A stretch of DNA of 36,892 nt, taken from the NCBI GenBank assembly GCA_011523045.1, contig WTHR01000046.1, positions 13,687-50,578 on the forward strand, in the 5' to 3' direction. The translations under genes were made by a program, and so were the position numbers. Shown piece by piece: positions 1-36,892 of this stretch. A model generated the notes under the pieces. The model did no database searches. It saw nothing but the letters and a program-made list of their open reading frames with translations, and was not told the DNA's origin. Source of the stretch: Gammaproteobacteria bacterium (GTDB taxonomy: Bacteria; Pseudomonadota; Gammaproteobacteria; Arenicellales; UBA868). The stretch's first letter is position 1. Every line of letters begins with the position of its first letter.

Positions 1-714
1 AGCGAACTCTGTGCGGTGGAAAAACCCGGTCGGCGCATCATGCTGACGGGAGCGGGAAATATCGGATTGCGTCTGGCCGAATCTCTTGAGCAGGCTCATT
101 GTCATGTCAAGCTGGTGGAGCGCGACATGGCCCGCGCCAAATCGGTGGCGGATCAGCTCGAACACACGGTGGTATTGCACGGTGATGCTGCAGACGAAGA
201 CTTGATGCGACAGGAAAATATTGAAAATGTTGATGTTTTTTGCTCTCTCACAAATGATGATGAGGCCAACATCCTGTCTGCCATGCTGGCAAAACGGCTG
301 GGAGCGCACCGCAGCATGGCACTGGTGAACCGATCTGCTTATGTCGACCTCATGTCCAACACCCTGGTGGATGTCGCCATCTCGCCCAAAGTCGCCACGG
401 TCGGCACCCTGCTCACTCACGTGCGAAGAGGCGATATGGTGGCAGTGCATTCCCTGCGCCGCGGTGCGGCCGAAGCCATCGAGCTCATCGCCCATGGGGA
501 TGCCAACAGCTCCAAGGTCGTCGGCAAAGCGGTTCGGGACATCGGCCTGCCTCAAGGCACGAGTCTTGGCGCGATCCTGAGAGGAGAAGACGTGGTGATC
601 GCCCATGGAGAAACCGTCATCGAATCAGAGGATCACGTTATCCTGTTTGTGGTGGATAAAGGCCGGATTCGCGAGGTTGAGCAACTGTTCCAGGTCGACG
701 TCACTTTCATATAG
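1..714 (+). CDS. trkA: Trk potassium uptake system protein TrkA, C-terminal half (5'-truncated by window edge)
   Basis: Cytoplasmic NAD(H)-binding regulatory subunit that gates the TrkH potassium channel. The reading frame is open from base 1, so the first half lies outside the window; full TrkA is about 458 residues and about 237 codons are seen. The visible part is the second RCK repeat: a Rossmann segment with GAGNIG near the start, an acidic residue after the second beta strand (LVERD), then an RCK_C domain ending in VDVTFI. The stop is 15 bases before trkH on the same strand, so the two genes should be one transcript. The GTG at 16 is an internal codon and not a start. Identification is firm because of the TrkH neighbour and the duplicated-RCK pattern. 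Confidence 0.95.
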   Translation, partial: SELCAVEKPGRRIMLTGAGNIGLRLAESLEQAHCHVKLVERDMARAKSVADQLEHTVVLHGDAADEDLMRQENIENVDVFCSLTNDDEANILSAMLAKRLGAHRSMALVNRSAYVDLMSNTLVDVAISPKVATVGTLLTHVRRGDMVAVHSLRRGAAEAIELIAHGDANSSKVVGKAVRDIGLPQGTSLGAILRGEDVVIAHGETVIESEDHVILFVVDKGRIREVEQLFQVDVTFI

Positions 715-729
715 GCAGCCTAGTTAGCC

Positions 730-2181
730 ATGCAATCCCTGGGTGTCCTTCGCGTTCTGGGTGTGCTGCTCGTTATGTTCAGCACAACTCTGTTGCCGCC
801 GATCCTGATCGCCCTGATCGGCAAAGACGGCGGGTTACAGCCATTTCTCATCGCCTATGTCACGACACTGCTCGTCGGAGGCGCACTGTGGGCTCCTCTG
901 CGCCATCAGCGGCGGGAATTGCGTGTTCGAGACGGCTTTCTCATTGTGGTCCTCTTTTGGACGGTGCTGGCTCTTTTTGGCGCGTTTCCGCTGCTGTTGT
1001 CAGCGGATCTTGAGATCAGCATCACCGATGCGCTTTTTGAATCCATGTCCGGTCTGACGACAACGGGCGCAACTGTGCTGACCGGGCTTGATGCGTTACC
1101 GGCCTCAATTCTCTATTACCGACAGCAACTGCAGTGGCTGGGCGGTATGGGCATCATCGTCCTTGCTGTCGCAGTGATGCCGATGCTCGGCGTAGGGGGT
1201 ATGCAGCTGTACCGCGCCGAGACGCCCGGACCAATGAAGGACAACAAGTTGACGCCTCGCATTACAGAGACGGCAAAAGCTCTCTGGTACATCTATCTTG
1301 GCCTGACCGTCAGCTGCGCCCTCGCCTATTGGGCTGCGGGAATGACCTTCTTCGACGCGGTCTCCCACGCTTTCTCCACAGTCGCTATCGGTGGATTCTC
1401 AACCCATGACGCGAGCTTGGGATTTTTTAACAGTTCCGCGATCGCCTTGATCGCGATCTGCTTCATGTTGATTTCTGCGGTCAATTTTGCCCTGCACTTC
1501 ACCGTCGTACGCGGGCGATCCCCAGGCGCCTATCTGCGGGATCCCGAAGTGCGCGCGTTTGCCGGCTTCGTGTCGGTAGTCATTCTGATCACCGTTACCC
1601 TGCTCTTTGTCTGGGATGTCTACTCTGGAACCGGAGAAACACTGATTCACGGAATCTTTCAGGTGGTGTCGATCGGCACTACCACGGGATTCACAACAAC
1701 CGGATTCCATTGGTGGCCCTCTTTCCTGCCTGTGATGCTGATCATCATGAGTGCTGTGGGGGGTTGCGCAGGATCGACGGCTGGCGGGATGAAGATGATC
1801 CGCGTGGTGCTGCTATACAAGCAGGGTCGCCGGGAAATTAATCAACTGATCCATCCGAGCGCCATTTTCAGCGTGAAGTTGGGCAATAAACCGGTTCCAG
1901 ACCACGTCATTAATGCGGTCTGGGGGTTTTTTGCTCTTTATATTCTGAGTTATGTGGGCCTGTCGCTGGCCATGGCGGCCACCGGGACAGATCTCGTCAC
2001 CGCCTTTTCGGCGGTGACCGCATGTTTAAACAATCTTGGCCCGGGACTTGGCGCGGTAGCCCAAAACTACGCCGGACTTGAATCCCAAGCGAAATGGATC
2101 CTGACAATCACCATGCTTCTGGGCCGACTCGAAATTTTCACGCTGCTGGTCTTGCTGACGCCCGCTTTCTGGCGCAGCTGA
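730..2181 (+). CDS. trkH: Trk system potassium uptake protein TrkH
   Basis: Membrane subunit of the Trk potassium uptake system, the ion-conducting partner of TrkA. At 483 residues it has the normal length. It is strongly hydrophobic, with four membrane-pore-membrane units. The selectivity-filter loops can be read in order: TTTGATVL (near residue 110), AIGGFSTHD (near 220), TTTGFTTTGF (near 315) and NNLGPGLG (near 435). The conserved GGCAGSTAGGMK stretch sits just after the third loop. It starts with ATG 15 bases after the trkA stop, as in an operon. It ends convergent with the heptosyltransferase gene, only 6 bases apart, with no obvious terminator between them. Confidence 0.96.
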   Translation: MQSLGVLRVLGVLLVMFSTTLLPPILIALIGKDGGLQPFLIAYVTTLLVGGALWAPLRHQRRELRVRDGFLIVVLFWTVLALFGAFPLLLSADLEISITDALFESMSGLTTTGATVLTGLDALPASILYYRQQLQWLGGMGIIVLAVAVMPMLGVGGMQLYRAETPGPMKDNKLTPRITETAKALWYIYLGLTVSCALAYWAAGMTFFDAVSHAFSTVAIGGFSTHDASLGFFNSSAIALIAICFMLISAVNFALHFTVVRGRSPGAYLRDPEVRAFAGFVSVVILITVTLLFVWDVYSGTGETLIHGIFQVVSIGTTTGFTTTGFHWWPSFLPVMLIIMSAVGGCAGSTAGGMKMIRVVLLYKQGRREINQLIHPSAIFSVKLGNKPVPDHVINAVWGFFALYILSYVGLSLAMAATGTDLVTAFSAVTACLNNLGPGLGAVAQNYAGLESQAKWILTITMLLGRLEIFTLLVLLTPAFWRS

Positions 2182-2187
2182 TCACTC

Positions 2188-3201
2188 CTACGCGTGTTGC
2201 GAACCGAGCACGTCCTGAATCGCTGAACACACCTCATCGACGGTAATGGCGCCGATACACGCGCGAGGGCATCTTCGCCTTCGATAACAACGCTGGCAGT
2301 CCCTATCGGCGCGAATAACCCTGGCTGACCTGTTTCGCGGTCCAACGAGATCTTCATTCGTCGGGCCGAATAACGCGACCAACGGGCGATCAAACGCTGA
2401 GGCCACATGCATAGGAAGGCTGTCGCCGGTGATCACTACGCCAGAGCGGGCAACCAGTGCAAAGAACTCGATCAGGGATAACCGACCGGCAAGATTGATC
2501 GAGGCACGATTGCCATCCCGCGCGATTGCCTGCTCAATCACTGAGCGGTCCTCTGGGCTGCCAGAAAACACGACCTGAAACTTATCGGACAACTGCTCCG
2601 CCAAAGCTGCAAACTGAGACATAGGCCAGTTTTTGGTCGGCCAGCGGGTAAGCGGGCATAGCAGCGCTATGGGCTTTGCGTTGTTCTCGGATGGGTCGAG
2701 CAGGTTGTCAACAGCTAGGGATGCTTGAGAGTCAACGTCCAGCAGCGGCACAGCGTAACTGGATCGGACTCCCGCCAACGCCAGCACGCCCCCCATCTCA
2801 TCTATTGCATGAAGGGTGGGTTGATGAAAATGCTCGGCGAACCACCACCGCCCTTTGGCATAGCGCCGCGCAGCTCGTGCTGCCCAGAGAAAAATGATGG
2901 TTTTCCAACTGCCTTGAAGATCGATGGCAAGGTCATAAGATTGCTTGCGCACCGCAGAGAAAGTCCTTGAAAAATGATTGATGGTCCAGAGTGGATGCCG
3001 CCACCAGTCTGACTTCACTCGATATCGGTCAAAGGTAAGCAACTCATTGATATCCCTGTTCGTCCGCAGAATGTCGCTGGCGGTGGTGGAGGTCAGGGCC
3101 GTTATATGCGCCTGAGGATAAGCCTCACGCACAGAACGGATGGCGGCTGTGGCGTGCACCACGTCTCCCAGCGACGTCTGCTTGATCAGGAGAATGTTCA
3201 T
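2188..3201 (-). CDS. Glycosyltransferase family 9, lipopolysaccharide heptosyltransferase (WaaC-like)
   Basis: Probable ADP-heptose:LPS heptosyltransferase that adds heptose to the inner core at the cytoplasmic face of the inner membrane. The 337-residue protein has the GT9 N-terminal motif IKQTSLGDVVHATAAI, which is closer to WaaC (heptosyltransferase I) than to WaaF. The C-terminal donor-site region contains TGDSLPMHVASAF and ALFGPTNEDLVGP. A Cys/Arg-rich segment (CQRCYRRRRCPRACIG) follows, as in many members with a C-terminal Cys cluster. It lies 58 bases downstream of an LpxL-type acyltransferase on the same strand, so two LPS assembly steps appear to be co-transcribed. WaaC against WaaF, or another GT9 member, cannot be settled from sequence reading alone. 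Confidence 0.88.
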   Translation of the reverse strand: MNILLIKQTSLGDVVHATAAIRSVREAYPQAHITALTSTTASDILRTNRDINELLTFDRYRVKSDWWRHPLWTINHFSRTFSAVRKQSYDLAIDLQGSWKTIIFLWAARAARRYAKGRWWFAEHFHQPTLHAIDEMGGVLALAGVRSSYAVPLLDVDSQASLAVDNLLDPSENNAKPIALLCPLTRWPTKNWPMSQFAALAEQLSDKFQVVFSGSPEDRSVIEQAIARDGNRASINLAGRLSLIEFFALVARSGVVITGDSLPMHVASAFDRPLVALFGPTNEDLVGPRNRSARVIRADRDCQRCYRRRRCPRACIGAITVDEVCSAIQDVLGSQHA

Positions 3202-3259
3202 CGCTGTGTTCGGTTTCTCTGTCGCATGCCGTCAATCTTTGCGCTATTGTGCGCTGCCT

Positions 3260-4195
3260 CTACCCCGCATAGGGAGACGCCTCTCCATTGGGCCTTGTGC
3301 GAAACCACTTCAGCGTCCAGAGATACTGTTCCGGAGCCGTTCGAATCCCGGTCTCGAAAGCCGCATTCACCGCAGCGGCATCCGCCTCGATATCGCCGCT
3401 TGGAAATTCGGACAATGGTTGCCCGATAGTCACGTGATATCGGCCGCGGTTATCCAACTCACAAAATACCGGCATGACTTTAGCGCCGGTCATCCTTGCA
3501 ATCCGCCCGACCACCGGCAAGGTCGCGGTCGGGATCCCGAAGAATGGCGCAAAGACACTGTGGGCGCCATCCAGGTCTTCATCCGGCATGAGGTATCCCA
3601 CATGCCCTGCCCGGATCGCCTTGACCAGGGGCCGCAAGCCCTGGTTTCGGGTGTAGATCCTTGCGCCAAAACGACTGCGCCCCCGCCAAAGCCAACGGTG
3701 CAAGAGAGGATTTGAAGGAGTCTTCATCATTGAGGCACCTGGCGCCAGAGCCGACAACGCCGCTCCGGTCATATCGATACCGAGCACATGCGGAATCACC
3801 AAAAGGACCCGCTCGCCGGAGGCGCGCAGGCGTTGGAGTTCTTCCCCCCCTGACACCGTGCATAAGCGGTTTATCCGACTACGCGATGCCCACCAGACCA
3901 ACCCCATGTCCACGATTGCCTGACCATAACGAACCAGATGCAACCGGAGCATGGCTTCCCGTTCCTCAGCCGTAGACTCGGGAAAACACCATTCAAGATT
4001 GACACGCGCTATCGCCACACGTTTTTGGTTGATCCGGTAAAAGAGTCGCCCGATCCGCCGTCCGAGCATCAGTACCCACGGGCGCGGCAATAAAGTGCCC
4101 AGAGCGATCACGGCAGCGAGCAACCAGGTTCCCCAGTACTGGGGCGCCAGAAAGGACCACTGAAACGGCGGGGACTGGAGGATTTTATCTTTCAA
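3260..4195 (-). CDS. Lipid A biosynthesis acyltransferase (LpxL/HtrB family)
   Basis: Inner-membrane acyltransferase that adds a secondary acyl chain to the Kdo-lipid A precursor using acyl-ACP. The 311-residue protein has the family opening (PPFQWSFLAPQYWGTWL), a membrane anchor near residues 22-42 and the catalytic HX4D motif, H136-VLGI-D141. The start is TTG; the next in-frame Met is at residue 43, inside conserved sequence, so the TTG is preferred. It lies 44 bases downstream of argG and 58 bases upstream of the heptosyltransferase gene, all on the minus strand, so argG read-through is possible. LpxL against LpxM or a palmitoleoyl paralogue cannot be decided here. Confidence 0.9.
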   Translation of the reverse strand: MKDKILQSPPFQWSFLAPQYWGTWLLAAVIALGTLLPRPWVLMLGRRIGRLFYRINQKRVAIARVNLEWCFPESTAEEREAMLRLHLVRYGQAIVDMGLVWWASRSRINRLCTVSGGEELQRLRASGERVLLVIPHVLGIDMTGAALSALAPGASMMKTPSNPLLHRWLWRGRSRFGARIYTRNQGLRPLVKAIRAGHVGYLMPDEDLDGAHSVFAPFFGIPTATLPVVGRIARMTGAKVMPVFCELDNRGRYHVTIGQPLSEFPSGDIEADAAAVNAAFETGIRTAPEQYLWTLKWFRTRPNGEASPYAG

Positions 4196-4239
4196 GGGAT
4201 GGAGCAGCCGCCAACACCAGCACCGGATACCAAAACGGA

Positions 4240-5460
4240 TCAGGTCTGTGTTCGACCCTTGCGACCCGCAATTCTTAATCTCAGAGCGTTCAACTTGATA
4301 AAGCCATCTGCGTCCGCCTGGTCATAGGCGCCCTGATCATCCTCAAAAGTCACCACGCTCTCATCGAACAATGAATCTGTCGCCGAAGACCGGCCCGTCA
4401 CCATCACCCCTCCCTTGTACAACTCGAGTCGAACGACACCGTTCACCGACTGCTGTGATTCGTCAATCATTCGCTGGAGCATCTGACGTTCCGGCGCAAA
4501 CCAGTAGCCGTTATAGATCAAGGATGCATAGCGGGGCATCAACTCATCCTTAAGGTGCGCGACCTCGCGATCAAGTGTGATCGATTCGATAGCCCGATGT
4601 GCCTTCAGCAAAATCGTTCCGCCGGGCGTCTCATAACACCCCCGGTTTTTCATGCCGACATAGCGGTTTTCCACAAGGTCGATCCGGCCGATTCCGTGAC
4701 GCGCCCCGAGCTGATTTAACGCTTCGAGCATCTGGGCCGGGCTGAGCGATTCCCCATTAATGGCAACCGGGTCACCCCCTGCGAAGGTCAGTTCGATAGA
4801 TTCTGGCGTGTCGGAAGCCTCCTGTGGCGACACTGTCCAACGCCACATGGCTTCATCAGGCGCTATCCATGGATCTTCCAACTCTCCACCTTCGTAGGAA
4901 ATATGCAGCATGTTCGCATCCATCGAATAATCTGCACCGCCATCCTTGCGGGTCTCTACCGGAATGCCATGCTCTTTTGCATAGGCGACGAGTCTCTCCC
5001 GGGAGTTGAGATCCCACTCTCGCCACGGCGCAATGATCTGGATATGCGGGTTAAGCGCATAGGCATTCAACTCAAAACGAACCTGATCGTTGCCTTTGCC
5101 GGTGGCGCCGTGCGATATCGCGTCGGCACCCGTTTCCTCGGCGATCCGCACCAGATGTCGTGCTATCAGCGGACGGGCAATCGACGTGCCCAGCAGATAT
5201 TCACCTTCATACAAGGTGTTGGCACGAAACATCGGAAACACAAAGTCCCGAACGAATTCCTCCCGAAGATCTTCAATATAGATCTCCTTGACACCGAGTG
5301 TTTTTGCTTTGGCGCGAGCCGGCTCGACCTCCTCTCCCTGGCCAATATCGGCAGTGAAGGTGACGACCTCACAACCATAGTGATCCTGGAGCCACTTCAG
5401 GATAATCGAGGTATCGAGCCCGCCAGAATAGGCAAGCACAGCCTTGTTAATTGTCTTCAC
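4240..5460 (-). CDS. argG: Argininosuccinate synthase ArgG
   Basis: Joins citrulline and aspartate with ATP to make argininosuccinate, the penultimate step of arginine synthesis. The 406-residue length fits the short (non-E. coli) type I enzyme. The PP-loop ATP pyrophosphatase motif AYSGGLDTS is at residues 10-18, followed by the conserved block [15 protein letters not shown] and later [12 protein letters not shown]. The start is GTG, preceded by a TGGA ribosome site about 8 bases away. It is divergent from argF, which performs the preceding step, so the shared upstream region 5461-5648 probably regulates both. An extended -10 for this gene is annotated at 5523-5531. Confidence 0.97.
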
Positions 5461-5488
5461 GATGATTTCCAGTAACTGCGAGGCATTG

Positions 5489-5599
5489 ATGACAGGCGGG
5501 AAAAGCCTGTCGAAGCGCCAAGATTATATCAGCGACCCACCGAAGCCCGGTTGCCCAAGGCTGGCGTCGGCGCTAGACTTTTGGTCTAGACGCCCTTAA
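5489..5599 (+). CDS. Putative argF leader peptide (36 residues)
   Basis: Short ORF with a good ribosome site (GAGG at 5480-5483, 5 bases before the ATG), ending TGG-TCT-AGA-CGC-CCT-TAA. Its last residues are therefore Trp-Ser-Arg-Arg-Pro, and it has 4 Arg among 36 residues. The adjacent Arg codons AGA (5588-5590) and CGC (5591-5593) lie on the left arm of the argF leader terminator, and the stop codon lies in its loop. This geometry would let a ribosome stalled for lack of charged Arg-tRNA keep the terminator from folding. I infer a leader peptide from layout only: no homologue is known to me, the ORF lies antisense to the argG 5' leader, and chance cannot be excluded. Confidence 0.4.
5523..5531 (-). 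promoter_or_regulatory. Candidate argG promoter, extended -10
   Basis: On the minus strand a consensus TATAAT (5528-5523) is preceded by TGA, giving the extended TGn-TATAAT form. No good -35 lies at 17 bases, which extended -10 promoters tolerate. The predicted transcript would start near 5516 and have a leader of about 55 bases. That leader contains a perfect 7-bp hairpin (arms 5491-5497 and 5505-5511). Transcription would run antisense to the putative argF leader ORF. Confidence 0.5.
5563..5594 (+). promoter_or_regulatory. Putative antiterminator hairpin in the argF leader
   Basis: CTAGAC (5573-5578) pairs perfectly with GTCTAG (5584-5589) across a TTTTG loop. The stem can extend by GGCGT (5563-5567) pairing with ACGCC (5590-5594) across a 5-base bulge. 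ACGCC is also the left arm of the following terminator, so the two folds are mutually exclusive, as in attenuators. Confidence 0.45.
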
Positions 5600-5617
5600 C
5601 CGGGCGTTTTGTTTTTT
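5590..5617 (+). terminator. Rho-independent terminator in the argF leader (possible attenuator)
   Basis: ACGCCC (5590-5595) and GGGCGT (5602-5607) form a perfect 6-bp GC-rich stem, followed by TTTTGTTTTTT. It reads on the plus strand only, since the reverse complement has no T tract after the stem. No plus-strand gene ends upstream (argG runs the other way), so it must stop either a short RNA or the argF leader transcript itself, 32 bases before the argF ATG. Confidence 0.75.
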
Positions 5618-5648
5618 GGCGAGTTCCCAACTCTTTCCTTTTTATGCC

Positions 5649-6551
5649 ATGACACGCCACTTCCTGACACTGAAAGATCTGTCCAGGTCAGAACTGGTCG
5701 CGCTCATTCAACGCGCCATCGCGCTGAAAAAAGACCCAACCGGACCGCAAACCGCTGAACTGATGCGGTTGCAGACCATGGTGCTGATTTTTGAAAAAAC
5801 CTCCACACGAACGCGCACCTCCTTCGAGGTCGCGTGTGCACATTTCGGAGGCTCTTCCATATTCCTGTCGCCCACCGACAGCCAGATGAGTCGAGGCGAA
5901 TCGGTCAGCGACACCGCACGAATCGTTTCCAGTATGGCTGATCTGATTGTGATGCGCACAAGCGAGCATAGCCGGATCTGCACCATGGCTGAATATTCTT
6001 CGGTGCCGGTGATCAATGCGCTCTCCGAGGATTTTCATCCGTGTCAGCTGCTGGCTGATCTCCAGACGTTTTTCGAGCACCGGGGTGATATCCAGAACGC
6101 CCGCGCCGCATTCGTTGGGGACGGCAGCAGCAACGTGTGCCAATCATGGATCAATGCCGCGGCCATGATGAACTTTGAACTTCGCATCGGCGCACCTGAG
6201 GGTTACCACCCCCAGCGTGCGCTCGTGCAAGCAGCGGGGGACCGCTGTCAGATCACCACCTCTGCACAAGAGGCGGTTTCAGACGTTGACCTCGTGATCA
6301 CGGATACCTGGACAGGGATGGGTCAGGAAGATGAAAAGACCCAGAGGCTCGACGCCTTGAATGACTTTCAGGTGAATCAGCAACTAATGTCGCTTGCCTC
6401 AAAAGAGGCTTTGTTTATGCATTGCCTGCCTGCCTACCGAGGACAGGAAGTCAGCGCTGAAGTGCTAGAGGGCCCCCAGAGCGTGGTCTGGGATGAGGCG
6501 GAGAACCGCTTGCACGCCCAAAAAGCGCTGATCGAACTATTGATGACCTGA
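5649..6551 (+). CDS. argF: Ornithine carbamoyltransferase ArgF
   Basis: Forms citrulline from ornithine and carbamoyl phosphate. From the ATG at 5649 the protein has 300 residues, the usual length. The carbamoyl-phosphate loop STRTRTSFE is at residues 52-60, the HPCQ motif (FHPCQLLAD) is in the middle and the ornithine-loop motif HCLPAYRGQEV is near the end. An upstream in-frame TTG at 5616 lies inside the terminator T tract and adds 11 residues that family members lack, so I reject it as the start. The gene is divergent from argG and ends 10 bases from the end of rpoH, convergent. Expression is probably governed by the leader terminator described separately. Confidence 0.96.
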   Translation: MTRHFLTLKDLSRSELVALIQRAIALKKDPTGPQTAELMRLQTMVLIFEKTSTRTRTSFEVACAHFGGSSIFLSPTDSQMSRGESVSDTARIVSSMADLIVMRTSEHSRICTMAEYSSVPVINALSEDFHPCQLLADLQTFFEHRGDIQNARAAFVGDGSSNVCQSWINAAAMMNFELRIGAPEGYHPQRALVQAAGDRCQITTSAQEAVSDVDLVITDTWTGMGQEDEKTQRLDALNDFQVNQQLMSLASKEALFMHCLPAYRGQEVSAEVLEGPQSVVWDEAENRLHAQKALIELLMT

Positions 6552-6561
6552 TGTCAGGGCG

Positions 6562-7422
6562 CTAAGCGGTAGCGGCCAGTCGCATCTGCTCCATTGCCCG
6601 TTTCTCGATCTGACGTATCCGCTCGGCTGAAACACCGAACTTCTCGGCCAGATCTCCGAGCGTCTGTTTTTGGCCCTCTTCTGACAACCAGCGCGCCTGG
6701 ATGATCTCGCGGCTGCGCTCATCCAGGCTGGAAAGTGCTTTGCCCAACTGAACCTGACGATGACGTTCTTCGTCTGCTTCAAACACTAATCTCCCCGGAT
6801 CGAGTGATGAATCTCCGATTGCCTCCGCCGGGGCCAGCGGGCGAAGCCCGTCTTCATCATCGGTGTCCGGCTCAAACGAAACATCCGCACCGCTCATCCG
6901 TACCTCCATCTCGCGTACGGTCTGCGGCTTGACATCAAGCGTCGTCGCCATTTTCTCCACCTCGGCTTCCTTCATCATTCCGAGGCGCGCCCTGTTCTTT
7001 CGTAGGTTAAAGAACAGCTTTCGCTGGGCTTTGGTCGTGGCAACCTTGACCATCCTCCAGTTACGTACAACGTAATCGTAGATCTCTGCCTTTATCCAGT
7101 GAACCGCAAAAGATACCAACCGGACATCACGTTCATGATCAAAGCGTTTCACGGCCTTCATCAAGCCAACGTTGCCTTCCTGAATCAAATCAGCCAAAGG
7201 CAACCCGTAGCCGGAAAATCCCCGGGCCACAGAAACCACGTAGCGCAAATGCGAAAAAACCAGTTGCCGAGCGGCCTCTAGATCCTCGTCAGCGTGATAG
7301 CGCTGAGCGAGTGCCTTCTCTTCTTCTGCACTCAGGATGGGGGCCGAGTTGATCTCATTGAGATACTGCGTCAGGCCCTGGCTAGGGCCAAGATCTGTGA
7401 CAACGGGCAGTGATTCGCTCAT
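6562..7422 (-). CDS. rpoH: RNA polymerase sigma factor RpoH (sigma-32)
   Basis: Heat-shock sigma factor directing transcription of chaperone and protease genes. The 286-residue length is typical. Region 2 contains DLIQEGNVGLMKAVKRFD, followed by the sigma-32-specific RpoH box QRKLFFNLRK at residues 133-142. Region 4 ends with a helix-turn-helix (LGDLAEKFGVSAERIRQIE). The ATG is preceded by AAAGAGA. A perfect CIRCE element lies 36 bases upstream of the start codon, pointing to HrcA repression. ftsY is directly upstream; the ftsE-ftsX pair that usually separates these two genes in gammaproteobacteria is absent. Confidence 0.96.
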   Translation of the reverse strand: MSESLPVVTDLGPSQGLTQYLNEINSAPILSAEEEKALAQRYHADEDLEAARQLVFSHLRYVVSVARGFSGYGLPLADLIQEGNVGLMKAVKRFDHERDVRLVSFAVHWIKAEIYDYVVRNWRMVKVATTKAQRKLFFNLRKNRARLGMMKEAEVEKMATTLDVKPQTVREMEVRMSGADVSFEPDTDDEDGLRPLAPAEAIGDSSLDPGRLVFEADEERHRQVQLGKALSSLDERSREIIQARWLSEEGQKQTLGDLAEKFGVSAERIRQIEKRAMEQMRLAATA

Positions 7423-7457
7423 AAATCATCTCTTTGTTGCTTTAACTGACCTGTATT

Positions 7458-7484
7458 TTAGCACTCAATTACCTTGAGTGCTAA
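7458..7484 (-). promoter_or_regulatory. CIRCE operator (HrcA-binding inverted repeat) upstream of rpoH
   Basis: Exact consensus CIRCE: TTAGCACTC (7458-7466), a 9-base spacer, then GAGTGCTAA (7476-7484), with every base of both arms matching. HrcA binds this element to repress chaperone operons such as groE and dnaK. Here it lies in the AT-rich 166-base gap between ftsY and rpoH, 36 bases from the rpoH ATG, so it should sit at or just downstream of the rpoH start site. I could not identify one clear -35/-10 pair for rpoH; several AT-rich -10-like hexamers lie between 7485 and 7550. hrcA itself is not in the window. Confidence 0.9.
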
Positions 7485-7588
7485 TAAATTAGATGAAGTT
7501 AATATTTCTGATAATTTATTTATATCAATATCTTATAATCGTTTCTCAATCTGAATTTTCCAGAAAATTCACTTCCAGCAAACTTTGA

Positions 7589-8533
7589 TCATTCTGTACT
7601 GGGGGCGCCCACCAGGGCCCGGGCAAAATCCCTTGCCTTAAAAGGCCGCAGATCGGCGATTCCCTCTCCCACCCCAACAAACGGAATCGCTACAGGAAAC
7701 TGCTTCGCCAGCGCAACCACCACTCCGCCCCGGGCTGTGCCATCAAGCTTTGTGACGCAGATGCCGGTCAGGCCGACTTCCTTCTCAAAAGCGGCCGCCT
7801 GGGAAAGCGCGTTCTGACCTGTTCCCCCGTCCACCACGAGCAGGGTTTCATGGGGTGCCGCCGCATCGGCTTTAGACAACACTCGTCGAATTTTGCCAAG
7901 CTGGGCCATCAGATCAGCATTGACATGCTGTCGTCCGGCGGAATCAATGATCAGGACATCTGTGCCCCGGCTTCTGGCAGCGCTCAAAGCATCATGCGCC
8001 ACGGCCGCAGCGTCGGACCCGTGTGACTGGGCAATAACACCGATGCCCAAACGCTCTCCCCAGGACTGGAGTTGTTCAATAGCGGCTGCCCGGAACGTAT
8101 CGCAGGCTCCAAGCAAGACCGAATGACCACTTTTCTGGAAATACGCAGCGAGCTTTGCCGTCGTGGTGGTCTTGCCCACTCCATTAACCCCCACCATCAG
8201 TATGACCAGCGGCCCATTAGCTCCGCTTTGTGCCGCCAATGGACGTTCCCCAGTTATGAGAATCGATGACAGTTCATCAATCAATGCTTCATTAAGACTT
8301 TCCGAAGAGTCAATCCGGGTTGTCCGCACCCTCTCCCGCAGCGCCGAGACGACCGCCGTGCTCGCCTCCACCCCGAGGTCTGCCATCAGCAGCTGGTCTT
8401 CGAGATCATCGTAAACGTCATCATCAAAATGCACGCGACCGCCGCCAAAGAGGCCTGACAGTCCGCCAGCGAGCGAGGCACGGGTTTTTTTCAGGCGCGC
8501 GAAAAGTCCTGAAGATTCAGTATCAGCGGTCAT
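7589..8533 (-). CDS. ftsY: Signal recognition particle receptor FtsY
   Basis: SRP receptor GTPase that docks ribosome-nascent-chain-SRP complexes to the inner membrane. From ATG 8533 it has 314 residues: a short basic N-terminus instead of the long acidic A domain of E. coli FtsY, then the NG domain. The P-loop GVNGVGKTTTT is at about 115-125, followed by DTFRAAAIEQL, the G3 motif DSAGRQ and the G4 motif TKLDGTARGG. An in-frame TTG two codons upstream (8539) is possible but no better supported. It is divergent from rsmD, the conserved rsmD/ftsY arrangement. rpoH follows it after 166 bases, without ftsE and ftsX between. Confidence 0.96.
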   Translation of the reverse strand: MTADTESSGLFARLKKTRASLAGGLSGLFGGGRVHFDDDVYDDLEDQLLMADLGVEASTAVVSALRERVRTTRIDSSESLNEALIDELSSILITGERPLAAQSGANGPLVILMVGVNGVGKTTTTAKLAAYFQKSGHSVLLGACDTFRAAAIEQLQSWGERLGIGVIAQSHGSDAAAVAHDALSAARSRGTDVLIIDSAGRQHVNADLMAQLGKIRRVLSKADAAAPHETLLVVDGGTGQNALSQAAAFEKEVGLTGICVTKLDGTARGGVVVALAKQFPVAIPFVGVGEGIADLRPFKARDFARALVGAPSTE

Positions 8534-8620
8534 GGGCAATAGGCGAGAGGGAAGCCAACTCAGCTTGGGAGTATTTTTCTTTTATAACAACTATCCTATC
8601 ATCCCTCGCCATAGAAACGT

Positions 8621-9256
8621 GTGCCGGAGTCATTACATTTGAGTTCCTCTCGTACGGTTCAGCGCGGGCGATTACGCATCATTGGAGGAGAGTGGAAAAG
8701 GCGCCAGATTCGCTTCAGCGGAGGCGCCGATCTGAGACCCACCCCCGACAGCGTGCGGGAAACCGTGTTCAACTGGCTGTCGCCTTACCTTCATCAGGCT
8801 AAGTGCCTGGATCTTTTTGCCGGGAGCGGTGCGCTGGGCCTTGAGGCAGCCTCCCGAGGAGCAGGAAATGTTGTACTGGTAGAAATGCATAAACACTGTT
8901 GTGGGCAGCTCAAAGACAACGTGGCACTTCTTGGGGCCAAGCAGGTGATGATCCATTGTGCAGACGCGCTTGACTGGATGACGTCATGCGAGGAGCAGTT
9001 CGATATTGTCTTTGTAGACCCGCCCTACGATACGGAGCTGGTTAAGCGCAGCCTCAACCGACTGATTCGTTATAGGCTTCTCAGACCCGAGGCACGGATC
9101 TACATCGAGTGCTCAGCGCAGGAAGCACCGACGATTTCAGAAGAATGGGCCGTGCTACGTCAAAAAAAGGCGGGGCAAGTCTGCTACGGCCTCTACCAGC
9201 ATTCAGCGAATGCGGTCGATAACAAACAATCCCCGACCCTTGGCGATCTGCTTTAA
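8621..9256 (+). CDS. rsmD: 16S rRNA (guanine(966)-N(2))-methyltransferase RsmD
   Basis: Methylates G966 of 16S rRNA using SAM. The conserved N-terminal block RIIGGEWKRRQIRF...RPTPDSVRETVFNWL, the SAM motif LDLFAGSGALGLEAASRG and the catalytic motif DPPYD identify it. The length from the GTG at 8621 is 211 residues. A TTG at 8639 has a better-placed GGAG (8626-8629) and would give 205 residues, closer to E. coli, so the start is uncertain. It is divergent from ftsY as in many gammaproteobacteria. Its stop codon directly abuts the stop of the convergent HD-domain gene. Confidence 0.94.
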   Translation: MPESLHLSSSRTVQRGRLRIIGGEWKRRQIRFSGGADLRPTPDSVRETVFNWLSPYLHQAKCLDLFAGSGALGLEAASRGAGNVVLVEMHKHCCGQLKDNVALLGAKQVMIHCADALDWMTSCEEQFDIVFVDPPYDTELVKRSLNRLIRYRLLRPEARIYIECSAQEAPTISEEWAVLRQKKAGQVCYGLYQHSANAVDNKQSPTLGDLL

Positions 9257-9847
9257 TCAGCCCGACGACGTTCCGTTACGAGCGACTTTTTCTTCGTCGA
9301 AGGGATTTTCCTCACTGAAGACCCGACGAACCATTGGCTCAAAAAACGACAGTGGCTCGCTTTCGTACTCCGGATCAAAACAGTTCTGATCATATTCTTC
9401 GCAGAATCGAACAGCGTCGTCGTACCACGGGTGATCAAGAAACCGATCACGCGCATTGCGGTCACCACCGACATGGTGTGCGTAGTAGTACATCTGGAAG
9501 AGACCGTGATATTTGATGATCCAGTAGGTCTTCTCTGAGACATACGGTCTCAAGATGGCTGCGGCCATCTCACTATGCGACCTTGGCGCCAGCGTGTCTC
9601 CAATATCATGCAGCAAGGCAGCAACGACCAACTCCTCCGATTCTCCTGCGCGATGGGCACGGGTAGCGGACTGCAGTGAATGCTCCAATCTGCTCACCGC
9701 GTAGCCTGAGAAGCCCTCACTCAGCGCCTTGAGCCCATCCATCAGCCTGGCGGGCAGGTCATCCATGAATAATTGTTCCTGTTCATGCAGAAACTCATAG
9801 TCCTCTTTGGTACCGTCTGCCATCCGTGTGAAACTGACCACGTCCAT
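9257..9847 (-). CDS. HD-domain protein resembling PhnZ-like diiron oxygenases
   Basis: The 196-residue protein has an HD metal-site pattern: H56 in LEHSLQ, H80-D81 in ALLHDIGD, H91, H114 in KYHGLFQ and D153 in EEYDQ. The block LEHSLQ...A(A/G)...E..V.AALLHDIG resembles PhnZ and related mixed-valence diiron oxygenases more than classic HD phosphohydrolases; H56-to-H80 spacing is 24, the value I recall for PhnZ. The C-terminal region has a distinctive HGLFQMYYYAHHVGGDRNARDRF segment. Start ATG has a strong GGAGAAAG site. No phosphonate genes lie nearby, so substrate and reaction are unknown. A phosphohydrolase role remains possible. It ends back to back with rsmD. Confidence 0.7.
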   Translation of the reverse strand: MDVVSFTRMADGTKEDYEFLHEQEQLFMDDLPARLMDGLKALSEGFSGYAVSRLEHSLQSATRAHRAGESEELVVAALLHDIGDTLAPRSHSEMAAAILRPYVSEKTYWIIKYHGLFQMYYYAHHVGGDRNARDRFLDHPWYDDAVRFCEEYDQNCFDPEYESEPLSFFEPMVRRVFSEENPFDEEKVARNGTSSG

Positions 9848-9908
9848 CGACTTTCTCCATGTTAGCTAGCAGGATCTCAGCATAAATTATGGATCACCCA
9901 CGCTGTGA

Positions 9909-10439
<531 letters not shown>

Positions 10440-10464
10440 TGCCTCGCAGATAGCTGCCCGCTAA

Positions 10465-11364
<900 letters not shown>

Positions 11365-11372
<8 letters not shown>

Positions 11373-11961
11373 CGTCTGCCCTAATGCGTCCGATCAATTT
11401 GCCGGGATCCAGCTGCCAGACTTCAATTTCATCGTTACTCTGTCGAAATGAGGCCAGACATTCTTGGCTGAAGCAATTGCTGAGCGTGGCCTTAATTGCC
11501 ATATTCACCCCCTGATGACCCACGATCAGCATGTCGCCCTCCCTATCACTCAGGTTGGCAACCAGCTCCGCTATCCGTGATGCAACGTCGTGAATCGTCT
11601 CACCTCCCGGGGCAGCCAAAAGAAAGCAGGACTCGCGCCAGGCATCATACCCGGCAGGATCCTCCGCCCGCAGTTCCGCTTCATGCCGACCTTCAAACTG
11701 ACCCAGGTCAAGCTCAATCAGAGTTGGATCAGTCTCTACGTCACAGCCCACCGCTGCACCTAAAACCTGTGCGGTCTTCTGGGCTCTTAAGAGGGGTGAT
11801 GAAATCAGGCGCTGTGGTGCGCACCCCTGCGCCTTAAGCAAAGCCGCCAGCCGAAGTGCTTGATTCTGGCCTTGTGTATTAAGCGGAATATCGCTAACAG
11901 ACTGCCAACGCTGTTTAAGATTCCAGTCAGTTTGGCCGTGTCGTGCAATGAGAAGGCTCAT
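11365..11961 (-). CDS. Histidine phosphatase family protein (phosphoglycerate mutase-like)
   Basis: Branch-1 histidine phosphatase of about 198 residues from the ATG at 11961. The catalytic motif is RHGQTDWN with the phosphohistidine at residue 8; the usual supporting residues are visible in SSPLLRAQKTAQ (Arg) and VGHQGVNMAI (second His). An in-frame TTG 5 codons upstream is less likely than this ATG, which has a purine-rich GGGGTGG just before it. Members of this group include cobalamin/alpha-ribazole phosphatases and GpmB-like enzymes; the substrate cannot be assigned. It overlaps the AlkA-like gene downstream by 8 bases. Confidence 0.88.
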
Positions 11962-12050
11962 TTCCACCCCCCCCAAAGATCAGAATTATTCACTAGCGTC
12001 GCCGGGTGCTCCAGAAATCAGCAAGAGGCACAATGAGGCAGCACTAACTA

Positions 12051-12084
12051 GCGGAATCTGGACGGTAGCGAAATCTGGACGCAG
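12051..12084 (+). repeat. Two 17-bp tandem direct repeats upstream of the candidate sRNA promoter
   Basis: GCGGAATCTGGACGGTA (12051-12067) is followed directly by GCGAAATCTGGACGCAG (12068-12084); 13 of 17 positions match, including the run AATCTGGACG. They end 3 bases before the -35 hexamer, a position suited to an activator. No regulator is identified. Confidence 0.5.
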
Positions 12085-12087
12085 GAG

Positions 12088-12116
12088 TTGACTTTGCCCG
12101 AGCCAGTCAGTATTAT
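12088..12116 (+). promoter_or_regulatory. Sigma-70 promoter for the candidate small RNA
   Basis: TTGACT (12088-12093), exactly 17 bases of spacer, then TATTAT (12111-12116): five of six matches to consensus in each hexamer. The predicted start is about A12123. It faces a terminator 50 bases further on with no ORF between, so it most likely drives a short non-coding RNA. Confidence 0.75.
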
Positions 12117-12122
12117 TCTGCC

Positions 12123-12203
12123 AGGATTTGTGCAACGCACAATTTCTATTCATATCCTCCTCCAAATATTCAGCCCGCCCATCATTTCGGCGGGCTTTTT
12201 TTT
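12123..12203 (+). ncRNA. Candidate small RNA with anti-Shine-Dalgarno motif (about 81 nt)
   Basis: Predicted transcript from the sigma-70 promoter to the T tract of a strong terminator. The first hairpin is TTGTGC (12128-12133), loop AAC, GCACAA (12137-12142). The 5' end AGGAT (12123-12127) can also pair with ATCCT (12154-12158), stacking below it. CCTCCTCC (12156-12163) is the same as the 16S rRNA anti-Shine-Dalgarno core and complementary to AGGAGG. It lies between the hairpin and the terminator, partly maskable by the 5' end. This layout fits a trans-acting RNA that blocks ribosome binding; alphaproteobacterial sRNAs with CUCCUCC loops are a known parallel. No ORF of useful size fits. Inferred from sequence only; I do not recognise a named RNA family. 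Confidence 0.6.
12172..12203 (+). terminator. Rho-independent terminator of the candidate small RNA
   Basis: AGCCCGCC (12172-12179) and GGCGGGCT (12189-12196) form a perfect 8-bp stem with a 9-base loop, followed by an unbroken run of 8 T (12196-12203). It reads on the plus strand. No protein gene on this strand lies upstream of it within 1.4 kb. Confidence 0.9.
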
Positions 12204-12536
12204 AACTCGTGATTAATCAATAGAAACAGTCTATTAAGATATAATTCAAGGTTCTTTTGCATGAGTCATACGCCCTTTTTTTGACCTTATAAGAGCCTTT
12301 TATTCCACGGTAAGTTTTTCTTGTTGCATCGCAACATTATTGGCTCAACGCCTTTCGCAACACACCTTTCTTTCTGGGCATTGTACTTGGCTCTGTCAAG
12401 CGCGATCCCCCAAAACTTCCGAGATGAATATCGAGGCAAAACGACAGCAATGATTCCGCTTCGCCGAAGCAGTGCGCGCTAAGCATTAAAATCCCGTGCA
12501 TCCAGAACCTCTTGGTAAATTTCTAACGGACCCTCC
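12204..12536. other. Gene-free stretch between the candidate sRNA and the fabD-like gene
   Basis: No ORF longer than about 10 codons with a ribosome site is evident. It contains an inverted repeat AATAGA-AACAG-TCTATT (near 12219-12235), followed by TATAAT (12240-12245), and two small stem-loops (GTTGC-ATC-GCAAC near 12325-12337; GCTTC-GCC-GAAGC 12458-12470). The TATAAT could drive the fabD-like gene with a leader of nearly 300 bases, but no good -35 is present. Confidence 0.4.
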
Positions 12537-13526
12537 ATGACTGATCCTCTTCAATCTGCTCTGCTTGTTTTCCCGGGCCAGGGATCGCAGTACCCCGGGA
12601 TGGGCAGCGATCTATTCGACTCCTTCGAAACCGTAAGACAACTCTACGAGGAGGCCAGCGATACACTTGGCTATGATCTTGCTCGTCTTTCCTTTGAAGA
12701 TCCCGATAACAAAATTCATCTGACCCGATACACGCAGCCGGCTCTGCTTACTCACGCGATTGCCTGTCTTCGCATTTTTGAGGAACAGACAGGACAGCCG
12801 GTGACGCCCAAGGCTGCTGCGGGTCATAGTCTTGGAGAGTATTCTGCCTTGGTGGCCGCCGGTGCGCTGAGCTTCACGGACGCACTGCGCCTGGTCGACG
12901 AGCGTGGGCGACTCATGGGAGAACTGGGCGAAGGTGAAATGGAAGCGCTTCCGCTTGCCTTGGAGGAAGCCAAGGCTTTAGCGGAACAGCACTACTGTGC
13001 GGTAGCGGCCTGCAATCTGCCCGATCAGACGGTCGTTGGCGGTAAAGCGACAGACCTCAATCTCCTGGTCGAGACTTTCTCCAATCAGTTCCCGGGAAAG
13101 AAATCGGCAAGGCTCAAGACCGAAGGTGCGTTTCATACCTTCTACATGATCGGCGCGGCTCTTGAATTTCGAAGCGCACTGGAAAACACGGAACTCCAGC
13201 CCCCATCTGTCTCGGTACTCTCCAACACGACCGGGCACTTTCATGATTCGAATCCTCATAGCATCCGGGCAGCACTTTTCTCACAGCTGTTTAATCCGGT
13301 CCTTTGGCATGACAATCTCAGATATGCTGCCGAGCAGGGGTGCCGGACGATGATCGAGTTCGGTGGCGGCATTGGCAAAGGAGAGACTCCTGCCGAGAAA
13401 AAACCGAACCTGGCCGGGATCGTCAAGAAAACCTTCAGGCGAGATGATAATCCGCCGGAATATATTGGCATCATCAACACCGAAACACTTGCCCAGGCCA
13501 TCACCCGACTCCAGAACGGCGCATAG
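12537..13526 (+). CDS. Stand-alone FabD-like ACP S-malonyltransferase
   Basis: Acyltransferase-fold protein of 329 residues expected to move malonyl between CoA and an acyl carrier protein. Visible motifs are GQGSQ (14-18), the nucleophile GHSLG with S98, the Arg in DERGRLM (near 123), the catalytic His in EGAFHTFYM (H200; FabD has GAFHTPLM) and the Gln block QLFNPVLW. All catalytic positions are kept, but NLPDQTVVGG replaces the usual NSPxQ segment. It is not in a fabH-fabD-fabG-acpP cluster; neighbours are an sRNA candidate and an EamA transporter. It may be the housekeeping enzyme displaced, or a paralogue serving another ACP. Weak ribosome site. Confidence 0.85.
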   Translation: MTDPLQSALLVFPGQGSQYPGMGSDLFDSFETVRQLYEEASDTLGYDLARLSFEDPDNKIHLTRYTQPALLTHAIACLRIFEEQTGQPVTPKAAAGHSLGEYSALVAAGALSFTDALRLVDERGRLMGELGEGEMEALPLALEEAKALAEQHYCAVAACNLPDQTVVGGKATDLNLLVETFSNQFPGKKSARLKTEGAFHTFYMIGAALEFRSALENTELQPPSVSVLSNTTGHFHDSNPHSIRAALFSQLFNPVLWHDNLRYAAEQGCRTMIEFGGGIGKGETPAEKKPNLAGIVKKTFRRDDNPPEYIGIINTETLAQAITRLQNGA

Positions 13527-13601
13527 TGCCCAGCCGGCTTTGCGATGAGTCGATCCGACGAATGATTCCGGGGCCTGTAGAGACCCTGTCAGGTCTGTCC
13601 C

Positions 13602-14507
13602 GTGAGCACCTCTGTACTGTATAGCCTCACCGTTCTGATCTGGGGGTCGAGCTGGCTTGCGATCCACTTTCAGATCGGTGTGGTGCCCCCGGAGATTGCC
13701 ATCGTCTACCGGTTTGTCCTGGCTTCCACTCTGCTTGTTGTCTGGTGTCTTGCGCGCGGCATATCCCTGCGCATCGCATCTCGCCACCATCCCTACCTTG
13801 CGTTGCTGGGACTCAGCCTGTTCTCACTGAACTACTTGCTTTTTTACTACGCTGCGTTTGACCTTGCTACGGGCCTATTGGCTGTCATTTTCTCGACGAT
13901 GACCGTCATGAACATTTTTAACAGCACCCTTTTTCTAAAACACAGGATTCAGAAGAAAACTATTGTGGCGGTCTTATTCGGGCTGACGGGCATGGGGCTG
14001 GTTTTTTGGCCTGAAATCGCCACATCCCGAGCCCAGGCGGCCGGGGCCATCGGCATGAGCCTCATCGCGACCTATCTTGCGTCGATCGGCAACATCGTTT
14101 CTGCCCGGAATCAAAAGCATGGCATTTCGGTTGCATCGGCCAATGCGATTGGTATGGCTTATGGCGCCCTTTTTCTTTTTGTCTTCAGTATCCTTTCCGA
14201 CACACCATTTGTGATCGATACCGACATCCGCTTTATCGGCTCGCTGCTGTTTTTGGCCTTATTTGCGTCGGCTATTGGTTTCGGCTGTTATCTGACACTC
14301 GTTGGCCGAATCGGGCCGGAGAATGCCGCTTATGCGACGGTGCTGTTCCCTATCGTAGCGCTCGCGCTATCGACCTGGTTTGAAAGCTATGTGTGGCAGG
14401 GTCGGACACTGGTGGGTGTCAGCCTGGTGCTCATAGGTAATGTCGTCGTGCTGGCTCGTCCATCCACCGTGGCGCGACTCAAGGGGCTTGTCTCGAAACA
14501 CCCCTAG
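13602..14507 (+). CDS. EamA/DMT-family transporter
   Basis: Inner-membrane drug/metabolite transporter superfamily protein of 301 residues with about ten hydrophobic segments in two EamA repeats. The first repeat opens with LTVLIWGSSWLAIHFQIGVVPPEIAIVYRF, the typical WG-x-x-W and RF signatures; the second ends near VGVSLVLIGNVVVL. The start is GTG, with an AGG upstream. Substrate is not predictable. It follows the FabD-like gene after 75 bases on the same strand and may be co-transcribed, though no functional link is evident. Confidence 0.88.
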   Translation: MSTSVLYSLTVLIWGSSWLAIHFQIGVVPPEIAIVYRFVLASTLLVVWCLARGISLRIASRHHPYLALLGLSLFSLNYLLFYYAAFDLATGLLAVIFSTMTVMNIFNSTLFLKHRIQKKTIVAVLFGLTGMGLVFWPEIATSRAQAAGAIGMSLIATYLASIGNIVSARNQKHGISVASANAIGMAYGALFLFVFSILSDTPFVIDTDIRFIGSLLFLALFASAIGFGCYLTLVGRIGPENAAYATVLFPIVALALSTWFESYVWQGRTLVGVSLVLIGNVVVLARPSTVARLKGLVSKHP

Positions 14508-14518
14508 TCAGGCCAGAT

Positions 14519-15709
14519 TCAGATGGCCCCCTCAGATTGGCGTACGCGACTGAACCAGATAATCAGCAATAACACCAGCGCCAAAAACGGCAACACCGCC
14601 AGGTTAAGCATTTTCCAACCCGCAATCTCGTGCACCACTCCAGAGATTCCGGCTGTCAGGGCGACCGTCCCGAAAATCATAAGATCGTTCAATCCCTGGG
14701 TCTTGGCCTTTTCTGAGGACGTGTAACTCTCGGTCACCAGTGTCGTGCCGCCAATAAATAGAAAATTCCATCCCAGCCCCAACAGCGCCAGCGCCGCAAC
14801 GAAGTGCGCTACGGTGTCGCCATTCAGGCTCGCGGCCACACTGGCGAAGAGCATCAGGACACCGATGCCCATGATTCTCAACACACCAAAACGCGTTATC
14901 AGGTTCCCGGTAAAAAATGAAGGCAAGAACATGGCGAGCACATGCCACTCGATCACAAAAGCGGTGTCCGAAAATGAGTGACCGCAACCCGCCATGGCCA
15001 GCGGCGTGGACGTCATCACAAGATTCATGACGCCGTACGCAATCAATGCTCCCGCAACAGGCACAAAGAACACCGGCTGACAGATGATCTGCTTAAGGGG
15101 TCGCTGACTGCCGTGGCGCTCGACTTCTGTGGGCGGTGATATCCGCAGAAATGACGCCAACAGTATGGATAATGAATATACGATCAGCAGACTGGCGTAA
15201 CTGCCTGCAAAGGGAAACCCAGCGATCAGGTCACGATTGAACGCGGCCAGATTCGGGCCCACAAAAGCCGCCGCGACGCCTCCAGCGAGCACCCATGAGA
15301 TGGCCCGGCTACGATATGCGCTGCCGCTAACATCAGCGGCGGCAAAGCGGTAGTAATGACCGACACCATTCAGCACGCCGATCAGAAACGAACCTGCGCA
15401 AAAGAGCCAGAAGTCCCGTTCTGTGATCGCGTGAATCGCGACAGCGGCACCGACCAAGCCGGCGAGGGGACCGATCATAAATCCCGCTCGGCGACCGATC
15501 CGCTTCATCATGAGGGACGCGGGAAAAGTCGTCAGCAATGTTCCGACATACATGCAGGACAGCGGGACAGTTGCCCAGAGACTGTTGCTCGCCAAAGACA
15601 AGCCGGTCAATGCCGAGGTCGCAACGATAAGGGAACTGCCGGACAGCATCAGCGCCTGACAGACGGAAAGAAGCAAGACGTTGCGACGCAGCGCACCCGA
15701 AAACGACAC
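14519..15709 (-). CDS. MFS transporter
   Basis: Major facilitator superfamily membrane protein, 396 residues, about twelve hydrophobic segments. The loop 2-3 signature is present as MKRIGRRAGFMIGPL, and the equivalent in the second half is NLITRFGVLRIMGIG. The start is GTG with an AGGAG ribosome site 10 bases upstream. It ends convergent with the EamA gene 11 bases away. It lies downstream of icmF on the same strand, separated by 107 bases. Substrate unknown; the general pattern fits an efflux-type permease. Confidence 0.88.
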   Translation of the reverse strand: MSFSGALRRNVLLLSVCQALMLSGSSLIVATSALTGLSLASNSLWATVPLSCMYVGTLLTTFPASLMMKRIGRRAGFMIGPLAGLVGAAVAIHAITERDFWLFCAGSFLIGVLNGVGHYYRFAAADVSGSAYRSRAISWVLAGGVAAAFVGPNLAAFNRDLIAGFPFAGSYASLLIVYSLSILLASFLRISPPTEVERHGSQRPLKQIICQPVFFVPVAGALIAYGVMNLVMTSTPLAMAGCGHSFSDTAFVIEWHVLAMFLPSFFTGNLITRFGVLRIMGIGVLMLFASVAASLNGDTVAHFVAALALLGLGWNFLFIGGTTLVTESYTSSEKAKTQGLNDLMIFGTVALTAGISGVVHEIAGWKMLNLAVLPFLALVLLLIIWFSRVRQSEGAI

Positions 15710-15816
15710 GACAATACTCTCCTGGAAGCTGCGGTGAATGCGGAAACGCTAAGGTGTCTGCAACGGGTCGCTACGGCGTTGTCAGCCGAGTGCCCGCCCA
15801 AAGTACGCCGATGGTA

Positions 15817-18800
15817 CTACATGCCGCGGCGATACTTGCCGCCCACCTCAAAAAACGCCTGGGTTAACTGGCCAAGCGAGCAGACACGGGCGGCCTCCAT
15901 CAGCGGGTAGAAAACATTATGACCGCCGAGCGCGGCTTCCTTGACGGCTTCAATCGCCTTGTCGGCCGCACCTTTGTGCCGGCTCTGAAATGCTTTCAAC
16001 CGTTCCAGCTGGCCCTGTTTTTCACCCTCGGTACCGCGAGCGAGTTCAACTTCTGAGCTGCTGTCGTCTTCATCATTGAGGAATGTGTTGACGCCAATGA
16101 TGGGATAACTGCCGTCGTGTTTTCGGGTTTCGTAATAAAGGGATTCTTCCTGAATCTTACCCCGCTGATATCCGGTCTCCATTGCGCCCAGCACACCTCC
16201 GCGCTCTGCAAGCCGGTCAAACTCAGCAAGCACCGCCTGCTCCACCAGATCCGTCAACTCTTCGATGATAAAGCTGCCCTGGTTGGGATTCTCGTTGCGT
16301 GCCAGACCCCATTCCCGGTTGATGATCATCTGGATCGCCAGCGCGCGGCGAACCGACTCTGCACTAGGGGTCGTAAACGCTTCATCATGCGCATTGGTAT
16401 GCAGGCTGTTGCAGTTGTCATAGACCGCGATTAATGCCTGCAGTGTCGTCCGGATATCGTTAAAACTCATCTCCTGCGCATGCAGGGACCGGCCCGAGGT
16501 CTGAATATGGTATTTGAGTTTCTGACTGCGCAGGTTGGCGCCATAACGTTCCCGCAGCGTGATCGCCCAGATCCTGCGTGCCACCCGGCCAAGAACGGTG
16601 TATTCCGGATCCATTCCGTTCGAGAAGAAGAACGATAGGTTCGGTGCAAAGTCATCTACCGCCATTCCCCGAGCAAGATAGGATTCAAGATACGTGAACC
16701 CGTTGGCCAGCGTGAGGGCCAACTGGGTGATGGGATTCGCACCCGCCTCAGCGATGTGGTATCCGGAAATGGACACCGAGTAAAAGTTGCGCACCCGGTT
16801 ATCAATGAAATACTGCTGGATATCCCCCATCATGCGGAGGCTGAAATCGGTCGAGAAGAGACAGGTATTCTGGCCCTGGTCTTCCTTGAGGATATCCGCC
16901 TGAACGGTGCCTCTGACATTTTCCAGGGCAAAGCTCCGGATCTGGCCCAACTCTTCTTCAGAGGGCTCCCGCGAGTGCTTCTCACGAAACCGGTCAACCT
17001 GCTGATCGATTGCGGTGTTGAGGAAAAATGCCAACACGGTGGGGGCCGGTCCATTAATCGTCATAGAGACGGATGTCGCGGGATCACAAAGATCAAACCC
17101 GTGATAAAGGGTCCTCATGTCCTCCAGCGTTGCAATCGATACTCCCGAGGTACCGACTTTTCCGTAGATGTCGGGACGCAATGCAGGATCAGCGCCATAC
17201 AGAGTGACTGAATCGAATGCCGTCGACAGGCGCTTGGCTTTCGAATCCGCGGAGAGCAAACGAAAGCGTTGGTTGGTCCGGGCCGCATCTCCCTCGCCAG
17301 CAAACATCCGGGTAGGATCTTCATTCTCCCGCTTGAATGGAAACACACCTGCCGTATAAGGGAATGCTCCCGGTACGTTCTCCAACAGCTGCCAACGAAG
17401 CCGGTCTCCTGCATCGTGATAACGTGGAAGACTGACACGGGGGATACGCGTGCCTGATAAAGAGGTATAACTGAGTCGCGCTTGGGATTCCGACTCGTCG
17501 CCTTCGCCCTCAGAACCGATGTCCTGATACTGGCGGCGCAACGCATCAAACCCTTCAATCTGGTCGATCAGATCCTGGCCCAGAGCGGTCTCTGTCTCTG
17601 TTACCAGCGCCTGTAGCGACTCCGTGGATTGCTGGTTCGAATCGAGCAGATTGATGCTGGTTTTCAAGTGCTGTCGATGGCGAGCCAGCGTCTCAAGTTC
17701 TCCGACTCTCTCGTGATACCGCCGGACGGAATCAGCCACCTCTGACAAATATCTTTCTCGATCCCCGGGAAGACTCTGGGGATGCTGTACTGCGTTTCGC
17801 GCCTGCCCCAGAAGACCCGGCCCGGCCGATAAGCCCTGCTCTGTCAATGATGCCTTAACCGCCTGATACAGCGCGCTCACTCCCGAATCATTGAACCGCG
17901 CTGCCATGGTGGTGTAAACGGGCATCTGGTCCGGCGTTTCGCCAAAAGCCCCACGATTGCGCTGTATCTGCTTGCGCACATCGCGCAGCGCATCCTGAGC
18001 CCCCTTTCGGTCTGACTTATTGATCGCCACCACGTCCGCGTAATCCAGCATCTCGATCTTCTCCAACTGAGACGCTGCACCGAACTCGGGTGTCATGACA
18101 TATAGAGAGGTATCCACGCGAGAGGTAATCCCGGCATCTCCCTGACCGATGCCGGGTGTCTCAACAATAACAAGATCAAACTCTGCGCACTGACAGGCAG
18201 CGACCAAATCATCGAGCTGCTCGGGCACTTCGCCGGCGGCGCCTCTTGTTGCAAAGGAGCGGAAGAAAATATTGGCGCCATCAATCGCATTCATCCGGAT
18301 GCGGTCTCCCAGCAGAGCACCGCCCGTCTTTCTGCGAGTGGGATCTACCGCCAGGACGGCAATTCGAAGCGCATCTCCATAATCAATCCGAAAACGAAGG
18401 ATCAACTCATCCGTCAAAGACGACTTACCGGACCCACCGGTACCGGTAATACCCAACACTGGACTCTCGTCATGACGACGGACGGCTGCGGTGCGTATCT
18501 GGCGGAGCAGAAATTCACTGACGGTGCCATTTTCGATCTCAGTCAACACGCGTGCGAGTTGCACCCCGTCAGGCGCCTTCAAGCCTTCCATGGACTCGCT
18601 GGGTTGCTCCGCCGGATAAAAGTCTGCCCGCTCCAGCATGTCATCGATCATGCCCTGAAGGCCAAGATGCTGGCCGTCACCGGGAGAATAGATTCTGCTC
18701 ACCCCGTAGTCGTGGAGCGCCCTGATTTCCTCATCAACAATGACGCCCCCGCCTCCTCCAAATACCCGAATATCTGGCCGGTTACGTTCGCGCAGCATGT

Positions 18801-19089
18801 CGATCATGTAGGAAAAAAATTCTGTATGCCCGCCCTGGTAAGAACTCACCGCGATTCCCTGGACATCTTCCTGAATCGCCGCATCGACAATCTCGGCAAC
18901 GCTGCGGTTATGGCCGAGGTGAATCACCTCCGCCCCGGCGGCCTGCAGGAGTCGGCGGATGATATTGATCGCAGCGTCGTGGCCGTCAAAAAGACTGGCC
19001 GCGGTCACGAACCGGATGCGGTAGCCGATATCCGGTCGAGTCGGGACTCCGGGTTGACTGAGAGAAGATGGGATAGAACTCATAGCCAT
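15817..19089 (-). CDS. icmF: Fused isobutyryl-CoA mutase IcmF
   Basis: Adenosylcobalamin-dependent mutase that interconverts isobutyryl-CoA and butyryl-CoA, with its G-protein chaperone fused in. Three parts are seen in about 1090 residues. The N-terminal B12 domain has the cobalt-ligand motif DGHD (near 35-38). The central MeaI-like GTPase has P-loop GTGGSGKSS (near 216-224) and NKSDRKG. The C-terminal mutase barrel contains LRPDIYGKVGTSGVSIATLEDM and NQGSFIIEELTDLVEQAV. Several starts are possible (GTG 19098, ATG 19089, ATG 19083); I prefer 19089 because the predicted transcript starts near 19110. It is divergent from a LiuR-like regulator, whose probable operator lies inside the icmF promoter, tying it to branched-chain acyl-CoA metabolism. 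Confidence 0.93.
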   Translation of the reverse strand: MAMSSIPSSLSQPGVPTRPDIGYRIRFVTAASLFDGHDAAINIIRRLLQAAGAEVIHLGHNRSVAEIVDAAIQEDVQGIAVSSYQGGHTEFFSYMIDMLRERNRPDIRVFGGGGGVIVDEEIRALHDYGVSRIYSPGDGQHLGLQGMIDDMLERADFYPAEQPSESMEGLKAPDGVQLARVLTEIENGTVSEFLLRQIRTAAVRRHDESPVLGITGTGGSGKSSLTDELILRFRIDYGDALRIAVLAVDPTRRKTGGALLGDRIRMNAIDGANIFFRSFATRGAAGEVPEQLDDLVAACQCAEFDLVIVETPGIGQGDAGITSRVDTSLYVMTPEFGAASQLEKIEMLDYADVVAINKSDRKGAQDALRDVRKQIQRNRGAFGETPDQMPVYTTMAARFNDSGVSALYQAVKASLTEQGLSAGPGLLGQARNAVQHPQSLPGDRERYLSEVADSVRRYHERVGELETLARHRQHLKTSINLLDSNQQSTESLQALVTETETALGQDLIDQIEGFDALRRQYQDIGSEGEGDESESQARLSYTSLSGTRIPRVSLPRYHDAGDRLRWQLLENVPGAFPYTAGVFPFKRENEDPTRMFAGEGDAARTNQRFRLLSADSKAKRLSTAFDSVTLYGADPALRPDIYGKVGTSGVSIATLEDMRTLYHGFDLCDPATSVSMTINGPAPTVLAFFLNTAIDQQVDRFREKHSREPSEEELGQIRSFALENVRGTVQADILKEDQGQNTCLFSTDFSLRMMGDIQQYFIDNRVRNFYSVSISGYHIAEAGANPITQLALTLANGFTYLESYLARGMAVDDFAPNLSFFFSNGMDPEYTVLGRVARRIWAITLRERYGANLRSQKLKYHIQTSGRSLHAQEMSFNDIRTTLQALIAVYDNCNSLHTNAHDEAFTTPSAESVRRALAIQMIINREWGLARNENPNQGSFIIEELTDLVEQAVLAEFDRLAERGGVLGAMETGYQRGKIQEESLYYETRKHDGSYPIIGVNTFLNDEDDSSSEVELARGTEGEKQGQLERLKAFQSRHKGAADKAIEAVKEAALGGHNVFYPLMEAARVCSLGQLTQAFFEVGGKYRRGM

Positions 19090-19115
19090 AAAGTGCACCA
19101 GGCGCCGAACTTTGG

Positions 19116-19144
19116 ATTCTAGTTTCCGTTTACGTAAACGTCAA
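19116..19144 (-). promoter_or_regulatory. icmF promoter
   Basis: On the minus strand, TTGACG (19144-19139), a 17-base spacer and TAGAAT (19121-19116); five of six matches to consensus in each hexamer. The spacer contains nearly all of a 14-bp palindrome, so regulator binding must compete with or remodel polymerase. Predicted start near 19110. Confidence 0.7.
19127..19140. promoter_or_regulatory. Probable LiuR-type MerR operator between icmF and its regulator
   Basis: A perfect 14-bp palindrome, CGTTTACGTAAACG. It matches the TTTACG...CGTAAA style of site known for LiuR, the MerR-family regulator of branched-chain amino acid catabolism. It lies in the icmF promoter spacer and overlaps the -35-like TTTACG (19129-19134) of the regulator's own promoter (-10 TATACT at 19152-19157, 17-base spacer), so both directions should be controlled. 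Confidence 0.75.
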
Positions 19145-19193
19145 TTAAAGCTATACTCGCCATCCCGGTCTAAAAGTTCACGACAGTGCCGAC

Positions 19194-19580
19194 ATGACCC
19201 CCGATACCACCGCCTATTCGATCTCAGATCTTGCCCAGGAATTCAATCTCACCACCCGGGCCATCCGGTTTTATGAGGATGAAGGACTGCTTCAGCCGGG
19301 CCGGAGCGGTCGCCGACGGGTGTACAGCCCACGCGATCGGGTACGACTGAAACTCATTCTTCGTGGCAAACGTCTGGGATTTTCGCTCAGCGACGTCCGG
19401 GACATCATCGAGATGTATGATCTGGATGCGGGCGAGACGGGGCAATTGCGCTACTTCCTGGATCAGATTAAAGAACGCCGCGAAGCACTTGAGCAACAGC
19501 GCAGCGACATTGACCTGACCTTAAAAGAGCTCGATGAGATCGAGTCACAATGCCAGGGTCGACTTGCCTCAATCGCTTAA
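19194..19580 (+). CDS. MerR-family transcriptional regulator, LiuR-like
   Basis: A 128-residue DNA-binding regulator. The winged helix-turn-helix is at about 8-55 (YSISDLAQEFNLTTRAIRFYEDEGLL...GRRRVYSPRDRVRLKLI). A coiled-coil dimerisation helix follows (DQIKERREALEQQRSDIDLTLKELDEIES). Length and the segment LGFSLSDVRDIIEMYD match the LiuR group, which controls leucine/isovalerate and other branched-chain degradation genes. There are no metal-binding cysteines in the metal-MerR arrangement. It is divergent from icmF with the palindromic operator between, which supports local and autogenous control. The inducer cannot be read from the sequence. Confidence 0.85.
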   Translation: MTPDTTAYSISDLAQEFNLTTRAIRFYEDEGLLQPGRSGRRRVYSPRDRVRLKLILRGKRLGFSLSDVRDIIEMYDLDAGETGQLRYFLDQIKERREALEQQRSDIDLTLKELDEIESQCQGRLASIA

Positions 19581-19636
19581 CAGAATCACGCTGCCCTTCC
19601 TGGCATTCGCTGGATTAACAACTTAAGGACGGGCTC

Positions 19637-20677
19637 TTGTTTAACAACTCCAGTACGGGCACACAGGTACTGCTTGTCCTTGCAAGCCTGACAGTCGTCA
19701 TTGCAGGTCTCAAGGCAGCCAGCAGTATCGTCGTCCCGCTGCTGATGGCAATCTTCCTGGCCATCATATCGGCAGCGATGCTGCAATGGCTTCAGCGTCG
19801 AGGACTACCGCTCTGGGCAGCAATGACGTTGGTGTTGTTGCTTCTGGCGAGCACACTGGTCACATTGGGATCACTGATCGGCGCCTCCATCAATCAGTTC
19901 AGCAGCGCCCTGCCCCGTTATGAGGCGCAGCTCAATGCCCTCATCACCCAGACAACGGTATGGCTCGGGGGGCTTGGAATCAAATTGCCCGCGGGCGGTG
20001 TCACGGAACTCTTTGACCCCGCAGGAGCCGCCAAACTTCTGGGTCGCCTCTTAAGCGGTTTTGGCGGACTGCTCGCCAACAGCATGCTCATTATCCTTAC
20101 GGTGCTGTTTTTGATGGTTGAGTCAACCAGCCTGCCTGAGAAGCTGCGCAGCATTTCGAGAAATCCCGACAAGACCCTCGGGGACCTCGCCGCTTTTATG
20201 GCCTCAGTCAACCACTATCTCGTGATTAAAGCCGTAATGAGCCTGATTACGGGTCTGGCGATCGCACTCTACCTCGTCATCCTCGGAGTCGACTTTGCGA
20301 TCATCTGGGGATCGCTTGCCTTCTTTATGAACTTTGTTCCCTATATCGGATCAATCATTGCCGCGATCCCTGCCGTCACCCTTGCTCTTCTTGACGCCGG
20401 ACCCGTCATCGCGCTTTCGGTCGCCGCCGGATTCGTCGCAGTCAACATTGTGGTCGGCAACGTGCTGGAGCCACGGTATATGGGAAAAGGTCTCGGTCTC
20501 TCGACTCTGGTGGTGTTTCTTTCTCTGCTGTTCTGGGGCTGGATATTCGGCCCCGTCGGTATGTTCCTCTCCACCCCTCTGACCATGATTGTCAAGATCG
20601 CATTGGAAAACGATCCGAGAAGCCGCTGGATTAGCGTATTACTGAGCGCCCAGGCCCCCGACAGAAAAACCTCTTAA
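19637..20677 (+). CDS. AI-2E family transporter (PerM/YdiK type)
   Basis: Polytopic inner-membrane protein of 346 residues with about eight hydrophobic segments. The family-typical region near the end reads PYIGSIIAAIPAVTLALL and GNVLEPRYMGKGLGLSTLVVFLSLLFWGWIFGPVGMFLSTPL. The start is TTG with TAAGGA about 9 bases upstream. Members are annotated as AI-2 exporters, but most have no shown link to quorum sensing, and some are sodium/proton antiporters. It is 57 bases downstream of the LiuR-like gene and may be read from the same transcript by position only. Confidence 0.9.
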   Translation: MFNNSSTGTQVLLVLASLTVVIAGLKAASSIVVPLLMAIFLAIISAAMLQWLQRRGLPLWAAMTLVLLLLASTLVTLGSLIGASINQFSSALPRYEAQLNALITQTTVWLGGLGIKLPAGGVTELFDPAGAAKLLGRLLSGFGGLLANSMLIILTVLFLMVESTSLPEKLRSISRNPDKTLGDLAAFMASVNHYLVIKAVMSLITGLAIALYLVILGVDFAIIWGSLAFFMNFVPYIGSIIAAIPAVTLALLDAGPVIALSVAAGFVAVNIVVGNVLEPRYMGKGLGLSTLVVFLSLLFWGWIFGPVGMFLSTPLTMIVKIALENDPRSRWISVLLSAQAPDRKTS

Positions 20678-20751
20678 TTGCCTCCGCCGCCCCTTCTCGT
20701 TACACCGCTCTTTGGTGAAGCGCGGGGATATCACCAAGAGACAACTGATTA

Positions 20752-21990
20752 ATGAAACTCGACGCGTTGCAGTCACCAAGATACCGGCGCTTCTGGCTAG
20801 GCTCTATTTTCTCCACCGGGGCCACACAACTTTACTTTGTGGGAATGGGCTGGCTGGTCTTCAAACTCACCGGATCTGCCCTTTATCTTGGACTCCTCGG
20901 CGTTGCCATGGCGGTCCCTACCATACTTGCCACCCTCGCCGGGGGGCTCGTCGCCGATCATGGCAACCGCGGCCGGATCCTGCTCATCACATCCATACTG
21001 GCTGGCGTAGCACTTGGCATATTGACCATTCTCGACCTCGGCGACTGGGTCACTGTTTGGCAGGTCTTGCTCCTCGCGGGCCTGTTGGGTTTGATCTCAG
21101 GGTTTGACATGCCCGCCCGGGTCTCATTCTTCCCGGCGCTCATCGAGCCGCATCAAATGATGAGCGCTGTGGCGTTGAACTCAATTCTCTGGCAAGGGAC
21201 CCGGATGGTGTTGCCTGCCGTAGGCGGCGTCTTGATTGCCCTTGCAGATACCTGGATTATTTTTGCCTTGTGCACTGTCGGATTTGCTGTCATGGCCAGG
21301 ATCCTTTTGAGTCTGCAGACACCCGACACCTTCCCAAGACACTCAGACGACAATCGCGGCCTTGCCGCAGCCTGGCGATTTATCCTCCAGGAGAAACTCT
21401 TTGCTGTCCTGATCGCGATGACCTGGATCTCGATGTTTTTTGGCACGGCTTATGTTCAGATCATGCCGGTGTTTGCGGAATTGCTGGGTACTGGAGAGGA
21501 AGGCTATGGACTGCTTCTCTCTGCCACGGGTGTTGGATCTGTGCTGGGGACCATTCTGGTGGGTCGGCTGCAAAACTCGCCCCAACTTGGCGGCGTCATG
21601 ATGGGAGGAAGCGTTTTGTTCTGCCTGTCATTAATTCTGTTTGCGCTGGTGACCGGGCTTGGGGCGGATTGGCGTTTCGCTTTTGCCCTCGCGTGCGGCT
21701 GTGCCATGTTATCTGCCGTTGGGGGATCATTTTTCCTCATCAGTTCTATGACGGTGATGCAGCTTGCCGTGCCGGATGCCTTGCGCGGCCGAGTCATGGG
21801 AATACACAGCATCACCTTCAGCCTGATTGCACTGGGTGGCCTGGTTTTGGGGCCGCTTGCTGAACTCTTCTCAGCGCCCAGCGCCCTGCTGATCGGGGTC
21901 GGCGTCGTATTGGCCAGTATTGTTGGTTTTTCAATCAAGTTCGATCGATTGTGGCGCCTCAATGGTCAGGATCAGCAACTCCACCTTTGA
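20752..21990 (+). CDS. MFS transporter (MFS_3/EntS-like exporter)
   Basis: Twelve-segment major facilitator protein of 412 residues. The opening SPRYRRFWLGSIFSTGATQLYFVGMGWLVFKLTGSALYLGLLG and loop GGLVADHGNRGRILL match the EntS/MFS_3 subgroup, which includes siderophore and drug exporters. The second half has the short loop VGRLQNSPQLGGVMMGGSVLF and ALRGRVMGIHSI. No siderophore genes are close, so substrate is not assigned. It sits between the AI-2E-type gene and purB with independent spacing on both sides. Confidence 0.88.
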   Translation: MKLDALQSPRYRRFWLGSIFSTGATQLYFVGMGWLVFKLTGSALYLGLLGVAMAVPTILATLAGGLVADHGNRGRILLITSILAGVALGILTILDLGDWVTVWQVLLLAGLLGLISGFDMPARVSFFPALIEPHQMMSAVALNSILWQGTRMVLPAVGGVLIALADTWIIFALCTVGFAVMARILLSLQTPDTFPRHSDDNRGLAAAWRFILQEKLFAVLIAMTWISMFFGTAYVQIMPVFAELLGTGEEGYGLLLSATGVGSVLGTILVGRLQNSPQLGGVMMGGSVLFCLSLILFALVTGLGADWRFAFALACGCAMLSAVGGSFFLISSMTVMQLAVPDALRGRVMGIHSITFSLIALGGLVLGPLAELFSAPSALLIGVGVVLASIVGFSIKFDRLWRLNGQDQQLHL

Positions 21991-22068
21991 GATCCACCAC
22001 TGCCACCGCTTCCCGTCTCTTGCTGGATAACGTTTAACTCCTCATTATTGCCAATGCCGGCATGGTAA

Positions 22069-23517
<1,449 letters not shown>

Positions 23518-23531
23518 GCGCCAGACAGACC

Positions 23532-24263
23532 ATGGAGGATGGAATCCGTCTCTCACGCCTGATGGCCCAACAGGGCCTTTGCTCGCGTCGGGAGGCTGAC
23601 AGACTTATTGCCGCCGGGCAGGTCCGGGTGGACGGCGTGGTGATTGATCGACTCGGCTCAAGGGTGCATCCGCTCGCTGCCATAGAACTGACAAGCGAAG
23701 CGCATCGCCAGCGCGCAGCATTGGCAACCGTGCTCCTTAATAAACCTCCCGGCATCGTCTCCAATCAGCCTGAAAAAGGCTACCCCGAGGCGGTCTCACT
23801 GATTACCGAAGACAACTGTGCGTCCCATGACGAGCATCCAAAAAAGCGGATCCCCAAAGCGCAGAGCCTGCATGTGGCCGGGCGACTCGATATTGATTCG
23901 TCGGGATTGCTTGTGCTGACCCAGGACGGGGTTGTCGCCCGCACGCTGATCGGGCCCGAGAGCCGAATTGAGAAGGAATATCACGTCGGCGTTGAAGGTC
24001 ACATCACTGAAACGGCGCTTCAGCGCCTTCGCCACGGGCTGTCATTGGACGGCCGTGCACTGCGTCCTGCCCGCATCAAACAAACCGGTCCGGCACATCT
24101 GCAATTTGTTCTCACGGAGGGGCGGAAACGGCAGGTGCGACGAATGTGTGAATTGGTTAACCTGCAGGTACGCACCCTCGTCAGGGTGCGTATTGGTGGG
24201 GTGCGCCTGGGACAACTGCGACGCGGACAGTGGCGATACCTCGCATCTGGAGAAGCCTTCTGA
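23532..24263 (+). CDS. Pseudouridine synthase, RluF/RluB-like (RsuA family)
   Basis: RNA pseudouridine synthase of 243 residues, probably acting on 23S rRNA. An N-terminal S4 RNA-binding domain (RLSRLMAQQGLCSRREADRLIAAGQVRVDG) precedes the catalytic domain. The catalytic Asp is in AGRLDIDSSGLLVLTQDG and a C-terminal block reads GRKRQVRRMCELVNLQV. The resemblance to RluF is in the LLNKPPGIVSN and EKEYHV segments; RluB or RluE function cannot be excluded. The frame is open far upstream within purB, but family length and the ATG after purB set the start. Its stop codon overlaps the pyrD ATG (TGATG), so the two genes are translationally coupled. Confidence 0.9.
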   Translation: MEDGIRLSRLMAQQGLCSRREADRLIAAGQVRVDGVVIDRLGSRVHPLAAIELTSEAHRQRAALATVLLNKPPGIVSNQPEKGYPEAVSLITEDNCASHDEHPKKRIPKAQSLHVAGRLDIDSSGLLVLTQDGVVARTLIGPESRIEKEYHVGVEGHITETALQRLRHGLSLDGRALRPARIKQTGPAHLQFVLTEGRKRQVRRMCELVNLQVRTLVRVRIGGVRLGQLRRGQWRYLASGEAF

Positions 24264-25330
24264 TGGCGGGAATGTACTCTGTTTTTCGGCCGCTTTTGTT
24301 CAGGCTTAATCCTGAGACAGCCCATGACATTGTCGTGCAAACGATCGGACTCATGGGGCGGATACATCCGCTCAACCAGTACCTCGTCGACACTTGCCGG
24401 GGCCCGCTGCCCTCGTTTCCGGTCGAAGCGATGGGCCTCTCATTTCCTAACCCGGTCGGCCTGGCTGCCGGACTCGATAAAGATGCGAAGGCCGTCGATG
24501 GGCTTGCCGCACTGGGTTTTGGGTTTCTCGAACTTGGCACCGTGACGCCATTGCCGCAATCGGGAAACCCCCGACCTCGAATGTTCCGAATGACCTCAGC
24601 GCAGGCGCTGGTCAACCGCATGGGGTTCAACAGCGGAGGTCTTAACCACTTCCTCGCGAGGCTTGGACAACAACAGCAGCAAGCCATCATCGGCATTAAT
24701 CTTGGACGCAATGCCGCCACCTCCAACGAAGACGCCTGGCGCGACTACCTCACGGGACTACGGGCGGTATACCGTGTCGCTGACTACGTGACGATCAACA
24801 TCTCATCACCCAATACCAAGGGGCTTCGCGATCTGCAGGAGCGCGATACTCTGGATGGACTGATTGCACGCCTGAAAGCCGAGCAAAGCCAACTTGCCGA
24901 ACTGCATCAGAAATACACCCCTATTGTGGTGAAGATTTCACCTGATCTCGATATTGAATCGATCGCGCGCGTCGCTGAAGTGCTCACGCTTCGGGGCATA
25001 GACGGAATTGTGGCAACCAACACCACTATCAGCCGGCCGCTGGATGCCAAGACCCATCCGCAGGCGTCGCAGGAGGGCGGCTTGAGCGGTGCACCGCTGG
25101 CTGCCCTTTCACACCGGATCATTTCTGAACTCAGACAGCACACCCCATCTGACTTTCCAGTGATCGGCGTGGGAGGCATAATGGATGCCGCCTCGGCCCA
25201 GGCCGCATTTTCTGCAGGAGCCACCCTCATCCAGCTTTATAGTGGACTGATCTACCGGGGACCCGCTCTGGTGAGGGAGATTCTCGGCGCGCTGCAAGCC
25301 GCTCAAGCCGCTAAAGCCCCTACTTCCTGA
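24263..25330 (+). CDS. pyrD: Dihydroorotate dehydrogenase (quinone), class 2, PyrD
   Basis: Membrane-associated FMN enzyme that oxidises dihydroorotate to orotate and passes electrons to quinone. It has about 355 residues from ATG 24263, which overlaps the preceding stop; ATG 24272 is an alternative. The amphipathic quinone-site N-terminus (MYSVFRPLLFRLNPETAHD) marks class 2. FMN-site motifs are NPVGLAAGLDKDAKAVD and IGVGGIMDAASA, and the catalytic Ser lies in NISSPNTKGLRDLQ. It is expressed with the RluF-like gene. Pyrimidine genes are otherwise absent from the window. Confidence 0.96.
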   Translation: MAGMYSVFRPLLFRLNPETAHDIVVQTIGLMGRIHPLNQYLVDTCRGPLPSFPVEAMGLSFPNPVGLAAGLDKDAKAVDGLAALGFGFLELGTVTPLPQSGNPRPRMFRMTSAQALVNRMGFNSGGLNHFLARLGQQQQQAIIGINLGRNAATSNEDAWRDYLTGLRAVYRVADYVTINISSPNTKGLRDLQERDTLDGLIARLKAEQSQLAELHQKYTPIVVKISPDLDIESIARVAEVLTLRGIDGIVATNTTISRPLDAKTHPQASQEGGLSGAPLAALSHRIISELRQHTPSDFPVIGVGGIMDAASAQAAFSAGATLIQLYSGLIYRGPALVREILGALQAAQAAKAPTS

Positions 25331-25352
25331 ATCACCCGATCGAGACAGACAG

Positions 25353-26672
25353 GTGAGTACCGATTACACAAACCCGCTTTTGCATCTGAATGATCAGGAT
25401 GGCGCCTACCCGCCGTCCTGGTATGCAGCAACGGCCGTCGGCATCCCACAGGCCCAGACCCTGAAAGGTGACCATCAATGTGACGTTGCCGTAGTCGGGG
25501 GAGGATTCACCGGCCTATCTGCTGCCCTGCATCTCGCTGAGCGGGGTTACTCAGTCATCTTGCTGGATGCTCACCGGATGGGCTGGGGGGCCAGCGGCCG
25601 CAACGGAGGCCAAGTCGGTACGGGGCAGCGCGTGGCCCAGGATGAGCTCGAGCAGACAGTGGACAGCGCTCTTGCCCGCGACGCCTGGCAGGTTGCACAA
25701 GAGGCCAAGGCCCTGGTCAAGGACTTGATTGCCCGCCACGATATTCCCTGTGATTACCGCAGCGGTTCAATTCATGCCAACCATCGGCAGCGTTTTGATC
25801 ATCACTCCCAAAACTATGTTGCCCTGCTTAACGAAAAATATGGCTACGATGAAATCCGGTATGTCCCGCCGGAGGAGATGCGCTCACTCGTGGGCAGTAA
25901 CGATTATTCCGCCGGTACACTCGACGTGGGTGCCGGCCACCTGCATCCGCTCAATTACGCTCTCGGCATTGCCAGAGCGGCAATCGAGGCAGGCGCCAGG
26001 CTGTATGAGCGCTCTGAGGTGACACGAGTTGAGGAGGGAGCACCTGCCCGGCTGTATACCTCAAACGGCTGCGTGAGCGCGGGATATGTTCTGTTTGCCT
26101 GTAACGGTTATATCGGCCCGCTGGAAAAATCCATTAGCCGTCACGTCATGCCGATCAATAACTACATTATTGCCACGGAACCTCTGGGTGAAGATGTCGC
26201 CAGAAAGTTAATCGCCAACGGGGCCTGTGTGGCGGATTCGCGCTTCGTAGTCAATTATTTCCGTTGCTCGGCAGACAACCGAATGCTGTTCGGCGGTGGA
26301 GAAAGTTACGGCTATCGCTTTCCCCGGGATATTAAATCCTTTGTCCGAAAATACATGCTGAAAATTTATCCGGACCTTAAAGAGGTCAAAGTCGAGTATG
26401 GATGGGGTGGCACCCTTGCCATCACCATGTCGCGCCTGCCTTTTTTTCAGCGCCACAGCGGCAATATTTATTCCGCATCGGGCTACTCTGGGTCGGGTGT
26501 CGCACTGGCAACCGGCGCGGGCGCGATGCTGGCAGAGGCGGTTGACGGTGTGGCAAGCCGATTCGATGTCATGAATCGTTTGCCAACCCCGGGTTTTCCA
26601 GGAGGCGTCATGCTGCGATCGCCCCTGCTGGCTCTGGCCATGACCTGGTATGCGCTGCGCGACCGGCTCTGA
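25353..26672 (+). CDS. FAD-dependent oxidoreductase, gamma-glutamylputrescine oxidase (PuuB)-like
   Basis: DAO-fold flavoenzyme of 439 residues. The FAD-binding Rossmann motif VVGGGFTGLSAALHLAERGYSVILLDA is near residue 47, followed by GWGASGRNGGQVG. The match to E. coli PuuB as I remember it runs the full length: DCDYR/PCDYR, GGHIHPLN/AGHLHPLN, YYRLTADNRLLYGGG/YFRCSADNRMLFGGG, and the C-terminal FPGG...Y(Y/A)LRDRL. PuuB oxidises gamma-glutamylputrescine in putrescine catabolism. No other puu genes are present, so the exact amine substrate is uncertain. The start is GTG, 22 bases after pyrD, so co-transcription is possible but probably incidental. Confidence 0.85.
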   Translation: MSTDYTNPLLHLNDQDGAYPPSWYAATAVGIPQAQTLKGDHQCDVAVVGGGFTGLSAALHLAERGYSVILLDAHRMGWGASGRNGGQVGTGQRVAQDELEQTVDSALARDAWQVAQEAKALVKDLIARHDIPCDYRSGSIHANHRQRFDHHSQNYVALLNEKYGYDEIRYVPPEEMRSLVGSNDYSAGTLDVGAGHLHPLNYALGIARAAIEAGARLYERSEVTRVEEGAPARLYTSNGCVSAGYVLFACNGYIGPLEKSISRHVMPINNYIIATEPLGEDVARKLIANGACVADSRFVVNYFRCSADNRMLFGGGESYGYRFPRDIKSFVRKYMLKIYPDLKEVKVEYGWGGTLAITMSRLPFFQRHSGNIYSASGYSGSGVALATGAGAMLAEAVDGVASRFDVMNRLPTPGFPGGVMLRSPLLALAMTWYALRDRL

Positions 26673-26718
26673 GTACACCGAAACCTGCGGACGCTGGGCG
26701 CCCGCGAAACCCCCCTGA

Positions 26719-27327
26719 TTAGGGCACGCGCCTGAAAATCAAAGACCGATTATTTGCCGGCATGGGCAGATCCGTCTCCAGTGCAAAACCCTGCTCTTGG
26801 GCAATCTGGCTGAGGTCTTCGAAATTTCGGATCCCGCTTGCGGGGTCCCGCTCTTTCAGCCATTGATCAAACTGCTCATTGCTGGGCTCGAGCGGACGGT
26901 CAGCATAGCGGTAGGGTCCATAGAGATAGATGGTCTGGCCCGGGGACAACATCTTCCCCGCTGCTGTAAATAATCGGTGCGTGCCCTGCCAGGCGACAAT
27001 GTGCAGGGTATTGATACAGACGATCGCATCCGCTGGCGGCAGTTGCAGCGCATCAGACAATAGATCCAGACCCACGGGCGCAAGACAGTTCGGCCCTGCC
27101 TCCTGGCGCCAGAGTGATATCCCTTCGAGATTCTGTGGCAGATCACTCGGCAGCCATTCAAGATGAGGGAAAGCATTCGAAAAATAGGCGGCATGCTGTC
27201 CGGTCCCGCTGCCGATCTCCAGCACCCTGCCCTTTGCAGGTAGACACTCCCGCAAAGCCGCCAGGATGGGATCCCGGTTTCGGTCGCAGGCTATGGCGTA
27301 AGGCCTTTCCGGGCTAGAGACAGTCAT
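26719..27327 (-). CDS. DUF938 SAM-dependent methyltransferase-like protein
   Basis: A 202-residue class I methyltransferase-fold protein of the DUF938 family, function not established. The SAM motif VLEIGSGTGQHAAYFSNAFP is near residues 34-53, followed by WLPSDLPQNL, and a family-specific NTLHIVAW and LYGPYRY. It is the last minus-strand gene after ctaB, 51 bases downstream of it. It is not a usual oxidase assembly gene, so the proximity may be coincidental. Confidence 0.87.
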   Translation of the reverse strand: MTVSSPERPYAIACDRNRDPILAALRECLPAKGRVLEIGSGTGQHAAYFSNAFPHLEWLPSDLPQNLEGISLWRQEAGPNCLAPVGLDLLSDALQLPPADAIVCINTLHIVAWQGTHRLFTAAGKMLSPGQTIYLYGPYRYADRPLEPSNEQFDQWLKERDPASGIRNFEDLSQIAQEQGFALETDLPMPANNRSLIFRRVP

Positions 27328-27378
27328 GGCGCGAGAACCGGATTTATGCCTGCGCCTGTGCTCGCCTGACAGAACTCG

Positions 27379-28317
27379 TCAGGCAAAAAGGGAAACGAGG
27401 AAATCCCGCAACGGGCCTTGGTAGTGATCAATCAGCATCAATGCAAACAGCATCGCAAGATACTGTATCGAATAGCCGAAGGTCTGCCTGGAAAGGGCAT
27501 CACTGTAATGGCGATACAAACGCACCACAAAAACGAGGAAAATCACGCCCAGAACCAGCGCGCCGACAAAGTACATCGCGCCTGACATACCGGTTGCGAA
27601 CGGCAGCACGCTCACCGCCAAAAGCAGTACCGTGTAGAGCACCATCTGTAACAGCGTATATCGCCGGCCGTGGGTGACGGGCAGCATTGGAATTCCCGCC
27701 GCTGCGTACTCTTCCTGACGATAAAGGGCCAAGGCCCAAAAATGTGGAGGGGTCCAGCAGAAGATAATCAGGAACAACAAAAGCGCATCAGAGGCCACTT
27801 CTCCCGTGACGGCAGTCCAGCCAAGCACTGGCGGCATCGCACCCGCCGCACCACCGATGACAATATTCTGGGGCGTGGCGTGCTTCAGCCACACCGTGTA
27901 CACCACGGCATAACCAATCATGGAAGCAAATGACAGTACCGCAGTGAGTGTATTGACCATTGCGACCAGGATCAGCATGGATGCCACAGCCAGCCCAGCT
28001 GCAAAAACAATCGCGGGGGTCGTTTCGACCATCCCCGTCGGCAGCGGGCGACCTGACGTTCGTGCCATGATCTGGTCTGCCCGACGATCCAACAGGTGGT
28101 TGAACGCTGCCCCGGAAGCCGCTGACAGCCCGATCCCCAGCGCACCGCATATCAGTATTGAGACGGGAACCATCCCGTCGACCGACAGAAACATGCCCAC
28201 AATCGCGGTGAACACGATCAGCGCCACGACCCGCGGCTTGGTCAGTTCGTAGTAGGCGTGGAAAGTCGACCCGGAGCTCGACGAGCCGTGCGACGTAGTT
28301 GAGACCTGCGCTTTCAT
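27379..28317 (-). CDS. ctaB: Protoheme IX farnesyltransferase (heme O synthase) CtaB/CyoE
   Basis: Polytopic prenyltransferase that adds farnesyl to heme b, giving heme O, the first step towards heme A for the aa3 oxidase encoded upstream. It has 312 residues and about nine hydrophobic segments. The Asp-rich prenyl-diphosphate motif is FNHLLDRRADQIMARTSGRPLP, and the second signature is PHFWALALYRQEEYAAAGIPMLPV. In most such clusters it follows ctaA (heme A synthase), but here it follows the Sco-like gene directly, 35 bases away. Confidence 0.95.
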   Translation of the reverse strand: MKAQVSTTSHGSSSSGSTFHAYYELTKPRVVALIVFTAIVGMFLSVDGMVPVSILICGALGIGLSAASGAAFNHLLDRRADQIMARTSGRPLPTGMVETTPAIVFAAGLAVASMLILVAMVNTLTAVLSFASMIGYAVVYTVWLKHATPQNIVIGGAAGAMPPVLGWTAVTGEVASDALLLFLIIFCWTPPHFWALALYRQEEYAAAGIPMLPVTHGRRYTLLQMVLYTVLLLAVSVLPFATGMSGAMYFVGALVLGVIFLVFVVRLYRHYSDALSRQTFGYSIQYLAMLFALMLIDHYQGPLRDFLVSLFA

Positions 28318-28352
28318 AACGGCCTTGAATTATACGGGATCATCTCCCCTGG

Positions 28353-28970
28353 CTAGCCGATACGCGACGCCCGCAGAAGCCGACTGATATCTTTGCGAAG
28401 ATCCGTCGGATCAGCGGTAGCAGGATAACTCATCATCAGATTTCCCATCGGATCAATCAAAAAGACGCTCCCGGAAGGGACCGCCGACCCTCCCCCGCCT
28501 GGGATAAATTGCCTCACCAGCTGCTCCTTTTCAGTCGCATTGACACCCAACACGATTGTCTTTGGCATGCTGAGACGTATCTCTTCCAGAGAGGAGAGTG
28601 CATCCGGACTAAGGGTAATCACCATGAGACGAACGCGCTTTTCGTTTTTGCCCTGACTCAGGCGGACGCGCTCAACCGCGTCGGCCAACTGCTTGCAGGA
28701 TTCATCGCAACCGCCCTCGACAAAAAAGACATAGGTCCAACGTCCGAACAAAGTGGCCAGATCGACAGCACTGCCGTCTGCGGAAATCATTGGGACATTG
28801 ACCAAAGGCCGGGGCGGGTCAACCAGTTCGCCCCGATTGCGGAATGTGTCAGGCGTCCAAAGCCAAGCTGCGATGACAGGAGACAAAAAAAGCGTCATCA
28901 ACGCAATCAGCGTCAATCGCTTTCGGTTTCGCACTGAACTGGAAAGAGGATCAGGTATGTCGTCACTCAT
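28353..28970 (-). CDS. Sco-like thioredoxin-fold protein of the cytochrome oxidase cluster
   Basis: A 205-residue protein with one N-terminal membrane anchor (about 19-38) and a thioredoxin-like periplasmic domain. It has the CxxxC pair C88-x3-C92 (GGCDESC), as in Sco copper chaperones. I cannot find the distal His that completes the Sco copper site; the region before FLIDPMGNLMM, where it is expected, reads GGGGSAVPSGSV. It may therefore act as a thiol reductase for the CuA site rather than as a copper carrier. It overlaps the SURF1 gene by 8 bases and precedes ctaB, so it belongs to oxidase assembly. Confidence 0.8.
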   Translation of the reverse strand: MSDDIPDPLSSSVRNRKRLTLIALMTLFLSPVIAAWLWTPDTFRNRGELVDPPRPLVNVPMISADGSAVDLATLFGRWTYVFFVEGGCDESCKQLADAVERVRLSQGKNEKRVRLMVITLSPDALSSLEEIRLSMPKTIVLGVNATEKEQLVRQFIPGGGGSAVPSGSVFLIDPMGNLMMSYPATADPTDLRKDISRLLRASRIG

Positions 28971-29703
28971 GGGTTTTGTTTCTCACAGGCCTGCGCCTGG
29001 CTCTTAGTTCGCGCCGCCACATGGCACCCACTACGGCTATAAATACGACCGCCATCCCGAACCATTGCACGGCATAGGCTTCATGACGCCTGACCGCCGT
29101 TTGGTCCGGGACCGGCCAGACACGGACAAATCCGTCAGGGTCGTCGGCATCAAGCCTCAGCACATAAGGCTGTACGGCATAGGGCGCGGAACTGGCAAAT
29201 GCCGAAAGATCAAGATTCTGTCGAAGGAGCGCATCATACTCGGGTGCGCGCGCTTCCAGGGTGAAACCGGGCTTGGGCTCGTAAAGGTAGCCGCTGATTG
29301 CTTTAGGGCCTGCTGGGATCTTTGGGACGGGCAGCTTTTCTCTTGATCCCAAAAGCGGTATCCAACCTCGATCGACCAGTATCCGCATCTCACTGGGACT
29401 AATCACAAAAGGAGTAATCACATGAAACCCGGGCTGACCCTGATGGGTTCGGTTATCCCACAAAAACTGCCCCTCTCCATCAAAACGTCCACGAACCTCC
29501 GCGGGAAAGTTCGAACGGTCCGGTCCCAGCAAACGGGCCGTAATCTGTATCGGTGCTTCGCTGATCCGCGCGCGATAGCTGTCGAACCAGGTCTGTTTTT
29601 CGTCGGCTCGCTGCAACTGCCAGATCCCCAATCCGATCAACAGAGCGCAAATCACCGCGACGCCCAAAAGCGCCAGGGGATGGGATATCCGTCGCGTTGA
29701 CAC
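28963..29703 (-). CDS. SURF1 family cytochrome oxidase biogenesis protein
   Basis: Inner-membrane assembly factor that helps place heme A in subunit I. The 246-residue protein has the expected two membrane segments, LLGVAVICALLIGLGIWQLQRADEK at the N-terminus and GMAVVFIAVVGAMWRRE near the C-terminus, around a periplasmic domain. The family motifs LGIWQLQR, VRGRFD, ILVDRGWIP and AVQWFGMA are all present. It lies downstream of coxC on the same strand with an opposite-strand DUF2909 gene between them, and overlaps the Sco-like gene by 8 bases. Confidence 0.93.
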   Translation of the reverse strand: MSTRRISHPLALLGVAVICALLIGLGIWQLQRADEKQTWFDSYRARISEAPIQITARLLGPDRSNFPAEVRGRFDGEGQFLWDNRTHQGQPGFHVITPFVISPSEMRILVDRGWIPLLGSREKLPVPKIPAGPKAISGYLYEPKPGFTLEARAPEYDALLRQNLDLSAFASSAPYAVQPYVLRLDADDPDGFVRVWPVPDQTAVRRHEAYAVQWFGMAVVFIAVVGAMWRRELRARRRPVRNKTHE

Positions 29704-29771
29704 GTCAGTTCACTGATGCCTTCACGCTTTTTGATACCATTCCTCGAGTTCGTTCGAAAAAAAATCTTTCC

Positions 29772-30005
29772 ATGCTTGCGAAATCCGTAATCCTGATTCT
29801 TCTTCTGGCAATGGTAATCAGCCTGGGCGTTGCCATGTTCTCAATGATGCGGGACAAAGGTCGGGGCACCGGCACAGTAAAAGCGCTGACTTACCGCGTC
29901 GCGATCTGGGCGTTCCTGCTGCTTTTGATTGTCGGCGGTCTTTACACAGGACTTCTGAAGCCCGGTGGATCGCTTCAACAAGCTGCGATCAACACCCAGC
30001 AATGA
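29772..30005 (+). CDS. DUF2909 twin-transmembrane small protein
   Basis: A 77-residue membrane protein with two hydrophobic segments (residues 4-24 and about 45-63) joined by a basic loop (RDKGRGTGTVKALTYRV). This is the DUF2909 family, seen beside coxC and SURF1 in many gammaproteobacteria; its role is unknown. The frame is open 25 codons further upstream, but that part overlaps the SURF1 promoter side and is not membrane-like, so I choose the ATG at 29772. It runs against the oxidase genes, divergent from SURF1 and convergent with coxC. Confidence 0.82.
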   Translation: MLAKSVILILLLAMVISLGVAMFSMMRDKGRGTGTVKALTYRVAIWAFLLLLIVGGLYTGLLKPGGSLQQAAINTQQ

Positions 30006-30089
30006 GGTTCAGGCCTGAGCCTGAACCGGGCTCAGGCGCCATCTGCGAACTCAGCGGCGCCTGAGATCAGTTTTCGCGCTTGCGCGAAA
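30006..30089. other. Three consecutive perfect hairpins between convergent DUF2909 and coxC genes
   Basis: GGTTCAGGC (30006-30014) pairs with GCCTGAACC (30019-30027); CTCAGGCGCC (30031-30040) with GGCGCCTGAG (30056-30065); TTTCGCG (30072-30078) with CGCGAAA (30083-30089). None is followed by a long T tract on either strand. They may act as RNA 3'-end structures or Rho-linked terminators for both genes. Confidence 0.6.
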
Positions 30090-30112
30090 TCGTCGTTAAT
30101 GAAGCGTTCGGG

Positions 30113-30991
30113 CTACAGGATGTAGACGAAAATAAACAGCCCGACCCAGACGGTATCCACGAAGTGCCAATACCAAGCGGCACCTTCAAAGCCAAAGTGC
30201 TCATCAGGCTTGAAATGCCCGCGCAGACATCTCACGAGAATCACGGCCAGCGTAATCGCGCCAATGGTGACGTGGAAACCATGGAATCCCGTCAACATGA
30301 AGAAGGTCGCTCCATATACCCCTGACCCGAGCGTTAGGCCAAGATGACTGTAGGCCTCGATGTATTCCCCGACCTGGTAATACATAAACAGGGCGCCAAG
30401 GGCGACCGTCACAAACAGCCAGAAATTCATCGCGCCCCGCTGGTTCTTCTTGAGCGCCCAGTGTGAGAATGTCAATGTCACACTGGATACCAGCAGGATG
30501 ACGGTGTTCAGCAGCGGGATACCAAACGCCCCGATGCTGGAAAACTGATTCGATCCAATATCGTAATTATCCGGCCCGATGTAGGTCGCGCCCGCGGGTC
30601 CCGCTGAAGGCCACGTCGCCTCAAATCCCGGCCACAGCAACTCCTCACCAGCGAGCCACGGCACAGAAAGAATCCGGGTATAAAAGAGTGCGCCGAAAAA
30701 TGCGCCGAAAAACATCACCTCGGAAAAGATGAACCAGCCCATTCCCATCCGGAACGACGTATCCACCTGCGCATCGTAACGCCCGGCCTCACTCTCTCCC
30801 GCGACCTGCCCAAACCAGGAATACAGCATCAGGATGATAATCACTGAGCCAGCGATCATCAGCCAAAGCCCGGGGGCGAGATGGTGCAGATCCAGAATGA
30901 AACCGAGTGCGAGCAGAAACAATCCCATCGAAGTAATCGTGGGCCACTTGGTCGGGTCAGGCAAATAATAACCGCCGTGTGCTGAGCTCAT
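30113..30991 (-). CDS. coxC: Cytochrome c oxidase subunit III CoxC
   Basis: Seven-helix core subunit of the aa3-type cytochrome c oxidase in the inner membrane. The length is 292 residues. It begins YYLPDPTKWPTITSMGLFLLALGF and has the conserved SEVMFFGAFFGALFYTR, the LTGFHGFHVTIGAI helix and the C-terminal WYWHFVDTVWVGLFIFVYIL. ctaG lies 95 bases upstream in an AT-rich gap that carries a possible extra promoter. No DUF2970 gene is present in that gap, unlike in some related clusters. Confidence 0.97.
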   Translation of the reverse strand: MSSAHGGYYLPDPTKWPTITSMGLFLLALGFILDLHHLAPGLWLMIAGSVIIILMLYSWFGQVAGESEAGRYDAQVDTSFRMGMGWFIFSEVMFFGAFFGALFYTRILSVPWLAGEELLWPGFEATWPSAGPAGATYIGPDNYDIGSNQFSSIGAFGIPLLNTVILLVSSVTLTFSHWALKKNQRGAMNFWLFVTVALGALFMYYQVGEYIEAYSHLGLTLGSGVYGATFFMLTGFHGFHVTIGAITLAVILVRCLRGHFKPDEHFGFEGAAWYWHFVDTVWVGLFIFVYIL

Positions 30992-31034
30992 GTGGTGCGT
31001 CCTCTTTTCTAAACTAAGAATATTTATGTATCTA

Positions 31035-31062
31035 TTTATAAAAACTTAAAACTTGTACTCAA
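31035..31062 (-). promoter_or_regulatory. Possible internal promoter before coxC
   Basis: On the minus strand, TTGAGT (31062-31057), a 16-base spacer and TATAAA (31040-31035), inside an AT-rich gap that stands out from the GC-rich genes around it. It could give coxC transcription independent of coxBA. The spacing is one base shorter than ideal. Confidence 0.4.
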
Positions 31063-31086
31063 CCCGTTGCCCGTCAGCAGCTATCT

Positions 31087-31641
31087 TCAGGAGTTGCCGG
31101 GTTCAATGTCTTTTGCCGGATAGACCGCGTACGACAACGTAATCGTCTTTACTTCCTCGGGAAGAGCGGGATCCACCACAAACGTGACTGGCATTAACTT
31201 GCTTTCCCGAGGCGCCAGTTCCTGCCGGGTAAAGCAGAAGCATTCTGTCTTTCTGAAGTGCCGCGCCGCCCGCGCCGGCGAAACGCTGGGCACCGCCTGC
31301 CCTGCCGACAGCGTGTCGGTCAGACTATGCGCCGCATAGGTCACCGTCATCGCCTCACCAGGATGCACCTTGAGTCGGACGGTTTCAGGCCGATCGACCT
31401 CCCAGGGGATACCGCTTACATTGACCGCGAACTCAACCGTCACGGTCCGCGACCGGTCGATTTCCAGGGGTTTGGCGCTCACTTCCGACAGGGTTGCGCT
31501 CTTGCCGTTCAAGCCCGTGATCTCACAGAAGATGTCATAAAGCGGGACCAGTGCGTAACCAAATCCGAACATCCCCACGACCCACAGCGAGAGCCATCCC
31601 GCCACACGACGATTGCTCTTTTGTCGAGAAGACTCAGTCAT
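31087..31641 (-). CDS. ctaG: Cytochrome c oxidase assembly protein COX11/CtaG
   Basis: Membrane-anchored copper chaperone that delivers Cu to the CuB site of subunit I. The 184-residue protein has one N-terminal membrane segment (about 14-34, ending ...LVPLYDIFCEITGLNG, with the conserved Cys). The periplasmic Cu-binding motif CFCF is in RKTECFCFTRQELAPRES, followed by FVVDPALPEEVKTITLSYA. It lies in the usual place between coxA and coxC, 21 bases after the small membrane protein gene. Confidence 0.96.
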   Translation of the reverse strand: MTESSRQKSNRRVAGWLSLWVVGMFGFGYALVPLYDIFCEITGLNGKSATLSEVSAKPLEIDRSRTVTVEFAVNVSGIPWEVDRPETVRLKVHPGEAMTVTYAAHSLTDTLSAGQAVPSVSPARAARHFRKTECFCFTRQELAPRESKLMPVTFVVDPALPEEVKTITLSYAVYPAKDIEPGNS

Positions 31642-31662
31642 GGTGTATCACCAATCCCCGGC

Positions 31663-31776
31663 TCACAGGACATACTTCACGATACTCCAGGTGAAGACCG
31701 CAACCGCAAACACCACCAACACGGTGACGGTCTTCCGGATACCCGCTTTTTGTGCGTCATTAGTCACTGCGCTCAT
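31663..31776 (-). CDS. Small membrane protein between coxA and ctaG (cytochrome oxidase small assembly type)
   Basis: A 37-residue ORF: a polar N-terminus (MSAVTNDAQKAGIRK), then one hydrophobic helix (TVTVLVVFAVAVFTW) and a short SIVKYVL tail. It starts 7 bases after the coxA stop; the GAGGTG at the coxA 3' end can act as ribosome site. Many beta- and gammaproteobacteria have a similar tiny protein in this exact place, annotated as cytochrome oxidase small assembly protein. The positive residues before the helix suggest the N-terminus stays in the cytoplasm. Function not shown; position and composition are the only evidence. Confidence 0.75.
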   Translation of the reverse strand: MSAVTNDAQKAGIRKTVTVLVVFAVAVFTWSIVKYVL

Positions 31777-31783
31777 CAGGGGG

Positions 31784-33355
31784 CTACTTCACCTCAGGCG
31801 CTGTGGCGAAGGTATGGTACGGCGCCGGTGACGGCACGGTCCATTCCAGTCCTTCCGGGTTTTCCCAGACTTCGGCGCTGGCCTTCTTGCCGCCGCGGAT
31901 GGCTTTGATCACCACGACCAGCAGGATGAGCTGCGAGAATCCGAGCACGAATCCGCCAATACTGGAGATGACGTTGAACTCCGCAAACTGCAGAGAGTAA
32001 TCCGGGATACGCCGGGGCATTCCAGCAAAGCCGAGGAAATGCTGCGGGAAGAAGGTCACATTAAAGGCGATGATGGTCAGCCAGAAATGCCATTTGCCGA
32101 GTGTCTCGTCATACATATGGCCGGTCCACTTGGGCAGCCAATAGTAAACGCCGGCAAACATACCCAGCACCGATCCGCAGAAGATCACGTAATGAAAGTG
32201 GGCCACGATGAAGTAGGTGTCGTGGTACTGAAAATCTGCAGGCGTAATCGCCATCATGAGACCCGTCAGCCCGCCCACCGTAAACAGCGCGACAGTGGCG
32301 ATCGCGTACAGCATCGGCGTTTCAAAGGTCATACTGCCACGCCACATTGTGGCCATCCAGTTGAATATCTTCACACCGGTGGGGATTGCGATCAGCATCG
32401 TGGAATACATGAAGAAGAGTTCACCGGATAAGGGCATCCCCACGGTGTACATGTGGTGGGCCCATACGATGAAGGACAAAAACGCAATACCGGCCGTTGC
32501 AAAGACCATCGAGGTATACCCAAAAAGAGGCTTTCGGGCGAAGGTCGGAATGATCTGGGAGATGATGCCAAAGGCCGGCAGGATCAGGATGTACACCTCC
32601 GGATGACCAAAGAACCAGAAGATGTGCTGGAACATCACTGGGTCGCCACCGCCGGCAGGATCAAAGAAAGCGGTGCCAAAGTGACGGTCCGTGAGGAGCA
32701 TCGTGACCGCACCGGCCAGCACCGGCATAGCGGCAATCAGCAAGAAAGCCGTAATCACCCATGTCCAAATGAAAAGCGGCATCTTCATGAGTGTCATGCC
32801 GGGCGCGCGCATGTTCATGATGGTCGCGATGATATTGATCGCACCCAGGATGGACGACATACCCAATATGTGGATAGTGAAGATCGTGAGATCTACACCC
32901 ATCCCGCCCTGCACCGATAGCGGTGGATAGATGGTCCACCCTGCTGCCGGGCCGCCGCCAGGCACAAACAGTGACAGAATCAGCAAAGACGTTGCAAAAG
33001 GCAGCAGCCAAAAACTCCAGTTGTTCATTCTCGGCAGCGCCATATCGGGCGCGCCGATCATCATCGGAATCATCCAGTTGGCAAAGCCGACAAACCCAGG
33101 CATGACCGCACCAAAGATCATGATCAGGGCATGTACCGTTACCATCTGGTTGTAAAAATGCGGGTCGACCACCTGCAGGCCGGGCTGGAACAGTTCCGCC
33201 CGGATAACCAGAGCCATGGCACCACCAACCAAAAACATAATGAACGAAAACCACAGGTACAGCGTACCGATGTCCTTGTGGTTGGTAGTAAACAGCCAGC
33301 GGGTAATGCCCTTGGGCACTTCGTCGTGGTGATGATCAGCGACTGTTGTAGTCAT
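31784..33355 (-). CDS. coxA: Cytochrome c oxidase subunit I CoxA/CtaD (aa3 type)
   Basis: Catalytic subunit with heme a and the heme a3-CuB centre, a proton-pumping terminal oxidase. From ATG 33355, with an ideal AGGAG 7 bases upstream, it has 523 residues. D-channel residues are seen in GAPDMALPRMNN, and the A1-type Glu and the cross-linked His-Tyr in FFGHPEVYILILP. CuB His residues lie in VWAHHMYTVGM, K-channel residues in TMLIAIPTGVKIFNW, and heme His ligands in VAHFHYVIFCG. The A1 signature means heme A is expected, yet no heme A synthase gene is in the window. Confidence 0.98.
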   Translation of the reverse strand: MTTTVADHHHDEVPKGITRWLFTTNHKDIGTLYLWFSFIMFLVGGAMALVIRAELFQPGLQVVDPHFYNQMVTVHALIMIFGAVMPGFVGFANWMIPMMIGAPDMALPRMNNWSFWLLPFATSLLILSLFVPGGGPAAGWTIYPPLSVQGGMGVDLTIFTIHILGMSSILGAINIIATIMNMRAPGMTLMKMPLFIWTWVITAFLLIAAMPVLAGAVTMLLTDRHFGTAFFDPAGGGDPVMFQHIFWFFGHPEVYILILPAFGIISQIIPTFARKPLFGYTSMVFATAGIAFLSFIVWAHHMYTVGMPLSGELFFMYSTMLIAIPTGVKIFNWMATMWRGSMTFETPMLYAIATVALFTVGGLTGLMMAITPADFQYHDTYFIVAHFHYVIFCGSVLGMFAGVYYWLPKWTGHMYDETLGKWHFWLTIIAFNVTFFPQHFLGFAGMPRRIPDYSLQFAEFNVISSIGGFVLGFSQLILLVVVIKAIRGGKKASAEVWENPEGLEWTVPSPAPYHTFATAPEVK

Positions 33356-33425
33356 TCGCAAACTCCTGTCTTTCTAACTTTCTAAAATTCTTTCAATGAG
33401 CAATTGGGGATAAGTGAGGCCGGGC

Positions 33426-34229
33426 TCAACCACTGTTTCGCTGATTGGCCAGCCAAGCCTGATACTCAGCTTCCTCGACTACATCTACTACGATGGGCAT
33501 ATAGCCGTGATCCTTGCCGCACAGTTCTGCGCACTGTCCCCGAAACGTGCCTGTCTCATCCGCACGCACCCACATCTCGTTGATGAAACCGGGAATGGCG
33601 TCTTTTTTACCGCCTAACTGCGGAACCCACCAGGCGTGAATTACGTCTCTTGCTGTCAGCAGAATTCGAACCTTCTTGCCTACAGGAATCACCATATGGT
33701 TATCGACTTCCAGAAGATAATTCTCACCCTTGGCTTCAGAACCAGTAATCTGGCTCTGCGGTGTGGTGAGTTTGCTGAAGAAGTCCACGTTGTCTTCCAT
33801 ATAGTCGTAGTGCCAACCCCACTGGTACCCGGTGACCTTGACGACCATATCGGATTCCGTGGTGTCCTCCATCAGCAGCAGCGCTTTGGTGGACGGCACT
33901 GCCATCACAATCAGGATCAGGGTCGGGATCACCGTCCAAATCACTTCGGCTTTTGTTGAATGTGAGAACTTGGCAGGCTGAGCACCTTTGCTCTTGCGAA
34001 ACTTCACGATCGAATAGAACATGACCGCAAAGACAATCACGCCGATCACCGTAACGATGTACATGATCAGCATATGCAGGTCGTACTGCACGCGTGCGAT
34101 CTCTGTCACGGGTCGCTGCAGGTTCAAGGCCCATTCGGCCTGTACGCTGGCGGGCATTGCCCACAGAACCAGCGTGCTAACAAGAGCTGATCCTGCACCC
34201 AGAAGATGCTTCAGTCGATTTACGATCAT
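33426..34229 (-). CDS. coxB: Cytochrome c oxidase subunit II CoxB/CtaC
   Basis: Subunit that accepts electrons from cytochrome c through the binuclear CuA centre. The start at 34229 (AGGGA upstream) gives 267 residues; a 22-codon in-frame extension upstream is not signal-like. A signal peptide (LVSTLVLWAMPASVQA) is followed by two membrane helices and a cupredoxin domain. CuA ligands are DVIHAWWVP (His) and CAELCGKDHGYMP (two Cys, His, Met). The region VKVTGYQWGWHYDY is the aromatic electron-entry patch. There is no fused cytochrome c domain, so an external cytochrome c is needed. Confidence 0.96.
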   Translation of the reverse strand: MIVNRLKHLLGAGSALVSTLVLWAMPASVQAEWALNLQRPVTEIARVQYDLHMLIMYIVTVIGVIVFAVMFYSIVKFRKSKGAQPAKFSHSTKAEVIWTVIPTLILIVMAVPSTKALLLMEDTTESDMVVKVTGYQWGWHYDYMEDNVDFFSKLTTPQSQITGSEAKGENYLLEVDNHMVIPVGKKVRILLTARDVIHAWWVPQLGGKKDAIPGFINEMWVRADETGTFRGQCAELCGKDHGYMPIVVDVVEEAEYQAWLANQRNSG

Positions 34230-34302
34230 TTTTGTTTCCCTGAGAATGTGCATTTGCAATTGAAACTTTTCTTGAACAAACCCTTTATGGTGCACTAGAG
34301 CG

Positions 34303-34770
34303 CTACAGTGCGCGTTGCAACGCTTTGGCTGTTTTGATCCTGTCCTCTTCTGTCAACGCCGTCCCGATTTCCACATAACGGCCATGCGAGCCAACCAGCA
34401 GCCTGCTGGGATACCAGTGACCACCAGCCGCTAACCTCACCTGCGTCCAGTAACGATTCAGCTTCCCTGATGTCTCGCCGTGCCGCCCTCTTTGATAAAG
34501 GCAGACATCATCGCCTTTGGCTTCGACGAGATCATAAAACCTGGAACGTCTTTGCAGGATCAAAAAGACCGCCGCCACAATCGCAATCTCGAGCCCTAAA
34601 AAGGGCAGGACCGGCCACGCGCCCAGCATCAACATGTATGCGCCGATCAAGACCGCAACCAAAGCAAAAGTCAGCACGAGCACCTTAACGCCGCGAAGTG
34701 AAAGCGAACAATCGGGTCTAATCAACAGACGAAAATCTCGCCCATCAGGGGCGGTCTGAAAAAAAGTCAT
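34303..34770 (-). CDS. DUF2244 domain-containing membrane protein
   Basis: A 155-residue protein with two close membrane segments (VKVLVLTFALVAVLIGAYMLMLGAW and LPFLGLEIAIVAAVFLILQRR) and a C-terminal soluble part ending ESRL-like (WYPSRLLVGSHGRYVEIGTALTEEDR). This fits DUF2244, an unstudied integral membrane family that often lies beside cytochrome oxidase genes. Here it is directly upstream of coxB, 73 bases away and on the same strand, which suggests an oxidase-related role, though this is positional only. Confidence 0.85.
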   Translation of the reverse strand: MTFFQTAPDGRDFRLLIRPDCSLSLRGVKVLVLTFALVAVLIGAYMLMLGAWPVLPFLGLEIAIVAAVFLILQRRSRFYDLVEAKGDDVCLYQRGRHGETSGKLNRYWTQVRLAAGGHWYPSRLLVGSHGRYVEIGTALTEEDRIKTAKALQRAL

Positions 34771-34997
34771 TTGCTACGCTAAACACCATGGCTGGGGAGT
34801 CTCAACACAATCGCGTCGGAAGCCTCTGATCCAGCCGATTAAGGCCCTAAAACTGCGGCGAACACTAGCATAATTGCTGACGCACCATCAAGCATGATCG
34901 TCTTATCTCGCCCCTGATCATCACTTATAACCCAGCAATTTACTCAGTGAATTTTTGCCGGTTTCAGGCGCAATGGATACCCAAAGTAGACTGCCCT

Positions 34998-35822
34998 TTA
35001 TTGGGGTAAATCGACCCGCACACCCATGTTGGGGGTCTCTGACTGCTTTGAGGCCCATGCTACCCCGTAAACCAGCTCAAAAGTCGCTTGCAGCCGCTCT
35101 TCTTGCGGCGCATTGGAATGGTAGGCATCTGCAAACGCCTGCCACCGGTCTTTGCCGGTGAGACTGCGTCTGCGGCCTGCCAGCGCATTGGTTGCTCCCA
35201 GAGCGCGAAGATCGTCGACAAGCTTTTTCAATTCACCGTAACTGAAGTACACCCTATCAGCATCAACCACCGGTTCGGTAAATCCTGCACCAAGGAGCGC
35301 ATCACCTACGTTATGCATATCAGCAAATGAATGAACATGCGGATGATCGTCGACATGCTCCCAGGCAGCTCGTAGTTCTGTGAGTGTATCTGGGCCAAGA
35401 GTGGAGAAAACCACCACGCCGCCCGGTTTAAGTATCCGGTGCGCTTCCTTTAAGGCCGCATCCGGATCACACCAGGGCAAAACGAGATTAGCGAAAACGA
35501 GATCGAAAGTCGCCTCGGCAAAAGGCAAAGCGTTGGCATTGCCTGTCACTGGCGCCCATTTTCCTGTCAAGGAGTGCAGGTGAAGAGATAAAGCACAGAT
35601 ATCCAAGCCGACAACATATGCATCAGAGAAACGCTCGGCGAGGGTGCGCGACTCGGTTCCCGTGCCGCAGCCAAGGTCCAGGATAAGCTCTGGAACAAAA
35701 TTCAACAGGCCAAGACGCTCCACCAGTTCCTCGCCCGATCTTCTTGCAAGAATCGCATCTTGCGGATCGAAATCCCCCGCACGCCGAGAGGCTATTCGCA
35801 CTGATCTCGGGTCAAGCTCCAA
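34998..35822 (-). CDS. bioC: Malonyl-[acyl-carrier protein] O-methyltransferase BioC
   Basis: Methylates malonyl-ACP with SAM so that the fatty acid pathway can build the pimeloyl chain of biotin. It has 274 residues from a TTG start (purine-rich AGAGA upstream). SAM motif I is LILDLGCGTGTESRTLAE, and family features are the basic opening, NANALPFAEATFDLVFANLVLPWC, ILKPGGVVVFSTLGPDTLTELRAAW and HSFADMHNVGDALLGAGF. It is divergent from comF, a frequent pairing at biotin loci. bioF, bioH and bioB are not seen in the window. No clear BirA operator was recognised upstream. Confidence 0.93.
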   Translation of the reverse strand: MELDPRSVRIASRRAGDFDPQDAILARRSGEELVERLGLLNFVPELILDLGCGTGTESRTLAERFSDAYVVGLDICALSLHLHSLTGKWAPVTGNANALPFAEATFDLVFANLVLPWCDPDAALKEAHRILKPGGVVVFSTLGPDTLTELRAAWEHVDDHPHVHSFADMHNVGDALLGAGFTEPVVDADRVYFSYGELKKLVDDLRALGATNALAGRRRSLTGKDRWQAFADAYHSNAPQEERLQATFELVYGVAWASKQSETPNMGVRVDLPQ

Positions 35823-35930
35823 ACGTGTCTCTCTTCTCTTCCGGGCCTAGTTGGAATTTTTTTGCATATTAACTGCACGCTGTGAATAAGCACACAGCAT
35901 TGTCGCTGTTACCTCAACTACATTGCGCCA

Positions 35931-36704
35931 ATGGCACATCCATTTTCATCAGGAATCCAAATACCGCCTCTCAACTGGGAAAATTTCATAAGGATGGCGG
36001 GACGGACGGCACTGCAGTGGATGACCCCACCCTATTGCCTCCTTTGTCACGACCAACCGGAGTCTCGGAATGGCCTTTGCCACGACTGCTGGCACGGGCT
36101 GCCATTTATCCGTGACCCGCAGTGCCAGTATTGCGCTAGAGCGCTCAGCCGTCCCGGTATCTGCGGTCAATGTCAGCAAAGGCGACCGGCCTACGACAGC
36201 ACTATTGCGCCGCTTGCCTATGAAGACCCCGTTAATGAGATGCTCTGCGCACTGAAGTACCGCCAGCACCTGTCCTTCGCTCGCCCCATCGCCAGCGTGA
36301 TGGTCGATGCCGCAATTACCCAACGACAAAAGCGTCCGGATAAGCTTTGTGCAGTGCCCATGACATCGCGGGCACTTCGCAAAAGAGGTTTAAACCAGTC
36401 CGTCTTCATTGCCCGGTTCATCAGCAGAGCGCTTGGTATTCCGCTTTGTGCGTCGCTTCTAAAAAAGACCCGCCATACTGATCAGCAGTCGGGCCTCTCC
36501 GCAAAGCACCGTCAGAGCAACCTGGCCGGCGCGTTTTTGTGCAGGCGACGCCTCGATGGACAACACGTGGTCCTGATAGACGATATCCTGACTACCGGAG
36601 CGACCGCCAATGAGATCAGCAAAATCTTGAAGACCGCAGGTGCAGCCAGGGTGGATTTGTGGGCGTGTGCACGAACGCACCCACAACACAAACTTCTCAA
36701 TTAA
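35931..36704 (+). CDS. ComF family protein (phosphoribosyltransferase fold)
   Basis: A 257-residue protein of the ComF/GntX family, linked to DNA uptake in competent bacteria and otherwise of unknown biochemistry. Zinc-ribbon-like Cys pairs are at the N-terminus: CLLC...CHDC, then CQYC...CGQC. The PRTase-fold C-terminal domain has the block RGLNQSVFIARFISRALGIPL and the PRPP-loop VLIDDILTTGATANEISKIL. The start at 35931 has no clear ribosome site; ATG 35994 (just before TPPYCLLC) is an alternative. It is divergent from bioC and followed by a bidirectional terminator. Confidence 0.9.
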   Translation: MAHPFSSGIQIPPLNWENFIRMAGRTALQWMTPPYCLLCHDQPESRNGLCHDCWHGLPFIRDPQCQYCARALSRPGICGQCQQRRPAYDSTIAPLAYEDPVNEMLCALKYRQHLSFARPIASVMVDAAITQRQKRPDKLCAVPMTSRALRKRGLNQSVFIARFISRALGIPLCASLLKKTRHTDQQSGLSAKHRQSNLAGAFLCRRRLDGQHVVLIDDILTTGATANEISKILKTAGAARVDLWACARTHPQHKLLN

Positions 36705-36770
36705 GTGATGAGATCAAATCTTCCGCTAACCTTTCGGTTTGAATTTCTTGACCCTCGCAGGGATGCGCAA

Positions 36771-36800
36771 AAAAAACGCCCTCAGAAGAGGGCGTTTTTT
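36771..36800. terminator. Bidirectional Rho-independent terminator
   Basis: A-tract, CGCCCTC (36777-36783), loop AGAA, GAGGGCG (36788-36794), then TTTTTT. The A-tract on the left gives a T tract on the minus strand, so the hairpin can end transcription of comF and of the minus-strand gene that enters from the right. Confidence 0.92.
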
Positions 36801-36815
36801 GAATCAGGCTGCGCC

Positions 36816-36890
36816 TCAACAGAAATTGGCAGCGACGCAGGTGCCGCCTTCTGTCCACTGGACAGGCGGAACTATTCCACCCGCCTGCAG
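36816..36890 (-). CDS. C-terminal end of an unidentified minus-strand gene (truncated by window edge)
   Basis: One minus-strand frame is open from the window edge to a TGA (36818-36816), just before the bidirectional terminator. The last residues read GGTCVAANFC, with two Cys close to the end, as in some secreted proteins. Only 24 codons are visible, too few to identify the family or to be sure it is coding; its position before a terminator is the main support. Confidence 0.35.
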   Translation of the reverse strand: MQAGGIVPPVQWTEGGTCVAANFC

Positions 36891-36892
36891 CG

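Follow-up and report, generated by a model that had tools for sequence, protein, structure and literature searches.

RF02278 of Rfam is a betaproteobacterial toxic sRNA, the toxicity of which is seen when it is expressed in E. coli. The MmgR/alpha-r8 family is held in Rfam as RF00519, under the name suhB/mmgR. In Sinorhizobium meliloti, PhaR represses MmgR, an sRNA that limits, or fine-tunes, polyhydroxybutyrate (PHB), a polyester in which carbon is stored (PMC12542648, PMC8401924). The PhaR motif of that species is WNWD2NYGCRNYGCRNH2WNW, and gel shifts identified TTATTGTGCACTGCACAAATT before phaP1 and CAATTGTGCACCGCAGCATTA before mmgR as PhaR sites (PMC12542648). SisA-D, the alpha-r8 relatives in Caulobacter, repress many mRNAs via an anti-Shine-Dalgarno 10-mer (PMC12559287), and sX13 of Xanthomonas is a gammaproteobacterial C-rich sRNA that acts on G-rich sites near translation starts (PMC3771888). 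Published descriptions of a PHB-sensing repressor that drives an anti-Shine-Dalgarno sRNA were found from alphaproteobacteria only.

The locus described herein lies in a window (the whole stretch of DNA that was analysed) of 36,892 nucleotides from an Arenicellales gammaproteobacterium. An earlier note, made from the sequence of this window, had proposed an orphan sRNA gene with a promoter, a 5' hairpin, an anti-Shine-Dalgarno motif and a terminator, and a check of the sequence found all four in place. The features of the locus are as follows.

11365 to 11967, minus strand: CobC-like histidine phosphatase gene, the divergent upstream neighbour (PF00300; synteny)
12088 to 12116, plus strand: sigma-70-type promoter of the sRNA, with TTGACT at 12088-12093, a 17-base spacer and TATTAT at 12111-12116 (sequence and scan)
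12123 to 12203, plus strand: predicted 81-nt sRNA (fold, alignment A1, orthologues in the genus, family f7 and sister genus g4)
12123 to 12147, plus strand: 5' RNA hairpin, a 6-bp stem plus outer AGGA/UUCU (fold, pair counts)
12128 to 12142, no strand assigned: PhaR-type operator TTGTGCAACGCACAA (TTGTGC-AAC-GCACAA), overlapping the transcript start (palindrome kinship, matrix rank, loss without phaR)
12153 to 12163, plus strand: anti-Shine-Dalgarno core UAUCCUCCUCC, predicted to be single-stranded (unpaired in the fold; conservation of CCTCCTCC)
12172 to 12203, plus strand: intrinsic terminator, an 8-bp stem (12172-12179/12189-12196) with a 9-base loop, and T8 at 12196-12203 (fold, compensatory changes)
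12322 to 12336, no strand assigned: PhaR-type operator TGTTGCATCGCAACA, the second of the locus, lying 3' of the sRNA and ahead of the FabD-like gene (highest matrix score of the window; conservation)
12537 to 13526, plus strand: FabD-like acyltransferase gene, the downstream neighbour (PF00698; TIGR00128 below cut-off; synteny)

Transcription would start at about 12123. At -23.8 kcal/mol, the predicted RNA fold is far more stable than those of shuffled sequences (z = -5.4), and leaves UAUCCUCCUCC, which includes CCTCCTCC at 12156-12163, unpaired between two hairpins. A terminator scan overlooked the main terminator because its loop has nine bases. The promoter match by itself is at chance level (one found versus 1.0 expected in shuffles), and it is therefore conservation that sets the unit above chance. 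In a search of 100 related genomes, the sRNA was recovered from 18 of the 20 genomes of the genus, and the two without a clear orthologue are both incomplete MAGs (78 and 84%). Pairwise identity is high in the -35 (0.92) and -10 (0.81) elements, the palindrome (0.90), the core CCUCCUCC (0.99) and the T-run (0.90), whereas the promoter spacer (0.42) and the flanks, at 0.32-0.35 upstream and 0.43 downstream, are far less alike, a pattern indicative of a short independent transcription unit. TTGAC of the -35 element is invariant and the 17-base spacing constant in all 18 orthologues; CCTCCTCC is likewise invariant in 18 of 18, and also in f7 and g4. The terminator stem shows compensatory double changes (UA/GC and CG/UA), and the neighbouring phosphatase and acyltransferase genes are unchanged in every genus genome whose contig reaches them. 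Conservation of promoter, motif and terminator in related genomes, which had been named as a test of the proposal, is thus borne out.

No ORF is conserved at the locus. A GTG-started frame exists, and is broken across the orthologues by indels of 1-3 nt that alter the distance between hairpin and core. Nor does the RNA appear to be the leader or the 3' end of a longer mRNA, since the gene on its upstream side points away from it, and conservation extends over promoter and terminator as a single unit. By its sequence, this small RNA gene is a real, conserved and independent unit, which is presumably transcribed. The genus itself probably belongs to the marine sulfur-oxidising Arenicellales group, as several of its genomes carry dsrA.

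The earlier note had further proposed that the 5' AGGAU of the RNA masks the start of the anti-Shine-Dalgarno motif until some input opens it. Such a self-regulated switch is very improbable: while the window sequence does hold an AGGAU complementary to the start of CCUCCUCC, other orthologues have AGAAU, AGATT, GGATT, AAGAT, AGTTT or CAGAT at this place, and the fold pairs AGGA with UUCU beside the hairpin and leaves the core open. The hairpin at 12128-12142 is present in the predicted RNA fold; its identity as a PhaR-type operator had been missed. As to the covariation sought in this stem, the outer pairs, outside the operator core, vary on both sides between g1 and f7, which suggests that the RNA hairpin itself may also be under conservation. 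A DNA palindrome alone can mimic covariation inside the core, and not so readily outside it. Part of the conservation of the palindrome may thus serve the RNA fold rather than the operator.

The family and the order were searched with a covariance model (R1) built from the 18 genus sequences. Beyond the genus, orthologues were detected in a second family (f7) and a sister genus (g4), and weak matches (E 1.8e-4 to 6e-4) occurred in four of 369 genomes of the wider class. The same search returned two places with the palindrome only, one upstream of phaR (L055; TIGR01848, 131 bits) and the other immediately 5' of a gene for a phasin-like protein (L054; 27.5 bits, slightly below the cut-off of 30.2), and these prompted a test of TTGTGCANYGCACAA as the operator of PhaR. 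The phaR genes of the genus are preceded at a fixed place by TATTGC-NNN-GCACAA, and nearly every phasin gene there has two upstream sites spaced by 27 bp; in several families, phaC has a site some 220 bp ahead of the start of the domain. An operator matrix was trained on these phaR, phasin and phaC sites only, with the sRNA site excluded. Among 95,730 strand positions of the genome studied here (48 kb tested), TGTTGCATCGCAACA at 12322 ranked first and the sRNA site at 12128 second, both of these intergenic sites outranking the phaR site used in training, and only one of 737,560 shuffled positions scored as high as the sRNA site. Moreover, TTGTGCAACGCACAA fits the published motif NYGCRNYGCRN as well as the PhaR sites of its own genus, and the S. 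meliloti sites are of the same palindrome kind as those of the genus. By these sequence criteria, the 5' palindrome at 12128-12142 is a PhaR-type operator, to which PhaR would be expected to bind. It covers +6 to +20 of the sRNA and, once transcribed, would give the 5' hairpin. The second operator, which the earlier note did not contain, is seen in each of the 16 genus genomes that cover this region, 145-179 bases 3' of the CCTCCTCC core, and is absent in g4.

A PhaR-type palindrome, TTTTGCANYGCACAA, was also observed upstream of dsrA (TIGR02064, 633 bits), beside a TauD-family gene, in several genus genomes (L086, on contig C104 of the genome studied here, and L087, L088, L091, L096 and L066). 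Through this site, sulfur oxidation may be tied to PHB storage by PhaR.

The genome carrying the sRNA encodes both PhaR (153.7 bits) and PhaC (751 bits) above cut-off, and all 20 genomes examined have a gene for Hfq. Across the relatives, genera g1 and g3 as well as family f7 have PhaR and the PHB synthase PhaC, neither of which was found in g2, g4, g5 and g6 of the family of g1. The palindrome is present in the sRNAs of g1 and f7, and missing from those of g4, g5 and g6, which keep a C-rich core and the terminator. The g4 copy retains CCUCCUCC and is the orthologue, because it sits, as in g1, between the phosphatase and the FabD-like gene; in this genus without phaR and phaC, both operators have been lost from the sRNA region. 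Genus g3 has PhaR, yet only divergent sRNA copies without the palindrome. This co-occurrence is strong in kind, drawn from few independent lineages and a small sample. In g5, the sRNA copies (L038, L041 and L043) carry a GGTATAC-TG-TATACC palindrome over the promoter in place of the PhaR site, as if a different repressor had taken over.

In Rfam 15, the window sRNA matched no family at the gathering score. The claim that no described gammaproteobacterial family matches it thus holds for Rfam, where similarities are sub-threshold only, and needs to be qualified by sX13, a described C-rich sRNA of different architecture (PMC3771888). The closest systems, which the note had not named, are RF02278 and MmgR/alpha-r8. 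RF02278 gave the top Rfam score, 30.7 bits (up to 34.0 in orthologues) against a gathering score of 50, and RF00519 gave 20.8 bits (31.9 in the best orthologue, L012, which aligned over the whole model) against 41. As both scores are below gathering, membership was rejected and the sRNA is filed under neither.

The similarity to RF02278, being the best of all, might indicate a general translation-damping anti-Shine-Dalgarno RNA with no special link to PHB, in which the palindrome merely stabilises a hairpin; sub-threshold CUCCUCC RNAs occur in many gammaproteobacteria, and that nearly all of those looked at lack a nearby PhaR palindrome would agree with this. We consider it unlikely, in view not only of the gathering score that was not reached, but also of the palindrome itself, which as DNA matches PhaR sites elsewhere in these genomes, has a second site nearby, and is gone as a hairpin in g4, where phaR is missing and the remainder of the RNA stays.

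RNAs that resemble RF02278 and score just below threshold are spread over many families of the Gammaproteobacteria, with matches in 139 of 369 genomes at E<=0.01. Such loci (L168-L195 and others) carry CTCCTCCATCCTCCTTTGGTGG and a GC-rich terminator, often with a TTGACA/AATATTAGA promoter. This suggests that the family extends far beyond the Betaproteobacteria. These loci were also considered as PhaR targets and rejected; the palindrome is missing from nearly all of 23, with L167 and L178 matching a loose 9-base motif. A second, shorter type of anti-Shine-Dalgarno sRNA (GTTGTATCCTCCTCCTAAATATTGACCCCGG...) without a PhaR site occurs in at least six genus genomes (L199-L203, L040), so there seem to be sibling RNAs that are controlled differently. 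RNAs of a third type (GTTGTTTCCTCCTC.GCGTG plus terminator) were seen some 6 kb from phaR, in g3 and in three genomes of the genus (L196-L198, and L209 at 7572).

Common descent with MmgR/alpha-r8, i.e., one ancient PhaR-controlled family common to alpha- and gammaproteobacteria, is similarly improbable. The two RNAs are of the same length class (77 versus 81 nt), with a PhaR site at the promoter and an anti-Shine-Dalgarno core before the terminator, and the alignment of L012 spans the whole RF00519 model at 31.9 bits. Against this, the window sRNA reaches only 20.8 of the 41 bits needed, the core differs (CUCCCUAG in the model, CCUCCUCC here), and a scan through 85,000 named species recovered the combination of operator and core from this genus and f7 alone (Marine bacterium B5-7, two MAGs), chance matches apart. 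Matches in Pseudomonas, Salinicola, a planctomycete, Hebobacteria and Methanoperedenaceae were ascribed to chance, there being no terminator after the core.

The reading that we favour, and hold to be probable from the sequence and by analogy, is that of a trans-acting sRNA of the PHB regulon, repressed by PhaR, freed when PHB granules titrate PhaR, and blocking ribosome sites. PhaR binds DNA while PHB is scarce, and would then repress the sRNA from the operator overlapping the first transcribed bases, probably with the help of the second operator some 195 bp further on. An operator at +6 to +20 with another about 195 bp on would suit a blocked or looped promoter. Once granules form, PhaR is drawn onto them, and as PHB accumulates the sRNA would be made. 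It would probably be bound by Hfq, and its single-stranded UAUCCUCCUCC would pair with purine-rich ribosome-binding sites, such that translation of a set of mRNAs is lowered and carbon storage and metabolism are tuned, as is done by MmgR in Sinorhizobium. The precedents of MmgR and SisA-D make it most likely that the sRNA appears upon removal of PhaR by PHB granules and then blocks ribosome sites.

The PHB genes themselves find no support as targets. For phaC and the FabD-like gene, the predicted pairing with the sRNA is poor, and the phasin ribosome site was given -10.2 kcal/mol against a background mean of -9.3 (sd 3.5, 42 genes); the phasin, phaC, phaR and FabD-like mRNAs were rejected as targets, with pairing energies no better than background. 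In the genome studied here, GGAGGAGG occurs at start codons in nine places. Three of the nine, by their translations, open likely real genes, for a universal stress-like protein, a rhodanese-like sulfurtransferase and metK, with a perfect GGAGGAGG at a plausible distance; as six places matched the reversed control pattern, these are candidates only. Of the 42 genes, the divergent CobC-like gene has the strongest predicted pairing with the sRNA core (-20.3 kcal/mol), and its ribosome site carries a run of eight Gs (window 11961-11991, minus strand).

It is conceivable, though we would put it no higher than a tentative suggestion, that a PhaR circuit for the storage state joins an anti-ribosome-site sRNA, an acyltransferase gene and a dsrA promoter, with the sRNA operator doubling as the 5' hairpin, and that PhaR and an anti-Shine-Dalgarno RNA either came to be paired on two occasions in proteobacteria or form an ancient module. 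That a PHB-sensing repressor appears to be wired to an anti-Shine-Dalgarno sRNA in uncultured gammaproteobacteria as well, and to a different RNA, suggests a recurrent or ancient coupling of PHB to translation. An orphan sRNA thereby gains a testable input (PhaR and PHB), the search for its targets is no longer blind, and the sister genus that lost PhaR yet kept the RNA offers a natural experiment.

Compared with the known systems, the sRNA shares with RF02278 the CUCCUCC motif upstream of a GC-rich terminator, but the CUCCUC-bearing stem-loop of that model is missing here. Like sX13, it is gammaproteobacterial and has a C-rich motif; however, sX13 is 115 nt long, with three stem-loops that carry C-rich loops and a different synteny, whereas here the motif is single-stranded between two hairpins (PMC3771888). 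With MmgR/alpha-r8 it has in common a length of about 80 nt (77 versus 81 nt), a C-rich anti-Shine-Dalgarno core ahead of the terminator, and a PhaR (AniA) operator at the promoter with a link to PHB, which here is predicted (PMC12542648, PMC8401924, PMC12559287). The differences are that the sRNA here is gammaproteobacterial, that the cores (CCUCCUCC here; CUCCCUAG, consensus CUCCCU, in RF00519) are alike in kind and not in sequence, and that the operator lies between -35 and -10 of mmgR but within the first transcribed bases here. By analogy, this sRNA appears to work like MmgR, and is best read as the gammaproteobacterial counterpart of Sinorhizobium MmgR (alpha-r8).
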